A stretch of DNA of 64,000 nucleotides. Source: Thiotrichaceae bacterium (GTDB taxonomy: Bacteria > Pseudomonadota > Gammaproteobacteria > Thiotrichales > Thiotrichaceae). Under the pieces are notes generated by a model that ran no database searches, was not told the DNA's origin, and was given only the letters and a program-made list of their open reading frames with translations. The stretch spans positions 1-64,000 of the forward strand of contig JALXAX010000012.1 of the NCBI GenBank assembly GCA_026991755.1, written 5' to 3'. A program made the translations under genes and the position numbers. This document shows, piece by piece, positions 1-64,000 of this stretch. Position 1 is the first letter of the stretch, and each line of letters starts with the position of its first letter.

Positions 1-2
1 CC

Positions 3-221
<219 letters not shown>

Positions 222-240
222 ATAGCTTTTAGATAAAGGT

Positions 241-1110
241 CTAAAAGGTATAACCCAAACCCAGGTAAAGATTACTGGCATCAAAACCTATATCCATCAC
301 CCGCGGTATATTTACAGCACCGACGGGTGTAGTGACACGAGCGGAATCATAATTCCACTTGCTAACGTTGTAGCCTGCCGTTAAATAGGTGTTTTTAAAA
401 CGTTCTAGTTGGTATTTTAGGCTGAGATCAAAGGTAGTGTAACTGCCATCAATGTTAATACCGCTCCCTACAATATCATTGTCCATTTGCCCTGTTTGAT
501 AATTAATCGAGCCATTGCCTGAGATAGTCATAGCGTTATTAATTTTATATTCACCATAAAGACTTCCACCTAGCTTATAAGTTTTTACACGAGTATCGAA
601 AGTATCCAGTAAATCAATGACTAAGTTTGCAGTATTACGCATGTTGCGTATTTTCATAAAGGGTGTACTAATCCCTGTATTGAGTGCAACGCCAACAGTG
701 CGGTTGGGTGTTTTGATTAGGTCGTAACCGAGTCCAATATCAAAATTCACACCACTAATACGATAATCAGCAGGGATGGGTAGCTGGGTAAACTGATCAG
801 CAAGGTCATCAATACTACTACCCAATAAAGGGATGGGGCTGTTTAGTGGAGTGCTAGCGAAATCTGTAAATTGGTTAACGCTATCAGAGTTAAAATAATC
901 GAGCTTAAAGTGATAATAAAGTCGGCTATTGTTGATTGCTTTGTGCTTTTCACTAAGCGACCATGTATTGATAGCTAGTGTCGCTTTGCCAGAGAGCAAC
1001 GGGTTGATAGCTGTAGACATGCTAAAGTCGCCTTTACCATAGCTAAAATCTAATGCCAAAACAGGTGAAGTAAGGGCGACAAGGCAACTCGTAAGAAGTG
1101 CTTTTTTCAT
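241..1110 (-). CDS. Predicted outer-membrane beta-barrel protein
   Basis: A 289-residue protein when read from the ATG that opens a typical signal peptide (MKKALLTSCLVALTSPVLA, then LDFSYGKG). An in-frame ATG five codons upstream (1125) is less likely. The mature part has alternating polar and hydrophobic strands rich in Gly, Tyr and Asn and ends in LGLGYTF. A C-terminal aromatic residue is what the BAM machinery recognises in outer-membrane barrels. It may belong to a small conserved barrel family, but I do not recognise its substrate. It sits convergent with pepA and divergent from holC, with about 110 bp of shared upstream DNA, so it is its own transcription unit. Confidence 0.75.
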   Translation of the reverse strand: MKKALLTSCLVALTSPVLALDFSYGKGDFSMSTAINPLLSGKATLAINTWSLSEKHKAINNSRLYYHFKLDYFNSDSVNQFTDFASTPLNSPIPLLGSSIDDLADQFTQLPIPADYRISGVNFDIGLGYDLIKTPNRTVGVALNTGISTPFMKIRNMRNTANLVIDLLDTFDTRVKTYKLGGSLYGEYKINNAMTISGNGSINYQTGQMDNDIVGSGINIDGSYTTFDLSLKYQLERFKNTYLTAGYNVSKWNYDSARVTTPVGAVNIPRVMDIGFDASNLYLGLGYTF

Positions 1111-1222
1111 TGTAGATACATCCATGTGATCAAGTAAGAAAGCAATACTCGTTTAGTATATGCTAACTTTTAACGAATGATGATAACTTGTTCTAATGTA
1201 CACCATCTTCGGAGCCAACAGC

Positions 1223-1639
1223 GTGACTGAAATAAAGTTTTATGTGGGAAGGAATGATAACTTACCATCAAGGTTGTTATTGGCATGCCAATTAACACAA
1301 AAAGCACTTGATCATAATTATCAAGTTTATATTCACACGGACTCCGAAGAAACACTGAAGCAAATGGACGATGTTTTATGGACATGGAGGGATGATAGCT
1401 TTATCACACATGGGGTTGCTCCCGATGCAGACGTTAGAGTTGAAATGGGGTATGATTACGAACCCATAGAACGCTGTGATTATTTAATTAATCTTTCTAA
1501 TGAGCGTCCTGTCTTTTTTGGTCGTTTTAATCGGATGGCAGAAATTTTAGATCAAGATCAAGAGCTTTTAAAAAAAGGTCGTGACCGTTATCGGTTTTAT
1601 CAAGACAGAGGCTATAAATTGGACTACCATAAACTCTAG
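1223..1639 (+). CDS. holC: DNA polymerase III subunit chi
   Basis: Chi links the clamp-loader complex, through psi, to single-strand-binding protein at the replication fork. The protein from the GTG at 1223 starts VTEIKFYVG and continues through LACQLTQKAL, VYIHTDSEE and FNRMAEILDQD, the pattern of HolC, with a length of 138 residues close to the family norm. The GTG was chosen because GGAG lies 8 bp upstream and because homologues begin at this point. An ATG at 1196 would add nine unrelated residues. Position downstream of pepA is the expected context. It is followed after 23 bp by a small conserved-looking gene. Confidence 0.88.
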   Translation: MTEIKFYVGRNDNLPSRLLLACQLTQKALDHNYQVYIHTDSEETLKQMDDVLWTWRDDSFITHGVAPDADVRVEMGYDYEPIERCDYLINLSNERPVFFGRFNRMAEILDQDQELLKKGRDRYRFYQDRGYKLDYHKL

Positions 1640-1662
1640 TATTAACATTTTGAGAAACACCG

Positions 1663-1905
1663 ATGTCTACACTTACTCCTGATGATAAGAATATTTATAT
1701 CCCCTTAGTCACGGATGTTGTTGTGCCTGGTAATCCTGAAATGAAACGCTTGGCAAAAGAAAAGCAAGCTAGTCAAATTGCAACAGCAGATGCAGCGGTT
1801 AATTTCCAAAGACGCATTGATGACGTTGAGAGCGCAATAGGCCAAGATGAGTCGAAAGCACCTTCTCGTGCACACGCTATTCGTGCAGAACTATCAGCGA
1901 TCTAA
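1663..1905 (+). CDS. Small hypothetical protein downstream of holC
   Basis: An 80-residue protein with an N-terminal segment DDKNIYIPLVTDVVVPGNP followed by a charged, probably helical region with many Ala, Lys and Glu residues. It resembles short proteins often encoded next to replication or cell-division genes in beta- and gammaproteobacteria that carry a PVLTDVV-type motif, but I cannot name the family with confidence. It has no signal peptide or membrane segment. Spacing of 23 bp from holC on the same strand suggests joint transcription. Coding is supported by the ordered motif and a clean stop before an intergenic tandem repeat. Confidence 0.65.
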   Translation: MSTLTPDDKNIYIPLVTDVVVPGNPEMKRLAKEKQASQIATADAAVNFQRRIDDVESAIGQDESKAPSRAHAIRAELSAI

Positions 1906-1950
1906 TTTTCTTGTACTGCACATTACATTCCTCGATACCTCTAGAACAAT

Positions 1951-2004
1951 CACAGAACCCATCACACAACAACCACAGAACCCATCACACAACAACCACA
2001 GAAC
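1951..2004. repeat. 23-bp tandem repeat, 2.3 copies
   Basis: Two identical 23-bp units (1951-1973 and 1974-1996) beginning CACAGAACCCATC are followed by a partial third (1997-2004). The array ends four bases before the start codon of the glycosyltransferase at 2009 and contains almost no G, so the gene has no Shine-Dalgarno sequence here. A change in copy number would alter the untranslated leader only. Confidence 0.95.
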
Positions 2005-2008
2005 AAGA

Positions 2009-3076
2009 ATGAAAAAAATTAATATTTTACACCTCACTACGGCTTTTGTAGTGGGCGGGGCTGAAAAAGTTATTCTCGACTTAATGTTGCACCTTGATAA
2101 AGAACGTTATAACCCTTCAGTCGTCGCGCTCGCCAAATTTGATGACATGCTGGGCGAATACTTAAGCTATGGTTTCAAAGCAGAAAAGATGGATATGGCG
2201 AAAACACCGAGCGAGTTCTTCCGAGTGTTTCGTTATTTAGATAACTACATAAAAGAAAATGAGATTGATATTATTCATGCTCATTTATTTCATCCCCTCC
2301 CTTTTGCCACTTTTCTTAAACTCAAGAACCCAGGCTTGAAGCTAGTCTTTACTTCACACAATACCGATATTGGTGGGAAGTTTGCGGTGACTTTCACACG
2401 ATTGCTAAAAAACCTGCGTGATACCGATATAGTCTTTTCTGAAGACATGATAACCCCCATGTACAAGCAGGGCGCTCAAGTTATTGCGAATGGTGTAAAT
2501 ATCGAAAAGTTTAAAGAAAAGGCAGAGAAAAACACCCCGTTTACTTTCTTGTCCGTAGGTACGATTCGCGCTCAAAAAAACCAGATATTTCTGGTGGAAT
2601 GTGCAAAACAGCTAAAAGCCAAAGGCTATAATTTTGTGATTGATATAGCGGGTGGTGGAGAAGAAAACAGAGCACTCATCAACGAAATCAAGCAAGCCAT
2701 TATTGATCAAGATGTGCAGGATTGCGTCAGAATGTTGGGAGCTAGAAGTGATATTCCTGACCTCCTGAAAACAGCTCACTGTATGGTATTACCGTCTCAT
2801 TACGAAGGCTTGCCAATTGTTCTGTTAGAAGCGGGTGCTGCGCAATTGCCTGTAATTTCGACTCCAGTAGGTGCAATTCCAACCTTGATTGATGACAGTA
2901 ACGGCTACTTAGCCACCATCGACAATTTTATTGAAACAATGGATAACGTCTATAGCCACTATGACGAAGCCAAGCAAAAAGGCAAAGCGCTATCAGAAAA
3001 GATCAACCAGTCCTATTCGATAGACAGTATGGCTGAAGCACATGGCAAGCTGTATACCTCCTTACTAGAAAGCTAA
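2009..3076 (+). CDS. Glycosyltransferase family 4 protein
   Basis: A 355-residue GT-B fold transferase. The N-terminal half starts MKKINILHLTTAFVVGGAEK, the typical GT4 opening with a glycine-rich acceptor loop. The C-terminal half has GTIRAQKNQ, MLGARSDIPDLL and the EX7E signature region HYEGLPIVLLEAGAAQLPVI, which binds the nucleotide-sugar donor. It probably adds a sugar to a lipid-linked or surface glycan at the cytoplasmic face, but donor and acceptor cannot be read from sequence. The open frame extends upstream to 1847, but that part is repeat-derived and overlaps the previous gene, so I start at the ATG at 2009. Its stop overlaps the start of the next gene (TAATG), implying translational coupling. 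Confidence 0.85.
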   Translation: MKKINILHLTTAFVVGGAEKVILDLMLHLDKERYNPSVVALAKFDDMLGEYLSYGFKAEKMDMAKTPSEFFRVFRYLDNYIKENEIDIIHAHLFHPLPFATFLKLKNPGLKLVFTSHNTDIGGKFAVTFTRLLKNLRDTDIVFSEDMITPMYKQGAQVIANGVNIEKFKEKAEKNTPFTFLSVGTIRAQKNQIFLVECAKQLKAKGYNFVIDIAGGGEENRALINEIKQAIIDQDVQDCVRMLGARSDIPDLLKTAHCMVLPSHYEGLPIVLLEAGAAQLPVISTPVGAIPTLIDDSNGYLATIDNFIETMDNVYSHYDEAKQKGKALSEKINQSYSIDSMAEAHGKLYTSLLES

Positions 3077-3456
3077 TGTGGCCGCGCATTATTGCTTTCG
3101 CTCCTATCCTTATAATCGAACTGTTATTCACTATTGCCGTGGGCAGTATCATGATGACACTGAATGATGTGATGGTGTTTGATACCGCACAAGAAGTATC
3201 ATTTGGGCAAGGGATTACGCTCAACAAAGATTATTGGCTCGATAGCGCACTACATAATACGAGCTTGACGATGATTGCGGGGATTATTATTGGAAGTTTA
3301 GTGTTCTTGCTAAACTGGCTTATTTTCAAAGGTTTTGATTTTAAGCATTACAGTATCTATGCTCTTATTTCAGCTATGATAAGTGTGACTATCATTAATC
3401 ACCTTGGACTGTATGGAACGATAAACATGCTGATGGCTAGTACTCCAGCAACTTAG
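3076..3456 (+). CDS. Small integral membrane protein coupled to the glycosyltransferase
   Basis: A 126-residue protein with three or four hydrophobic segments: near residues 5-28 (IIAFAPILIIELLFTIAVG), 62-84 (SLTMIAGIIIGSLVFLLNWLIF) and 93-118. No family is recognised. The ATG shares a base with the stop of the upstream glycosyltransferase, so the two are almost certainly co-translated and may work together at the inner membrane. The last seven codons and the TAG stop lie inside the left arm of a large palindromic element that begins at 3437, so the present C-terminus was created or altered by that element. Confidence 0.68.
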   Translation: MWPRIIAFAPILIIELLFTIAVGSIMMTLNDVMVFDTAQEVSFGQGITLNKDYWLDSALHNTSLTMIAGIIIGSLVFLLNWLIFKGFDFKHYSIYALISAMISVTIINHLGLYGTINMLMASTPAT

Positions 3457-3707
3457 GTTTGATGGATACAGAGCAATCCAAAGCGCTCAAGACAAGGCAT
3501 GGGTTGCAGGCAATGGTTGTTCCCTTGGCAAGACCCATAACGCAGTATTGAGCGCTTTGGGTTGCTCCCTTCGGGCGAGCCAGGAAGCGGTCATCCGCGT
3601 TGTTGCGTCTTTTGTGAAGGGAACAACCATTCCCTGCAAGACGCGCCTAGCGGCTAACCGCTTCCTGACTCGCTGTATTCATCAAACCTAACTTGTTGGA
3701 GTACTAG
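3437..3707. repeat. Cloverleaf palindromic element, copy 1
   Basis: A 271-bp element with nested inverted repeats. The outer arms 3437-3471 and 3673-3707 pair over 35 bp with three mismatches and end in CTAGTACTCCA. Hairpin 1 pairs 3472-3490 with 3548-3566 (one mismatch) and contains an inner ATGGGT/ACCCAT stem. A mini-hairpin CCC-TTC-GGG lies at 3567-3575. Hairpin 2 pairs the region from 3576 with that ending at 3672 and contains an inner GCGTCTT/AAGACGC stem topped by AGGGAA/TTCCCT. A second element at 20331-20599 has the same plan with different stem sequences. There is no plausible protein in it. It fills the gap between the membrane-protein gene and the lipoprotein gene. Confidence 0.88.
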
Positions 3708-3759
3708 TTATCCAAGGTGGTGATTTTACAAATGTCTCACTAAATGGATTATTAGCATA

Positions 3760-4719
3760 ATGAAAATTACTCATGGATTATTTCTCATCGCTTTGTCATT
3801 TGGTGTAACCAGCTGTTCAACAACTGTTCCCGCCCGTAAACCACCTGAGATTGTTAAAAATCAGTTTCAGGCGGTATGGGATCAAGTAACCATAGATGCA
3901 GTTGATACATTGCCACAAGATACCGTGTCGTTTAGAAAGTTAGTTTCTGGTGGAAAAAATATTATCTTGGGGGATGCCAGAAGAACCCTAGACGAACATG
4001 CCAACCTTCTAAAGCCCTTTAATAAGTTAGCTCACCCCAATGGTATTTGTTTTAAAGGTACATGGAATATTACGGCTGATACTAAATACAGTGGTTACTT
4101 CAAAAAAAATAGTAAAGCTTTAATCATTGTTCGGGCATCTACCGCCATGTCGAATACGAGGCAAGGTGAAATACGATCATTTGGCTTTGCAGGCAAGATT
4201 TTCCCCACCATGAATCTGCATCAAGTCCTTCAAGAGAACACGGCTAACTTCTTCCTTATAGATGATCTAGGAGGAACAAGAGCAAAGCACTATACCGATG
4301 TGGCACTAAGCAATGAACCTGCTATTAGTAAAAATAGTGAGGTACTTAAAAGCTTACTTTATGTGTTGAAATTAGCGCGTACTTTCTCTCAAGTAGATAA
4401 AAACCCAACCATTAGGCAAGTGTATGAAATCTCTGAGTTAGGAGAAGCGAATAGTGATTCGGTGATTACACCCCGTTGGATGAAGGTAGAAGCAGAACAA
4501 GGACGAACTGTTGAAGCAAAAGACTTTCGTAATGAGTTACGTCTTGCTGATAATCAGCAGCTAGTCTTTTCTATTTCAGTGGCTAGTAAAAAAATTGATA
4601 ATAAAAAAGTATGGAAGGAGATAGGAACTATAATCCTTGATGAATCAGTTGTTTCAAAATCTTGTGATCATAGGTTGCATTTTCATCATCCTGTGTGGAA
4701 ATCAAACTTGAGACACTGA
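3760..4719 (+). CDS. Hypothetical lipoprotein
   Basis: A 319-residue protein with a lipoprotein signal: MKITHGLFLIALSFGVTSC, where Cys19 in GVTSC would be lipidated after cleavage by signal peptidase II. The mature part is soluble and mixed alpha/beta, with no motif that I recognise. Ser20-Thr after the lipidated Cys carries no Asp at +2, which in enterobacteria would favour Lol-dependent sorting to the outer membrane. No strong ribosome-binding site precedes the ATG. It stands alone between the cloverleaf element and frmA, 62 bp from the latter, and may be an unrelated transcription unit. Confidence 0.7.
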   Translation: MKITHGLFLIALSFGVTSCSTTVPARKPPEIVKNQFQAVWDQVTIDAVDTLPQDTVSFRKLVSGGKNIILGDARRTLDEHANLLKPFNKLAHPNGICFKGTWNITADTKYSGYFKKNSKALIIVRASTAMSNTRQGEIRSFGFAGKIFPTMNLHQVLQENTANFFLIDDLGGTRAKHYTDVALSNEPAISKNSEVLKSLLYVLKLARTFSQVDKNPTIRQVYEISELGEANSDSVITPRWMKVEAEQGRTVEAKDFRNELRLADNQQLVFSISVASKKIDNKKVWKEIGTIILDESVVSKSCDHRLHFHHPVWKSNLRH

Positions 4720-4781
4720 TCTTGAGACACTGATAGAGCTATTAGGTAAAGAAGTAATAAACAACACCAAAGGAGAAATAA

Positions 4782-5891
4782 GTGAAAGCAAAAGCAGCGG
4801 TCGCATGGCAAGCAAAGAAACCATTAGAGATTGAAGAAGTTGAGGTGATGGGCCCAAAAGAGGGCGAGGTCTTATTAAAAGTAATCGCATCGGGTGTATG
4901 CCATACCGATGCCTTCACCCTCTCTGGAGATGATCCTGAAGGTTCCTTTCCCTGTATTTTAGGTCATGAAGGAGGCTGTGAAGTTGTTGAACTTGGTGCA
5001 GGTGTTAAAGACTTAAAAGTGGGCGATCACGTTATTCCTCTTTACATCGCGGAATGTGGCGACTGTGAATACTGTAATGACACGAAATCTAACTTGTGTC
5101 AGACCATAGCACCGACCATCTGGACGGGGTATATGCCAGATGGCACACGTCGCTTCTCTCACAAAGGTAAAGATATTTTTCACTATATGGGCTGTTCCAC
5201 TTTCGCGGAATATACCGTTGTCCCAGAAATAGCACTAGCAAAAATCAATAAAGCAGCTCCTTTAGATAAAGCCTGTTTACTGGGCTGTGGTGTTACTACG
5301 GGTATCGGAGCGGTACTAAACACGGCTAAAGTTGAGGCAGGTTCTACGGTGGCTGTATTTGGTTTAGGCGGTATTGGTTTATCGTGTATTCAAGGTGCAG
5401 TCATGGCGGGCGCTGAGCGCATTATCGGTATTGATATAAACCCCGATAAATTTGAATTTGCGAAGCAACTGGGTTGTACAGATTTTGTTAATCCGAATGA
5501 TGTGGATGGCTCCTTTGTTGAGTATATGCAGGACACCTTTAATGGTGGCCCTGATTACTCCTTTGAGTGTATTGGTAATGTTCACGTCATGCGTGATGCA
5601 TTGGAATGTACCCACATGGGCTGGGGCAAGTCGGTGGTTATTGGTGTGGCTGGTGCGGGTCAAACCATAGAAACACGCCCGTTTAATCTAGTGGTGGGTC
5701 GTCAGTGGATGGGTACAGCATTCGGTGGCGTAAAAGGTCGTAGCGAATTGCCAGGTTATGTTGATCGTTATATGGCGGGTGAAATTGAGCTAGACTTGTT
5801 AGTTACGCATACCATGCCACTGGAAGACATCAATAAAGCCTTTGATTTAATGCACTCTGGCGAAAGTATTCGCTCTGTCATTATTTTCTAG
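4782..5891 (+). CDS. frmA: S-(hydroxymethyl)glutathione dehydrogenase / class III alcohol dehydrogenase
   Basis: Oxidises S-hydroxymethylglutathione, the spontaneous adduct of formaldehyde and glutathione, to S-formylglutathione with NAD+. The 369-residue protein shows the zinc-dependent medium-chain dehydrogenase pattern: catalytic-zinc residues in GVCHTD and GHEGGCEV, structural-zinc cysteines in [15 protein letters not shown], and the Rossmann motif [13 protein letters not shown]. The GTG start is supported by AAAGGAG six bases upstream. It is followed 10 bp later by the S-formylglutathione hydrolase gene, the usual two-gene formaldehyde detoxification operon. No frmR-type repressor gene is nearby. 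Confidence 0.95.
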
Positions 5892-5901
5892 GGGAGCCAT
5901 C

Positions 5902-6756
5902 GTGAGTATTCAACGTATTGAAAGTATTAAAGAGTCGGGTGGCTATCTAAACCGTTACACCCATGAGTCGGATACACTTAATTGTGAAATGACTTTTTCA
6001 GTGTACCTGCCGCCATTGGCAGAGCAAGAAAAAGTCCCTACTTTGTACTGGCTTTCAGGACTCACCTGTACCGATGACAATGCCCGTGTCAAAGGCGGTA
6101 TGCAACGCTATGCAGCAGAACATAATATCGCCATAGTCTTTCCTGATACTAGCCCGCGTGGCGATGAGGTGGCCGATGAGCCAGAGCGTTATGATTTAGG
6201 CAAAGGTGCGGGCTTTTATGTCAATGCAACGCAAAGCCCGTGGTCAACACATTATCAAATGTATGATTACGTTACTAAAGAGCTACCTCAGTTATTAGAA
6301 GCCGAATTGCCCTTGTTAGCAGGTGTTAAATCAGTGTCAGGACATTCTATGGGTGGGCATGGTGCATTAATCTGTGCGTTGAAAAACCCTGATGATTACC
6401 GTTCGGTTTCGGCCTTTTCGCCTATTTGTAACCCAGTCAACTGTGGTTGGGGTAAAGGCTGTTTTAGTGCCTACTTAGGCGACAATGAAGCGGCATGGAA
6501 AGCCTATGATGCCACTGAGCTAGTAAACAACGGTGCAAAAGTGACCGATATTCTGATAGATCAAGGTACAGGTGATGAGTTTTATGATGAAAAGCAGCTG
6601 TTGCCTGAAAACTTTCAGACCGCTTGTGATAATGCAGGTCAACCCGTAACGATTCGTTTTCAAGAAGGCTACGACCATAGCTACCATTTTATAGCTAGTT
6701 TTGTGGGTGAGCATATTGCATACCATGCGAAGGCGCTCAATAATAGCTCATCCTAA
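5902..6756 (+). CDS. fghA: S-formylglutathione hydrolase
   Basis: Hydrolyses S-formylglutathione to formate and glutathione, the second step of glutathione-dependent formaldehyde detoxification. The 284-residue alpha/beta hydrolase carries the nucleophile elbow GHSMGGHGAL, and the family features LSGLTCTD near residue 50 and DHSYHFIASF near the C-terminus, with the catalytic His. The GTG start has GGGGAG upstream and lies 10 bp after frmA. The gene is full length for the esterase D family. Its end overlaps slightly the open frame of the next gene, but that gene most likely starts later, at 6782. Confidence 0.95.
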   Translation: MSIQRIESIKESGGYLNRYTHESDTLNCEMTFSVYLPPLAEQEKVPTLYWLSGLTCTDDNARVKGGMQRYAAEHNIAIVFPDTSPRGDEVADEPERYDLGKGAGFYVNATQSPWSTHYQMYDYVTKELPQLLEAELPLLAGVKSVSGHSMGGHGALICALKNPDDYRSVSAFSPICNPVNCGWGKGCFSAYLGDNEAAWKAYDATELVNNGAKVTDILIDQGTGDEFYDEKQLLPENFQTACDNAGQPVTIRFQEGYDHSYHFIASFVGEHIAYHAKALNNSSS

Positions 6757-6781
6757 AAAAGCTGAAGTAAGTAAGATAAAT

Positions 6782-7366
6782 ATGTCGTCCTTCATCGCGC
6801 ACTCGTTAATAGGCTTTACCGTTGGCGCACAAAAAGAACAGCCTTCTCTAAAGCATACGCTGATCGCCTCTTTGTTTTTTATCGTCTTGGCGAGCACCCC
6901 AGATCTTGATTATATCGTCAACTGGCTAAGAGGCTATCAGATGCCTGTGAGATATAGCCACTCTATTGGTTTTGTTTTTGTAATAGGGTTGCTCTCACTC
7001 TTATTTAGAAACGCAGTACTAAGAAAATCCCTACATCGTATTCCTGTTTATTTGTTTTTTCTAGCGCCCGCAACGCATCTCATTCTTGATGGCCTAGTCG
7101 CCGTGCATGGCAACCCCTACTTGTTTCCGTTTACAGACGCCATGCTGACTTTTCCCATAGGAATATTGCCTAGCTCGGGATATGTAAATGTTTTTAACTA
7201 TTACTTATGGCGTAACCTTTCGATTGAATTACTTATCCTTATTCCTGTGGTCATTGCACTAACACCGAAGTTGAGACAACTTGCTTTTAAGTCGAAATGG
7301 CTAAAGACATTGCTGGCTTTGTTGTTTGTGGTTGGGCTGCTAATAGGTTGGAACTTACAACGCTAG
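6782..7366 (+). CDS. YdjM-like membrane-bound metal-dependent hydrolase family protein
   Basis: A 194-residue membrane protein read from the ATG at 6782 (MSSFIAHSLIGFTVG). The N-terminal SSFIAHSLIG with LASTPDLDYIVNWLRG, then RYSHSIGF and a later THLILDGL, gives the His/Asp pattern of the DUF457/YdjM family, thought to be zinc-dependent membrane hydrolases. Several transmembrane helices are visible (residues about 28-45, 60-78, 85-105, 135-165 and 172-190). Substrate is unknown. It follows fghA by 25 bp on the same strand and may be co-transcribed, but a role in formaldehyde metabolism is not implied by the family. Confidence 0.72.
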   Translation: MSSFIAHSLIGFTVGAQKEQPSLKHTLIASLFFIVLASTPDLDYIVNWLRGYQMPVRYSHSIGFVFVIGLLSLLFRNAVLRKSLHRIPVYLFFLAPATHLILDGLVAVHGNPYLFPFTDAMLTFPIGILPSSGYVNVFNYYLWRNLSIELLILIPVVIALTPKLRQLAFKSKWLKTLLALLFVVGLLIGWNLQR

Positions 7367-7396
7367 GTTACGTTTACCTATAACTAATGGAGTCTC

Positions 7397-8206
7397 CTAA
7401 TCAATCTCTTCGAAAAGGTTACGTTCTAACTGGTTGGCTGTTTGACGGTTCTTGATAACCTTCTGGTGTGCTTTTTGCCTTTTAAGCTGAGCCTTCTTAA
7501 ACTCCCATTGAGCACGTTTTTTCTTCTGCGCTTGCTGCATCTCCCATCGTGCTAGATAGTATTGCTTACTTTTAATGGTCGCTTTAGCTTGTTTTGATCT
7601 TCGTTGTTTAGCCGCCCACTCTCTTTGGTATTGCTCACGAGTCTTAGTAGGCCAATTTTTGTTATTGAGATCAGGCTGTGTAGAGGTAGCAAGAGAGTAC
7701 TTTATACTATTTGGATAAAGTGAATTCATCTCATCAAATATGCCTCTAAGGCTGACGAACTCTTCAGCCTCAAAAGTTGATGGTAAAAATAAAGGGTGGT
7801 CGTTCCCTTGCCTTACACGAGGGACATCCAATTTCCATAAGGGGGTTAATGGAGTGTCATCACTGCTAACAGAGGGCTTTGCTAGCTCTGTAGTCTGTTC
7901 CACTACAGAAGATTTCTTTAACCCTGATAACCCTGATGGCTCAGGCAATACGGTATTCCTATTGTTGTTAAACTGATAAAAGCTAATAAACAACATTAAT
8001 AGCAAAATACTAATAACAGCAAAAACAACCTTGTGGCCTATCGGAATGGAAAATAGATGAGCGTTCTTCTGTAAATAAGGAAGCTTGCTTAACTCATTGA
8101 AGTTTATGGTTTGAGAGTAGTTAATTGTATTTTTTTTGGAGACGGCATCAGACAATGCACTATTTAAATCTACGTTACTCCTAGCTTGTTGCTCATTAGA
8201 CATCAT
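7397..8206 (-). CDS. Membrane-anchored hypothetical protein with basic coiled-coil tail
   Basis: About 269 residues with one clear transmembrane segment (GHKVVFAVISILLLMLFISF) around residue 65, an N-terminal part rich in polar residues, and a C-terminal region dense in Lys, Arg, Gln and Ala (for example KKRAQWEFKKAQLKRQKAHQ) that should form a charged helix. No domain is recognised. Start codon is uncertain: ATGs at 8206 and 8203 are adjacent and a TTG at 8233 is possible; none has a convincing ribosome-binding site. Convergent with the YdjM-like gene and divergent from valS. The layout, with a short N-terminus, one helix and a long basic helical tail, suggests an envelope structural or adaptor protein, but that is a guess. 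Confidence 0.6.
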   Translation of the reverse strand: MMSNEQQARSNVDLNSALSDAVSKKNTINYSQTINFNELSKLPYLQKNAHLFSIPIGHKVVFAVISILLLMLFISFYQFNNNRNTVLPEPSGLSGLKKSSVVEQTTELAKPSVSSDDTPLTPLWKLDVPRVRQGNDHPLFLPSTFEAEEFVSLRGIFDEMNSLYPNSIKYSLATSTQPDLNNKNWPTKTREQYQREWAAKQRRSKQAKATIKSKQYYLARWEMQQAQKKKRAQWEFKKAQLKRQKAHQKVIKNRQTANQLERNLFEEID

Positions 8207-8571
8207 GTGATTAGCGTTAACCCTTAAATACAACCGACAAGAAAGCGGTTGTCTTTAAGTTCTATTATGAATAGCTAATACATCACCTGTCTAATTAAAT
8301 AAAACTATTACTTTGCAGTCTGTTTTTTATCTGGCTATGTAAGTTTCAGCCTCTTAAGCCAAAAGGATCAAAGAGAATCAATTGCCACAAGCGCATCAAT
8401 GAAAAATATCAAAAAGGTGCATCAATATCCATCACAGGCGCGCTCGTGCCTCAGCACATCCTACAAGTTGGTGTCTACGATTACTTTTACTCAAATAATT
8501 CCCTACTGCTTTTGTTTGCTTATTCAAGGTATAATCTGCGCCTTTTCTGGCCTTCACACAAGAAAATCATA
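8207..8571. promoter_or_regulatory. Intergenic region with valS promoter candidate
   Basis: A 365-bp gap between divergent genes. A perfect TATAAT lies at 8530-8535 on the plus strand, 36 bp upstream of the valS start, but no good -35 hexamer sits at standard spacing. The word GCATCAAT occurs twice (near 8392 and 8418). No gene, tRNA or strong terminator is seen in the rest. Confidence 0.45.
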
Positions 8572-11358
8572 ATGGATAAGACATACAACCCAAAAGACAT
8601 TGAACAACGCTGGTATCAACAGTGGGAAGATAATGGCTACTTTTCACCAAATAATGATGAGAGTAAAGATGCGTATTGCATCATGCTACCTCCTCCGAAT
8701 GTAACGGGGACGTTGCATATGGGGCATGCTTTCCAGCATACAATTATTGATGTCTTAACGCGCTATCATCGCATGAAGGGCGATAATACGTTGTGGCAAC
8801 CTGGTACGGATCACGCAGGTATTGCCACGCAAATGGTGGTTGAGCGTCAATTAGGTGAGGAAGATAAAACCCGTCACGATTTGGGTAGAGAGAAATTTGT
8901 AGAACGTGTGTGGGATTGGAAAGAGCAGTCGGGTGATCGCATTACTGAGCAAATGCGCCATTTGGGGGCTTCTCCTGATTGGTCACGTCAGCGATTTACC
9001 ATGGATGAGGGCTTGTCTGAAGCCGTTACAGAAGTATTTGAAAAGCTTTACGATGAAGATTTGATTTATCGAGGTAATCGTCTAGTTAACTGGGATCCTG
9101 TTCTGCATACCGCGCTATCGGATATCGAGGTTATTTCTGAAGAAGAGCAAGGCCATATGTGGCATATCCGTTATCCCTTGGCGGATGAGTCGGGTAAGGC
9201 GACGGATGAGTTTTTAGTCGTAGCTACCACACGACCTGAAACCTTGTTAGGCGATACAGGTGTTGCGGTTCATCCTGAAGATGAGCGTTATAAGCATCTT
9301 ATTGGCAAGCAGATTGCGTTGCCTCTTACGGATCGACTGATTCCTATTGTGGGTGATGAACATGCAGACCCTGAAAAAGGCACGGGTTGTGTAAAGATAA
9401 CCCCCGCGCATGACTTTAATGACTATGAAGTAGGCCAGCGTCATCAATTACCGATGATCAATATTCTCACTGAAGATGCGTGTTTGAATGATGAAGCACC
9501 TGAAGCTTACCGTGGCTTGGAGCGTTATGAAGCACGTAAAGTTATGGTGGCTGATTTGGATAAACAAGGTTTATTGGTTGAGGTTAAAGAGCATACTTTG
9601 ATGGTTCCTCGTGGTGAGCGCTCGGGCGTTGTCGTCGAGCCTTATTTGACCAATCAATGGTATGTAGCTATAGAAACACTGGCTAAACCTGCCTTGGAAG
9701 CAGTAGAAACAGGCAAGATTAAGTTTGTGCCTGATAACTATAAAAATATGTATTACAGCTGGATGCGTGATGTTCAGGATTGGTGTATTTCGCGTCAATT
9801 GTGGTGGGGTCATCGTATCCCTGCGTGGTATGACGATTCAGGGAAAATCTATGTCGCTAAAGATGAAGCGACAGTACGTGAAAAATATAATCTAGATAGT
9901 TCAATCAACTTACGTCAAGACGAAGATGTACTGGACACCTGGTTTAGCTCAGCATTATGGCCCTTCACTACATTAGGTTGGCCTGAAGATACTAAAGAGC
10001 TAAAGATGTGGTATCCCACCAATGTATTAGTCACAGGCTTCGATATTATCTTCTTCTGGGTTGCCCGTATGATTATGATGGGCTTGAAGTTTATGGACGA
10101 TGTACCGTTTCATGAAGTCTATATGCATGGTTTAGTACGTGATTCTGATGGTCAGAAAATGTCTAAATCTAAGGGCAATGTGCTTGATCCGTTAGATATT
10201 ATTTACGGTATATCGTTAGATGATCTATTAGAAAAACGCACCAGCAATATGATGCAGGGGCATATGATCGATAAGATCAAAAAGCAGACCAAAAAGCAAT
10301 TCCCTGATGGAATCCCTGCTTTTGGAACGGATGCTTTACGTTTTACTTTTACTGCAATGGCCGCGACAGGGCGCGATGTGCGCTTTGATCTGCAACGTAT
10401 TGAAGGTTATCGTAACTTCTGTAACAAAGTGTGGAATGCTTCGCGTTATGTGATTATGCAGACGGAAGATCAAGATGTGGGCTTAGAAAATACCACTTGG
10501 CAACTTTCATTAGCCGATAAATGGATTTTGGCACTGCTACAACAAACGATTCAAGAGGTCACGGATCATATTGATAGTTACCGTTTTGATCTGGCGGCAA
10601 AAACGCTTTATGAATTTACCTGGAATCAATATTGCGACTGGTACTTGGAGCTAAGCAAGCCTGTCTTAAACTCAGAGCAGGCAACGGATGAAGAGAAGCG
10701 TGGTACTCGTCATACTTTAGTTCAAGTATTGGAAACCTTGTTACGTTTAATGCACCCGGTGATGCCATTCTTAACCGAAGAAATCTGGCAAACGATTAAG
10801 CCATTGAGCGGCAAGCAAGGTGCTACGGTAATGCTTGAAGCCTACCCAGTTGCGGATGAGTCGTTGCAAGATGAACAAGCAATGAACGATATAGAGTGGG
10901 TTAAAAACTTTGTATTAGGTATTCGTCGAATTCGTTCAGAGATGGATATTAAGCCTAGTTTAAAATTAAACATCCTGCTTCAGGATGCTTCTAGTGACGA
11001 TCAGCAACGTTATGATGATAGTGAACTATTTATTGCTTCTTTAGCCAAGTTAGAAGGTGTGACGTGGTTATCAGCAGATGATCAAGCGCCTGAATCTGCC
11101 ACGGCTTTAGTCGGCGATATGAAGATTCTTATTCCGTTAGCAGGTTTGATTGATAAGGATGTAGAAAGTGCTCGTCTCAATAAAGAAATTGAGAAGGTAG
11201 AGAAAAACTTACAAGGTTTAAAGGGACGATTAAGTAATCCTAACTTTACCGATAAAGCACCTGAGAAGGTAGTTAATCAAGTTAAAACTCAGTTTGAAGA
11301 GCAAACTAACGTGTTACAGCAGCTGAAAGGTCAATTGGAAAAAATAGCTGCAATGTAG
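8572..11358 (+). CDS. valS: Valyl-tRNA synthetase
   Basis: Charges tRNA-Val with valine. The 928-residue class I synthetase has the HIGH-type motif [11 protein letters not shown] near residue 45, a large CP1 editing insertion ([20 protein letters not shown]) that removes mischarged threonine, the KMSKS motif ([11 protein letters not shown]), an anticodon-binding domain ([14 protein letters not shown]) and the C-terminal coiled coil that contacts tRNA ([19 protein letters not shown]). The frame is open further upstream to 8446, but the ATG at 8572 gives the standard N-terminus [18 protein letters not shown]. Length is typical. In many relatives it directly follows holC; here nearly 7 kb of other genes intervene. 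Confidence 0.97.
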
Positions 11359-11365
11359 GCACTAT

Positions 11366-11475
11366 GAGGCCTTTGCATCAAAGATTTGACGGATGAAAGC
11401 AAGCTTAATAATTGAGTTGACCGTTTTGATAAAACGGCAAGCTCACTAAAAAAGCACGCTCATTTCTCACTCACC
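11366..11475. repeat. MITE-A, copy 1, right end lost, with a nested hairpin module
   Basis: Begins with a variant of the MITE-A terminus (GAGGCCTTTGCATC) 8 bp after the valS stop and stops matching near 11475, before the right terminus. A roughly 55-bp module starting GCAAGCTTAATAATTG and containing the hairpin CCGTTTT-GAT-AAAACGG is inserted at 11398-11452; the same module is in the copy at 44254. Confidence 0.75.
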
Positions 11476-11632
11476 GGTTGATAGAAATACCTTTAGTACA
11501 GAATATAGAAGTAGACACTTTTATATTGAGAAAAAGTTTCCAGCTATCGGAAAATATAGAAAATATAGACCCTGTCGTGTAGAGTACGCTAAGTATATGT
11601 TGTAAATATTCTATATTTCAACAGCTTAATAT

Positions 11633-11709
11633 GAGACCTATGCACGAAAGATATGACGGATAAAAATTACGCTCATTTTTCTCTCGCCACCCTTTCATGC
11701 AAAGATCTC
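11633..11709. repeat. MITE-A, copy 2, internally deleted
   Basis: A 77-bp derivative: left terminus GAGACCTATGCACGAAAG and right terminus CTTTCATGCAAAGATCTC are inverted repeats, flanked by a 5-bp duplication AATAT (11628-11632 and 11710-11714). The centre of the 160-bp element is missing. It lies 38 bp upstream of the GGDEF/EAL gene start, so it may form part of its leader. The AT-rich 157 bp before it hold nothing recognisable. Confidence 0.85.
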
Positions 11710-11746
11710 AATATAATATAAAAAATAATAAAAACGGAAGCTTGTT

Positions 11747-13483
11747 TTGTCTCTATTTGAGTCTATAAAAAATATTGGATCCAGCAATAATGCTGAGCAA
11801 TTTACACTGTGTATGCAAAAGTCACTCAGTGTAGTTCGTGACGCGGTTGTGCTTGTGGATGATCGAGGCACGATTCAGTTCCTGAATAAAAATGCTGAAC
11901 ATCTCCTAAACTGTAAACGACGCAGTGTTTTAGGTAAGAACTTCTGGTTGCTGTATCCCTTATTAGACAATAAAACTCAACGTCCCATTGAGAACATTCT
12001 TAATGGTGTAACGTCTCCAGTATCAGATGATTATTTATTGTCGGTATCTGAGAACCAAGAGCTTTCCACCAATATTCTCATTTCACCCATTAACTTTCTT
12101 AACGATAATAATGATAAGAACAGTTATGCTTTGGTTATTCAGGATATTAGTGAAAAGAAAATTCTTGAATCGAAGTTAAATTATCTTGATAACTATGATG
12201 CACTAACACGATTACCTAATCGAAAATCCATTGAAGTCACTCTCAAACATGCGCTTGCAGATGTTCGCAAACATTCAGCGACCCATGTTTTTTGTTATAT
12301 CTCGCTAGACAAAATTAAAAGTGTAACGGATACGGCAGGGCATAGCGCAGGTGATGCTTTAATCATGCAAATTGCAGATGTGCTTAGACCCTTCATTAAG
12401 ACAAAGCGTGATGTATTAGCGCGGGTTAGTAATGATGATTTTGCCATTCTTTACCGTGAAAAAGAGCCAGGTCCAACGCTTGAACTTATCAAGAATATTC
12501 GTAAGAGTATCGAGAACTTTGAGTTTCAGTGGCATGGTAATAAATTTAAAGTAACCGCAAGTATTGGTTTTTTGTTAGTGCATAAAAAGACCTGTACCAG
12601 TCCTTCTCAGGTTCTATCAGATGCGGATATAGCGAGTCGAATAGCGAGAGAAAAAGGCGGCAATCGTGCCTTTATTTTTCATCCTAATGATGAGGATGTA
12701 TTAGCACGCAAAGGGGATATTGTTTGGGTTGGACGTATCCGTGATGCGATTAAGAACAATATGTTTAGATTGTTCTCTCAGCCCATCCATCCTTTAGCGA
12801 TGGATCATGGCTCTGTACCTTTTTTCCATTATGAAACCTTGATTCGCTTGTTTGATGATGAAGGGAATCAGATTCCACCTGATGACTTTTTACCATCGGC
12901 CGAGCAACATGGCATGATGATGGATATAGATAAATGGGTAGTCAGTGAAGCGATTCGAAATCTAAAGAGAATCACTCAAACTGAGCCATTACCTATTTTC
13001 TCAATCAATTTATCGGGTCAAAGTATCAATGAACCTCAGTTTTTAGATTTTGTTGTACGTGAAATTAAGTCAGCGGGGGTTAACCCTCATATGATTTGTT
13101 TTGAGATAACAGAATCTGTTGCGGTCAATGATATGGGGCTTGCGATGAAGTTTATCAAAAGCCTTAAAGATCTAGGCTGTAGCTTCTCTTTGGATGATTT
13201 TGGAACGGGAGTGAGTTCATACGGGTATTTAAGAGATATGCCCGTCGACTATTTAAAAATTGATGGAATCTTCGTAAAAGATTTGGAGAATGATCTTGTT
13301 TCACAAGAAATGGTTCGTTCCATCAATCAGGTGGGGCATGTCATGGGCTTAGAAATCATTGCAGAATATGTCGAGAATGATGAGATTATTCGTATCTTGA
13401 ATGAAATAGGCGTTGATTACGGGCAAGGTTACGGAATTTCGAGGCCTATCCCCATCGAAGATGTGGTTCGTACTCATATTTAA
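11747..13483 (+). CDS. PAS-GGDEF-EAL protein, likely c-di-GMP phosphodiesterase
   Basis: A 578-residue cytoplasmic signalling protein. A PAS sensor domain covers about residues 20-130 (VVLVDDRGTIQFLNKNAEHLL), then a GGDEF-type domain (YDALTRLPNRKSIEVTLKHA). Its signature is ARVSNDDFAIL instead of GGDEF, so diguanylate cyclase activity is unlikely and the domain may instead bind GTP or regulate. The EAL domain looks intact: YETLIRL (E kept, EAL read as ETL), INLSG, CFEITES, LDDFGTG, LKIDG, AEYVE and GQGYG provide all metal and catalytic positions. I infer a c-di-GMP-degrading enzyme. Start is TTG at 11747, with only a weak GGAAG upstream. Confidence 0.87.
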   Translation: MSLFESIKNIGSSNNAEQFTLCMQKSLSVVRDAVVLVDDRGTIQFLNKNAEHLLNCKRRSVLGKNFWLLYPLLDNKTQRPIENILNGVTSPVSDDYLLSVSENQELSTNILISPINFLNDNNDKNSYALVIQDISEKKILESKLNYLDNYDALTRLPNRKSIEVTLKHALADVRKHSATHVFCYISLDKIKSVTDTAGHSAGDALIMQIADVLRPFIKTKRDVLARVSNDDFAILYREKEPGPTLELIKNIRKSIENFEFQWHGNKFKVTASIGFLLVHKKTCTSPSQVLSDADIASRIAREKGGNRAFIFHPNDEDVLARKGDIVWVGRIRDAIKNNMFRLFSQPIHPLAMDHGSVPFFHYETLIRLFDDEGNQIPPDDFLPSAEQHGMMMDIDKWVVSEAIRNLKRITQTEPLPIFSINLSGQSINEPQFLDFVVREIKSAGVNPHMICFEITESVAVNDMGLAMKFIKSLKDLGCSFSLDDFGTGVSSYGYLRDMPVDYLKIDGIFVKDLENDLVSQEMVRSINQVGHVMGLEIIAEYVENDEIIRILNEIGVDYGQGYGISRPIPIEDVVRTHI

Positions 13484-13600
13484 CCTAGAAAATGCAGTCA
13501 TACTTTCCACCCTCACTCCAACCCTCTCCATGCTAATGAGAGGTGGTATCATTATAGGGCTTTGACGCTCAGGCTTACGTTCCAACATTCAACTCTAACA

Positions 13601-13625
13601 ATGATATTGTGTTCTTGATAATATC
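13601..13625. promoter_or_regulatory. Inverted repeat upstream of mpl
   Basis: TGATATT and AATATCA are arranged as an inverted repeat around an 11-bp centre, about 33 bp before the mpl start. It could be an operator or a weak hairpin; no known regulator site is recognised. Confidence 0.3.
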
Positions 13626-13657
13626 ATCCCCATACTGGTAAAAATAAAAGGATAAGA

Positions 13658-15043
13658 ATGACAACACATATTCTGGGTATTTGTGGCACGTTTATGGGCG
13701 GTATCGCCTTATTAGCACGTGAATCAGGTATTGAAATTACAGGCTCGGATGACAATGTATACCCGCCGATGAGTACGATGCTAGAAGAGCAGGGCGTAGA
13801 AATACAGCAAGGCTTATTGGCAGAAAATATTCCTGCGGATACTGATACCATTGTCGTGGGTAATGTGATGACGCGTGGTATGGATGTAGTAGAACATGTG
13901 CTTAACTCCCAGCTTTTTTATACCTCAGGGCCACAATGGCTTTATGAGCATATTTTGAAAGACAAATGGGTGCTAGCGGTTGCAGGTACTCATGGTAAAA
14001 CTACCACCGCTAGTATGCTGGCATGGATACTGGAATATGCAGGGCTGAAACCAGGCTTTCTTATTGGTGGCGTACCTGAAAACTTTGGTCTTTCGGCACG
14101 TTTAGGTGATTCCCCCTTCTTTGTGGTTGAAGCTGATGAATATGATACTGCTTTCTTTGATAAGCGCTCCAAGTTTGTTCATTATCATCCGCGTACCACC
14201 GTGTTAAATAACCTTGAATATGATCATGCAGATATATTCCCAGACATAGAAGCCATCAAAACACAATTTCATCATCTGATACGAATGATTCCAAGTACCG
14301 GGTTAGTTGTTTCTAATAGCGATGAATCTGCTCTGAAAGATGTTCTAGACAAAGGAGTCTGGACTCCTGTTGAGCAATTTTCATCTACTGATACGAGTAA
14401 GGAAAATGACAGCTCAAAGCAAGGCTGGTCGGTTGAATATCTTGCTGAAGATGGCAGTGAGTTTAAGGTGTATTTTGATAGTGTCGAGCAGGGTACGGTT
14501 AAGTGGGATAGTCTTGGACAACATAATGTAGCCAATGCAATTGCAGCTATCGCAGCAGCTCGTCATGCTGGTGTGCCTACCCAACATGCAATTGACGCAT
14601 TATCTGAGTTTAAAGGTGTAAAGCGTAGAATGCAGCTTCGTGGCACAGTCGATGATGTAAAAGTCTATGATGATTTTGCGCATCACCCAACAGCGATAAC
14701 AACCACTCTAGATGGTTTAAGAAAGAATGTTGGCGCGCAAAAAATTACCGCTATTTTAGAGCCTCGTTCAAATACCATGCGCTTAGGTATTCATAAAGAA
14801 AAGCTAGCAGATTCTTTATCAAAGGCAGATGAAGTGCTGCTTTATCAGCCCGCAGATGTCGACTGGGATATGCAAGCGGTAATAGCTAGTTTGGGTGATA
14901 AGGCTCGTCTATATAATAACGTCGAAGAAATCATTGAAACGGTGAGTCAGGATCAAGAAGTTAAAAATATACTAATTATGAGCAATGGTGGTTTTGAAGG
15001 GATTCATGAAAAGATGCTAGCCGCGCTGGAACAACGAAAATGA
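13658..15043 (+). CDS. mpl: UDP-N-acetylmuramate:L-alanyl-gamma-D-glutamyl-meso-diaminopimelate ligase
   Basis: Joins tripeptide released from murein to UDP-MurNAc, recycling cell-wall peptide in the cytoplasm. The 461-residue Mur ligase starts MTTHILGICGTFMGGIALLA with the N-terminal nucleotide-binding fold. It then has the ATP-binding loop GTHGKTTTASMLAWIL, the catalytic EADEYDTAFFDKRSKF stretch typical of Mpl rather than MurC, NNLEYDHADIF, and the C-terminal DDFAHHPTAI. The ATG has AAAGGATAAGA upstream. The stop codon overlaps the ubiX start in ATGA, so the two are translated together. Confidence 0.95.
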   Translation: MTTHILGICGTFMGGIALLARESGIEITGSDDNVYPPMSTMLEEQGVEIQQGLLAENIPADTDTIVVGNVMTRGMDVVEHVLNSQLFYTSGPQWLYEHILKDKWVLAVAGTHGKTTTASMLAWILEYAGLKPGFLIGGVPENFGLSARLGDSPFFVVEADEYDTAFFDKRSKFVHYHPRTTVLNNLEYDHADIFPDIEAIKTQFHHLIRMIPSTGLVVSNSDESALKDVLDKGVWTPVEQFSSTDTSKENDSSKQGWSVEYLAEDGSEFKVYFDSVEQGTVKWDSLGQHNVANAIAAIAAARHAGVPTQHAIDALSEFKGVKRRMQLRGTVDDVKVYDDFAHHPTAITTTLDGLRKNVGAQKITAILEPRSNTMRLGIHKEKLADSLSKADEVLLYQPADVDWDMQAVIASLGDKARLYNNVEEIIETVSQDQEVKNILIMSNGGFEGIHEKMLAALEQRK

Positions 15044-15681
15044 TCAACTCAGAAAGCTCAACAGGGAAGTCGCAAACCGTCACTTTAATTATGACGGGTG
15101 CATCAGGTGCAGATTACGGTCTGCGTTTGTTAGAGGAATTGATTAAAGCAAAGGTAACCGTTTATTTACTAATTTCTCGACCTGCACAGATAGTGATAAA
15201 TATGGAGACCGAACTCAAATTGCCTTCCAGAGCCAGCGAGGTTCAGGAGTATCTTAGTGAGAGATATGCAGCGTCAGAAAACCAGTTACAAGTTTTTGAA
15301 AGAGAACAATGGATGGCACCTATAGCAAGTGGTTCAGGTGTTGCGGATGCTACCGTCGTGTGTCCTTGTACTACAGGTACGTTATCGGCTATTGCGGTAG
15401 GCAGCAGTAAAAACCTGCTTGAGCGTGCAGCAGATGTAGCACTAAAAGAGCGAAAAAAATTGATATTGGTTGTTCGTGAGACGCCTTTCTCAGAAATTCA
15501 TCTTAATAATATGCTCACCTTAACAAAAATGGGCGCGGTGATTATGCCTGCCAACCCTGGCTTTTATCACAAGCCTAAGACGATTGATGATTTGATTGAT
15601 TTTATGGTGTCACGAATATTGGATCATTTATCTATTTCGCATCAATTAATGCCTGTTTGGGGTGATAGAGGTGATAACTGA
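15040..15681 (+). CDS. ubiX: Flavin prenyltransferase
   Basis: UbiX attaches dimethylallyl phosphate to FMN to make the prenylated cofactor of the UbiD decarboxylase in ubiquinone synthesis. The 213-residue protein has the flavin-binding MTGASGADYGLRLLEEL, the PIASGSGVADATVVCPCTTGTLSAIAVGSSKNLLERAADV region (read in parts) and the late VRETPFSEIHLNNMLTL and MPANPGFYHKP motifs of the family. The ATG overlaps the mpl stop, and the joint operon is common in gammaproteobacteria. MITE-B copy 1 sits 5 bp after the stop codon. Confidence 0.93.
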   Translation: MINSESSTGKSQTVTLIMTGASGADYGLRLLEELIKAKVTVYLLISRPAQIVINMETELKLPSRASEVQEYLSERYAASENQLQVFEREQWMAPIASGSGVADATVVCPCTTGTLSAIAVGSSKNLLERAADVALKERKKLILVVRETPFSEIHLNNMLTLTKMGAVIMPANPGFYHKPKTIDDLIDFMVSRILDHLSISHQLMPVWGDRGDN

Positions 15682-15686
15682 CAGGA

Positions 15687-15846
15687 GGGCACCTCTAGTA
15701 ATTCATGGTTCGTTTTGCTGAGGCTAGAATCTGCTATATTTTCGCTATAAAAGTGACCAATAGCTACGGCTATTGCTAACTTTTCTATCAAAAATCTAAC
15801 AAATTCTATCTCACAGCAACTCCGACCAGAATTAATAGAGATCCCC
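15687..15846. repeat. MITE-B, copy 1
   Basis: A 160-bp element with imperfect termini GGGCACCTCTAGTAATTC and AATTAATAGAGATCCCC, flanked by a 4-bp duplication AGGA (15683-15686 and 15847-15850). The core contains the shared MITE-B hairpin with GACCAATAGCTACGGCTATT near 15757. It lies directly after the ubiX stop codon. Confidence 0.85.
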
Positions 15847-15906
15847 AGGAATTTGTTATCTTCTGTTTGCATCTACGTAAAAAAGGACTTACTTTTTAGT
15901 TTCTTC

Positions 15907-15935
15907 TTGTCATTCTATTAGATACCCCTTATATT
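15907..15935 (+). promoter_or_regulatory. Sigma-70-type promoter for thioredoxin gene
   Basis: TTGTCA (15907-15912) and TATATT (15930-15935) are separated by 17 bp, 33 bp before the GTG start at 15969. Both hexamers are close to consensus. Confidence 0.6.
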
Positions 15936-15968
15936 CGTTGATGTATATCAAAAACGAGGAGCACCTTT

Positions 15969-16334
15969 GTGGCAACAATAGACATTACTGAAGATACTTT
16001 TGAAGAAACGATTAACAACAACGATATTGTAATCGTAGATTTTTGGGCAGAGTGGTGTGGCCCCTGTAAGTCTTTTTCACCCATTTATGAAGAAGTATCA
16101 GAAAAGCATGAAGATATTGTCTTTGGTAAAATAGATACGGAAGCAGAGCAAGCCTTAGGTGCTCATTTCCAAGTTCGCTCAATTCCTACGTTGATGATTT
16201 TTCGCGAACAAGTGGTTCTATTTTCTCAGGCAGGCATGCTAAGTGGCCCACAGTTAGAAGAAGTCATTAGTAAAGTGAAAGAGATTGATATGGTGAAAGT
16301 TCACGAAGAAGTAGCCAAACAAGCTGAAGGTTAG
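15969..16334 (+). CDS. Thioredoxin family protein
   Basis: A 121-residue thioredoxin-fold protein without signal peptide, so cytoplasmic. The active site WAEWCGPCKSFSP carries the redox CGPC pair, and the cis-proline is in VRSIPTLMIF. Length is slightly above thioredoxin 1 because of a C-terminal helix (EEVAKQAEG). It should reduce protein disulfides with electrons from thioredoxin reductase. Because the Asp-26-equivalent (IVIVDFWAEWC) is present and no N-terminal zinc ribbon exists, it is closer to Trx1 than Trx2. The GTG start has GAGGAG 8 bp upstream and its own promoter. Confidence 0.9.
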   Translation: MATIDITEDTFEETINNNDIVIVDFWAEWCGPCKSFSPIYEEVSEKHEDIVFGKIDTEAEQALGAHFQVRSIPTLMIFREQVVLFSQAGMLSGPQLEEVISKVKEIDMVKVHEEVAKQAEG

Positions 16335-16364
16335 GCTGAACTCTTAATCAGAGGTTTCTTAATA

Positions 16365-16394
16365 ACTAGTGATTACGTTCCAGTAATCACTAGT
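16365..16394. terminator. Hairpin between convergent genes
   Basis: A perfect 12-bp stem ACTAGTGATTAC / GTAATCACTAGT with a six-base loop lies between the convergent thioredoxin and lytic transglycosylase genes. It has no long T-run, so it may act as a weak bidirectional terminator or 3' protector. Confidence 0.6.
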
Positions 16395-16413
16395 AGATTC
16401 TAAGTTATCGTTT

Positions 16414-17211
16414 TTATAAAAACTGTTTAAACGATAGTGAAGACTTTGTATCTTCATCGCTTAGTAAGCGATTCACATGCTGTAACTCATGCGTGGTTAA
16501 TCTCAACCCATGTCTTGCATTCAAGCGCTTACGCTCATACTGTTGTATATACCAAGCTCGGCTACGTGCGACTCTTGGTTTATGATTCGCTTTCGCAAGT
16601 GTGCGAGAGGATACTGATAAGGTGCGATAAGCATTAAGCACTCTGCGTACATACGTTTGAGTTTGCTTATAAGGTGGCACACCATTGTATTTATCAACAG
16701 CGCCTTCTCCTGCGTTATAGGCAGCAGCGGCTAGTTGTACATTGCCGTTAAATTTTGCAAGTAAAAAGCGTAGGTATTTAGTACCTGCTTTAATATTGTG
16801 CTGGGTGTTGTATCTGTTTTTAGTGCCGAAGCGTCTTGCTGTTGCAGGCATTAATTGCATTAGACCTGCTGCACCACTTGATGATTTGGCTTTCGGTCTA
16901 AAGCAAGACTCTACGGTAATGATTGCAGTGATAAGGTGAGAAGAAACACCATAGTCGCGCGATGCTTTGGTAATTGTTTTTTTGTACTTTTTTGCTTTTT
17001 GCAAAAGCTTCGTTCTGGAATAGCTGTCGCAAGTGATAGTGCGTTTCTTCTTTTTTGCTTTTTTTTCTAGCTTAGCTATCTGATTAGAGTTTTTAGTTGT
17101 GGCAGCGTGGGCTGTAGTTATCGATAGTGATAACGGTAATAGAGCGAAAATAAGTGTTTTGATTACATTGTTCACGACATTATTTACGTCACTACGGGTG
17201 GTGGTGTTCAT
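16414..17211 (-). CDS. Lytic transglycosylase, SLT domain
   Basis: Cleaves the MurNAc-GlcNAc bond of peptidoglycan to give anhydro-muropeptides in the periplasm. The 265-residue precursor has an N-terminal signal segment (VIKTLIFALLPLSLSITTAHA), a basic linker, then the SLT fold: ITAIITVESCFRPKAKSSSGAAGLMQLMP with catalytic Glu in VES, ATARRFG, and AAAYNAGEGAVDKYNGVPPYKQTQTYV (read in parts). The C-terminal 60 residues are basic and unlike known domains. Size resembles small MltE/Slt-like proteins. It is a single gene on the minus strand. Confidence 0.87.
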   Translation of the reverse strand: MNTTTRSDVNNVVNNVIKTLIFALLPLSLSITTAHAATTKNSNQIAKLEKKAKKKKRTITCDSYSRTKLLQKAKKYKKTITKASRDYGVSSHLITAIITVESCFRPKAKSSSGAAGLMQLMPATARRFGTKNRYNTQHNIKAGTKYLRFLLAKFNGNVQLAAAAYNAGEGAVDKYNGVPPYKQTQTYVRRVLNAYRTLSVSSRTLAKANHKPRVARSRAWYIQQYERKRLNARHGLRLTTHELQHVNRLLSDEDTKSSLSFKQFL

Positions 17212-17332
17212 ATACTCTCAAAATTAGTATTCACTAATATAATTAACGAGGGCAAAATTTACAGGACTTGTTGCGTTTCAGCAACTTTTTATTATCTATG
17301 GCGCTATAAGCACTCATAAGTGCTAGGTTTGA

Positions 17333-19765
17333 TTAACGGCCACTAATTAGCACTACGCCTAAAGATTGAGGGTTGTTTTGAGCCTTATCATAAGCAGAAG
17401 CCCATGCAACTCGTGAATCACGTTTACCGCCATCATCATCATCATTAATAACTACTTCAACCCCTATTCTTCCTGAAATACGTGGTTTTACATGGAGGAT
17501 AGACCACGGGATACTGGCTTTCAGTAAATATCCATCAGCCGTCTTATTCATTTCTACGGGGAAGTCTGTTGATGCATGGGGAGGTGAATGCGCCCCTAGG
17601 TAGGTAATATTATCGCTATTCCAGGAGAAGATATAATGTAAATCGTTCTTGCCGTCGTAAGTTTTATGGCGACTGTTATCTGCATCGATAAAGAATTCAA
17701 TAGAGTCATCCTCTCGAGGGTCTTTCGAGTCAGCCATTAATGTATCATCATAGACTTTAACCGTCAGATAGATATTTTCGTTGTCCCACTTAGCTTGCCA
17801 TTTTCCCGAAATATCTTTTTTTATCCACTCATCACCTTCAACCATCATATGCAGTGATCTTGGGTTGTCTAAACGGAAAAATGCTTCGGGGTCCTGAGTG
17901 GCCGGTCTAATCACGATGCGTGCTTTAGCTGGGTTAGAGCTGGGGATATATTTTTCTATAGTTTTAGCATTGGGCTCAGGCAATGCCTCATCCGTCCACC
18001 ATATAGGGTTTTCAGTGATGAATTTTTTAGTAGCTGCATATTTGGGAGCATCAGCCATGGGTTGCGTTATGTATTCTTTGAGTCCCCAGCAGCCAAACCA
18101 TTGGCAAGTACGTGGAGCGGAAAACATGACAAAGGTTTCTGCGCCTGCTTCTTTCCATTCTTTCAGCAAGTGACTGTAAATATCCATCATACGAGGGTCG
18201 CGATTGGCTGCAAAGAAGAGTGGGTTAGGGTGTTGTTCAGAGCTGCGGGTTGCCCAATCGACCAACCCTTGACCGCCCTCATAGGCGATAAGTTTTAAAC
18301 CAAAATCATGCGCTAACTTAACGTGTTTTCGGATGTCATTGACAATTTCAGGAAGTGCGCGGTAGGCACCATCATCAGTGAGTAAATGGAAAATATCATC
18401 GACATTTCCAGCTTCTCTAAAGCCTTTTATATTGCCGCCAATATAAGGTGCTATGGCTAGAGCATCAACATGCTTATAGGTGTCGTCATAACTCAGTATC
18501 TTTGCGCTAATATCGGTGCGTGTATCCCAGCCTCCGATAACGCGTGTAAAGCCCTCTGTTGATCCATAGATATCTTCAAAAATATTAAAAAACTCAACGG
18601 AGCGTTTAGCGTAATATTTATAACCTGCATCCATTGCGTTTTTGTCCAAGCCTTCTGCAATGCCCATTTTCTGAGTGTATTCACTATGAACAAAATTAGC
18701 ATTCCATGCTTCGTTAGTATATTCAATGTAGGGTTTTAGGCTGGGTGATAACGTATTGTGAATAAAGTCAGCGAATGAGCGCATGTAATGGTCATCAGCA
18801 CCATGTGGAACATTAAACCATGGGCGAGCTTGTAGTCGGTTAGCGAGTTCGACTTGCAACTCAAGTGGGATGCCTCGTGAACCATAAGTACCACCCCAGC
18901 TTGCTTCTTGCAGATTAGGGCGCTGGTCCCAGTGTTTCGCAGGGTTGCGTGTTATTCCTGACATCGGCATAAAACGGATAACGCTAAAATCCTTCATAAA
19001 ATTTAAATAATCAGGGTTGAAAATAATAGAACGATAGTGGTTTACGAAAGATAGATAATCATGGGGTGAGGCACAGCTAGAAGCGCTTTTTACCTGTTGA
19101 AAAGGATTACCCTGACATATCCCTCCCGGCATGATCACACGGATATTATGAATGTAATTATTAGGGTTTGTTTTTGTGATCGTTAGGCTTGCATTAATGA
19201 GCTGATGATCGTCAGGCTGTAACTGAATGATATCTTTGCCTTCCGTATGTTCTAGTAATTTTGCACCATGACCATAAATGATTTCACCCTCTCCTTCATA
19301 TAAGACGGTGTAATTGCCCTGTGGTAGTGCATCAACAGGCATTTTCCCCAGAAATTTTGTACCTGCATAGCCGCCATTAAGGTTTTGTGGCCAACCATTT
19401 TTATCATAACTGACTCCTGTAGATGATAAGCCTCTGTTTTCAATAAAAGGAATAACGCTTCGGAATAAGTCTACATAAGGAAGGCTTGCATTCTCTTCTG
19501 TTACTTCGTTGGTATTGATACCTAGAGGGGATTGCTTATTGGTCGCTGCTGGAAATACTATTTCTATAATGGGCTGATAAGGCTCCGTATGAGTGACAGA
19601 TATTTTAGGGGCAATAATAAAGAAATAGAGTAGCCCAGTGAGTACTAAAATGGCGGGTAATAGCGCAACAAGTAGCAGTGCTTTACTAGGTGTGGATTGA
19701 TTTGGCATGTTTTTAATCAGTATGTATGGTGTAAGTGGGCTAGAGTATAAGGGAAAAACCTTCAT
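17333..19765 (-). CDS. Membrane-anchored glycosidase-like protein with CBM9-type C-terminal domain
   Basis: An 810-residue protein with one N-terminal membrane anchor (ALLLVALLPAILVLTGLLYF) and the rest outside the inner membrane. The central region (about residues 230-600) has YIEYTNEAWN, YEGGQGLVDW and long alternating strands and helices typical of (beta/alpha)8 glycoside hydrolases; Glu in NEAWN and YEGGQG could be the catalytic pair. The last 180 residues (WDNENIYLTVKVYDD, EDDSIEFFIDADNSRH, LKASIPW) match the CBM9-like sugar-binding fold. Substrate is unknown. Start may be this ATG or the one at 19708. It is flanked by no other sugar genes. Confidence 0.72.
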   Translation of the reverse strand: MKVFPLYSSPLTPYILIKNMPNQSTPSKALLLVALLPAILVLTGLLYFFIIAPKISVTHTEPYQPIIEIVFPAATNKQSPLGINTNEVTEENASLPYVDLFRSVIPFIENRGLSSTGVSYDKNGWPQNLNGGYAGTKFLGKMPVDALPQGNYTVLYEGEGEIIYGHGAKLLEHTEGKDIIQLQPDDHQLINASLTITKTNPNNYIHNIRVIMPGGICQGNPFQQVKSASSCASPHDYLSFVNHYRSIIFNPDYLNFMKDFSVIRFMPMSGITRNPAKHWDQRPNLQEASWGGTYGSRGIPLELQVELANRLQARPWFNVPHGADDHYMRSFADFIHNTLSPSLKPYIEYTNEAWNANFVHSEYTQKMGIAEGLDKNAMDAGYKYYAKRSVEFFNIFEDIYGSTEGFTRVIGGWDTRTDISAKILSYDDTYKHVDALAIAPYIGGNIKGFREAGNVDDIFHLLTDDGAYRALPEIVNDIRKHVKLAHDFGLKLIAYEGGQGLVDWATRSSEQHPNPLFFAANRDPRMMDIYSHLLKEWKEAGAETFVMFSAPRTCQWFGCWGLKEYITQPMADAPKYAATKKFITENPIWWTDEALPEPNAKTIEKYIPSSNPAKARIVIRPATQDPEAFFRLDNPRSLHMMVEGDEWIKKDISGKWQAKWDNENIYLTVKVYDDTLMADSKDPREDDSIEFFIDADNSRHKTYDGKNDLHYIFSWNSDNITYLGAHSPPHASTDFPVEMNKTADGYLLKASIPWSILHVKPRISGRIGVEVVINDDDDGGKRDSRVAWASAYDKAQNNPQSLGVVLISGR

Positions 19766-19844
19766 ACGAGAACTATATAGTCTTGATAATATATAATATA
19801 TTCACTGAGTTATGGTGTTGCTATGGCTCTACTCTTGATGCTAG

Positions 19845-19895
19845 GAGGCTGTCTGAGAACTATTTTCGCTACGCTTCCTATTCTCGGACAGCCTC
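19845..19895. repeat. MITE-C, copy 1, internally deleted
   Basis: A 51-bp element, almost only its termini GAGGCTGTCTGAGAAC and GTTCTCGGACAGCCTC kind of inverted repeat, flanked by CTAG on both sides (19841-19844 and 19896-19899). The centre TTTTCGCTACGCTTCC is shared with the longer copy at 23212. Confidence 0.85.
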
Positions 19896-20078
19896 CTAGG
19901 TGTCGTAATAGTGAATATTCATCAGGATAAAAATGATGTTCATCAAGTAGCCTATTATAAAGCTTGCTCTGTTATAGAAGCTTTGTTACTATTTGAAAAT
20001 AAGAAAAAGCTAATATTATATTAGTTATTGAATACGCTAGGATTTCAAAGATTATTTTTATAGTTTCAGGAATCTAAA

Positions 20079-20225
20079 ATGAAATGTTTATTGAAGAACT
20101 TACTCGGAGTAGAGATAAGTTTTAAAACTCATAGTGATGAAGTTTGTACAGAACTTCCACCTATCGTTAAAGCCCTAATGGCAAGTGCAGTTTTGCTTGT
20201 TTCGTTGTTGGTGCTTGCCAGATAG
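20079..20225 (+). CDS. Small single-pass membrane protein (48 residues)
   Basis: An ATG with AGG eight bases upstream opens a 48-codon frame: a polar N-terminal part (MKCLLKNLLGVEISFKTHSD), a short acidic stretch, then a hydrophobic C-terminal helix (ALMASAVLLVSLLVLA) ending in Arg. The layout resembles small tail-anchored inner-membrane proteins. No homologue is recognised. It stands alone in the 1.25-kb gap between the glycosidase-like gene and the protease gene. Coding status is plausible rather than proven. Confidence 0.5.
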   Translation: MKCLLKNLLGVEISFKTHSDEVCTELPPIVKALMASAVLLVSLLVLAR

Positions 20226-20330
20226 ATAGGTTTATTGCTACAACACTTCAATATTAGGCGGGATAATGGAAACGTTATCTCGCCTTTTTATTGCGCGTCA
20301 TTTATTAGGTCTTAATTCCAAGGGCATGGG

Positions 20331-20599
20331 CTAGTACATCAACCAGTCCAAAATGTCGGTCTCAGCGCATTTGTGAGGCTTTGCATCAAGGCACAGTGCG
20401 CAGGCAATGGCAGCGTCCTTGTCAAGCACTGTAACGCAGAGGCGGAGCCTCACAAATGCGCCCAAAGGGTTGTCCTGTCTGCCTCCATGCCGTTGTTGCA
20501 CTTTTTGTGAAGGGAACAACCATTCCCTGCAAAGTGCGCCTAGCCATGAAGGCAGACAGGATAACTGAGACCGTCATTTTGAGCTGGTTGATGTACTAG
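20331..20599. repeat. Cloverleaf palindromic element, copy 2
   Basis: A 269-bp relative of the element at 3437. Outer arms 20331-20365 and 20565-20599 pair over 35 bp with three mismatches and start CTAGTACATCAACC. Hairpin 1 pairs 20366-20380 with 20446-20460 perfectly and has an inner ACAGTGC/GCACTGT stem. A mini-hairpin CCC-AAA-GGG lies at 20461-20469. Hairpin 2 pairs 20470-20489 with 20545-20564 and has an inner GCACTTT/AAAGTGC stem and the apex AGGGAA/TTCCCT. A 29-base segment around the apex (20504-20532) is identical to 3611-3639 in copy 1, whereas the stems differ. Confidence 0.88.
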
Positions 20600-20737
20600 G
20601 TTCGTCTGACTTGGTAATTTGGTTAGCCTATCACGAGTAACTGTGAATGCGGGATTCTGAAAAGGATGCTATTGAGGTTCTTGTAAGAATAAGAAGATTT
20701 AAGCTAGAGGTTGAGTAGTTTTTTTTCGAAGGTTTCG

Positions 20738-20777
20738 AAAAAAAACCCCGGCCAAACAGGGGGTCTAAAAGCCGGGG
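20738..20777 (-). terminator. Rho-independent terminator
   Basis: Minus strand: CCCCGGC stem pairs with GCCGGGG around an 18-base loop, followed by eight T. It would end the candidate small RNA, and any read-through from the protease gene. A second A/T hairpin (20720-20745) overlaps the T-run. Confidence 0.8.
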
Positions 20778-20911
20778 TGTAAAACAACAAATTTGGATTG
20801 GGGACACCAAATCTGTCATCACCAAGAGAGGCAGTAGCGCCGGGCTTAAGCACTACATTACTAGGGCTTCTCTATCTGTGATTCCTTAATGTAACCTTAA
20901 TGGCTACCGAT
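20738..20911 (-). ncRNA. Candidate small RNA with own promoter and terminator
   Basis: On the minus strand a sigma-70-like promoter (TTGCAC, 16 bp, TATACT; 20940-20945 and 20918-20923) is followed about 174 bases later by a strong intrinsic terminator (20738-20777). The predicted transcript has no convincing reading frame but two more hairpins: one pairs AGAGAAGC with GCCTCTCT and GTAGTGC with GCGCTAC, the next pairs GATTTGG with CCAAATT. It lies downstream of the Do-family protease gene, which is read in the same direction, but the separate promoter argues for an independent RNA. It does not match 6S, tmRNA, RNase P or SRP RNA by eye. Confidence 0.5.
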
Positions 20912-20917
20912 GAAACA

Positions 20918-20945
20918 AGTATAGTTAAAAAAACGTTTAGTGCAA
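20918..20945 (-). promoter_or_regulatory. Promoter of candidate small RNA
   Basis: Minus-strand TTGCAC and TATACT with 16-bp spacing; transcription would begin near 20911. There is no start codon with a ribosome-binding site downstream. Confidence 0.5.
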
Positions 20946-21020
20946 GTACTATTACCTCCTGTCAGTAATAAAGATGATTAAATCATTATTAATTAGCTGC
21001 TTAGATGTTTGTTAAAACAG

Positions 21021-22139
21021 TTAATTTCTCCATACAGGTTGTTGGATGGGCTGTTGAGTTAAGCTTTTCCCTACCACGGCAGTAATGCCTTTTGGCTTGC
21101 CATCCCTGATTACTCTTAAATCAACTCGTGAAGCCACGCGAAGGTTACCAATTTTGGTTCTCACATCACCGCCATTAAGAATCGGTGAGCCATTGATGTG
21201 TGTAATAATGTCACCTTCAAGCAATCCCGCTTCTTCAGCTGCTGATCCTCTAATAACGCTACTAATGACAGCACCTTTATTAACGTGAGCATTTAAAGCA
21301 CTAGCTAGACGTTGTGTTAAATTTTGTACGGTCAGTCCTAAGTGTCCACGCTGTACTTGTCCATAGTTAATAATTTGATCCATCAAATTGGTTGCCATGT
21401 TTGACGGGATGGCAAAACCAATGCCGACGTTGCCACCACTTTTGCCACCTAAAATAGCGGTATTAATACCCACTAGTTCGCCGCGAAGATTTATTAAAGC
21501 GCCGCCTGAATTCCCAGGATTAATAGGGGCGTCTGTTTGAATGAAGTTTTCATAGTCCTCTATTCCGAGGTTATTTCTTCCTAAAGCACTGATAATGCCT
21601 GAAGAAACAGATTGTCCTATACCATAAGGGTTACCTATAGCAACTACAAAATCGCCTACTCTCAACTTGTCAGAGTCTGCAATTTTTAATTCTGACAGAT
21701 TATTAGCGGGTATCTTGATGACAGCAATATCTGCTTTAGGGTCAGCGCCAATAAGCTCAGCTTTAAATTCACGATTGTCATTAAGCGTGACTCGAATTTT
21801 ATCAGCACCATCAACAACATGAGCGTTAGTGATAATGTAGCCTTGGCGTGCATTAATGATGATGCCTGAGCCTGTGCCACGTGTTCTTTTTTCGCGAACA
21901 TGATTGCCTAAAAATTGTCTTAGCACAGGATCTGTAAGCGCAGGGTCGTAAACAACTTGACGACCTTCAGCATGGATATTAACAACGGCTGGAGTGACTT
22001 TTTCAAGCATGTCAGCCAATGAGGGTAGCGGAGTGCCGTTAATTTGTGGGGGAAGTTTTGCGATAGCGACAACTGAAAAGCCAAGAAGGCTAATCACTGT
22101 CGTTATTGAACATACTAGTAGAGTAAGTCGTTGTTTCAT
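21021..22139 (-). CDS. Do-family periplasmic serine endoprotease, single PDZ domain
   Basis: A 372-residue trypsin-like protease of the DegP/DegQ/DegS group, active in envelope protein quality control. After a hydrophobic leader (LLVCSITTVISLLGFSVVAIA) come the catalytic triad regions: His in YIITNAHVVDGAD, Asp in PKADIAVIKI, Ser in PINPGNSGGALINLRGE (the nucleophile is in GNSGG). One PDZ domain follows (HLGLTVQNL, EEAGLLEGDIITHINGSPI). DegP and DegQ have two PDZ domains and DegS one, with an uncleaved N-terminal anchor. The layout therefore resembles DegS, but sigma-E regulatory genes are not nearby. A role in stress sensing is possible and unproven. Confidence 0.87.
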   Translation of the reverse strand: MKQRLTLLVCSITTVISLLGFSVVAIAKLPPQINGTPLPSLADMLEKVTPAVVNIHAEGRQVVYDPALTDPVLRQFLGNHVREKRTRGTGSGIIINARQGYIITNAHVVDGADKIRVTLNDNREFKAELIGADPKADIAVIKIPANNLSELKIADSDKLRVGDFVVAIGNPYGIGQSVSSGIISALGRNNLGIEDYENFIQTDAPINPGNSGGALINLRGELVGINTAILGGKSGGNVGIGFAIPSNMATNLMDQIINYGQVQRGHLGLTVQNLTQRLASALNAHVNKGAVISSVIRGSAAEEAGLLEGDIITHINGSPILNGGDVRTKIGNLRVASRVDLRVIRDGKPKGITAVVGKSLTQQPIQQPVWRN

Positions 22140-22158
22140 AGCTGTCCTAATACCTTAG

Positions 22159-22202
22159 GGAAACTCTGATCAATTCAACTAATCGACTTAATCAAAGACT
22201 CC
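22159..22202. repeat. MITE-B-like remnant, 44 bp
   Basis: GGAAACTCTGATCAATTC and GACTTAATCAAAGACTCC are facing termini of the MITE-B family with almost no interior. The remnant separates the Do-family protease gene from the upstream co-chaperone gene and abuts the latter's stop codon. Confidence 0.65.
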
Positions 22203-22203
22203 T

Positions 22204-23139
22204 TTATAACATTCCGCTACGCGGATCCCATGCGAACTCCGTTTCCATTTCACGGTACAGCGCTCTTTCCTTATCATTGTTAGCAGGAGGTGTCATGATA
22301 ACAAGTTTGATAAGTTGATCACCAGAAGGTTCACCCGGTAAGCCCCTACCTTGTAAGCGCATTTTCTTACCTGTTTGAACACCTTCAGGGATTCTGAGGT
22401 TCACATTTCCATTTAAAGTGGGGACAGTTACTAAAGAACCAAGTGCTGCTTCCCATGGTGTGATAGGTAGGTCTAATAGAATATTTTTCCCATCTAGTTT
22501 AAAGTGGCTGTGTGGCTTGAGCTTAACTTTTAAATGAAGCTCACTGCGTCCAGGGCCATTTGGGATGCGGATTTTTTGACCTTCGGTAATGCCTTTGGGG
22601 ATTTTCACTTGAATATTTCTCCCATCGGGTAAGCGTATTTTACGCGAAGCACCCAAGTAGGTATCTTCAAGAGAAAGAGGAATAGTTGCGATTTGTGGCT
22701 CGTTCTGAGTAGGATTAGCTCTACTCTTAGAGTGAAACATGTTGTCAAAGAAGTCGCTGGTTCCATGCTGTTCAGCTGAGCGTTGTCGTCTATCTTTGCG
22801 GATAATATCTTCGAAGAAACTAGCGTCGAAGTTGCCAGGCTGCCAGCCAGGAGGAGGTGTGAAACCATGACCTTGATTGCCTCCAGCGCCACTATGTGGC
22901 CTGCCATGCTGAGCACCGCTTCCAGAATACATGCGCTGTTCATCGTACGATGTTTTCTTCTTTTCATCGCTGAGCGTGTCATAGGCTTCATTAATATTTT
23001 TGAAGCGTTCTTCCGCGTTCGATTCTTTACTGACATCGGGGTGATATTTGCGCGCAAGTTGTCGGTAGGCTGTTTTTATTTCTTTTGCACTTGCTTTGCG
23101 GTCAACACCCAGTGTTTTGTAGTGGTCTGTAATCCCCAT
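22204..23139 (-). CDS. cbpA: DnaJ-class co-chaperone, CbpA-like
   Basis: A 311-residue type II J-domain protein. The J domain (residues 5-70: DHYKTLGVDRKASAKEIKTA, with HPD in RKYHPDVSKE) stimulates the ATPase of DnaK. A Gly/His-rich linker follows, then two C-terminal substrate-binding domains (IRLPDGRNIQVKIPKGI, LHLKVKLKPHSHFKLDG, VTVPTLNGNVNLRIPEG, MRLQGRGLPGEPSGDQLIKL). The zinc-finger region of DnaJ is absent, which defines CbpA. No cbpM modulator gene is adjacent. It lies upstream of the Do-family protease on the same strand, which would put two protein-quality genes together. Confidence 0.9.
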   Translation of the reverse strand: MGITDHYKTLGVDRKASAKEIKTAYRQLARKYHPDVSKESNAEERFKNINEAYDTLSDEKKKTSYDEQRMYSGSGAQHGRPHSGAGGNQGHGFTPPPGWQPGNFDASFFEDIIRKDRRQRSAEQHGTSDFFDNMFHSKSRANPTQNEPQIATIPLSLEDTYLGASRKIRLPDGRNIQVKIPKGITEGQKIRIPNGPGRSELHLKVKLKPHSHFKLDGKNILLDLPITPWEAALGSLVTVPTLNGNVNLRIPEGVQTGKKMRLQGRGLPGEPSGDQLIKLVIMTPPANNDKERALYREMETEFAWDPRSGML

Positions 23140-23211
23140 TTTAATCTGTAATTCCTGCTTTAAAGCGAATGAGTCGCGTAGTTGTTTTTTGATAGGAAGG
23201 CGTGAGCCTAG

Positions 23212-23370
23212 GAGGCTGTCTGAGAACTAAAAAGTTACTGCAAATCCCATGAGTATCATAATCTGAGCTTATTGAAATCGTTAAATAGAATGACTATTCG
23301 CCTCATTCAATAAGCCCAGCTTAAGATGCTCCTGTGATTTTCGCTACGCTTCCAGTTCTCAATCAGCCTC
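23212..23370. repeat. MITE-C, copy 2
   Basis: A 159-bp element with termini GAGGCTGTCTGAGAAC and GTTCTCAATCAGCCTC, flanked by CTAG on both sides (23208-23211 and 23371-23374). The core contains an inverted pair around TGAGCTTATTGAA and TTCAATAAGCCCA. It occupies half of the gap between yicC and cbpA. The rest of that gap holds nothing recognisable. Confidence 0.85.
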
Positions 23371-23454
23371 CTAGGAGCTTGGGTAACGTTATATATTACA
23401 CCATTTCTAAGTTTGATTTAATCTTTGCGTTAGACGGACTGTGGTGAAATGCCG

Positions 23455-24321
23455 TTATTCTATGTTCTGAATTTGCTCTCGCATTTGTTCGATTAATACT
23501 TTTAAATCTACCGTGATTTTAGTGGTTTCAATATCGTGTGATTTAGCACCCAGTGTATTGGCTTCGCGGTTAAGCTCTTGCATTAAAAAATCTAGCCTTC
23601 GCCCTATAGGCTCATTGCTTTCCAGTACTTTATTTATTTCATCCAAGTGCGCCATGATGCGATCAAGTTCTTCTTCAATATCCAATCGTTGTGTGAGCAT
23701 AACCAGCTCTTGTTCGAGGCGATTAGTGTCGGGTGTGATTTCCAGATCTTCGATGCGCTGTAATGTTTTCTCTCGTAGATGCTCTAAAACGATAGGGCGA
23801 CGTTGACGTATTTTTACAATCAGTTCGGCTATTTGGTCACAGCGTTGGTCGATTAATAAAGCAAGTGCTTCTCCTTCACGAAGTCTGTTTGCAGATAGAT
23901 CAGTCAGTGCTGTATCAAGTAGCATGCGTGTTTCCGCATACAAGGTGTCTGCATTGAGTTCTGTTTCTTGCGCGACTCCGGGCCATTGTAAAATATCGAC
24001 AGCTTTGAGTGGCTCGGTACTATCGGTAATCGCCTCTATCTGGCGACAGGCGATGATTAAGGCACGTGCTCGTGACTCATTAACTTGTATGTCAGGCTGT
24101 TGATTTTTTTCTGCCGTATAGCGAAGTCGGGCTTCTACTTTTCCACGATTGAGTGATTTCTTTATCACATTAAGAAAGTCATTCTCAAAAAGTTTGAAGC
24201 TGTCGGGTAACGTCAGTTTAATATCTAAAAAACGATGGTTAACTGAACGGATCTCCCACGCTAACTGGTGGTTTTCTTGTTTGCTTTCTTTGAGAGCGAA
24301 AGCTGTCATGCTTCGTACCAT
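23455..24321 (-). CDS. yicC: YicC/YloC family endoribonuclease
   Basis: A 288-residue protein of the YicC family. It begins MVRSMTAFALKES and has VNHRFLDIKLTLPDSF, NRGKVEARLRY, LREGEALALLIDQR, and the C-terminal block RLDFLMQELNREANTLGAKSHD, in which the Glu and Arg residues are highly conserved. Family members are reported to be metal-dependent endoribonucleases that affect small RNA stability. Length is typical. In enterobacteria yicC is next to rph and often near gmk, neither of which is present here. Confidence 0.92.
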   Translation of the reverse strand: MVRSMTAFALKESKQENHQLAWEIRSVNHRFLDIKLTLPDSFKLFENDFLNVIKKSLNRGKVEARLRYTAEKNQQPDIQVNESRARALIIACRQIEAITDSTEPLKAVDILQWPGVAQETELNADTLYAETRMLLDTALTDLSANRLREGEALALLIDQRCDQIAELIVKIRQRRPIVLEHLREKTLQRIEDLEITPDTNRLEQELVMLTQRLDIEEELDRIMAHLDEINKVLESNEPIGRRLDFLMQELNREANTLGAKSHDIETTKITVDLKVLIEQMREQIQNIE

Positions 24322-24904
24322 GGGCTACTCGGTGTTTATGATTGCATTTGAGTGACTCTATATGAATATTTACTGATGTACTAGCCTCCTGTGCTGAGAA
24401 ATTCTATTCTTAGAGATCTTAAGCGCGAAAAATTTAATGAACTAAAAAAGGCTTGAATTTCCCCTGCCTTGTCTAAAAAATCAGTCAATAGCTCGTTGGC
24501 GGTAAGCAGTTTTCTGAATTTTCTAGGTGTATTAGTAGCTTACATGGGTTTCTGTATCCAGCTGCGTTTTTAGGTTCTCATTCAAAGCTTTGTTATGTAA
24601 TGGAGTCTCTTAATTCATGTTCGCTTTCCTGCGGCTGGAATCCACCATGCCCCTGCTATATAAAGAGACCTGTAATTACGGCTTTCGTTAGTTTTCTCTC
24701 AGAAATCTGATAAATTCTATTTTCATAGAAATTCTGATCAGGCTTATTCAGCGTTTTCTTATGGATTTGAATAGAGCTAACAATTCCTAACAATTCAAGG
24801 TGATAATTTATGCTTCAAAAATGCTACTATCGCCGCATATGAATGGTAGCTTAATAACTAGGTAGCCAGCATGTACCTTCTTCGTAGCTAAAGGTATTGG
24901 TTAA
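24322..24904. other. Repeat-rich intergenic region
   Basis: A 583-bp gap upstream of two divergent genes. 24373-24378 carries a lone TACTAG end like that of the cloverleaf elements. 24450-24530 resembles the decayed centre of MITE-A (GGCTTGAATTTCCCC, AATCAGTCAATAGCTCG). 24602 to about 24758 is a decayed MITE-B (GGAGTCTCTTAATTCATG at the left, GATCAGGCTTATTCAG at the right). No gene was found. Confidence 0.6.
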
Positions 24905-25588
24905 ATGAACTTCTTTAAAATACAAGTAGTGGGTGGCCTTTTGATAGCCTTATCCAGTGCAGTCCCTGCATATGCTAATGACCGTACTGCTGCTAAATAT
25001 GCTTATAAAGTGGTCAATATAGAGGAAGCAGGTGTATTAAACGTTAGACAAAAGCCGAGCATAAAGTCTCCAGTGATTTTACAATTACCTGCTGATGCGA
25101 AATGGATAGTTAAACGGACTTCAGATATTCAAGGTCGTTGGCAGAAAGTAGTATGGGGAGCATCGGAAGGGTGGGTGTCTAACAATTATGTTAATAAAGA
25201 CTCTCAAACTAGCAAACTTTTAGAGAAATACCGTCAGTGTGCTAATGAAAATCCAGAAAAATCAATGTGCTGTGGTTTTGAGCGTTCCTCGGCTGGGCAT
25301 GGTAGAAGCCATAAAATAAAAACATTTAGGGTAGTGAAGGTAGCGCGTGGTCAAAGTTTAAACGTACGAGCTTTAGGAAGTGCTAGTGCGAAAAAAATAG
25401 CAACTCTTCCACATAATGCTATGGGAGTAGTTAAATACCCTAATCAGCAAGTTGGACGAGGTCGTTCTGCTTGGCAAAAAATACGTTGGAATGGTCGAGA
25501 TGGATGGGTAAAAGCCTCTTTCTTAAAATACGACCCAATAATTTCTGAGTATCGGAATATAGTGCAGCAGATTTGCTCTTCCTATTAA
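24905..25588 (+). CDS. Exported protein with two SH3 domains
   Basis: A 227-residue protein with a signal peptide (MNFFKIQVVGGLLIALSSAVPAYA) and two bacterial SH3 repeats. The first (about 30-100) reads VLNVRQKPSIKSPVILQLP and WQKVVWGASEGWVSNNYV. The second (about 137-215) reads LNVRALGSASAKKIATLP and WQKIRWNGRDGWVKASFLKY. Between them are CANENPEKSMCCGFER with three cysteines, a feature also seen in other short SH3 proteins. Such domains bind peptidoglycan or peptides in the periplasm. No catalytic domain is attached. A hairpin follows the gene. Confidence 0.83.
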   Translation: MNFFKIQVVGGLLIALSSAVPAYANDRTAAKYAYKVVNIEEAGVLNVRQKPSIKSPVILQLPADAKWIVKRTSDIQGRWQKVVWGASEGWVSNNYVNKDSQTSKLLEKYRQCANENPEKSMCCGFERSSAGHGRSHKIKTFRVVKVARGQSLNVRALGSASAKKIATLPHNAMGVVKYPNQQVGRGRSAWQKIRWNGRDGWVKASFLKYDPIISEYRNIVQQICSSY

Positions 25589-25603
25589 TGATAACTTCCT
25601 ATC

Positions 25604-25628
25604 CCATCTCCTTATAGATGGGGCTTTC
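25604..25628 (+). terminator. Hairpin after the SH3 protein gene
   Basis: CCCATCT pairs with AGATGGG around a short loop, followed by GCTTTCCCG. The T-run is poor, so it is a weak terminator candidate. Confidence 0.5.
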
Positions 25629-25728
25629 CCGTGACAGGTTATCTAAGAAACTCTCGCTTGAACCCTCTTAGAATCGTGTTTGTTACGGGCTTTTTATTCT
25701 TACTAAGGACTCAGGGTTAAATAAGATG

Positions 25729-25912
25729 CGGAACTTGACGCAGAATTTTTGTTCTAGGTTGGATGATCTAAATACTTAGCTGAGCTTTAGCGAAACTTAG
25801 AAGCTTCAGCAGGCGCATAGTAGTTCTATGCAACGATTAAATCATTCAAGCCGGGTCAAAAAGGTTGCTATGCCCTTTGGTTGCAAGTTAAATTCTGTAT
25901 GTTATTAACTCC
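25729..25912. repeat. Complex palindromic region
   Basis: Several nested inverted pairs: GCTGAGCTTT with AAGCTTCAGC (around 25781-25812), GCATAG with CTATGC (25816-25832), AAAAAGG with CCTTT (25857-25880), and outer similarity of GCAGAATTT with AAATTCTG. The overall plan recalls the cloverleaf elements but the sequence is different. A roughly 33-bp stretch at 25779-25811 reappears inverted inside MITE-B copy 3 at 26047-26078. Confidence 0.45.
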
Positions 25913-25997
25913 TGAGTTCTAAGCCTGATAATAGCGCTTGAGCAATTTAGGCAAAGTATAAACTGGTGACCCACTTTGGGTGATGATGCGTTATAAT

Positions 25998-26112
25998 GGG
26001 CACCTCTATTAACTCATGGTTCGTTGCTGAGGCTAGAATCTGCAGAAGCTTCTACGTTTCGCTAAAGCTCAGCTAAATCACAGCAACTCCGACAAAATTA
26101 ATAGAGATGTCC
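25998..26112. repeat. MITE-B, copy 3, with replaced core
   Basis: 115 bp with termini GGGCACCTCTATTAACTC and AATTAATAGAGATGTCC and a 4-bp duplication TAAT (25994-25997 and 26113-26116). The usual centre is replaced by a module that is the inverted copy of the sequence at 25779-25811. It ends 50 bp before the response-regulator gene. Confidence 0.82.
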
Positions 26113-26164
26113 TAATAATTTAAACCTGTCTTTATCAGTGCAATGTGATGTGTCAACTAAGTCT

Positions 26165-26863
26165 ATGATTATGAATGCTCAGAGAAATACTAATCATATT
26201 TTAATTGTTGATGATGATCCGATACTTCAAGCCTTTTTGAAAGAACTCCTAGCTACCTATAATTATAGAGTAACCGCTATTAAAGAGGGGGAGATGCTTG
26301 AAAAAATAACCGACTGGACAGCATATAGTTTAGTGATTCTCGATGTGCTTTTACCCGGTAAAGATGGTTTTTACTGGATTGATTGGTTAAATAAAATAGC
26401 ACCAGGGGTTAAGGTGCTTATGCTGTCGGTTAGGGGGGAGGTTGATGATCGTATACTGGGCTTGGAATCGGGAGCAAACGATTATTTACCTAAGCCCTTT
26501 GATCAGCGTGAGTTGCTGGCCCGAATCAATAGCCTCATGCAACCTTCTCGGTTGGAAGAAGAACTGATCCATTTCGGAGATTTTTGTTTCAATATACAAA
26601 ACCTTTCGCTAACTAAAAATAAGCAGCTTATTAAGCTCACTACTTCTGAGGCAGAGTTGTTATATTTTTTTTGTACTCATCGCTTTATAACTGTTAAGAG
26701 AGACCAGTTATCTCGGGCACTACATGGCACAAGCCTGAATCCGCTGGATAGAAAGATTGATGTCCATATCTGTAACTTACGCCAAAAATTAGAAAATAAC
26801 CCTGCGAACCCAAAGTATATCCGTACTGTTTGGGGTAAAGGTTATCGCTTTCATACAAGATGA
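26165..26863 (+). CDS. OmpR-family response regulator
   Basis: A two-domain regulator of about 232 residues. The receiver domain has the acidic pair in ILIVDDDPILQ, the phospho-acceptor Asp in LVILDVLLPGKDG, Ser/Thr in LMLSVRG and Lys in LPKPFDQREL. The C-terminal winged helix (LTTSEAELLYFF, DRKIDVHICNLRQKLENNP, IRTVWGKGYRF) binds DNA. The ATG at 26165 is chosen; ATG 26171 and GTG 26138 are alternatives and none has a strong ribosome-binding site. The stop codon TGA overlaps the first bases of MITE-A copy 3. The hybrid kinase gene after the MITE is the likely partner. Confidence 0.9.
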   Translation: MIMNAQRNTNHILIVDDDPILQAFLKELLATYNYRVTAIKEGEMLEKITDWTAYSLVILDVLLPGKDGFYWIDWLNKIAPGVKVLMLSVRGEVDDRILGLESGANDYLPKPFDQRELLARINSLMQPSRLEEELIHFGDFCFNIQNLSLTKNKQLIKLTTSEAELLYFFCTHRFITVKRDQLSRALHGTSLNPLDRKIDVHICNLRQKLENNPANPKYIRTVWGKGYRFHTR

Positions 26864-27021
26864 GACCTTTGCAGGAAAGATATGATGGATTAAAACGGCT
26901 TGAATTCCCTCTATTTCTGCTGAAAATTCGGCCAATAGCTCGGCTACTCCCCTCTTTATTTAGCAGAAATAGAGAAGATTACGCTCGTTTTTCTCTCGCC
27001 ATCCTTTCATGCAAAGGTCTC
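26862..27021. repeat. MITE-A, copy 3, full length, between regulator and kinase genes
   Basis: 160 bp with termini GAGACCTTTGCAGGAAAG and CTTTCATGCAAAGGTCTC and a 5-bp duplication AAGAT (26857-26861 and 27022-27026). It also has inner inverted arms CTCTATTTCTGCT / AGCAGAAATAGAG, so the whole element can fold into a long hairpin. Without it and one target copy the two genes would be about 31 bp apart. Confidence 0.92.
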
Positions 27022-27059
27022 AAGATGAAATCACTACATTCTCAAAGATGGTTAAGATA

Positions 27060-29759
27060 ATGAAGGGAAAAAGTCTGTTTTTTCATCTTGCCTTGCTGTT
27101 TACACTTTTCATAGTGACTGGATACGCGCAACCCTTTCCTGTTGTTCTTGATGACTCTATTGAGAGCTTAGATGTATCGTCGAAGCTGGAAATCCTGGAA
27201 GATCCACACGGAAAAACCAGTATAGAGGAGATAACCTCCATTGGGGGGCATGCTAAATGGAGGTCTTATGATATCCAGTCAGCCACTTTTATTGAGAGAG
27301 AGTCCACTTACTGGTTACGTTTGCAAGTGGAAAATAAAAGTAAAGCCAACGTGCTTTGGTATCTAACCAATACAGAAGCCTATAATAAATCGGCTCACCA
27401 GCTTTATCTAAAGCCTTCTAATGAGATAGCTTATGAGGTGAGAAGCCTAGATAAGCAAAACCAACAAACCTTCCCCGTTATATTTAAAGGCTCTGGGGTT
27501 ACTACATTGTATTTGCGGATCAGTGGCAAATTTTATAGGTCAGTACCTTCTTTAGAGTTGGTATTTCATACGCCTGATTCGTTACTGGTAAGCAGTAATG
27601 CCCGTAGTTTGTTCTATGCTTTAATTATTGGCGCGATGCTGGTTATTGGAATCTATAACTCTACCTTGTTTGTTCTATTAGCCGATTATAGTTACGGCAG
27701 TCTTGCGGTGAGTATCTTTTGCCTTGTCTTTCTATCCAGTAATCTAAATGGGCTCTATTACCAAGTGACAGGAATAGAAAAAACTAATTATGTTCTTTTT
27801 AACATTATCTATCTGTTTGTGCTCGCTAGTGGGCTAGAGTTTATGCGGCGAATTATTGATACGGAGAAATATGCGCCGGTAATCAATAAGGTCTTTCTGG
27901 CTGTTGAGTGGGGGTTGGTTGGCTTTGTTTTTATATCAAGCTGGGTGTCTTTTGATTTATTTGTAATTAGTTCAATCGCTTTTTTTGCTTTGGCTCTTTT
28001 GCTCATTGGGAGTGTTATGGCAAAGCGGAATGGGCGAAATCATTCAGTGATCTTGTTATTCATTCTGGTGCTTTTTGTGCTCTCGTTAGCTCCTTATCTC
28101 GCATCAAGTTTAGAAATAATTTCGAGAAATGCTTTCTATCTGGATGTTATGCATATTGGATTTCTAACGACCACAATATTGCTCTCAATTGTATTGGCGG
28201 AACAAACCAAAGAAATTCAGGAATCCAAGAAAATTGCTCAGGCTGCAAGTGAGGCTAAAAGCCTCTTTCTCGCTAATATGAGTCATGAATTGCGCACTCC
28301 AATGAATGCCGTTATTGGTTTTAGCCATTTGCTGAGAAAAACAAATATAGATAAAAAACAACGAAACTATGTGGTTAATACGCTAGAGTCGTCGCGTTAT
28401 ATGCTGGAGCTTATTGATAAAATACTGGATTTTTCAAAAATCAATGCTCAAAAACTTACCCTTCATCCTTCTCATTTCATTCTTAATGACATCTTTAATA
28501 TCGTCACGGCTCACTCGGAGATACTTTGTAAGAACAAAGATATTTTGTTTGAATTGGATTGTGATTCGAATATCCCCCAGCACCTTTACGGGGATTCGTT
28601 ACGCTTAAGACAGGTTCTTATTAATTTGACCGATAATGCGATCAAGTTTACAAAGCAAGGTAAGGTTGTCTTCTCAGTTAAGCTGTTGAAGGCGGACTTT
28701 AGCAGAGTGCTTTTGCATTTCTGCGTGTCAGATACGGGTATTGGCCTTGATTCAAAAAAATATAATGATGTGTTTGAGCCTTTCTCTCAAGCAAATACTA
28801 GCCACTCTCGTCAATATGGCGGAACAGGCTTGGGGCTAGCTCTTAGCCAAGGTATTGTTGAGCGTATGGGGAGCAAGATTGAAATAGAAAGTAACATGGG
28901 CAATGGAAGTAAGTTCTTTTTTTCTGTTTGGTTGAAGCGCAGTACTATTGGGCAATTAACGGTCGTGCCTACAGCGGACAAGAAAATAGAAAGTGGCTAT
29001 ACTGAAGCTGTCGAAAAAACGGTTTTGCTGGTAGAGGATGATAGAATTAATCAGCTAGTTGCAAAGGAGCTTTTGGAACAATGTGGTGTAAATGTGTATG
29101 TGGTCGATGATGGAAAAGCCGCTATTGATTTTATAAAAGCGACTCCTCCTGACTTAATCTTTATGGATATACAAATGCCCGAAATGGATGGCTATGAAGC
29201 GGTATCTGTAATTCGTTCAGACCTTGATCTTGGTAATTTACCCATTGTTGCGCTTACTGCTCATACGGGACATGAAGAAAAACAGAAGTGCCTTGAAAGC
29301 GGGATGAATGCTTTCCTTGCAAAACCTATTCAGCCAGAGAAGCTACGAAGTATTTTGGTCGATTTGCTGTCTATTTCGCCGCCCAATAAAATTCAAGGTG
29401 GTGCTCGGATAGTATCAAAGAAAGAAATCCAACATAATTTGGATGTTTTTACTAATAGGCTGAGCAAAGAATCAGCTCATACCGTTCTTGATGAAATATC
29501 ATCACATTTACAAGTTGCCAGTAAGGAGCTATTACTTTATCTGAATAATAAAGAATGGAAAAAAGCAGGGATATGTGCTCATCGACTAAGAGGGTCGATT
29601 AACTTGTATGGCACAGAAAAAATTAAAACATTATTGAGAGAAATTGATGAGGAGAGGGTTACTTCTCAAATGGTCGTTGGGATAACAGTAGAGTTAGAGC
29701 AAGAGTTTTTGTATATATTGGAGGGTATCAGGGAAGTTTCAAAAGCTGAAAAGATATAA
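27060..29759 (+). CDS. 7TMR-DISM hybrid sensor histidine kinase with receiver and Hpt domains
   Basis: An 899-residue kinase starting at ATG 27060 with signal peptide [24 protein letters not shown]. The periplasmic 7TMR-DISM extracellular domain (about 25-170), often a carbohydrate sensor, is followed by seven membrane helices (about 180-390). Cytoplasmic parts are HisKA with His409 in [20 protein letters not shown], an HATPase domain ([23 protein letters not shown]), a receiver with Asp703 in [15 protein letters not shown], and an Hpt domain with His841 in CAHRLRGS. This is a complete four-step phosphorelay that would end on the upstream OmpR-type regulator. Its ligand is unknown. Confidence 0.93.
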
Positions 29760-29772
29760 TGTAAGTATGACT

Positions 29773-30456
29773 CTAACTATGTGTACAGGACCAGGCAAAG
29801 ACGGTCTTCGCGCCGTTTTTCTTTAAAACTTTGGCTATTTCGTTGACGGTTGTTCCTGTTGAGATGACATCATCAATAATAGCGATACAGCTATAGGGTA
29901 AAGGGGATGCACAGCTAAAACTATTTCTAAGGTTCGTTTTACGCTCCTTTGCACTACATTCTGTTTGGGGACGATTATGCTTATTTCGAATAAGGGCATC
30001 AGTCAGTAAAGGAATATTGAGTTTTTTAGCTAAAGGCTTCGCAATTTCAATCGCTTGGTTGTAACCCCGTTGACGCAATCGTTTAGTGTGAAGAGGGGTA
30101 GCTATAAGTGCTTCTGGACATGTAGTGTTTTGTTGAATGATAGCTTCTGCCATTAGTTTTCCGAGTAAATCAGCGGCGAGAATGGAATGATTAAACTTTA
30201 GTTGCTTAATGAGGTAGTTCATAGGTGGTTTGTAGTGGAATAAGCTAAAGGTTTTATCAACGATGGGTGGGTGTGTTTGGCACCTTCCGCACAAACCATG
30301 AATGTCTGCCTTTAGAGCATTACCACATTGTGGACAGCTGTGAGTGATGACAGGGAGGTCATCTAAGCAGTACTGACATAAACATAACGGTTGTTGTTCG
30401 TCTTGCAAAGAGGTATGGCAAAGAATACAGCTAGCGGTGATGGGTTGAGAGAACAT
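29773..30456 (-). CDS. comF: ComF family phosphoribosyltransferase-like protein
   Basis: A 227-residue protein with an N-terminal cysteine-rich part (CILCHTS, LCLCQYC, CPQCG, LCGRC) that should bind zinc, and a C-terminal phosphoribosyltransferase fold with the PRPP-binding motif CIAIIDDVISTGTTVNEIAK. RLRQRGYNQAIEIAKPL is also characteristic. In naturally competent bacteria ComF helps bring transforming single-stranded DNA into the cytoplasm. In others its role (GntX-type) is unclear. It is next to the rhomboid protease gene, 3 bp downstream of it, so they are probably co-transcribed. Confidence 0.9.
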   Translation of the reverse strand: MFSQPITASCILCHTSLQDEQQPLCLCQYCLDDLPVITHSCPQCGNALKADIHGLCGRCQTHPPIVDKTFSLFHYKPPMNYLIKQLKFNHSILAADLLGKLMAEAIIQQNTTCPEALIATPLHTKRLRQRGYNQAIEIAKPLAKKLNIPLLTDALIRNKHNRPQTECSAKERKTNLRNSFSCASPLPYSCIAIIDDVISTGTTVNEIAKVLKKNGAKTVFAWSCTHS

Positions 30457-30459
30457 AAG

Positions 30460-31062
30460 TCATTCTTTTAATGAAGCTTTAAGAGAAATAACTAAACCGA
30501 TACTAAGTAGAATTCCCGCAGTTAGCCCATAAATATGTGAATCCGTGGAGACAGGTGCTCCAATCAAAGCTGCGCTACTATCCGTTAGCCCTGTGTGTTG
30601 AGAGTCCCATAATAGTTTTGCAGGTATAACGATTAAAATAGGCAGCCCTGTGAGGTAGTCTTTACCCATGACGGCGCTTGTTGCGGCGACAATATAGAGG
30701 CCATATAAAGAGCCTGATAGACCAGCGTACCAGATGAGTTCAGGGTTGAAAAAATATAGCCCTAAGCCTACAGAAAGTGTAGTAATAAAGAGCGAAAGGT
30801 AAAAAAGAGTAGTGCTAAGTTGGTCTTTAAATAAGAAGCAAATGAAGCTTAGCCCTGCGAGGTTCATCAATAGATGGTAGGTGTTGGTGTGAACAAAGTT
30901 GCCTGTTAATAGCAACCAGAATTTACCATTGTTGATCGACTCGCGTTGGAATAGTAAATCACTTTGAAAGTATTGTAATAGTACGATAAGCAATGAAAGC
31001 AATATGATATGCATGCATAGTTTGGGCTGTACAAGATAATGAAAAGTCTTCGAGAGTGACAT
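30460..31062 (-). CDS. rrtA: Rhomboid-type intramembrane serine protease, rhombosortase-like
   Basis: A 200-residue integral membrane protein with about six hydrophobic helices. LLTGNFVHTNTYHLLMNLAG carries the rhomboid HxxxN-type element. WYAGLSGSLYGLYIV holds the catalytic Ser in GLSGS. DSHIYGLTAGILLSIGL supplies the catalytic His (SHIYG). The short size and lack of extra domains fit the rhombosortase (GlyGly-CTERM-processing) group rather than GlpG. Rhombosortases cleave C-terminal GlyGly-CTERM anchors, often of type II-secreted proteins, and gspG lies immediately upstream in the opposite direction. No protein with such a C-terminus was found in this window. Confidence 0.75.
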   Translation of the reverse strand: MSLSKTFHYLVQPKLCMHIILLSLLIVLLQYFQSDLLFQRESINNGKFWLLLTGNFVHTNTYHLLMNLAGLSFICFLFKDQLSTTLFYLSLFITTLSVGLGLYFFNPELIWYAGLSGSLYGLYIVAATSAVMGKDYLTGLPILIVIPAKLLWDSQHTGLTDSSAALIGAPVSTDSHIYGLTAGILLSIGLVISLKASLKE

Positions 31063-31165
31063 GAGAGGTTATAGCGTCATTGATAATTTTGATTAAAAGT
31101 GTGACATTGTTGTATGCAACTATTAGTATGCTTACCTATAATATGATTATCTAGGAATTGATTAA

Positions 31166-31324
31166 GGAAGCTCTGAATAAGTCGGGTGGAATTTCTCGAC
31201 AGATGAAATTGTTCAGTTTTTGCTTAAAAATGGAGCTAATAGTCGTTCTATCAGGGAGATTTTTAAGCAAAAAATGGGCAATTTCAGCTTCGAGAAAACC
31301 GCTCATGACTTGTTCAGAGGTTCC
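31166..31324. repeat. MITE-B, copy 5
   Basis: 159 bp, termini GGAAGCTCTGAATAAGTC and GACTTGTTCAGAGGTTCC, flanked by TTAA (31162-31165 and 31325-31328). Its centre (TTTTTGCTTAAAAATGGAG and an inverted match near 31258) differs from that of other MITE-B copies. Confidence 0.85.
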
Positions 31325-31328
31325 TTAA

Positions 31329-31488
31329 GGAATCTCTGATTAACTCTGATCGGAATTTCTGAGAGATAGAATTTGTCAGGTTTTTGCTAGAAAAGTTAGC
31401 AATAGCCGTAGCTATTGGTCACTTTTATAGCGAAAAACTGGCAGATTCTAGCCTCAGAAAAACGAATCATGAGTTGATCAGAGCTTCC
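31329..31488. repeat. MITE-B, copy 6, directly adjoining copy 5
   Basis: 160 bp, left end GGAATCTCTGATTAACTC and right end GAGTTGATCAGAGCTTCC. It is bounded by TTAA at 31325-31328 (shared with copy 5) and 31489-31492. It lies in inverted orientation relative to copy 1, with the shared core AATAGCCGTAGCTATTGGTC near 31408. It ends 39 bp before the gspG start, so the two elements replace the natural upstream region of the pseudopilin operon. Confidence 0.88.
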
Positions 31489-31527
31489 TTAAGCAATAAT
31501 CATAACAAATTTAATAGGGGTTTATTG

Positions 31528-31965
31528 ATGAATAGACAAATGACGAAAAGACAACAGTATCAATCCGCACATCAGGTGTCAGGTTTTACATTAATCGAGG
31601 TCATGGTAGTAGTACTTATCCTTGCTATATTAGCTGCCGTGGTAGCACCAAAAATATTAGGCAAGCCCGATGAGGCTCGAATTACCGCCGCCAAAACAGA
31701 TATAACTTCGATAGAGACATCAATGGATTTATATCGAATGGATAATTTCCAATATCCGCCTACTTCCGATGGCATATCCGCTTTATTGACTAAGCCATCA
31801 GGAGCGACCGACAACTGGAAGGCTTATCTGAAACGTGAGCCTAAAGACCCATGGGGTAATCCTTATAAATATACCAACCCAGGAACCCACGGTGAAATTG
31901 ATATCTATTCTTTAGGCCCAGATCGTGTGCCTAGTGATGACGATGTAGGTAACTGGTCTAACTGA
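31528..31965 (+). CDS. gspG: Type II secretion major pseudopilin GspG
   Basis: Forms the periplasmic pseudopilus that pushes proteins through the type II secretion channel. The 145-residue precursor has a prepilin peptidase site in VSG^FTLIEVMVVVLILAILAAVV, with Glu5 of the mature form, a long hydrophobic helix and the GspG hallmarks RMDNFQYPPTSDGISALLT and DPWGNPYKYTNPGTHGEIDIYSLGPD, including calcium-binding residues. The ATG at 31528 has AGGGG nine bases upstream; an upstream open frame is MITE-derived and not coding. It is first in the gspGHIJ series, separated from gspH by MITE-B copy 7. Confidence 0.96.
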   Translation: MNRQMTKRQQYQSAHQVSGFTLIEVMVVVLILAILAAVVAPKILGKPDEARITAAKTDITSIETSMDLYRMDNFQYPPTSDGISALLTKPSGATDNWKAYLKREPKDPWGNPYKYTNPGTHGEIDIYSLGPDRVPSDDDVGNWSN

Positions 31966-31971
31966 TATTAA

Positions 31972-32087
31972 GGAAACTCTGAACAAGTCATGATTCGTTT
32001 TTCTGAGGCTAGAATCCGCCACTTTTCTATCAAAAAACTGACAAATTCTACCACTCAGAAATTTCGATCAGACTTAATCAGACTTCC
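31972..32087. repeat. MITE-B, copy 7, inside the gsp operon
   Basis: 116 bp with termini GGAAACTCTGAACAAGTC and GACTTAATCAGACTTCC, flanked by TTAA (31968-31971 and 32088-32091). It occupies nearly all of the gspG-gspH gap, starting 7 bp after the gspG stop codon. Confidence 0.88.
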
Positions 32088-32105
32088 TTAAGTAAGTGAA
32101 ATTCC

Positions 32106-32651
32106 ATGAGAGTCCCTAATTTACCGTTTTTAATACGACCTTCTCAGGTAATAGGCGCAAAGCATAGTGGTTTTACCTTAATTGAGTTGCTAGTTGTCTT
32201 AATCATTATTTCAGTAATGGTCGGTGCGGCAACTATTATGCTTAAACGTGACTTTACTGATTTACTGGCCGATGATGCTAAGCGGCTCAAAGCATTAGTT
32301 TCGTTGGGTAGAGATGAGGCATTGTTTCAATCAAGATCATTAGGTCTGCGTTTCTATGAAGATGGCTATGATTTTGTTATTGGTGGTGAAGAATTAGGTA
32401 CATGGGTTCCGCTAGAGGATAAGCAGTTTAGAAAGCGTAAACTTGCTAAAGGAGTGGAGTTGGAGATATTCCGAAAGAATGCATCCATTGATCTCATTAG
32501 TAAGGAAAATAAACAACCACAGGTTTTTTTACTGTCAACGGGAGAGGTGACGCCGTTTCGCATTGAACTAGTCTACCCTGCAAAAGCAAAGCTTAAACTT
32601 CGTTTCGATGGTTTGGGTGTGGCTGAAATACTTTCAAATGAAAATTTTTAA
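32106..32651 (+). CDS. gspH: Type II secretion minor pseudopilin GspH
   Basis: A 181-residue protein with a prepilin-type leader (HSG^FTLIELLVVLIIISVMVGAATI) and a globular domain (LAKGVELEIF, VFLLSTGEVTPFRIEL) typical of GspH. It is one of the minor pseudopilins thought to sit near the tip of the pseudopilus. The leader before the cleavage site is longer than usual (about 21 residues). The order G-H-I-J is as expected. The gene may depend on read-through of the MITE between gspG and gspH. Confidence 0.9.
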   Translation: MRVPNLPFLIRPSQVIGAKHSGFTLIELLVVLIIISVMVGAATIMLKRDFTDLLADDAKRLKALVSLGRDEALFQSRSLGLRFYEDGYDFVIGGEELGTWVPLEDKQFRKRKLAKGVELEIFRKNASIDLISKENKQPQVFLLSTGEVTPFRIELVYPAKAKLKLRFDGLGVAEILSNENF

Positions 32652-32687
32652 AAAAATACTATCTATTTGTCTTATATATTCATAGGT

Positions 32688-33059
32688 ATGAAAACAACTA
32701 ATCAAAAAGGTTTTTCTTTATTAGAGGTCATGGTGGCTTTAGCTATCGTGGCTGTTTCCTTGGGGGCGGTTATTCATGCTGTTGGTGTTTCTGCTACCCA
32801 TGAAGCGGCGATGGGTGAGAAAACTTTTGCACGTTGGGTGGGGATGAACCAGTTAGCAAAACTAAAGATAGAACATAAGTGGCCAAGTATTGGGAGCAGT
32901 AAGGGCGACGAAGACATGGCAGGTGGAAAGTGGGTGTGGAAGCAAAAAACACTTAATACGGATGATAAAAATGTGCGGCGTGTTGAAGTCTCTGTATGGC
33001 GAGCAGGTAATGAAAAAAACAGCGCTGATGCCTTTATTGTTGGCTTTTTGGCGAAATAG
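32688..33059 (+). CDS. gspI: Type II secretion minor pseudopilin GspI
   Basis: A 123-residue protein with a prepilin leader (MKTTNQKG^FSLLEVMVALAIVAVSLGAVI) and the GspI features ARWVGMNQLAKLKIE and GGKWVWKQKT. GspI forms the tip complex with GspJ and GspK and initiates pseudopilus assembly. The ATG at 32688 is preferred over an upstream TTG (32667), because the leader peptide then has the usual short length. Spacing to gspH is 36 bp and to gspJ 2 bp. Confidence 0.92.
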   Translation: MKTTNQKGFSLLEVMVALAIVAVSLGAVIHAVGVSATHEAAMGEKTFARWVGMNQLAKLKIEHKWPSIGSSKGDEDMAGGKWVWKQKTLNTDDKNVRRVEVSVWRAGNEKNSADAFIVGFLAK

Positions 33060-33061
33060 AA

Positions 33062-33703
33062 ATGATAACTAATAACCCTTCGCTGAAATGTTCAATAAGA
33101 CAAGCTCAGGCAAAGAAACAACTAGCTTTCACCTTAATTGAATTGTTGATAGCGATGGCTATTTTTGCTGTTATGGCTGCACTGGCGTTTGGTGGTTTGC
33201 GTTCTGTTATCGCAACTAGTAGTGGAGTCGAACAACAAATAGAACGCCTGGAAAGCTTGCAACGTACCGTTATGTTTTTAGAACGTGATGTCCGCCAATT
33301 AGCGGCAAGACCCGTGAATACAGAAGTGGCAAAAAGACGTTATGCACTACAGGCAGGCCCCAATGGGGATATATTGCTTGAATTTACCCGAGCAGGAAAC
33401 CCCAACCCTGGTGGTTTAACGAGAAGCAGCTTGCAGCGTGTTCGTTATGTACTAGAGGAAGGTGTGCTTATCAGGCAGACATGGGATCAAGTTGACAGCT
33501 TGCTAAGTGATGAGCCTGTAAAGCTCAAATTATTGGATAAACTTAAGGGCGTGAAATTTAAGTTTCTTGATATAAACAATAAGTGGCAAACGAACTGGGG
33601 AATAAGAGGGCCTTTAGACCAGCTTCCATTAGCTGTAGAGATAGTGCTTGAGCATGAGCAATGGGGTGAGGTTAGACGATTAATTCCCGTATTCGGGTTT
33701 TAG
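33062..33703 (+). CDS. gspJ: Type II secretion minor pseudopilin GspJ
   Basis: A 213-residue protein with prepilin cleavage before FTLIELLIAMAIFAVMAALA and the GspJ signature LERDVRQLAARPV, followed by a beta-rich globular part (RVRYVLEEGVLIRQTWDQVD). It pairs with GspI and GspK at the pseudopilus tip. It starts two bases after the gspI stop. No gspK follows: the next 344 bp hold no gene and an efflux operon begins, so the tip component GspK must be elsewhere or absent. Confidence 0.93.
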   Translation: MITNNPSLKCSIRQAQAKKQLAFTLIELLIAMAIFAVMAALAFGGLRSVIATSSGVEQQIERLESLQRTVMFLERDVRQLAARPVNTEVAKRRYALQAGPNGDILLEFTRAGNPNPGGLTRSSLQRVRYVLEEGVLIRQTWDQVDSLLSDEPVKLKLLDKLKGVKFKFLDINNKWQTNWGIRGPLDQLPLAVEIVLEHEQWGEVRRLIPVFGF

Positions 33704-33785
33704 TCATATCCTTTACTGTACTTAGAATGAATTCTTAGTGTAAATACATAAGTTAGAATAAAGCCTGACTTATGTCACATTTTGT

Positions 33786-33814
33786 TTGCCAGTATTATAT
33801 AATTAGAATATACT
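33786..33814 (+). promoter_or_regulatory. Promoter upstream of the efflux-ParA-dynamin locus
   Basis: TTGCCA (33786-33791) and TATACT (33809-33814) with exact 17-bp spacing, inside the 344-bp gap after gspJ. Transcription from about 33821 would give a leader of roughly 210 bases before the minileader at 34031. Nothing else was recognised in the gap. Confidence 0.6.
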
Positions 33815-34015
33815 TATTATCTTATATTCTACTAGGTAATAGCTGTATAGCTAGCTATCTTGTTACTAAAACGCTATATTGAGCAGGCTACTAACGACAA
33901 GTAGATCAGCCATTAATTACATCGTCTCAGGGTGTTGAATCCAGAGGCTAAAAACTATAAGAAGGTGGAAGTGGGTTACTGGGAAAAGGCATAGACTGGA
34001 GTAACTCAGCTTTTC

Positions 34016-34051
34016 AGGAGGAGATAAAAAATGGAGCGTAATACCGCATGA
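34016..34051 (+). promoter_or_regulatory. Strong ribosome-binding site and 6-codon minileader overlapping the adaptor start
   Basis: AGGAGGAG at 34016-34023 is 7 bp from an ATG at 34031 that opens the six-codon frame MERNTA. Its TGA (34049-34051) overlaps the ATG of the efflux adaptor (34048) in ATGA. The adaptor has only a weak GGAG of its own, so it may be translated by reinitiation. Confidence 0.55.
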
Positions 34052-35214
34052 CTAATAGAAAAACAAATTTTAAACCAGCTTTCTATCTGGTGGTTACTTT
34101 GCTGTCTGTGTTTGCATTACATACAGCAAGCGCGGCGAAAATTATTAATGTAGAAAGCAAAAACTCTACAGCACAGACGGTACTCGGAAGTACTGTAATT
34201 CCTTATAAAGAAGTCACTCTTTCTGCTCAAATACCAGGGCGGGTAATAACGATTAATGGTGATGTTGGAACCACTCTCAATAAAAATGACTTAATCGTAA
34301 AAATTAATGATGATGGTATTCAAGCTAAACGTCGATCGGTATTAGCTGCTTTAGAGTCTTCTCAAGCGGCTTTACGAAATGCACAGACTCAATACAATCG
34401 TGAAATGGTCTCACCTCGTAGTAAAGATATCTCTGGAATGCCGGGAATGGGTTTGCCCACGATGATGGATATTTACATGACGCGCCCTATGTACGAGATG
34501 ATGGGTGATTATAATGAAGGAACCAATCGTTACTCTGATCTGATGAACAGCGCGACAGGCGTGTCTCAAGCAAAAAGCCAAGTGATGCAGTCGTGGTCAC
34601 AGCTCAGTGAGATTGATGCAAAACTGACTAACGCAGTATCAACAGCGCCTTTCACAGGGATGATTTTGGCGAAAATGGTTGAAGTGGGCGATACCGTTCA
34701 ACCTGGACAGCCACTGATTAAATTGGGTGATGTTCGATTTAAGCGTCTAAAAGCTGACGTACCTTCAATAATGGTCAAGAACTTGAGTAAAGGTATGGTA
34801 GTGCCTGTAACTATTAGTGGCAGTCTCAAGACGGAAGCTCGTGTTGCTCAGATTTATCCTATTGCTGATCCTTCTCGACATACAGTAACGGTTAAATTCG
34901 ATTTATATACCAATATTAATGCTGCGCCTGGTATGTATGCTGAGATTAAAATTCCCAATAGCACACAGAAGTCTGAAAAAGTCATTGTTATTCCCAAGAG
35001 CGCATTGCTGCCAGGCAGAAGCTTGGACAGTGTATTGCTTGTTAAAAACGGCAAATCCGAGTTGAGACTAGTCCGATTAGGAGCAAACCAGGAAGATGGA
35101 AAAAAAGTAGCTGTCGTTTCAGGTCTGAGTGCAGGTGATCAGATCATCGACGAACCCCCTGCCACTGCAAAGTCTGGTTATATGCCCTCTGATGAAGTGT
35201 CAAAATCAGAATAA
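34048..35214 (+). CDS. RND efflux periplasmic adaptor (membrane fusion protein) with Met-rich insert
   Basis: A 388-residue adaptor that should link the inner-membrane RND pump to an outer-membrane channel. Signal peptide (PAFYLVVTLLSVFALHTASA), biotinyl-lipoyl-like half-motifs (VTLSAQIPGRVITINGDVGTTL and APFTGMILAKMVEVGDTVQPGQPL, in parts), beta-barrel and membrane-proximal regions (IYPIADPSRHTVTVKFDL, VIPKSALLPG) are all seen. The helical hairpin is short and interrupted by residues 120-166, which contain ten Met (SGMPGMGLPTMMDIYMTRPM). Such clusters are seen in copper-handling proteins, so metal binding is possible. It starts at the overlap with a minileader. Confidence 0.9.
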   Translation: MTNRKTNFKPAFYLVVTLLSVFALHTASAAKIINVESKNSTAQTVLGSTVIPYKEVTLSAQIPGRVITINGDVGTTLNKNDLIVKINDDGIQAKRRSVLAALESSQAALRNAQTQYNREMVSPRSKDISGMPGMGLPTMMDIYMTRPMYEMMGDYNEGTNRYSDLMNSATGVSQAKSQVMQSWSQLSEIDAKLTNAVSTAPFTGMILAKMVEVGDTVQPGQPLIKLGDVRFKRLKADVPSIMVKNLSKGMVVPVTISGSLKTEARVAQIYPIADPSRHTVTVKFDLYTNINAAPGMYAEIKIPNSTQKSEKVIVIPKSALLPGRSLDSVLLVKNGKSELRLVRLGANQEDGKKVAVVSGLSAGDQIIDEPPATAKSGYMPSDEVSKSE

Positions 35215-35254
35215 CCTATTTGTCACATTCCGAGATCTTGCTGGGTAAAATTAT

Positions 35255-38200
35255 ATGACCGATCATAAAGAAGCCAAACCACAAAGAAAACATGCCTTAG
35301 GTATAGCAGGGGGCTTAGCTAAAGCATTTATTACATCACCTATATCACTCTTGCTTATTATCGCATTCCTTGCGATTGGTATATTGGGTTTACAAATCAC
35401 ACCCAGACAAGAAGATCCACAAGTCTCTGTGCCTATGGTGGATATATTTGTAGGTTACCCAGGTGCTTCTGCTGAAGAAGTTGAGAGCCAAATAGCACGA
35501 CCGCTGGAAGGCATTATGTCGGAGATCACGGGAGTTGAACATGTGTATTCCGTGTCTGCTCGTGGTCAGGCGATGGTAACAGTACAGTTTACAGTGGGTG
35601 AAGATTACAATGAGTCTATTGTAAAACTTCACGATAAACTGGAAGCTAATAAAGGCAGCATGCCGTCAGGTACGAGAGGTTTTTTGGTTAAACCAAAAGG
35701 CGTCGATGATGTACCTACGGTAACGTTAACACTATGGTCTAATGAAGTTGAAGATGCCTCTTTACGACTTGTGGCTTTAGATGTTTTACAAAGCTTGCGT
35801 GAAGTGGCGAATACCAGTCAGAGTTTTATTGTAGATGGTCGGTATGATCAGGTAGTTATTGAAATCCTTCCCGAAAGATTAGCGACTTATGGAGTGTCTT
35901 TAGGTCAAGTTGCTAATACCATCCGAATGGCGAACTCTGAGCGCAATGCAGGTGGTATTGAGCCAGGAGATAAAGTACTTACGATTGTAACGGGTTCATT
36001 TCTAAAGAATGCTGAAGATATTAATCGCTTAATGGTGGGTGTGGTTGATAATCGCCCTGTTTATGTGCGAGATGTTGCGTCTGTAAAAGAAAGTGCAAGT
36101 GAAACAAGCCGAGTAGTGACCTATTACACAGGCAAGGCAAGTGGGTCTGAAGAAGTAGCGATGGGTGCAGCTGCCGTTACCATTGCTGTCGCTAAGAAAC
36201 ATGGAACCAATGGTGTTGAAGTTTCAGAAGCTATTTTGGAGAAAGTTGAAACGCTAAAAGGTCGCTCAATCCCAGATAATATTCATGTGGCTATCACGCG
36301 AGATTATGGCGCCTCAGCAAAAGAAAAAGTAAATCATTTATTAAAGAAACTCGTCATAGCAACGCTCATTGTAACCGTATTGGTTTGGTTGTTTCTGGGC
36401 TGGCGTGCTTCATCGGTTGTGTTAATTATTATCCCGATTGTGCTAACAACAACCGTATTTTCTGCTTGGGCATTAGGCCTGACCATTGACCGTGTTAGTT
36501 TGTTTGCACTGATATTTTCAATAGGTATTCTGGTTGATGACGCCATTGTGGTGGTCGAGAATATTTATCGACGTTGGTTGTTAGCCGATAGTCTCGATAC
36601 AGAAACGGCGATTGATGCTGTGCGAGAAGTGGGTAATCCCACTATCATTGCAACCTTTACGGTTATTGCAGCCTTGTTACCGATGGGGTTTGTAAGTGGA
36701 ATGATGGGACCTTATATGTCGCCGATACCAGTACTAGGTTCGGTTGCTATGTTGATATCATTATTTGCCGCATTCGCCTTTACTCCGTGGCTTACTAACA
36801 AGTTGAAACCTGATGTTGATCATCTAAGAGAAGCGGCTGAGAAAGAGCACAAGCAGGCAGCAGCGATGGATCGTTTCTATCGTAAAATTATCATTCCAAT
36901 GATCAGGAAGCCTAAGAAAGGCAAAGTGTTCTTATATGGGATTATTGCAGTCTTCTTTGTTTCAATACTGCTCTTTTACCCCACCAAGTTTGTTCGTGTA
37001 AAAATGTTGCCGCTTGATAACAAGCCGGAATTTAATATTGTAGTTAACTTCCCTGAAGGAACTGCATTACCTGTAACGGCTAATCTCATTAATAATATGT
37101 CAATGTATTTAAAAGACATTGATGAAGTTACCGCACTGCAAACTTATGCAGGCACGGCATCACCCTTTAACTTCAACGGCTTAGTGCGTCACTCTTACTT
37201 GCGAAGCAAAGCTTGGCAAGGTGATATACAAGTGCAGCTTGTTGATAAGCATGATCGTGAAAGAAGCAGTCATCAAATTGCGGATGCAGTACGTGAAGCT
37301 TTAACACCCATTGCTAAAGAAGCAGGAGCGCGTATTGAGGTTGTGGAAATGCCACCTGGGCCTCCCGTGTTACAAACCATTGTTGCAGAAATTTATGGGC
37401 CAAGTGCTGAAGTGCGCCGTGAGTTCGCTGAAGATATGCGTAAGAAGTTTGAAGAAGCAGAAAATATTGCCGATGTTGATAACTTCCTAGAAGCTCCACA
37501 TGAAATATTGCGATTCAAAGTAGATGCGGATAAAGCACAAAGAAAAGGAATATCAGTAGAAGATATTAATAGAACCTTAGAAATGGCAATGGGTGGGTAC
37601 ATTCTGGGTGATATTAAGAAGAACAAATTAATAGATCCAACACCTATTGTTATGCAGGTTCCTTTAAGTGTTCGTTCAGATATTTATCGTTTAGTGCAGC
37701 TCCCCGTGACGAGCAAATCGGGGGTTGCTATCCCTCTAGCAGAATTAGGTGCTTTTTATCGTGAACCCGAAGATAAGCCTATTTACCATAAAGATCTAAG
37801 GCCCGTTGAGTTTGTAACCGGTGAAGGTGTCGGTAAATTTGCGGCACCTGTTTACGCTCAGTTTGAAGTGCAAGATTTATTGGCGGCTGATAATGATGGT
37901 GAAGGTTATAAAGCTCCTGATGGAACGGTCGTAACGGGCGGTCATTGGTTAGGAACACCCAAAGAATCGAATGAATCCTCTTTTGAATGGGGCGGTGAGT
38001 GGACGGTTACCTTCGAAACATTCCGAGATATGGGTATAGCCTTTATGGCAGCGTTAGTGTTGATCTATATGTTGATCGTCGCTCAATTTGGCAACTTTAT
38101 TTTGCCCGCTATCGTTATGGCACCCATTCCACTGACTCTTATAGGAATAGTGCCAGGGCACTGGATCATGGGAGCAGATTTCTCAGCGACCTCAATGATC

Positions 38201-39301
38201 GGTTTTATTGCTCTGGCTGGAATTATAGTCAGAAACTCAATACTGTTAGTGGACTTTTCCCGTGAAGCTGTTATGGAAAAAGGTATGTCGGTGATGGATG
38301 CGGTGATTCATTCTTGTGAAGCAAGAACAAGACCTATTGCAATCACGGCGTTAGCTCTAATGGGTGGGTCATCAGTCATCGTTTCTGACCCTATTTTCCA
38401 AGGAATGGGGGTATCCCTTATTTTTGGTGGATTGGTATCAACTGTTTTAACTTTACTGGTGATTCCACTAGGTTGTATTAGTGCAGGTGACGCATTGCGT
38501 ACGGATGGTGGTGAATCTGCTGCTGTAATAGCAGATAGCGATACAGGTGTCGACGTGCAATCTATAACAAGCTCTTCTTATGATGATGAAACATTATTTG
38601 ATAAAGCAAAAGAAGGCGCAGGAACCGTTGTCGGCATTGCGGTTACTGTTTTAGGTATGATTTTTTCAGGAATAAAAAGCTTATTTGGTCTAGGTGTAGA
38701 GTTGCTTGGTAAGAAGAAAAAGCTTGCTGAATCAAAAGATTCTGAATCAGTTGTTGTCAGCAAAATAAATGAAAGTCATAATGCGGTTCCGAAAGGAAAA
38801 GCAATGCCAAAGGCTAAAGCGTCACCCAAAGGTAAGGCAGCTCCAAAAGCTAAAGCAGCTCCAAAAGCTAAGGCAGCTCCAAAAGCTAAAGCAGCTCCAA
38901 AAGCTAAAGCAGCTCCAAAAGCTAAGGCAGAGCCAAAAGCTAAGGCAGCTCCAAAAGCTAAAGCAGCTCCAAAAGCTAAGGCAGAGCCAAAAGCTAAGGC
39001 AGAGCCAAAAGCTAAGGCAGAGCCAAAAGCTAAGGCAGAGCCAAAAGCTAAGGCAGAGCCAAAAGCTAAGGCAGAGCCAAAAGCTAAGGCAGAGCCCAAA
39101 GCTAAAGCAGAGCCCAAAGCTAAAGCAGAGCCCAAAGCTAAAGCAGAACCAAAAGCTAAAGCAGCTCCAAAAGCTAAGGCAGAGCCCAAAGCTAAAGCAG
39201 CTCCAAAAGCTAAAATAGAACCCGAGGCTAAGTCAGAACCAATGTCAAAAGCTAAAAGCCCATCTAAGCGTAGAGGTATACGCTTAAAAGATGATCTTTA
39301 A
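35255..39301 (+). CDS. RND efflux permease with long Lys/Ala/Pro C-terminal tail
   Basis: A 1348-residue proton-driven exporter. The canonical RND core (about 1-1085) has TM1 after a short N-terminus (SPISLLLIIAFLAIGILGL), PRQEDPQVSVPMVDIFVGYPGAS (parts), and the TM4 proton-relay pair in IGILVDDAIVVVENIYRRW. It also has the second half with ATSMIGFIALAGIIVRNSILLVDFSRE (parts). About 260 extra residues follow: an acidic stretch, a hydrophobic segment (GIAVTVLGMIFSGIKSLFGLG) and a Lys-rich tail with 21 perfect AxPKAK hexapeptides (38837-39214). Such tails are not part of RND pumps. Substrate is unknown. Confidence 0.93.
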   Translation: MTDHKEAKPQRKHALGIAGGLAKAFITSPISLLLIIAFLAIGILGLQITPRQEDPQVSVPMVDIFVGYPGASAEEVESQIARPLEGIMSEITGVEHVYSVSARGQAMVTVQFTVGEDYNESIVKLHDKLEANKGSMPSGTRGFLVKPKGVDDVPTVTLTLWSNEVEDASLRLVALDVLQSLREVANTSQSFIVDGRYDQVVIEILPERLATYGVSLGQVANTIRMANSERNAGGIEPGDKVLTIVTGSFLKNAEDINRLMVGVVDNRPVYVRDVASVKESASETSRVVTYYTGKASGSEEVAMGAAAVTIAVAKKHGTNGVEVSEAILEKVETLKGRSIPDNIHVAITRDYGASAKEKVNHLLKKLVIATLIVTVLVWLFLGWRASSVVLIIIPIVLTTTVFSAWALGLTIDRVSLFALIFSIGILVDDAIVVVENIYRRWLLADSLDTETAIDAVREVGNPTIIATFTVIAALLPMGFVSGMMGPYMSPIPVLGSVAMLISLFAAFAFTPWLTNKLKPDVDHLREAAEKEHKQAAAMDRFYRKIIIPMIRKPKKGKVFLYGIIAVFFVSILLFYPTKFVRVKMLPLDNKPEFNIVVNFPEGTALPVTANLINNMSMYLKDIDEVTALQTYAGTASPFNFNGLVRHSYLRSKAWQGDIQVQLVDKHDRERSSHQIADAVREALTPIAKEAGARIEVVEMPPGPPVLQTIVAEIYGPSAEVRREFAEDMRKKFEEAENIADVDNFLEAPHEILRFKVDADKAQRKGISVEDINRTLEMAMGGYILGDIKKNKLIDPTPIVMQVPLSVRSDIYRLVQLPVTSKSGVAIPLAELGAFYREPEDKPIYHKDLRPVEFVTGEGVGKFAAPVYAQFEVQDLLAADNDGEGYKAPDGTVVTGGHWLGTPKESNESSFEWGGEWTVTFETFRDMGIAFMAALVLIYMLIVAQFGNFILPAIVMAPIPLTLIGIVPGHWIMGADFSATSMIGFIALAGIIVRNSILLVDFSREAVMEKGMSVMDAVIHSCEARTRPIAITALALMGGSSVIVSDPIFQGMGVSLIFGGLVSTVLTLLVIPLGCISAGDALRTDGGESAAVIADSDTGVDVQSITSSSYDDETLFDKAKEGAGTVVGIAVTVLGMIFSGIKSLFGLGVELLGKKKKLAESKDSESVVVSKINESHNAVPKGKAMPKAKASPKGKAAPKAKAAPKAKAAPKAKAAPKAKAAPKAKAEPKAKAAPKAKAAPKAKAEPKAKAEPKAKAEPKAKAEPKAKAEPKAKAEPKAKAEPKAKAEPKAKAEPKAKAEPKAKAAPKAKAEPKAKAAPKAKIEPEAKSEPMSKAKSPSKRRGIRLKDDL
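38837..39214 (+). repeat. 18-bp coding tandem repeat, 21 units
   Basis: Unit GCAGCTCCAAAAGCTAAA or its GAG-containing variant encodes A-A/E-P-K-A-K. The order of variants is five AAPKAK, AEPKAK, two AAPKAK, ten AEPKAK, then AAPKAK, AEPKAK, AAPKAK. Synonymous AAA/AAG and CCA/CCC changes show stepwise expansion. Because the unit is a multiple of three, all frames stay open across it, which creates long spurious frames on both strands. Confidence 0.95.
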
Positions 39302-39332
39302 AATTTTTTAGAATGAATATATAAGGTATTTT

Positions 39333-40376
39333 ATGAAACCCGCACATAAAGGAATCGGTGTTATAGGACTAGCAACTGGAGCAACAGTGCTAGCTATTTC
39401 GTTATTAGGTTGCACAGGATGCAGTAAAGATGAGAGCAGCGATGCTACCGCTGATAAAGAGTCTGTTGTAGACGCAACTGTTGAAACTACGGCCAAAGCA
39501 GAAGCTGTTAGCAGTGAAGCACCAGCTCATGTACAAGTGAAAGCTGAAAATACAGAAGCTGAAACAGCAATCTCAAATTCTGATGCATCGGTTAAAGCAG
39601 AGGGAAATGCTCCGGTTGCAGAAAAAGAAGTCCCTGCAGAGATGAAGGCTGTAGTTGCGGAATCAGATACAGCAAATACTGTAGTTGCTCCTCCACCTCC
39701 TGGTTTATTTCAGGTGTCGGGTGACCATCAGGGCAGTGCAGAAGCGATGAAACAGCCTGTGGCGCCTACATCTCCAGTAATACCAGCTGCGCCACAAAAT
39801 ACGGTCAATCAGGTAGCTGCTCCCGCTCAACCTCAAAGTGCTCAAGCACCTGCTACTCCATCTGCACCACAAGCACCAGTGATTAAGGTGGAAGCCGCTA
39901 AGTTTCCAGAGTCTATGAATGCTAAAACAGCAGAAGCAGCTAAGCCAGCTAATACTGGCGTCACGATCCCTGCTGCTCCTATGGCAAAACTAGCAGAGCC
40001 AGAAGCACCTGCTAGTGTAGAGATTCCTAAAATGGAGATGCCAAAGGCTCCCGTTCTTAAGAAGCCAGAGATGAAAGCCCCTGTTGCAGAGAACACAAAA
40101 AGTGGTGTAAATACAGGAAATGCAAATGTATCATCTACTTCGATGAATATGCCATCTACTTCGATGCAGATGCCTAATATGCAAATGCCCAATATGAATA
40201 TGGGTACACCTCAGATGAACCAAAACATGGGATATATGCCACGTATGTATTATGTTCCTGTACCTATGTACTATGCTCCTTATGGCATGCCTGCAGGCGC
40301 ACAAGGGCAACAGCAAGGACAGCAACAGCCTAAAGCGGCACAACCTCAAGCAGAGCAGGCAAAAGAGCAAAACTAA
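39333..40376 (+). CDS. Low-complexity lipoprotein with Met-rich C-terminus
   Basis: A 347-residue protein with a lipoprotein signal ending in SLLGC (Cys27). The mature part is a long Ala/Pro/Glu/Val-rich unstructured stretch. Near the C-terminus (about 265-320) it has a Met/Asn/Gln-rich section (STSMQMPNMQMPNMNMG) and then Tyr/Pro- and Gln-rich tails. It could span the periplasm or bind metal like other Met-rich proteins. Ribosome-binding site AAGG precedes the ATG. It sits 31 bp after the pump gene and 2 bp before the ParA gene, so it is part of the same transcription unit. Confidence 0.82.
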   Translation: MKPAHKGIGVIGLATGATVLAISLLGCTGCSKDESSDATADKESVVDATVETTAKAEAVSSEAPAHVQVKAENTEAETAISNSDASVKAEGNAPVAEKEVPAEMKAVVAESDTANTVVAPPPPGLFQVSGDHQGSAEAMKQPVAPTSPVIPAAPQNTVNQVAAPAQPQSAQAPATPSAPQAPVIKVEAAKFPESMNAKTAEAAKPANTGVTIPAAPMAKLAEPEAPASVEIPKMEMPKAPVLKKPEMKAPVAENTKSGVNTGNANVSSTSMNMPSTSMQMPNMQMPNMNMGTPQMNQNMGYMPRMYYVPVPMYYAPYGMPAGAQGQQQGQQQPKAAQPQAEQAKEQN

Positions 40377-40378
40377 AG

Positions 40379-40999
40379 ATGGCTATAACAGTTGTTGGCA
40401 ATTTAAAAGGTGGCACAGGTAAAAGCACAGTAGCTTTTAACTTGTCTTTATGGGTGGCTACTAATAGAAATGCTTATGTCTCTGTTTATGACCTCGATCC
40501 TCAGGCAACATTAACAGATGCGCTTGAGATCCGGACTGAAGACGGTTATACGCCTTCTATAAGCCCCTATAACGATATCAATGAGATAAAAAATGAAGGT
40601 AGAAATACCGAAATAATAATTGATATTGGTATGTCTGATTCCGCTGCTATGGAAAAAGCGCTTGAAATAGCAGACAGGGTCGTAGTGCCTATTGCCCCCA
40701 GTCAAGCAGACGTCTGGTCGACACAACGTTTTTTGAAGTTAATCGAAAAAGCTAGATCAGGGAAAAAGGTCGAAATAGTAGGATTTATGAATCGTGCTGA
40801 TACGCATCATGGTGTTCGTGAGACGGATGAAGCGTTAGCTGCGATGAAGACATTATCAGGTATAAAGATGCTTGAGTGTAAATTGTACCAACGTACCATC
40901 TATAGGCGGTCTTTTAGTGAAGGCTTAGCCGTTTTTGAGTTAGATCGACGGTCGAAAGCGAAAGAAGAGTTAGATGTGTTAGGTAATAGTTTATACTAA
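40379..40999 (+). CDS. ParA/MinD-type ATPase, orphan (McdA-like)
   Basis: A 206-residue deviant Walker ATPase. The P-loop NLKGGTGKSTVAFNLS has the signature Lys10 and Lys15; the A' motif is YDLDPQA and Walker B is EIIIDIGMSD. The short form lacks the N-terminal helix-turn-helix of plasmid ParA, and no ParB gene or parS-like sites are beside it. Orphan ParAs of this size (McdA, ParC, PpfA types) position protein cargo such as carboxysomes, chemoreceptor arrays or envelope complexes along the nucleoid. I infer that its cargo is encoded next to it: the RND complex or the membrane proteins downstream. Confidence 0.87.
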   Translation: MAITVVGNLKGGTGKSTVAFNLSLWVATNRNAYVSVYDLDPQATLTDALEIRTEDGYTPSISPYNDINEIKNEGRNTEIIIDIGMSDSAAMEKALEIADRVVVPIAPSQADVWSTQRFLKLIEKARSGKKVEIVGFMNRADTHHGVRETDEALAAMKTLSGIKMLECKLYQRTIYRRSFSEGLAVFELDRRSKAKEELDVLGNSLY

Positions 41000-41005
41000 G
41001 TTTCT

Positions 41006-41100
41006 AAATTCAATTTTTCAGTTAGCACTCAATGTGCTTGATTAATTGAATTTTAAATTTAAGAAATAATTAAAAAGATGTGGTTTTCGTTAGAAAACCA
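41006..41100 (+). terminator. Two hairpins between the ParA and TPR genes
   Basis: A perfect 10-bp stem AAATTCAATT / AATTGAATTT (41006-41015 and 41044-41053), then GGTTTTC / GAAAACC (41083-41100) just before the ribosome-binding site AAGGAG. They may partly end transcription after the ParA gene or process the mRNA. Confidence 0.45.
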
Positions 41101-41117
41101 TTATAAGGAGTAATTAA

Positions 41118-41930
41118 ATGCATATTTTTCGTTGGCTGTTATCACACCCAATTATTACCGCTTGGATTCTTGCGGCTCTAGCTATATTGCTCAATATAAA
41201 TATGGGTTCTAAGTCGGAAGGACATAAGCAGGTAAAAGTTGCTCATGTTGCTTCTGAAAATGTATCTGATGCTTCACATAGAGAAGTAAAAGAAAATGTT
41301 CAAGAGCCGTATTCGGCTCTGGTCGCTAAAGAAATGTCAGCTGAAAAAACTTCAGAGCAAGTTTCTAGTGGTAGTACAGAAACTGATGAGAGTCATTCCG
41401 CGAATAAAGTTGAATCAGACGCAGAAAATTCTGTAGAAACTAAGACTCCAGAGCAGACATCAGAAAGTGATGAATCAGAATCTAAAGCCTCTGCAAATAC
41501 TCAAGTAGTTGCTACGGCAGCAGTTAATGCCGCACAGTTGGAAGTAAAAAAAGATCAACCAGAAAGTACTAGCAACCCTGAAGAGACAGTAGAGAATAAT
41601 GCGGGCAGCTCTGCTGGTTTGGAGTCTATGAGCGAAGAAGATTTATTGAAACTTGCTCGTGAAGCATTCTGGCAAAATGAAAAGGACAAGTCGGCAGCGG
41701 TTTATCATGCATTAATAGAGCGTGTACCCTCATCACTTGGCTATAAAGGTGAGTTAGCTAATGTGTTATGGCATCAGAATAAGCAAAAGGAATCAGCTGC
41801 ACTGTATGCTGAAATCGCTATGCCAATGCTAGAGCAAGGTAAAACAAGAGAAGTAGGAAATATGTTGGGTTTCATTGGTGTGTTTTTTCCAGAGAAAGCT
41901 CGTGAAATACATCGTTCCATGTCGGAATAA
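41118..41930 (+). CDS. Single-pass membrane protein with acidic linker and TPR-like domain
   Basis: A 270-residue protein. Residues about 10-28 form one membrane helix (PIITAWILAALAILLNI). Then comes an acidic Ser/Glu-rich linker of about 140 residues, and a C-terminal helical domain with tetratricopeptide-like pairs (LLKLAREAFWQNEKDKSAAVYHALIERVPSS, then ELANVLWHQNKQKESAALYAEI). The topology of an N-terminal anchor plus distal TPR would let it recruit a partner protein. Ribosome-binding site AAGGAG is strong. It lies between the ParA gene and the coiled-coil gene in the same direction. No named family is recognised. Confidence 0.75.
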   Translation: MHIFRWLLSHPIITAWILAALAILLNINMGSKSEGHKQVKVAHVASENVSDASHREVKENVQEPYSALVAKEMSAEKTSEQVSSGSTETDESHSANKVESDAENSVETKTPEQTSESDESESKASANTQVVATAAVNAAQLEVKKDQPESTSNPEETVENNAGSSAGLESMSEEDLLKLAREAFWQNEKDKSAAVYHALIERVPSSLGYKGELANVLWHQNKQKESAALYAEIAMPMLEQGKTREVGNMLGFIGVFFPEKAREIHRSMSE

Positions 41931-41956
41931 GTAGAGTGAAGGTAGTGGTATAGATT

Positions 41957-42574
41957 ATGGGCGAAAAAAGTGACTTACATCGCGATTATGTATTAGAGCT
42001 TGAAAGTGAACTTCATGAGCTTGAAAAGCGTGAAGAATCTTCCACGCGTCGAATGCAGATGCTGGTATATCCTGCAATGGTCGCTTTTATTATCCTTGCT
42101 GCCTATGGTTTCTTTCTTGTTCACTCGTTAACGACTGATGTTGGCAAGATGGCTAAATCCATCGTCGTTATTTCTGATGCGGTGGGTAATAATATGAAGA
42201 TTATTTCATCTAGCACCATTGCAATGTCAGACAAAATGTCTAGCTTAGTTAGTTCGACAGAATCCATGTCGGGCAGAGTGGGTGATATGACGTCGAAAGT
42301 CGGTTCGATGTCGCAGAACATTGGTGTAATGCGAGATTCTACTGAAAGTATGGCATCATCTACCAATAATATGCAGCAAGATATGTGGAGCTTAAATCAG
42401 AATATCTCAACCCCTTTGAGTATGTTTAATAAGTTTATTCCATGGAGCAATAATTCCAACGGCCGCTTTCGTGGGTCAAACCCACAAAGACAAGCGCCTC
42501 CACCCCCCGTATATTACCAGCAACAGCCTATACAACAACCACAAGCCCTACAGCCCGCTCCAGTCCCTCAGTAA
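41957..42574 (+). CDS. Membrane-anchored Met/Ser-rich coiled-coil protein
   Basis: A 205-residue protein. A short charged N-terminal helix (YVLELESELHELEKREESS) is followed by one membrane helix (about 36-58, MLVYPAMVAFIILAAYGFFL) and a long coiled coil (about 60-150) with Met and Ser at repeating positions (SDKMSSLV, SGRVGDMTSKVGSMSQNI, STESMASSTNNM). A Pro/Gln-rich C-terminal tail ends the protein. It resembles magnetosome- or chemoreceptor-like helical stalks only in general shape. It is 26 bp after the TPR gene. Function is unknown; it could form oligomeric anchors in the cell envelope. Confidence 0.75.
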   Translation: MGEKSDLHRDYVLELESELHELEKREESSTRRMQMLVYPAMVAFIILAAYGFFLVHSLTTDVGKMAKSIVVISDAVGNNMKIISSSTIAMSDKMSSLVSSTESMSGRVGDMTSKVGSMSQNIGVMRDSTESMASSTNNMQQDMWSLNQNISTPLSMFNKFIPWSNNSNGRFRGSNPQRQAPPPPVYYQQQPIQQPQALQPAPVPQ

Positions 42575-42655
42575 CTCTAGTCCAAGTTTACGTAGAGTAA
42601 TAATCAGGCTCTCTGCTTAGTGGGATAGAAAGAAATTAAGTTAAGGATAGATGAA

Positions 42656-44077
42656 ATGACGCCAGATAAACGGATTAAAGAAAGATTAGAGCGTTTACAA
42701 AAACATTTAAAGCAAGAAGCTCCCATTCTTGTAGATGTTGTTGATAGATATCAGCAACTAGATAAAGTGGCTCTGGGTTTAGGGTTAATTGCCCCTGGTG
42801 AGTCCTATGCGACACAAATATCATGGTGGCCGATGATTTCTATTCTCGGTACGTTCTCTGCGGGGAAATCCAGTTTTATTAACTCATTTGTAGGTTTACC
42901 CCTTCAAAAAACGGGTAATCAAGCGGTGGATGATAAATTCACTGTTATTACTTATACCACTGATTCAGAAACTAGAACGCTACCAGGTTTGGCTTTAGAT
43001 GGTGATCCACGTTTTCCGTTTTATCAAATTAGTGAAGATATTGAGAAAGTGGCAGCAGGTGAAGGCTCTCGAATAGATAATTATCTGCAAATGAAAGTAG
43101 CGCCCAGCGATGCCCTTCGTGGAAAAATTCTTATAGACTCTCCAGGCTTTGATGCTGATGAGCAGCGTAAGTCTACTTTACGTATTACCGATCATATTAT
43201 TGAATTATCAGACTTAGTATTAGTACTTTTTGATGCAAGACATCCAGAGCCAGGAGCGATGCAAGATACCTTGGAGCACCTAGTTAAAGGCGCTCAAAGA
43301 AGAAATGATAGTAGTAAGTTCTTGTTTATTTTGAATCAGATTGATACTTCAGCTAAAGAAGATAATCTGGAAGATATCGTAGCCTCTTGGCAAAAAGCAC
43401 TAGTACAGCATGGCTTGAGTGCAGGGCGCTTCTATGTGTTGTACAACGAGCACCTAGCGGTACCTGTTGAAGATAAGAATGTGTGGGCACGGTATGAGTC
43501 CAAGCGGGCTGCAGATTATAGCGAGATTACCAGCCGCATGGATGGTATAAGTGTTGAGCGTGTTTATCGTATTATTGGTTCAATGGAGTCCATTGCTAAT
43601 CAGATTGAGCATCAATCTGTGCCGAGATTACAAGCGGCTTTGCAGTCTTGGAGTAAGCGTGTATTAACAGCGGATGGAATTGTATTGGCGACTGCTGTTA
43701 TTGGGTCAGCAATTACATCCGTGATAGCAGGCTATTGGCAAGGTATCACTTTCAATCCTCCTTGGCTTGATACATTAATGTCTAGCAAACCCCTGCTGTA
43801 TGGTTTAATAGCTGCTGTTGTGTTGCTGTTGGTGCTAATACATTTTTACTTCAGAAAGCTATTTGCAAAGTCTATTGCTAAGACATTAACGAGTGATAAT
43901 GCAGGTGACTTAAAAATTGCTTTCCTAAAAAGCACTTCACCTTTCAGAAGTATCTTTTCCAGTAAGCCAAAAGGTTGGACAAGACGTACTAGAAAACGCC
44001 TTGATGCGCTACGTGATGATACAGACAGATTCGTACAAAAATTGAATGACAAGTTTGCACGGCCTTCTGGTGGCTAG
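42656..44077 (+). CDS. Dynamin-like GTPase with C-terminal membrane hairpin
   Basis: A 473-residue large GTPase of the dynamin superfamily. G motifs are clear: G1 in ILGTFSAGKSSFIN, G2 Thr in KFTVITYTT, G3 in LIDSPGFDAD, G4 in ILNQIDTS. A helical part follows, and two hydrophobic segments (about 337-360 and 380-403, LLYGLIAAVVLLLVLIHFYF) that should insert in the membrane, then a basic tail. Bacterial dynamin-like proteins remodel or protect the cytoplasmic membrane. Homologues are often encoded in pairs, but only one is present here. It ends the 10-kb efflux-ParA locus, 81 bp after the coiled-coil gene, with AAGGA upstream. Confidence 0.88.
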   Translation: MTPDKRIKERLERLQKHLKQEAPILVDVVDRYQQLDKVALGLGLIAPGESYATQISWWPMISILGTFSAGKSSFINSFVGLPLQKTGNQAVDDKFTVITYTTDSETRTLPGLALDGDPRFPFYQISEDIEKVAAGEGSRIDNYLQMKVAPSDALRGKILIDSPGFDADEQRKSTLRITDHIIELSDLVLVLFDARHPEPGAMQDTLEHLVKGAQRRNDSSKFLFILNQIDTSAKEDNLEDIVASWQKALVQHGLSAGRFYVLYNEHLAVPVEDKNVWARYESKRAADYSEITSRMDGISVERVYRIIGSMESIANQIEHQSVPRLQAALQSWSKRVLTADGIVLATAVIGSAITSVIAGYWQGITFNPPWLDTLMSSKPLLYGLIAAVVLLLVLIHFYFRKLFAKSIAKTLTSDNAGDLKIAFLKSTSPFRSIFSSKPKGWTRRTRKRLDALRDDTDRFVQKLNDKFARPSGG

Positions 44078-44253
44078 TTAAAGCCTCTGAGCACCTAGGA
44101 AAATCATAATGAGAAGTCTCTGTTGAGCGATAGTGCAAAACAGTTGATTTGGCAGCATGCGCTTCTCTAAAGTACTTTCAAGTTTCTTGCATTATTTTGC
44201 ATCCACTAATACTCAGGAACAATAACGAGCTCTATCTAAGCCTAAATCTAATA

Positions 44254-44460
44254 GATCTTTGCACGGAAAGATATGACGGATAAAGCAAGCTTAATAATTG
44301 AGTTGACCGTTTTGATAAAACGGCAAGCTCACTAAAAAAATGACTTGAATTCCCTCTATTGCTGCAAGAAATTCGGCCAATAGGTTTGCTATTCCTCCTT
44401 TTTTAGCATAAATAGTGAAAATTATGCTCATTTTTCTCTCACCATCCTTTCATGCAAGGA
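44254..44460. repeat. MITE-A, copy 4, degenerate, with nested hairpin module
   Basis: Left part GATCTTTGCACGGAAAG and right part ATCCTTTCATGCAAGGATG are recognisable MITE-A ends. The 55-bp module starting GCAAGCTTAATAATTG is inserted at about 44285-44339, at the same position as in copy 1 at 11366. No clean target duplication is left. It lies in the 600-bp gap after the dynamin gene, where no gene is seen. Confidence 0.75.
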
Positions 44461-44496
44461 TGGTGAGAGTAGTATAATGAACTTCACCTATCCAAA

Positions 44497-44657
44497 GGAA
44501 TCTCTGAACAAGTCATGTATCATTTTTCTGAGGCTATAATTTGCTAGCTTTTCGCTATAAAAGTGACCAATAGCTACGGCTATTGCTAACTTTTCTGTCA
44601 AAAACCTGACAAATTCTATCTCACAAGAAATTCCGATCAGACTTATTCAGAGACTCC
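44497..44657. repeat. MITE-B, copy 8
   Basis: 161 bp with termini GGAATCTCTGAACAAGTC and GACTTATTCAGAGACTCC and the shared core GACCAATAGCTACGGCTATT near 44562. Flanks CAAA and TAAA agree at three of four bases. It ends 20 bp before the GFA gene start and may form its 5' leader. Confidence 0.82.
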
Positions 44658-44677
44658 TAAAAAGAATGGAGTATCGA

Positions 44678-45118
44678 ATGTCTGAAAAAAACTTTGCAAC
44701 AGGCCAATGTTTATGTGGCGCTGTGAAATATACGGTAGCCTCAGCCCCCTTTCGCATGGGGCAATGCCACTGTGATGATTGCAGAAGGTCAACAGGTACG
44801 GGACACGCTTCTAATGCCTTTTTTAAGAAAAGTGATGTGAATACAGAGGGTGATACTAGTAGTTATGGTGCTGTAACAGATACAGGGTCAATTATTACGC
44901 GTCATTTTTGTCCAAACTGTGGTAGTCGTCTTTGGGGTACTAATAACGCAGTAGATGATGTTATAGCTATTGCAGTGGGATCATTAGATGATAGCTCATG
45001 GTTTAAAGCAGATGCTATTGTCTATAGTAAAAGAAAGCCTAAGTGGGATTGTATGGATGAAAGTATTCCTACTTTTGATGAAATGCCACCTATGCCGTCA
45101 AATACACCTAAACAGTAA
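44678..45118 (+). CDS. GFA-domain (Mss4-like) zinc protein
   Basis: A 146-residue protein of the glutathione-dependent formaldehyde-activating enzyme family. Cysteine pairs CLCGAV, CHCDDCRR and CPNCGSRLWG form two zinc sites of the Mss4-like fold. The founding member was proposed to speed the reaction of formaldehyde with glutathione, but many members have unknown roles. A link to frmA-fghA 39 kb away is therefore only suggestive. Start at ATG 44678 is supported by GGAG six bases upstream; the ATG at 44666 is less likely. It stands alone, downstream of a MITE. Confidence 0.85.
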   Translation: MSEKNFATGQCLCGAVKYTVASAPFRMGQCHCDDCRRSTGTGHASNAFFKKSDVNTEGDTSSYGAVTDTGSIITRHFCPNCGSRLWGTNNAVDDVIAIAVGSLDDSSWFKADAIVYSKRKPKWDCMDESIPTFDEMPPMPSNTPKQ

Positions 45119-45198
45119 TAATGGGTTGTTGTAGCTAATCTGGAGTGTTTTATTATCTTTGGTGCTATCCAAAATAACTTATAGTGGTTTCTGAAAAA

Positions 45199-45286
45199 AT
45201 AGTTTATTGGTTAGTGAGAAAACTAACATGTGTATTTACAACAGCCTTGTAGCGGCTGTTGTAATATTCTGAAAGTTAGGTAAATA
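45199..45286. terminator. Hairpin between GFA and rne genes
   Basis: TACAACAGCC and GGCTGTTGTA form a perfect 10-bp stem with a seven-base loop (about 45235-45261). It lies between two convergent genes and can serve both strands, although T-runs are weak. Confidence 0.5.
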
Positions 45287-48200
45287 TTAATCCTCATTGG
45301 ATGCAGGTGAATCACTGTCCATAACCACTTTTTTCAGTGGAGTGCGAGTTGACTTAGTAGTAGGTTTTTTAGTATTGCCTGAAGCAACTTTCACTGTCTT
45401 AGACTTTGTTTCTGACTTTATTTTGTCAGTTTTTTGAGTTGTAGTGCTTGAAAGCTTTTCACTAGAAGACGGCTTCTTTGCTTCTGGTTTTGCTTTAGAG
45501 GGCGCAGACTCAGTCTTAACCTTTTTAGCTGTGGTTGGTTTTTTCTTAGAACCAATATTTTGATTTTCTTTTTTTTCTACTGTCTTTTTTACCGTAGGCT
45601 TTTTAACTTTCTTAGTTTCAGCATTTGTTGTGCTTCTTTCTTTGTTGGTCGTCTTATTTGTAGCACTTTTAGCTGATGCTTTCTTAGTGGCCAGCTTGGC
45701 TGCCTTAGTTTTTGTGGGTGCTTTCGTGTCCACCTTAGTATCTGTCGATGCAGCCTGTACTTTGCTTTTACTAGCAGCTTTGGTTGTATCAGGCTTATTT
45801 TTAACGGGTTTAGTGACCGTTTTCCGTGGTTGTTTTGTGGTATCTGTTGATGAGCTTTTGCTAGTTTCTTTAGTGCTATTTTTTACAGTATCCGTTTTCA
45901 CAGTTTTGGAAGATTTCTGCTTAACAACTTTAGGCTTATTATCTTGAGTTTGTTTTGTGTTGTTGCTTGTGGTTGTTTTCGTTGCTTCTGTATCACTACT
46001 AGATTTTGCAGAGTCCGTTTTAGGCTTATTAGTTTTGGTCACAGGTTTTCTTTTAACAGGTGAGCCAGGTCTAGGGATCTTGATTTCAATAGGTGTCATA
46101 TCCATTTCATCAAGATTGTTCTTCATGACATCAATCTGATTGCTATTCGTGTTGCTGTTTTGTTGTTTGTTATTGCGGGTATTTCGACGGTTACGATTCT
46201 GGTATTGATTTCTGCGATTATTGCGAGCAGGTCTATTCTGGTTAGAGTTTGTATTGTCCTGAGTGTATTGCGGGTTGTTAGCAGTTGTGTCAGCGCTGGC
46301 TTTATTATCAGGCTTATTCTCTCCAGGTTTATTGACAACGGATTTGTTATCAGCAGTTCTGTTTTGGGCTTTGTTAGGCCTGTTATTTTGCTTGTTCTGA
46401 TTTTTATTCTGAGTAGCAGGCTTTCTCCTGTTTTGGTTGGGATTTGTAGCCTTCTTTGCAGTGTTCTGAGCTGTATTTTGAGCCGCCTTCTGGTTTCTGT
46501 TATTACCTTGATTTTGCTTTCGTGTATTACCTTGTTTGTGGTTTTGTTGCTTATTTCCAGATTGATTATTGTTGTTGTTGCGATTGTTATTTTGTCTTCT
46601 GTTGTTCTGATTGCCTTGGTTATTAGCAGGTCTACGTCTTTGCTGAGGCTTACGTCTATTAGTGTTCTGTGATGTCTTTGCTTTCTTTGTTACCGGTTCT
46701 TTAACGGGCTTATTTTTAGCAGGTGCATCATCGTTGGGCTTATCTTCTGCGCCGAATAGTGAGGTGAAGACACGACTTATAAACCCTTTCTTAGTGGGGG
46801 CTTTATTAGTGTCGGTATTAGTATGGGTATCGGCACGGGGAGATGCTGTTTTAGCAGGCTTCTCATGATGTGAGGGCACGGGGACAGGAATGTCAGGCAT
46901 GACTTGCTTAACAGCAGGTTGTTCAACTTTAGCAACAACCGTCTGCTCTGTTGATTTAGTGGCCTCGTCTTCATCTGCTTGAGCGATATGCTCATAGCTT
47001 GAAAGCGTTTCAAATTTGCCATCCTGAGACCTAACTCTTTGGATGTCATAATGCGGAGTATCCATGTGAGGATTCGGCAATATAACAATATTTATCTTAT
47101 GGCGAGTTTGTAGCTTGGTAATTGCATCACGCTTCTCGTTAAGAAGGAAGCTAGCGACCTGTATTGGCACTTGAGCGGTTACTTGATGTGTCATGTGCTT
47201 CATGGCTTCATCTTGAATGAGGCGTAAGATAGAGAGTGCTAAAGACTCAACACTTCGGAATGAACCGTGACCACTACAGCGAGGACAAACGATTTGGCTA
47301 GCATCACCCAATGAAGGGCGTAAACGCTGGCGTGACATTTCTAACAAGCCGAAACGTGAGATGCGTCCAATTTGTACACGAGCACGGTCAATTTTTAAAT
47401 TATCACGAAGTCGTTTTTCAACGGCACGCTGGTTCTTATTCGGCATCATATCGATGAAATCAATCACCACTAGGCCACCTAAATCACGTAAGCGTAATTG
47501 ACGAGCAACCTCATCAGCCGCTTCAAGGTTGGTGTTATAAGCGGTCTCTTCTATATCGCCACCTTTGGTAGCGCGTGCCGAGTTTACGTCTATCGAAATG
47601 AGTGCTTCAGTGTGGTCGATAACAATCGCGCCACCCGACTGCAATGTTACTTCACGTTGGAATGCTGATTCAATTTGATGCTCAACCTGATAGCGACTAA
47701 ACAGGGTGACATTTCTATCGGAATAGTGCTTTAACTTAGATAAGTTGTGAGGCATAACCGCTTTCACAAACTCACGGGCTTGATTATAAATAGCTTCTTT
47801 ATCGAAGATAATCTCGCCAATATCAGGGCGAAAATAATCACGTAGCGTTCGAATGATTAGGTTGCTTTCTTGATAAAGCAGAGTAGGTGCAGGGTGGTTC
47901 TTATGAGCGAACTGGATAGCTTTCCATAGCATTTTTAAGTAATCCAAGTCCCATGATAGCTCTTCCAGTTCACGACCTAAACCAGCCGTACGAACAATCG
48001 CACCACCATTTTCAATATCGAGTTCTTTTAGAATTTGCTTAATACGGTGACGGTCTTCACCTTCAATTCTTCGGGATACCCCACCCGCACGAGGGTTGTT
48101 GGGCATTAATACCAGAAAACGCCCTGCTAAACTGATAAATGTGGTTAAGCTTGCACCCTTGTTACCACGTTCTTCTTTTTCTACTTGTATTAAGACCTCT

Positions 48201-48493
48201 TGACCTTCTTTAAGTACATCCTTTATAGAAGGGCGACCCTTAATCTCTTTGGTCGAACTCCAGTATTCTTTAGAGACCTCCTTGAAAGGTAAAAAGCCGT
48301 GACGTTCTGCGCCATAGTTGACGAAAGCGGCATTAAGGCTGGGCTCAACGCGTGTAATCGTGCCTTTATAGATGTTCGATTTTTTCTGTACTTGATTGGT
48401 ATGTTCGATATCTAGGTCGTAAAGGTACTGCCCATCAACCATTGCAACCCGTATTTCTTCTTGTTCGGTTGCGTTTATAAGTATTCTTTTCAT
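45287..48493 (-). CDS. rne: Ribonuclease E
   Basis: The essential endoribonuclease for mRNA decay and RNA processing and the scaffold of the degradosome at the inner membrane. The 1068-residue protein has the S1 domain ([26 protein letters not shown], in parts), 5'-sensor and DNase-like regions with the catalytic Asp pair in [14 protein letters not shown] and VVIDFIDM, and the zinc-link CPRCSGHG. After about residue 520 the protein is disordered: Asn/Gln/Arg-rich and then Lys/Thr/Ser-rich, without recognisable RhlB or enolase sites. That divergence is usual for the family. A long upstream gap may hold an autoregulatory leader. Confidence 0.96.
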
Positions 48494-49334
48494 TGACTAT
48501 TATCCTGTCTGTATAGTCGGATCAGTGATCCAGTCAACAATATGGGTGCGTTTCTTCACTTATTAAACAGTGTGAAGCGACTTCTAGACAGATAAGAAAG
48601 AGTGCGCCAGAAATGGCGAGTAGCAGGATAAGAGAGAATGATGGTTAGGTATAGGTCATAGCTATATTGCATAGGATATAGCGCGTACTTAAGTTGTAGT
48701 ACGTTTCGGTGACGTGTTTAAAATACTCAAATTAATCAAAACATTATCTCGGTTTAATTTATTCCGTTGACTTACTTTCTCGAAATCTAGCGGGTGTGCC
48801 AAGAGTGAAGTAGTCATGTCTTCAAATGAGGCTAATCTTTACAGACTCAACATCAATAAGATTTGAGCATTACTAACTGGAAAGATCTATTATTGCCTTT
48901 TGGTTTGTAAAAAGAGTACTCAACTCTTTAGGAATATCCTGTTCTTTCTAACGACTAGTCGCCCAATATGTATTGGCTATTAACTATGTCCTTAAAATAT
49001 TCTGGTACTAATTGCCATTACGTATTTTATTGTTTTTATGGCAGCCAGAAATGTATGTGTACTCCAAATGGATGGGCAAATAGCTTAGTCATTTGGCTTT
49101 AAATTTGCCCGAGAGTAACTTCCTAATCAGACAAACTTATATAAAATCATTTATTTGGGTGCTTATAGCACAAACTTGCGCTAGATCAATATAATGAACT
49201 TTTTATAAGCAACTTCAAATATAACAATTAAGTTAATGAGATTCAATAAATTTTACTTAGTGTTGTTTCGATTTTATAGTAAGTATTTTATTAATCTTTG
49301 GTTGTTCTAACTAATGTAGCAAAACAGGTATGAT
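48494..49334. promoter_or_regulatory. Long rne / rluC divergent intergenic region
   Basis: 841 bp without a gene. On the minus strand TTGATC-16 bp-TATAAG (49162-49189) is a possible rne promoter giving a leader of about 660 bases. The leader has small hairpins such as GGATC/GATCC (48527-48539) and CTTCAC/GTGAAG (48554-48577). On the plus strand a TATAAT (49190-49195) adjoins it and may serve rluC. Long rne leaders mediate feedback control in enterobacteria; here that is inferred only from length and position. Confidence 0.4.
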
Positions 49335-50327
49335 GTGCTCATGGATGAATCAAACACAACCTTTCAGAAAGTCAGCTTCGTCACGATTACCGAACAAAGT
49401 GATGGCCAAAGAATTGATAATTTTTTGATGAGGGAATTAGACGGTGTGCCTCGCTCATATGTCTACAAAATATTACGCAAAGGTGAAGTGCGCGTTGATA
49501 AGAAGCGTGTAAAACCAAAAAGAAAATTAGCCTTAGGTGAGGTGGTGCGCATCCCGCCTATGCGAATCGAAGAGAAAAGAGATAAAGGTTTAGCGAGTGA
49601 TCATTTACTGGCTCAAGTCGAAGCGGCTTTATTGTTAGAAGACGATGATATCATCATCATGAACAAGCCCGCAGGTCTGCCTGTGCATGGCGGTAGTGGT
49701 TTTGCTTTCGGTTTGATTGAGGTCTTTAGACAGCTTCGCCCCAATCTACCCTATGTCGAGTTGGCTCATCGCTTGGATAAGGATACCAGTGGCCTAATCG
49801 TACTCGCTAAAACCCGTCAAGCCTTGCAAGCTTTACATGCTATGTTTAAGAAGGGTGGCATTGATAAGCGCTATCTAACACTAGTCTCAGGGAAATGGCA
49901 TGGCGGAGAACGTTGTGTTCAAAATGAGCTGGTTAAAAAGCAAGGCAGCCGAGAAAAAATGCAGGTTTCAGATGGAAGAAGCCCACAAAATATGGGCGAA
50001 AAAGCGGGGAAAAAAGCGGAAAGTCTTTTTAAAGCTCGCAAACACTATGAGGGTTTGACGTTAATGGAAGTCAAACTAATGACAGGGAGAATGCATCAAA
50101 TTCGTACACAGTTTGCACATTTAGACATGCCTGTTCTGGGTGATGATCGTTATGGAGATTTCCCTTTAAATCGACATTATAAAAAAACCATAGGGTTAAA
50201 GCGTTTGTTTTTACACTCTTATTATGTGGATTTCACACTTGAATTCTCAGGTCAGCGCTACCATCTTGAAATACCATTAGCAGATGACCTTCAACAAGCC
50301 CTAGATAAGCATGTTAGCAATACATAG
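49335..50327 (+). CDS. rluC: 23S rRNA pseudouridine synthase RluC family
   Basis: Converts specific uridines in 23S rRNA (955, 2504 and 2580 in E. coli for RluC) to pseudouridine. The 330-residue protein has an N-terminal S4 RNA-binding domain (RIDNFLMRELDGVPRSYVYKI, read in parts) and the catalytic block AHRLDKDTSGLIVLAKTR with the essential Asp. The C-terminal GRMHQIRTQFAHLDMPVLGDDRYG is also present. The GTG at 49335 has AGG six bases upstream; the ATG at 49341 is an equally plausible start. The divergent arrangement with rne matches E. coli. Confidence 0.94.
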   Translation: MLMDESNTTFQKVSFVTITEQSDGQRIDNFLMRELDGVPRSYVYKILRKGEVRVDKKRVKPKRKLALGEVVRIPPMRIEEKRDKGLASDHLLAQVEAALLLEDDDIIIMNKPAGLPVHGGSGFAFGLIEVFRQLRPNLPYVELAHRLDKDTSGLIVLAKTRQALQALHAMFKKGGIDKRYLTLVSGKWHGGERCVQNELVKKQGSREKMQVSDGRSPQNMGEKAGKKAESLFKARKHYEGLTLMEVKLMTGRMHQIRTQFAHLDMPVLGDDRYGDFPLNRHYKKTIGLKRLFLHSYYVDFTLEFSGQRYHLEIPLADDLQQALDKHVSNT

Positions 50328-50367
50328 CATGTATCAGGGACACAAGAGACATGACAGGGCGTAATCA

Positions 50368-51036
50368 GTGACAGTAATGAATAACCAATACCAGCTACTC
50401 ATCTTCGACTGGGATGGCACTTTAATGGATTCTGCTCAGCATATAACCAATTGTATGCGTTCAGCGATTACCCAATTGTCCGCTGAACCAAGAACAGATG
50501 AACAGATTAGAAATATTATCGGTTTGGGTCTAGAAGAAGCGGTGCTAGGCTTATATCCTAAAGCAGATGGTGTATTCATCCAGCAAGTAGCGACTACTTT
50601 TAGAGAGTATTTTTTATATAAAGACAAAACACCTAGTCCACTGTTTGATGGGGCAGGTGATGTACTGGAAAGCCTGAAGCAAGCTGGTTATCACTTGGCC
50701 ATAGCAACAGGGAAGTCACGTCGAGGGCTTGATAAAGTATTGTCCGATACAGGTTTTGGAGATTTCTTTCCCGTTACGCGCTGTGCGGATGAAACCTTCT
50801 CAAAGCCACACCCTCAAATGCTTCATGAGCTACTAACTGACCATGATATGGCGGTAGAAAAAGCTATTATGATTGGTGATAGTGAATACGATTTACAAAT
50901 GGCAAATAACGCGAAAATGGACTCACTAGCAGTGAGTTATGGTGTGCATGATAAACAACGACTATTGAAACAGAACCCTATTGGTTGTGCTGATAACGTA
51001 ACAGAAATTCTTAATTGGTTTAGTAGGCTGAATTAA
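50368..51036 (+). CDS. HAD-superfamily hydrolase, Gph-like
   Basis: A 222-residue phosphatase of HAD subfamily IA. Motif I is IFDWDGTLMDS (nucleophile and acid Asp), motif II ATGKSR, motif III KPHP, motif IV MIGDSEYDLQMA. A small helical cap lies between motifs I and II. The substrate could be phosphoglycolate or another sugar phosphate. Its position after rluC is conserved in other gammaproteobacteria. The GTG at 50368 or the ATG at 50377 could be the start. It is followed by sppA after 31 bp, so the three genes rluC, HAD and sppA form a likely operon. Confidence 0.9.
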   Translation: MTVMNNQYQLLIFDWDGTLMDSAQHITNCMRSAITQLSAEPRTDEQIRNIIGLGLEEAVLGLYPKADGVFIQQVATTFREYFLYKDKTPSPLFDGAGDVLESLKQAGYHLAIATGKSRRGLDKVLSDTGFGDFFPVTRCADETFSKPHPQMLHELLTDHDMAVEKAIMIGDSEYDLQMANNAKMDSLAVSYGVHDKQRLLKQNPIGCADNVTEILNWFSRLN

Positions 51037-51067
51037 GTAATATTTTAAGTAATTAGGTAATAAGACA

Positions 51068-52015
51068 ATGAGCGATGCAGAAAACAGAGCGATAGAAGCA
51101 CTAGAAAAAGTAGCACTTGAAGGCATTACTGAGCAACGACGTGCTAGACGTTGGAGTATCTTTTTTAAAATAGCCTTTCTCGCATGGGGAATACTCTTTT
51201 TGGTCGGTTTTATAGGCTCAATTGCCACTCAAGGCAAAGCGATGACAACGGCTAGAGAGTTTACCGCTGTCGTAGATGTGAAAGGCGTCATAATGGATGG
51301 CTCTGATGCGGGCTTTCCCGCCGTTAGTGAAGCACTCAAAGATGCCTTTGAAGATGAAAGAACGAAAGGCGTTGTACTAAGAATCAATAGCCCAGGTGGC
51401 AGTGCTGTTCAATCTGCGATGATTTACGATGAAATTAAACGACTGAAAAAAGACCATAAAGGTATCCCAGTGTATGCCGTTATTCAGGACGTAGGTGCAT
51501 CAGGTGGTTATTTTATTGCAGCAGCAGCGGATGAGGTCTATGCAAACCGCTCAAGCATAGTTGGCTCAATTGGTGTTCGTATGGATAGTTACGGCGTAGT
51601 GGAAGCAGCCAAGAAACTGGGTATCGAAAGTAGGCTAGTCACCGCAGGTGAGCATAAAGCCATACTTGATCCCTTTCAGCCATTATCTGATGTTGAACAA
51701 CAGCATTTAAAAAGCATGTTGGAAAGTACACATGCAGAATTTATTTCATCGGTAAAAGCAGGCCGTGGTGATCGTTTAAAAGATAACCCTGATATTTTCA
51801 GTGGCCTATTTTGGACAGGCACGGATGCTGAAAAGCTAGGCTTGGTTGATGGTTTTATGACAACAGGTCAAGTAGCTAGAGAGTTAGTAAAAGCTGAAGA
51901 GCTAGTGAGCTTCACCAAAGAAAAGACCTTGTTCGATAAGTTGTCAGGTAAGGTAGGTGCTAGTTTGAGTCAGGTTTTGATGGGGGTTAAATTGACGCAG
52001 GGATTACAGTACTAG
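51068..52015 (+). CDS. sppA: Signal peptide peptidase SppA, short type
   Basis: Membrane-bound Ser/Lys protease that digests signal peptides left in the membrane. The 315-residue protein has one transmembrane helix (about 31-54, FFKIAFLAWGILFLVGFIG) and a single protease domain. Catalytic Ser145 is in DVGASGGYFIAAAADEVYAN and Lys197 in VTAGEHKAILDPF. The 52-residue spacing agrees with the Bacillus-type 36K enzyme, while the E. coli protein is a two-domain form. Gly-rich LRINSPGGS is the oxyanion region. It follows the HAD gene, a common neighbour. Confidence 0.93.
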   Translation: MSDAENRAIEALEKVALEGITEQRRARRWSIFFKIAFLAWGILFLVGFIGSIATQGKAMTTAREFTAVVDVKGVIMDGSDAGFPAVSEALKDAFEDERTKGVVLRINSPGGSAVQSAMIYDEIKRLKKDHKGIPVYAVIQDVGASGGYFIAAAADEVYANRSSIVGSIGVRMDSYGVVEAAKKLGIESRLVTAGEHKAILDPFQPLSDVEQQHLKSMLESTHAEFISSVKAGRGDRLKDNPDIFSGLFWTGTDAEKLGLVDGFMTTGQVARELVKAEELVSFTKEKTLFDKLSGKVGASLSQVLMGVKLTQGLQY

Positions 52016-52056
52016 AAGCAGTTACTGATTACGCTGAGTAGTCGCAGCTTTTAGGG

Positions 52057-52245
52057 TTAACCAATAAGGGTTCTAGTAGGCGTAATATCAATAATATTAG
52101 CCCCCTGAATAATTTCAACTTCAACCAATTTAGAGTGAATACGTCGAATATTCACTTGGTTTCCCTTCTTTATTTCTTCGCTGCGAAGCTTCATCACCTG
52201 TTCGGTTGATAAGTTTTCGCGGATGATGACGGTTGCTGTGTCCAT
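52057..52245 (-). CDS. Small hypothetical protein downstream of the helicase-like gene
   Basis: A 62-residue frame with a regular mix of charged and hydrophobic residues (STEQVMKLRSEEIKKGNQVN, then VEVEIIQGANIIDI). It lies 28 bp after the helicase-like gene on the same strand and converges on sppA. No ribosome-binding site is obvious and no family is recognised. I keep it because the composition is protein-like and the position allows co-transcription, but it could be spurious. Confidence 0.4.
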   Translation of the reverse strand: MDTATVIIRENLSTEQVMKLRSEEIKKGNQVNIRRIHSKLVEVEIIQGANIIDITPTRTLIG

Positions 52246-52273
52246 AAAGCGTGATCAGTCTGTTTTATTATTG

Positions 52274-53881
52274 TTATTGCTCATCAGTACTACTGGTGTC
52301 ACCACTTCCGCTAGTCGCGGCTGATTGTGGGCGGCTTCTACGATCTTTATATTGGATAACGACTTTTCTTTGCTTAGATTGCTTCTCTTCTAGTTTCTTT
52401 ATTTCATTAGCAAAGGTGTCGCCTGATGTATCTGCGAATCGGTTGTTTCCTGGTGTTCTATTTTGAGAGCGTTTAAAGTTTTGCTTGTTGCTGTTATTTT
52501 GATGTTGGCCAGCTGATGTCCCGCCATTTTTATTTCTTTTACGATGTATGCCACCGTTTAATCTTCCGTAAGGGCCTTTATGTTGCTTTTGGCGATTGTT
52601 AGAACCACCATTATTGGTTTGATTGCCAGTGCGTGACTTACGTTTATTTTGACCTGAATTTTTTCTACCGCCTCTTTTATTATTTTTCTTCTTATTACCA
52701 CCAAGGGATAGTAGAGGAGTCGAAATATACGTATTTAAAGGTTCAAGGCCAGGCAGTGTTTTTTGCTCTAGAGAATCACCAGCTTGTGCCTCAATTTTCT
52801 TGAGGGTTAGTCTATCCTGAGGGCCGACGAGAATTGCAGCAGGTTTTTCCAGTTCTTCCCAGCCTTTATTGGTAATTCTGTTTTGGAAAATAGATATTTT
52901 CTTGGGAAGGTCGAAATGGATAATATGTTTATAGCTACTGGTATTAACGTTTACATCAATCTGGTCGCTGATAATGATTGATGAGTGATTTTCAGCAGTG
53001 ATTTTACTGTCTTCTTTAATTTGATGAGCTAATACAGCTTTGTGGCCATGGTTTGCTAAAGCTTCTTCCAGAGAGCTGGCCGCTTTATTGTTAGCCGTAT
53101 AAATAAGAATAGATTGATCTTCCAACTCATCCATCATTTGATCCATGATGGCAATTTTGTGGGTGTGATCATCGGTGATAAAGACATTTTGCGGCACGCT
53201 AAGTAGTGGGTGTTTTTCTTCCTCTACTTCAACAATAGCGGCATCAGGTAACATTTTTTTGATGAACTCGCCTGAGATATCATCTTTTTGAATGAAAGCT
53301 AATGTTGGACAGTCTCTATGTTTTTTTTCGTCCTCAGCTATGCTTGTCTGTTCGGTTGCTTGTTCGTATATCTTCTGGCATAGATCTTGTAAGCCATGAT
53401 GATAAATAATAGAGAAGTCATCAATAATTAATGCTTCTAAATTAGTGAAATCTGTTTTTTTGTTTTTAACTAAATCGTCTAGTCGCCCAGGTGTTGCAAT
53501 TAACACATCTAATGGGCGCTTTAGTAACCGCATTTGGTGCTGATAAGGACGTCCACCACTAATAAAACCAATTCTCAAATCCAAGTTTTTGATAATACGT
53601 TTTAAGGTGTAATTGATTTGGTTAACGCGTTCACGTCGTGAGGTAAGAATTAATATTCTAGAACCATGGTGAGACTCAACAGGGTTATTGAGTAAATAAC
53701 TCGTTAAAGGAATCAGGTAGCCACCTGTTTTTCCGGCCGCAGTTTGGCTTTCGACAATGATGTTCTTGCGTTCATTGACAAGTGGAATAAGTTGTTTCTG
53801 CAAAAGAGTTGGGTTTTCATAACCCGCTGTATCTAATGATTCAGCTAGCTCTTTATGTAGATCGAATTGTAAAAACGACAA
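52274..53881 (-). CDS. Degenerate DEAD-box helicase-like protein with basic tail
   Basis: A 535-residue protein with the architecture of a DEAD-box RNA helicase but altered motifs. Q-motif-like NPTLLQKQLIP and Walker A ESQTAAGKTGGYLIPL are near normal, and TPGRLDDLV (motif Ib) is intact. Motif II is IIDDFSI instead of DEAD, the SAT motif III is not found, and the Arg-rich motif VI HRIGR is replaced by FQNRITNKGW. The second RecA-like domain (SILIYTANN, KHIIHFDLPKK) is present. The last 150 residues are rich in Asn, Lys, Arg and Gly and probably bind RNA. Start TTG at 53881 has GGGAG upstream, within a hairpin. An RNA-binding protein with weak or no ATPase activity is likely. Confidence 0.82.
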   Translation of the reverse strand: MSFLQFDLHKELAESLDTAGYENPTLLQKQLIPLVNERKNIIVESQTAAGKTGGYLIPLTSYLLNNPVESHHGSRILILTSRRERVNQINYTLKRIIKNLDLRIGFISGGRPYQHQMRLLKRPLDVLIATPGRLDDLVKNKKTDFTNLEALIIDDFSIIYHHGLQDLCQKIYEQATEQTSIAEDEKKHRDCPTLAFIQKDDISGEFIKKMLPDAAIVEVEEEKHPLLSVPQNVFITDDHTHKIAIMDQMMDELEDQSILIYTANNKAASSLEEALANHGHKAVLAHQIKEDSKITAENHSSIIISDQIDVNVNTSSYKHIIHFDLPKKISIFQNRITNKGWEELEKPAAILVGPQDRLTLKKIEAQAGDSLEQKTLPGLEPLNTYISTPLLSLGGNKKKNNKRGGRKNSGQNKRKSRTGNQTNNGGSNNRQKQHKGPYGRLNGGIHRKRNKNGGTSAGQHQNNSNKQNFKRSQNRTPGNNRFADTSGDTFANEIKKLEEKQSKQRKVVIQYKDRRSRPQSAATSGSGDTSSTDEQ

Positions 53882-53888
53882 ATTGAAT

Positions 53889-53914
53889 CTCCCATGTGTT
53901 TAGATAAACACGGG
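53889..53914 (-). promoter_or_regulatory. Hairpin over the ribosome-binding site of the helicase-like gene
   Basis: In the mRNA, CCCGTGTTTA pairs with TAAACACATGGG (two-base bulge). The GGG at the 3' side belongs to the Shine-Dalgarno GGGAG (53889-53893) placed six bases before the TTG start. It could sequester the site and make translation depend on temperature or on protein binding. The remaining 300 bp up to radA hold no gene. Confidence 0.5.
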
Positions 53915-54237
53915 TTGATAGGCAAATATAAATTTTGGATGAAGTACCAGCTATAATAAGCGTTGTGACAGTCGCACAAATTGGTTGCTTTTATAGTTAA
54001 CGTTGTAAGTTACGCCCATAATTATTTAGATATTCCGAGCGATTTAATGTTTGTATGGAGTCTGTAAGTAAGATTCCTGTGCAGTCCTAAGCACTCGGTA
54101 GAAAGTATTATACCAGAAGATGTGAGTCAAGTTGAAAATCATTAAAAATGGTATCTGGTATCAAAGTTCCGTTAATCTGTCCTTAGATTAAGCTGGGAAT
54201 AGGTAAGTGTTCAGTTTGTAAAGGGTTTTCCATATTG

Positions 54238-55605
54238 CTAATGAACATGTTGTAGAGTGTCCTCAATTCTTTGGGTAGCAAAAACTTCTATCCCTTTAAT
54301 GGGATGTTGAGGCATATTGCCTTTTGGAATAATAGCTTTCTTAAAACCATGTTTGCTGGCTTCTTTTAGTCGTTCTTCGCCATTGGGTACGGGTCTTATC
54401 TCGCCAGCAAGGCCGATTTCACCAAACACGACTAAGTCAGAAGGCAGTGGTTTGTTGCGAAAGCTAGATAATGCCGATAGTAGCAAAGGCAAGTCTGATG
54501 CGGTTTCAGTGACTTTAACACCACCCACCACATTAGCAAAGACATCTTGATCAAACATGGAAATACCCCCATGACGGTGCAGTACTGCTAATAACATAGC
54601 CATACGGTTTTGTTCTAGCCCTAAAGTGACTCTGCGGGGATTAGAGCCATGGCTTTCATCAACCAGTGCTTGTACTTCAACCAAAATAGGTCGAGTCCCT
54701 TCGCGAGTCACCATGACTACGCTACCTGCTACCGCTTCGTCATGTCCTGACAGGAAGATAGCAGAAGGGTTGTTGACACCTTTCAATCCTTTATCGGTCA
54801 TGGCAAAAACGCCAATTTCGTTGATAGCACCAAAGCGATTTTTAACGGCACGTAAGATACGATAACGGCTACCAGGGTCACCTTCAAAATACAAAACGGT
54901 ATCGACCATGTGCTCTAGTACACGAGGCCCTGCTAATGTTCCTTCTTTGGTAACGTGTCCTACGATGAATAATGAAGTGCCTGTTTGTTTGGCAAAACGG
55001 ACTAACTGCGCGGCTGATTCACGGATTTGCCCTACTGAACCAGGTGCAGAGTTGAGTTGCTCGGTAAATAGCGTTTGGATAGAGTCAATCACCATTAGCT
55101 CAGGTTTTTCTATAGAAGCTTGAGCGAGAATACGTTCAACACAGGTCTCGGTTAATAGTTTTAAATCATCAAGTTTAAGTTCGAGTCGATGGGCGCGCAT
55201 AGAGACCTGCTGCAAGGATTCTTCACCCGTTACATAGAGGCTTTTTAGCTGCTGAAGGCTAGCCAATGCTTGTAATAAAATAGTGGACTTTCCTATGCCG
55301 GGGTCGCCACCGATGAGGGTAACTGATCCTGTTACAAGACCACCACCCAAGACACGGTCAAGCTCGCTGATGTTGGTATGGGTGCGAGGGCTGACTTTTA
55401 AGCTAACGTCGTTGAGTGATTGAATGCGTCCATGATCTCCGCCTGTGTAGCCAGAAAACCGTGGATTCTTTGCCTGAGCGGTATCCGCTTGCGGGATGAC
55501 TTCTTCTAAACAGTTCCACTCTTTGCAGTCAGTACATTGTCCGCCCCATTTGTTATGGCTTGAGCCACAATGTCGGCAGACGTATTGGATTTTTATTTTA
55601 GCCAT
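54238..55605 (-). CDS. radA: DNA repair protein RadA
   Basis: Helps process recombination intermediates by driving branch migration with RecA. The 455-residue protein has an N-terminal zinc finger (CRHCGSSHNKWGGQCTDC), the Walker A GDPGIGKSTILLQAL, Walker B MVIDSIQTL, the RadA-specific KNRFG motif (RAVKNRFGAINEIGVFAM), and a C-terminal Lon-like domain (ADLPLLLSALSSFRNKPLP, then FGEIGLAGEIRPV). The catalytic Ser of Lon is not expected to be present. Length is normal. It is 22 bp downstream of a CorB/CorC-type gene on the same strand. Confidence 0.96.
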   Translation of the reverse strand: MAKIKIQYVCRHCGSSHNKWGGQCTDCKEWNCLEEVIPQADTAQAKNPRFSGYTGGDHGRIQSLNDVSLKVSPRTHTNISELDRVLGGGLVTGSVTLIGGDPGIGKSTILLQALASLQQLKSLYVTGEESLQQVSMRAHRLELKLDDLKLLTETCVERILAQASIEKPELMVIDSIQTLFTEQLNSAPGSVGQIRESAAQLVRFAKQTGTSLFIVGHVTKEGTLAGPRVLEHMVDTVLYFEGDPGSRYRILRAVKNRFGAINEIGVFAMTDKGLKGVNNPSAIFLSGHDEAVAGSVVMVTREGTRPILVEVQALVDESHGSNPRRVTLGLEQNRMAMLLAVLHRHGGISMFDQDVFANVVGGVKVTETASDLPLLLSALSSFRNKPLPSDLVVFGEIGLAGEIRPVPNGEERLKEASKHGFKKAIIPKGNMPQHPIKGIEVFATQRIEDTLQHVH

Positions 55606-55627
55606 GTTGTTACCATAGAGAGTAGCG

Positions 55628-56890
55628 CTAACTTTTTAGTCGAGGGTAGATGATGAGCGTTCCAACGGCATTATTTTCCACGGTCTTCACTTCAAGAGGG
55701 TAGCCGTTGATTAACATACAAAGACCTTCTACAGGCATAGTTTCTACATGCTCAATAATTAATCCATTGAGTGTTTTGGCTACTTTGCTAGTGGGTAATT
55801 GTAGGTTGGCCTTACGATTAACGTCACGAATTGTCATGCCGCCATCCACCCATAATGCGCCATCCTTTTTTGTAATGTTGTTGGTAATGCTGGCGGGGTC
55901 AGTAGCAAACTGCCCTACGATTTCTTCTAGAATATCGGTGAGCGTTACTAAGCCCTGAATGTCACCATACTCATCAACAACTAACGCAATACGTTGTTTT
56001 TCTGCACGAAAATTAATAAGTTGTTGTGCAAGAACAGTGGTTTCTAATGTGTAATAAGTGGGCTTTAGTGTCTTTTCAAGTAGTTCTAAATCAAGATTGT
56101 TTTTTCTGATATTGGGGATGAGCTTACGTAACTGTAAAAAACCTAGTGTTTCTTCCAGGTCGTCTCGATAAACCAGTAAGCGACTAAAAGGGCTGTTGGT
56201 TAATTGTGCTTCAATCTTTTTCCAGTCATCAGTGAGGTCAATGCCCGAGATGTCCATGCGTGGAATCATGATGTCTTCCACCGTTGTTGATTCCAGATCA
56301 AGAATACTTAGTAGCATCTCTTGGTGATTGTTAGGCACTAAGCTATCAGATTCACGGACTAGGGAACGGAACTCTTCACGGTTAAGACTATGTGCTTCTA
56401 TGTTTTGTGGGTCTACTCCAAATTTCCGCAAAAGCGTATTGGCTATAAGGTTTGCAAGCCAGACGATGGGGGATGCTATTTTTAATAAGGGGGTGTAAAT
56501 ACGTGCAGCAGGATAAGCCAGGTTTTCAGATTTAACGGCTGCCAGTGTTTTCGGTGCAAGTTCAGCAAAGATCAATAACATCAACGTCAATACGCCCGTA
56601 GCGATGGCAACACCAGTATTTCCACCAAGCAGAAAGCCAAGATAAGTTGCAAGCTGGGTAATAAGAATATTGACTAAGTTGTTGCCAAGCAGGATTAGGC
56701 CAATGAGGCGATCAGGTTGCTCTAAGAGCTTTAATGCGAGATTGGCATTTTTATTGCGTCGCGCCATATGTCTAAGTTTATAGCGATCAAGTGACATTAG
56801 TGCAGTTTCTGAGCCAGAGAAAAAGGCAGAAAGTGCAAACAGTAGAGGTAATACTAGAAATAGTACTATTATCGTGGTGGAGTCGCTCAT
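55628..56890 (-). CDS. CNNM/CorB-CorC family transporter
   Basis: A 420-residue membrane protein with the DUF21 (CNNM) domain in the first 190 residues, with three or four helices (VLFLVLPLLFALSAFFSGSETALMS, read in parts). Two CBS domains follow (VEDIMIPRMDISGIDL and LVVDEYGDIQGLVTLTDILEEI) and a C-terminal CorC_HlyC domain (DGALWVDGGMTIRDVNRKANL, read in parts). Members mediate magnesium or cobalt efflux or resistance. The ATG overlaps the stop of the ccsA-like gene in ATGA, so the two are co-translated. The corB-ccsA pair divergent from ffh matches E. coli yfjD-ypjD. Confidence 0.93.
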   Translation of the reverse strand: MSDSTTIIVLFLVLPLLFALSAFFSGSETALMSLDRYKLRHMARRNKNANLALKLLEQPDRLIGLILLGNNLVNILITQLATYLGFLLGGNTGVAIATGVLTLMLLIFAELAPKTLAAVKSENLAYPAARIYTPLLKIASPIVWLANLIANTLLRKFGVDPQNIEAHSLNREEFRSLVRESDSLVPNNHQEMLLSILDLESTTVEDIMIPRMDISGIDLTDDWKKIEAQLTNSPFSRLLVYRDDLEETLGFLQLRKLIPNIRKNNLDLELLEKTLKPTYYTLETTVLAQQLINFRAEKQRIALVVDEYGDIQGLVTLTDILEEIVGQFATDPASITNNITKKDGALWVDGGMTIRDVNRKANLQLPTSKVAKTLNGLIIEHVETMPVEGLCMLINGYPLEVKTVENNAVGTLIIYPRLKS

Positions 56891-57699
56891 TTCGACAGTA
56901 GTATTTCTTGAACAAATTTACTGCCAAAAAACGCTAGCATTAATAAGACAAAGGCAACTATCGTCCAGTTGATGGCTTTTTTACCGCGCCAGCCTTGTTT
57001 CCAGTGCCCTATTAGTAAAGTGGTGTATACCACCCACGCAATAAGCGAAAGTATGGTTTTATGAAGCACCTGTTTGCCAAATAAGTCATCCAGAAAGACA
57101 AAGCCTGTAATAAGCCCAGCACTGAGTAATACAACGCCTGTAAGAATAAGGCGGAATAATAAATTTTCCATGTCCTGAAGTGCAGGCAGTGAACGAATAA
57201 GGCCACCAGGACGGTGATTATGCAGGTGCTTACTTTGTAATGACAGTAACAGTGCTTGTAGGGTTGCTAAAAATAAGGTGCTATAGCCCAGTAGGGATAA
57301 TAAAATGTGGCTACCCAGTGCGCCATTGACATTAACGAACTTCCCTGAGCCAGCTGTAAATATTTCTAATAAGATTAAAACGATAGTGGGTGGCAAAATA
57401 AAGAGCGCAAGAATTTCTATTTTTCGGGTACAAGTAGTAATAAAAAGAACTAGGTTAGTTAGCCAAAAAACTTGTGAGCCCGCAGAAATAATATCCAGAC
57501 GTAAGCCATCTTTAAATAAAGGTAAGTACAAAAATGTACCATGCAAAATAATAGCGATAACCCAAGTAAAAGACGATGCGCGCTTTATTAACAGGCGAGG
57601 TTGCTTATCTTTTATAAAAAAAGCGGTAAATGCCCAACTGGCAAGATAAAAGAGGGCTGCTAAAGAACCAAAAGTTGTTAAAGTCAAAATAGCCTGCAT
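56887..57699 (-). CDS. Cytochrome c assembly (CcsA/YpjD) family membrane protein
   Basis: A 270-residue inner-membrane protein with about eight hydrophobic helices and the CcsA core region VNGALGSHILLSLLGYSTLFLATLQALLLSLQ (read in parts) with conserved His residues, plus VLHKTILSLIAWVVYTTLLIGHW. Family members may handle haem; the YpjD branch has an unclear role and is not essential for cytochrome c maturation. It is the first gene of a two-gene unit with the CNNM-type transporter and is divergent from ffh, the usual order. Confidence 0.9.
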   Translation of the reverse strand: MQAILTLTTFGSLAALFYLASWAFTAFFIKDKQPRLLIKRASSFTWVIAIILHGTFLYLPLFKDGLRLDIISAGSQVFWLTNLVLFITTCTRKIEILALFILPPTIVLILLEIFTAGSGKFVNVNGALGSHILLSLLGYSTLFLATLQALLLSLQSKHLHNHRPGGLIRSLPALQDMENLLFRLILTGVVLLSAGLITGFVFLDDLFGKQVLHKTILSLIAWVVYTTLLIGHWKQGWRGKKAINWTIVAFVLLMLAFFGSKFVQEILLSK

Positions 57700-57790
57700 T
57701 ATACTGGGTTAAGTGAGGGAAGAAATAATTGTCTAATTGTGATCAGAGCTTTCTATATTGAAAGATCGTCATAGAGCTTCCTGATTACGA

Positions 57791-57799
57791 TGGTATACT
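57791..57799 (+). promoter_or_regulatory. Extended -10 promoter of ffh
   Basis: TGGTATACT fits an extended -10 element (TGnTATAMT), 121 bp upstream of the ffh start. No consensus -35 lies at normal spacing. Confidence 0.45.
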
Positions 57800-57920
57800 G
57801 TTTCGTCATTTTGTTTCAACCTGTACTTTCTAATGGAGTAATCTAGTGCTCCAACAAGGTGGGTTTGGTAACAAAAACTAACCAAATATACAGTGTTTAA
57901 AAGTTAGGGGAAGTACATAC

Positions 57921-59300
57921 ATGTTTGATAATTTAAACGAACGTTTATCACAAACGGTAAAAAAGATTCGTGGTCAGGCTCGTCTGACAGAAGATAATAT
58001 TAAAGATACTTTGCGTGAAGTGCGCATGGCGTTATTAGAGGCGGATGTTGCCTTGCCTGTGGTGCGTAGTTTTATTGATAAAGTACGTGAGCGAGCGCTT
58101 GGACAAGAAGTAGTCGGTAGCTTAAAGCCAGGTCAGGCTTTGATCAAGGTCGTTGATGACGAGCTGGTCGAGATTATGGGTAAAACCAATGAAGCGCTTG
58201 ACCTTAAAGCTCAGCCCCCTGCGGTTATCTTGATGGCGGGTTTGCAAGGTGCTGGTAAAACAACCACGGCTGCTAAATTGGCTAAGCTGCTTAATGAGCG
58301 TGAGAAAAAATCAGTCTCTGTGGTGAGTTGTGACGTGTATCGCCCTGCTGCAATCAAGCAGTTAGAAATGGTGGCGACTGAAGTTGGCGCTACCTTTATT
58401 CCTAGTGATGCTAAACAATCTCCCATAAAAATTGCTAAGGCGGCTCTTAAAGAAGCTAAGAAAACATTTGCTGATGTCTTAATTGTGGATACAGCGGGTC
58501 GTTTGCATGTCGATACGGACATGATGGATGAAATCAAAGGCATTCACACGGCTATAAACCCTGTTGAAACTTTGTTTGTTGTGGATAGCATGACAGGTCA
58601 AGACGCTGCTAATACAGCTAAAGCCTTCGATGAAGCCCTGCCACTAACAGGTGTCATCCTTACCAAAGCGGATGGTGATGCTAGAGGTGGTGCGGCGCTA
58701 TCGGTTCGTCAAATTACGGGTAAGCCGATTAAGTTTATCGGAATGGGCGAAAAGCTAGATGCGCTTGAGCCATTCCATCCTGATCGTATGGCATCACGTA
58801 TCCTCGGTATGGGTGATGTGCTTAGCTTGGTTGAAGACGTAACCCGTCAAGTTGATCATAAAAAAGCGCAGAAATTAGCGAAGAAGCTTAATAAAGGTAA
58901 AGGTTTTGACCTAAATGATTTGCGTGATCAAATGCTGCAAATGGAAAAAATGGGCGGTATGGCTGGTTTAATGGATAAGCTGCCAGGAGTGGGTAATTTA
59001 CCAGCGGGTCTTAAAGATCAAGCTAATGATAAACATATCAGTCGTATGGTTGCGATTATTAATTCGATGACACCCAGAGAGCGTCGCTTTCCTGATGTGA
59101 TTAAAGGTTCACACAAAAGGCGTATTTCTAAAGGTAGTGGTGTGCAGATCCAGGACGTTAATCGCTTGCTGAAGCAACATAAACAAATGAAGAAGATGAT
59201 GAAGAAGTTTAAAGGCGGTGGAATGCGTAAAATGATGCGTTCGTTAAAAGGCCAAATGCCACCAGGAATGGGCGGCGGTGGAATGCCTCCAGGGTTTTAA
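57921..59300 (+). CDS. ffh: Signal recognition particle protein
   Basis: The GTPase that binds signal sequences of nascent inner-membrane proteins with 4.5S RNA and delivers them to FtsY. The 459-residue protein has the N domain (FDNLNERLSQTVKKIRGQARL, in parts) and the G domain with G1 AGLQGAGKTTTAAKLAKLL, DTAGRLHVDTDMM, and TKADGDARGGAALSV. The C-terminal Met-rich M domain (LRDQMLQMEKMGGMAGLMD, ending in a Gly/Met/Pro-rich tail) binds RNA and signal peptides. Length is normal. In E. coli rpsP follows directly; here a reverse-strand gene and a MITE are inserted between them. Confidence 0.97.
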   Translation: MFDNLNERLSQTVKKIRGQARLTEDNIKDTLREVRMALLEADVALPVVRSFIDKVRERALGQEVVGSLKPGQALIKVVDDELVEIMGKTNEALDLKAQPPAVILMAGLQGAGKTTTAAKLAKLLNEREKKSVSVVSCDVYRPAAIKQLEMVATEVGATFIPSDAKQSPIKIAKAALKEAKKTFADVLIVDTAGRLHVDTDMMDEIKGIHTAINPVETLFVVDSMTGQDAANTAKAFDEALPLTGVILTKADGDARGGAALSVRQITGKPIKFIGMGEKLDALEPFHPDRMASRILGMGDVLSLVEDVTRQVDHKKAQKLAKKLNKGKGFDLNDLRDQMLQMEKMGGMAGLMDKLPGVGNLPAGLKDQANDKHISRMVAIINSMTPRERRFPDVIKGSHKRRISKGSGVQIQDVNRLLKQHKQMKKMMKKFKGGGMRKMMRSLKGQMPPGMGGGGMPPGF

Positions 59301-59463
59301 TTTATTAATTAAGCTTCGAATATATATTGGCAAATTCTGATATGGGTTGGCATTCGATAATGATCAACCCGTATTACTAATGAAAAAAGAGTGGGGTGTT
59401 GATGCTGTGATTGCTGTTACTGGGGTCACCATTATGTAGGTGTTCATGGCTCATTTAGCTCTG

Positions 59464-59868
59464 CTACCACTGCATTGTATACTGAATACCTACAATATTT
59501 TTTTTAACAACCGTTGAAACATTATCACCTAACATTCCAGCGCCTTCTGTAAGATATTTTGCTTTGTTCACAATGCTTGATAGTTTAGAGGGTGTTGTTG
59601 GGATGCTTATCTTTTGTGGTTCCATTTGCATATCATCGGGTACGGAAGGTAAAGAGGGTGAAGCCTCTTGTTTTTTTAAAATATCTTCCATAATAGGAGG
59701 GTTGGATACCTGTGCTAGCACCTTGGCAGAAAGTGGCGTGGTGATAGCGGGGTTGCTTGTGTTCAAAAGGGTGTTAGTAAAACTGGTGTCGGCAATGGCG
59801 CAATTACACACTAGAGCAATAAATACACAGTTTTTAATAACACCACCTATAGGGAGGTGAATGTTCAT
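59464..59868 (-). CDS. Small exported hypothetical protein
   Basis: A 134-residue protein starting at the ATG at 59868, with AAGG seven bases upstream. An N-terminal signal peptide (IGGVIKNCVFIALVCNCAIA) precedes a Pro/Ser/Thr-rich mature part (PSKLSSIVNKAKYLTEGAGM) without recognisable domains. The open frame extends upstream to 59973, but that part is formed by the MITE at 59900-60059, so I reject it. The gene is inserted in reverse between ffh and rpsP, which are neighbours in other gammaproteobacteria, so it may be a recent arrival. Confidence 0.6.
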   Translation of the reverse strand: MNIHLPIGGVIKNCVFIALVCNCAIADTSFTNTLLNTSNPAITTPLSAKVLAQVSNPPIMEDILKKQEASPSLPSVPDDMQMEPQKISIPTTPSKLSSIVNKAKYLTEGAGMLGDNVSTVVKKNIVGIQYTMQW

Positions 59869-59899
59869 GGGAAGCCTTTTTGTGGTTTTTATTATTATT

Positions 59900-60059
59900 G
59901 AGACCTTTGCACGAAAGATATGACGGATAAAAATGGCTTGTATTTTCTCTATTTCTGCTAAAAAATCGGCCAATAGCTCGCCTATTACCCTCTTTATTTA
60001 GCAAAAATAGAGAAAATTACGCTCATTTTTCTCTCGCCATCCTTTCATGCAAAGGTCTC
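59900..60059. repeat. MITE-A, copy 5, full length
   Basis: 160 bp with termini GAGACCTTTGCACGAAAG and CTTTCATGCAAAGGTCTC and a 5-bp duplication TTATT (59895-59899 and 60060-60064). Internal inverted arms CTCTATTTCTGCT and AGCAAAAATAGAG are present. It lies 31 bp upstream of the exported-protein start. Confidence 0.92.
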
Positions 60060-60192
60060 TTATTATTTTGAGACTTTGTTGGTGGAGGAAATAGGGTGGA
60101 ACAAACAGTTTTGTCTTTTCATCACCTCCCTATATCACTTTTTTATACTGAAGTCTCAAATAAGCATACCATTTATGGCTTATAAATGAATA

Positions 60193-60219
60193 AAAAATAG
60201 CCAAGTGGTGGCTATTTTT
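60193..60219. terminator. Bidirectional terminator
   Basis: AAAAATAGCCA and TGGCTATTTTT form an 11-bp stem with a five-base loop, with A-run and T-run on the two sides, so it can act on both strands. It separates rpsP from upstream transcription. Confidence 0.8.
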
Positions 60220-60239
60220 AAATATAGATGCATTAGTGC

Positions 60240-60267
60240 TTCACATTCTATGAAAAATCCGTACAAT
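60240..60267 (+). promoter_or_regulatory. Promoter of the rpsP-rimM-trmD-rplS operon
   Basis: TTCACA (60240-60245) and TACAAT (60262-60267) with 16-bp spacing. The leader contains a small stem ACGGA-TTCG-TCCGT (60285-60298) with a stable tetraloop, which may be a leader regulatory element. Confidence 0.55.
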
Positions 60268-60327
60268 TACGCGACTATTTTTTGACGGATTCGTCCGTTT
60301 GAATGACATTAAATAAGGTTTTTGACT

Positions 60328-60606
60328 ATGGTCACCATACGTTTGGCTAGAGGCGGTTCAAAGAAACGTCCATTTTATAAAATTGTTGTAACTGATTCAC
60401 GAAAGCCTCGTGATAGTGGTTATATTGAGCAAATGGGTTTCTTTAATCCAATGGCGAAAGGCCAGGAAGTTGCTTTACGTCTTGATCAAGAGCGTGTTGA
60501 CTACTGGGTGTCTAAAGGCGCTCAGCCTTCTGATCGTGTAGCTAAGCTTATCAAGCAAAATGCTGCTAATGCAGATGCAAGCACTACAGAAGAAAAAGCT
60601 GCGTAA
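60328..60606 (+). CDS. rpsP: 30S ribosomal protein S16
   Basis: Small-subunit protein needed for 30S assembly. The 92-residue protein starts [20 protein letters not shown] with the rest typical of S16 ([20 protein letters not shown] and [18 protein letters not shown]). The ATG at 60328 has AAGG nine bases upstream; an in-frame TTG at 60322 is rejected since homologues begin MVTIRLAR. It is the first gene of the classical rpsP-rimM-trmD-rplS operon. Confidence 0.97.
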
Positions 60607-60627
60607 CTACTGATCAATGAAGTAGGT

Positions 60628-61167
60628 ATGACTTCCCTTGATACCACTAATGAAGGCGATATGTTATCTCTTGGTAAGATATCAGGTGTTTTCGGTGTAA
60701 AGGGATGGGTGAAAATATTTTCACATACTTCACCTAGGCAGCAAATTGTAAAATATTCACCTTTATATTTGCGTAAGAATGGTAAATGGCAAGCAGTAAA
60801 AGTTGTCAAAGGCCACAAGCAAGGTAAAGCGGTTGTTGCACAACTGGAAGGTGTCGATGATCGGGATCAAGCATTTGCTTTGATCGGTACTGAAATTGCT
60901 ATTAAGCAAAATCAATTACCCACATTATCGAATGATAGCTTTTACTGGGCAGACCTTGAAGGTGTGTCCGTTTTCACTTTAGAAGACATAAAATTAGGCA
61001 AGATTGAGTGGGTGTTTGACACTGGAAGTAATAATGTCATCGTCGTCAAAGGTGAATTAGATGGAAAAAAGAAAGATCACATGGTTCCCTGGATAATGGA
61101 TGATGTGATTAAATCCGTTGATTTAGAGGCATCCCGTATCGTAGTTGATTGGGATCCAGAGTTCTAA
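60628..61167 (+). CDS. rimM: Ribosome maturation factor RimM
   Basis: Assists assembly of the 30S head domain by binding S19. The 179-residue protein has the N-terminal barrel (LGKISGVFGVKGWVKIFSHT) and the C-terminal PRC-type barrel (SFYWADLEGVSVFTLEDIKLG, then VPWIMDDVIKSVDLEASRIVVDWDPEF, in parts). Spacing is 21 bp from rpsP, and its stop codon is immediately followed by the trmD ATG. Full length for the family. Confidence 0.96.
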   Translation: MTSLDTTNEGDMLSLGKISGVFGVKGWVKIFSHTSPRQQIVKYSPLYLRKNGKWQAVKVVKGHKQGKAVVAQLEGVDDRDQAFALIGTEIAIKQNQLPTLSNDSFYWADLEGVSVFTLEDIKLGKIEWVFDTGSNNVIVVKGELDGKKKDHMVPWIMDDVIKSVDLEASRIVVDWDPEF

Positions 61168-61899
61168 ATGAGATTTGACGTTATCACGTTGTTCCCTGAA
61201 ATGGTGCAAGCCGTAACACAGAGTGGCGTGACAAGTCGAGCAGCAGAGCAGGGATTGATTACACTTAACTGTATCAACCCTCGTGATTATGCAACGGACA
61301 AACATCGCACCGTTGATGATCGCCCTTACGGTGGTGGTCCTGGCATGGTGATGAAAGCGGATGTGGTTTTATCCACTATACGTGATGCGAAACAGCAGTC
61401 ACCCGCTAGCAAAGTGGTTTACCTAAGCCCGCAAGGCAAAACAGTAAATCAGGCAATGATGTCATCCGCCGCTAAAGAAGAAGGATTAATTCTTCTTTGT
61501 GGTCGCTACGAAGGTATCGACGAAAGAATTATAGAGCTGGCAGTCGATGAGGAATGGTCAATAGGTGACTATGTTCTCAGTGGTGGTGAACTTGGCGCAA
61601 TGGTCGTCATTGATAGTATCACCCGTTTACTACCAGGTGCTTTAGGTCATGAGCAGTCAGCAGAACAAGATTCATTTTCGGATGGATTATTAGACTGTCC
61701 ACACTACACACGACCTGAAGAGATAGAAGAGAAGCCAATCCCCGCTGTATTAAAAAGTGGGAATCATGCAGAAATTGCAAAATGGCGAAGAATGGAAGCA
61801 CTAGGCAGGACGTATCAAAAACGCCCCGACCTATTAGAGAAACTAGATTTAAACGAGCAGGATAAAAAACTGCTTGAAGTATTTTTGCGGCAGCAGTGA
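61168..61899 (+). CDS. trmD: tRNA (guanine37-N1)-methyltransferase
   Basis: Methylates G37 next to the anticodon, which prevents +1 frameshifting. The 243-residue SPOUT enzyme has [36 protein letters not shown] and the trefoil-knot AdoMet-binding [20 protein letters not shown], then a C-terminal helical domain ([20 protein letters not shown]). It begins directly at the rimM stop. It ends 25 bp before the rplS start. Confidence 0.97.
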
Positions 61900-61924
61900 T
61901 GCGCCGACTATTGAGGTTAAAGAG

Positions 61925-62272
61925 ATGAGCAACATAATTCAAGCAATTGAAAACGAGCAAATGGCAGGTAAAGAAATCACTGAGTTTAATCCCGGTGATA
62001 CCGTTGTCGTGAATGTGAATGTAAGAGAAGGCTCACGTGAGCGTGTTCAGGCTTTTGAAGGTGTTGTAATTGGTAAGCGTAACCGCGGACTAAACTCATC
62101 TTTTACGGTTCGTAAAATCTCTTACGGTGAAGGCGTTGAAAGAACGTTCATGACATACAGCAACGCAATTGCAGGTATTGAGTTAAAGCGTCGTGGCGAT
62201 GTACGTCGTGCAAAGCTTTACTATCTACGTGGCCTTACGGGTAAAGCTGCACGTATCAAAGAAAAAGTATAA
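61925..62272 (+). CDS. rplS: 50S ribosomal protein L19
   Basis: Large-subunit protein at the interface with the 30S subunit. The 115-residue protein starts [13 protein letters not shown] and has [46 protein letters not shown] (in parts) and the C-terminal [21 protein letters not shown], all typical. The open frame upstream to 61874 overlaps trmD and is rejected. A terminator at 62365 ends the operon. Confidence 0.97.
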
Positions 62273-62364
62273 TAGCACTTGCTTTTGCGCTCTTGAAAGA
62301 GTGCTTAGAGTTAGTCTAATGAAGTAGTGTGTAGGAAGTATCTACTAGCGCTAGTCTATCAAAA

Positions 62365-62402
62365 ACCCTTATCTAAATCATTTTAGGTAGGGGTTTTGTT
62401 GT
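62365..62402 (+). terminator. Rho-independent terminator of the rpsP operon
   Basis: AAAACCCTTATCTAAA pairs with TTTAGGTAGGGGTTTT (two wobble or mismatch positions) around a four-base loop, followed by GTTGTTT. It lies 93 bp after the rplS stop. Confidence 0.8.
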
Positions 62403-62453
62403 TTCTAGCGGTTTATTTTTAAATGATGAAAATTCCTTTTATTATTTTGGGCG

Positions 62454-62504
62454 CTAGTACATAAACCCGTTTAAAGTGTTGCTATAAACTGGTTGGTGTA
62501 CTAG
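62454..62504. repeat. Mini palindrome with cloverleaf-type ends
   Basis: A 51-bp hairpin with 20-bp arms (three mismatches) beginning CTAGTACATAAACC and ending GGTTGGTGTACTAG. The ends are nearly those of the cloverleaf element at 20331, but hairpins 1 and 2 are missing. It lies between the rplS terminator and ygiQ. The remaining bases hold no other feature. Confidence 0.75.
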
Positions 62505-62581
62505 CACTGTCAAAATCACAAAACCCTATTAATTGCTTTTAAGCTATACTGTTTACCTAGTAATCAATCACCCCAAACCCT

Positions 62582-64000
62582 ATGTCTTCCGTAGCCCCTT
62601 ATCAAGTTAGAACTACCCTGTTTGAGCACCCACAATATTGGGCGGAATGCTATGGTGTGTCGCCTTACTTGCCGATGAGTCGTGCAGAAATGGATGCGCT
62701 AGGTTGGGACTCTTGCGATATTATCATTGTGACGGGCGATGCTTATGTTGATCATCCGTCTTTTGGGATGGCGATTATAGGTCGCTTGCTAGAAGCTCAG
62801 GGTTTTCGAGTGGGTATTATAGCGCAGCCCGATTGGACCTCTAAAGATGCCTTCGAACAGCTAGGCCAACCCAACTTATTCTTTGGGGTGGCAGCGGGCA
62901 ATATGGATTCGATGATTAACCGTTATACGGCTGATCGCAAACCTCGCTCTGACGATGCCTATACCGCAGGTGGCATGGGTGGAAAACGCCCTGATCGTGC
63001 AACCTTGGTCTATTCGCAGCGCTGTAAAGAGGCTTATCCAGAAACACCTGTTGTGATGGGTGGCATTGAAGCATCCCTGCGTAGAATCGCGCACTTTGAT
63101 TACTGGCAGGAAAAAGTAAGGCGCTCCATCATCATGGATGCCAATGCTGATATTTTACTCTATGGAAATGCAGAGCGAGCTATTGTTGAGCTAGCACACC
63201 GTATTTCCAGAGGTGAAGACGTAGCGATGATAACGGATATTCGTGGAACAGCTTTCGTGCGTGCGGATACCCCAAAAGGTTGGCAAGAGATAGATTCCAC
63301 CCGTATCGACCAGCCTGGGAAAATTGATCGAATCATCAATCCCTATGTGAATACGCAAGATATGGAGGAGTGCGAGCTAGAAGAGCGTAATGCAAAATGG
63401 TTTGACTATCAGCCCTCGCGTCCCAAACGTCCTGATGAAAAGAAAATAGACTTTCACCCACGAGCTAACTTAAACCGAGATACTACGGTTATACGCCTCC
63501 CATCCTATGAGAAAGTGCGTAATGATAAGGCGCTTTACGCCCATGCTAACCGTGTGCTGCACTTGGAGACAAACCCAGGAAATGCGCGCGCTTTAGTGCA
63601 AAAGCACGGTACTCAGGATTTATGGATTAACCCACCTCCTTACCCCCTTTCGACGGATGAAATGGATGGAGTTTTCGCATTGCCTTATGCGCGTAAGCCC
63701 CATCCTGACTATGGTGATGCGAAAATACCTGCTTATGAAATGATCAGGTTCTCGATTAACATTATGCGAGGCTGTTTTGGAGGTTGTACGTTTTGTTCAA
63801 TTACCGAACACGAAGGGCGTATTATCCAAAACCGATCTAAAGCATCTATCTTGCAAGAAATCGAAGATATTCGTGACAAGGTTCCTGGCTTTACAGGCGT
63901 TATTTCTGATCTGGGTGGGCCAACGGCCAATATGTATCGACTAGCTTGTAAAAGCCCAAAAATTGAAGCTTCCTGTCGAAAGCCCAGTTGTGTCTACCCG
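62582..64000 (+). CDS. ygiQ: YgiQ family radical SAM protein, N-terminal part
   Basis: The frame runs open to the window end (473 codons), so the C-terminus is missing. It starts [20 protein letters not shown], has the UPF0313 N-terminal domain ([57 protein letters not shown]) and then the radical SAM core with the CxxxCxxC cluster-binding motif in [19 protein letters not shown]. Family members are conserved in many bacteria but the substrate is not established. The ATG at 62582 lacks an obvious ribosome-binding site but matches the expected N-terminus. Confidence 0.93.

Follow-up and report, generated by a model that had tools for sequence, protein, structure and literature searches.

The seven-gene cluster described here probably encodes a conserved system that organizes periplasmic sulfur globules, in which an RND pump would act as the membrane-embedded cargo adaptor of a ParA-family ATPase and a dynamin-like GTPase would shape the membrane. 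The formation, placement and inheritance of these globules by sulfur bacteria are largely unknown, and the gene set offers a clear candidate for each step. We know of no described ParA system with this gene set, and our literature search found no description of a system joining an RND pump, a ParA and a dynamin. Globule-coat proteins have been described, and globule placement is random in many species and polar in some (PMC10386293). In the sulfur-globule literature we found no ParA, and dynamin only as a reported absence in SUP05 bacteria, which form periplasmic globules (PMC6509183), so that the gene set is not universally needed. If our reading is true, ParA biology would gain both a cargo and a membrane-embedded type of partner, a dynamin-like family that is so far uncharacterised would acquire a role, and bacteria that form globules could be recognised from their genomes.

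The window, by which we mean the whole 64,000-nucleotide stretch analysed, comes from the 3.66-Mb genome of a Thiotrichaceae-type gammaproteobacterium (named relatives Thiothrix, Cocleimonas, Thiofilum and Leucothrix) in which dsrA is present. ORF calls recover the seven same-strand genes at the place and in the order given by an earlier note on this DNA (Table 1), and the intergenic gaps, described there as mostly under 60 bp, measure 40, 31, 2, 118, 26 and 81 bp in order, four of the six being below that length. The seven genes look like one transcription unit: they are bracketed by sites that resemble promoters (33774-33814) and by hairpins that resemble terminators (33746-33775 and 44568-44585), all of them consensus matches only. 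Pfam and NCBIfam bear out the domain calls for the adaptor, the RND permease, the ParA and the dynamin, the TPR match being weak and below the cut-off. The secreted protein in the slot between permease and ParA, previously called a lipoprotein, carries a lipobox in the window's genus only, with an ordinary signal peptide in relatives.

Table 1 Features of the seven-gene cluster, in window coordinates
Feature	Position	Strand	Evidence
Periplasmic adaptor (membrane fusion protein, MFP) of the RND pump	34048-35214	+	RND_mfp 6e-40, HlyD_D23 1e-12; position kept in relatives
RND permease, 1348 aa, 12-helix core and C-terminal extension	35255-39301	+	ACR_tran 3.8e-147
Extra C-terminal hydrophobic helix of the permease, residues 1114-1156	38594-38722	+	AF2 model; orthologue hydrophobicity
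18-bp tandem repeat coding the PKAKAE/A low-complexity linker of the permease	38828-39213	+	TRF score 541, 21.4 copies
Terminal motif RRGIRLK of the permease, candidate ParA-contact peptide	39269-39289	+	Near-invariant in orthologues; tracks ParA
Secreted Pro/Met/Tyr-rich low-complexity protein (slot protein)	39333-40376	+	Slot is the SGP position in other families
ParA-family ATPase, 206 aa	40379-40999	+	CbiA/AAA_31 ParA matches (Pfam/NCBIfam)
TPR/TM protein with N-terminal TM and weak TPR	41118-41930	+	TPR_16 1.8e-4, below cut-off
Single-TM coiled-coil protein (CC)	41957-42574	+	Alignment; conserved ParA partner across classes
Dynamin-like GTPase (DYN) with C-terminal membrane hairpin	42656-44077	+	Dynamin_N 8.5e-16

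The permease matches ACR_tran over its full core of 12 transmembrane helices and is 50-68% identical to its orthologues, its nearest solved relatives being 6vej (annotated as an RND efflux transporter), 8gjj and MexK. Of the proton-relay residues of such permeases (a DD pair in TM4 and a Lys in TM10), the TM4 pair, D428/D429, is invariant; the presumed TM10 Lys position, which we take to match the corresponding site of AcrB, holds an equally invariant R993. The protein shares the ACR_tran fold, the TM4 DD pair and an adjoining adaptor gene with HAE-type RND pumps (TriC, MexK and MdtBC) but differs from them in R993, an extra C-terminal helix, a linker, an RGIxLK motif and the lack of a nearby outer-membrane channel gene. 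None was found beside the cluster, an absence that fits delivery into the periplasm and proves nothing.

Beyond the extra helix, most orthologues carry a low-complexity linker that varies in composition from Lys-rich to acidic Glu/Pro-rich or Ala-rich, and the tail ends in a conserved motif, [RK]GI[RKQ][LI][KN]; the window's version, RRGIRLK, occurs once in the whole genome. The 'Lys-rich tail' proposed earlier therefore exists as a tail with conserved last residues, its lysine content being an unconserved product of the tandem repeat, and the idea that lysine richness is itself functional, as a nucleoid-binding tail, was lowered accordingly. Scored at the end of permease orthologues with an intact 3' end, the motif was present in 58 and absent from 2 of the genomes with ParA, compared with 2 and 9, respectively, of those lacking it (p 4e-8). 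In both ParA-negative genomes with the motif (G110 and G012) the contigs break where ParA is expected, and in one ParA-positive genome scored as lacking it (G079) the motif lies in a shifted frame. Nature offers its clearest tests of this pairing in family f80 (genomes G102 and G227) and in Thiofilum. The former keeps the adaptor, the RND permease, dynamin and secreted proteins rich in Gly, Tyr and Pro, SGP among them; its ParA is gone and its pump stops after the last helix, the tail having been lost alongside ParA. In Thiofilum, ParA and the pump tail are likewise both lost. Counting against our reading, one genome (G010) has an adaptor-ParA-dynamin set without a tailed pump. Taken as sequence evidence, the tracking of ParA by the motif supports a direct relation between pump and ATPase. 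Partners of ParA-type ATPases make contact through positively charged disordered termini (PMC10241942), which the permease tail resembles, making it a candidate ParA contact.

The ATPase itself has a deviant Walker A motif with the signature lysine (KGGTGKST; K10-GGTGKS-T17) and a C-terminal RRSFSEG, both invariant in 14 relatives, in which the basic residues downstream are also conserved; binding to the nucleoid, as opposed to the membrane, is predicted. Its nearest structures are ParF/ParA, and it scores 120 bits against the NCBIfam model ParA_partition (NF041546), under the curated cut-off of 180. It resembles the ATPases of known ParA/MinD positioning systems (ParABS, McdAB of the carboxysome, ParC/CheW and FlhG; PMC10241942) in being small and in having both the signature lysine in Walker A and a basic motif at the C-terminus, and the candidate partner here would likewise offer a positively charged disordered terminus. 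The system differs from these in its coupling to dynamin and in its candidate partner, a polytopic RND permease that carries the motif at its C-terminus, which would put the cargo on the far side of the inner membrane.

Whether the tail could reach ParA depends on the extra helix, which was modelled by AF2 (residues 1-1200) as a single 43-residue helix with a pLDDT of about 70-77 and is hydrophobic in 47/47 orthologues, about as much as TM12 and with a higher moment. If this helix spans the membrane as a thirteenth TM, the tail is periplasmic, away from ParA, and the pump may instead be a globule-associated transporter tethered by its tail to the globule coat or the cell wall, with ParA recruited by the CC or TPR protein. 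The CC gene does adjoin ParA in almost all lineages, those without DYN included. We nevertheless consider this arrangement unlikely, although it deserves weight. The 45 residues after the helix are net positive on average, whereas the preceding loop is neutral or negative in most cases, a charge bias that, by the positive-inside rule, favours a cytoplasmic tail. The motif also follows ParA in lineages that retain CC (f80 and Thiofilum).

The link to sulfur globules comes from the slot between RND and ParA. In other lineages the ORF at this position matches Pfam SGP (PF17228) above the cut-off (L055, 1.9e-8; L072, 1.9e-7; L092, 2.5e-13), as it does in another class (L239, 5.6e-15), with a further match at the cut-off (L205). 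Among 369 gammaproteobacterial genomes, 55 have SGP; ParA is present in 49 of these and in 16 of the 314 SGP-free genomes (OR 152, p 4e-40, the genomes not being phylogenetically independent), ParA or DYN is present in 55/55, and 20 genomes have an SGP gene at a distance of about 8 kb or less from ParA/RND. At the level of families, 176 in total, ParA occurs in 25 of the 27 with SGP (p 7e-22). ParA is also associated with dsrA, found in 55/65 genomes with ParA versus 64/304 without (OR 20.6). SGP predicts ParA even inside the dsrA-positive genomes, where the SGP-positive divide into 43 with and 6 without ParA and the SGP-free into 12 and 58 (OR 35, p 5e-15), so that ParA goes with globule proteins rather than with sulfur oxidation alone. 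The tests by family and within dsrA-positive genomes agree in direction with the non-independent genome counts, and the sulfur-globule link of the cluster is strong.

The window's own slot protein has no Pfam SGP match, and no SGP was found in its genome, although dsrA is present. We considered that this protein might be a diverged SGP; profile comparison with the slot SGPs gave 2% and no support for the idea. A possibly comparable arrangement is known from the sulfur-globule genes sgpABCD of Allochromatium vinosum, where sgpD, the most abundant globule protein there, adjoins a gene for a hydrophobic/amphiphilic exporter (HAE) that may correspond to our pump; sgpD is induced 28-fold by sulfide (PMC10386293). 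The slot proteins of our cluster are, as there, SGP in many lineages; the window's differs in not being SGP by profile.

A positioned export system with a general envelope function, such as drug or lipid efflux, would account for the same genes if the globule link reflected the shared ancestry of sulfur oxidisers. RND, adaptor and dynamin are general-purpose families, and DYN is present in 31 genomes without dsrA. We hold this to be rather improbable, since the SGP-ParA link persists within dsrA-positive genomes and across families, SGP genes are embedded in the cluster and the neighbourhood contains no outer-membrane channel gene. Genomic context gave no support to drug efflux in particular. 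With SGP genes inside the cluster and co-occurring with it genome-wide, a drug exporter that is being positioned is a less likely role for the pump than that of adaptor or transporter at sulfur globules. The earlier note proposed that the locus could cluster or position an envelope export complex; conservation of the association and the tracking of ParA by the pump motif strengthen that idea, which missed the probable cargo.

The co-occurrence check that the note had called for shows that pump and ParA-dynamin group are not confined to one genome. The order adaptor-RND-secreted protein-ParA-TPR-CC-dynamin holds in most genera of the window's family (Thiothrix, Cocleimonas and Leucothrix relatives). 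Genus g7 keeps TPR and dynamin at the locus, with RND, ParA and CC missing; genome-wide, its three genomes have no ParA, and the sole RND of this group among them is tail-less. Beyond that family, many gammaproteobacterial families have the pump-ParA-CC(-dynamin) core, as does a second class of the phylum, in a co-directional layout (for example, L055, L061-L066, L072, L100 and L107) or a divergent one with RND, adaptor and ParA opposite dynamin (Sedimenticola, Candidatus Thiodiazotropha and the Escarpia laminata symbiont). By hand count, 37 of the 56 genomes with both ParA and dynamin have the two on a single contig, no more than about 12 kb apart. In most of ten regions fetched from other classes ParA adjoins CC, with a tailed RND in three and dynamin in two. 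Because of these layouts, the core is RND(tail)-secreted protein-ParA-CC, with dynamin a frequent partner.

The same comparison bears on whether two unrelated operons, one for the pump and one for ParA and dynamin, are neighbours by chance or through synteny with the upstream gspGHIJ. These gsp genes do lie upstream throughout the window's family, even in g7; the association, however, persists in two layouts in families and a class without gsp alongside. Chance neighbourhood was rejected on family-wide synteny and recurrence in other families and another class, and the two-operon explanation as a whole is very improbable.

The dynamin-like GTPase belongs to a single-copy family with 53-84% identity. 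Its G1 P-loop GTFSAGKS and DSPG are invariant, and G4 reads NQID instead of T/NKxD. In Foldseek searches its AF2 model (pLDDT 81) matched EHD4 best (E 3e-11), and also mitofusin, BDLP and IniA. The GTPase fold with long helices is thus shared with bacterial dynamin-like proteins and EHD ATPases, from which the family differs in its length of only 473 aa, its strong conservation in single copy and NQxD at G4. A role in anti-phage defence, like that of the bacterial dynamin LeoA, is suggested by a weak PADLOC match to LeoA (2e-7) and is highly implausible given a single copy in 24/24 family members searched, conserved synteny and the lack of any further defence match in the four proteins that were tested.

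In the mechanism that we propose, the RND permease and adaptor would work at the globule from within the inner membrane and would face the secreted coat proteins whose genes lie next to theirs. The disordered C-terminal tail, through its basic end motif, would engage and activate ParA on the nucleoid, by which globules would be spaced and passed to daughter cells, and the dynamin-like GTPase may bend or seal the inner membrane around the growing globule. We infer the ParA-tail contact, the membrane side of the tail, the direction of transport and the remodelling of the membrane by dynamin. More tentatively, the cluster could be a full organelle-biogenesis machine, a version that we hold possible but short of an even chance, in which the permease, as a transmembrane ParA adaptor with a ParB-like peptide on its tail, would make with dynamin inner-membrane-enclosed sulfur globules that are segregated on the nucleoid. 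In that version the cargo of a ParA system would lie beyond the cytoplasm, and a dynamin of bacteria would take part in forming an organelle. The CC and TPR/TM proteins would form a scaffold at the site; the TPR/TM slot varies in other families and is occupied in one of them (L062) by a DUF302 protein.

Clear cases of a ParA without the tailed pump (an RND permease bearing the C-terminal extension) were confined to two sampled genomes, G010 and G176. The former (regions L048 and L228) retains the adaptor, ParA and dynamin-like genes in a compact cluster, from which the RND, secreted-protein, TPR and coiled-coil (CC) genes are cleanly absent; untailed pumps of the cluster's RND group lie at other sites in this genome. 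The gspGHIJ-type genes keep their upstream position family-wide, including in genus g7, where RND, ParA and CC have been lost at the locus.

Within TM10 of the permease, residue 993 is an arginine in all 47 of 47 orthologues, embedded in the motif IIVRNSILL; the matching site in AcrB-type pumps is, we presume, that of the proton-relay lysine. The permease tail is encoded in part by a minisatellite, and two ORFs overlapping it were rejected as genes, being by-products of the repeat.

The dynamin-like gene is also found in 31 sampled genomes that lack dsrA, the sulfur-oxidiser marker (among them G051, G074, G083 and G107), and may therefore have a second role. In several families (regions L055, L062, L072 and L089), it is followed downstream by a four-TM DUF6394 protein and a TrkA-N potassium-channel protein with the filter sequence TIGFGE.

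In region L062, a DUF302 protein replaces the TPR protein between ParA and CC, and a protein of similar appearance follows ParA in L084 and L085. The C-terminal half of the window's RNase E homologue is Asn/Lys-rich, of low complexity and unusually long.

Coordinates of features in the window and comparison regions
Feature	Sequence	Position	Strand	Remark
gspGHIJ-type pseudopilin genes	window	31384-33703		directly upstream of cluster
RND residue 993	window	38231-38233		
Rejected ORF	window	38769-39218	+	
Rejected ORF	window	38776-39189	-	
18-bp minisatellite	window	38828-39213		21 copies, RND tail
RNase E homologue	window	45287-48493		1068 aa
DUF302 protein	L062	8283-8966		
DUF6394 and TrkA-N proteins	L055	11599-13940
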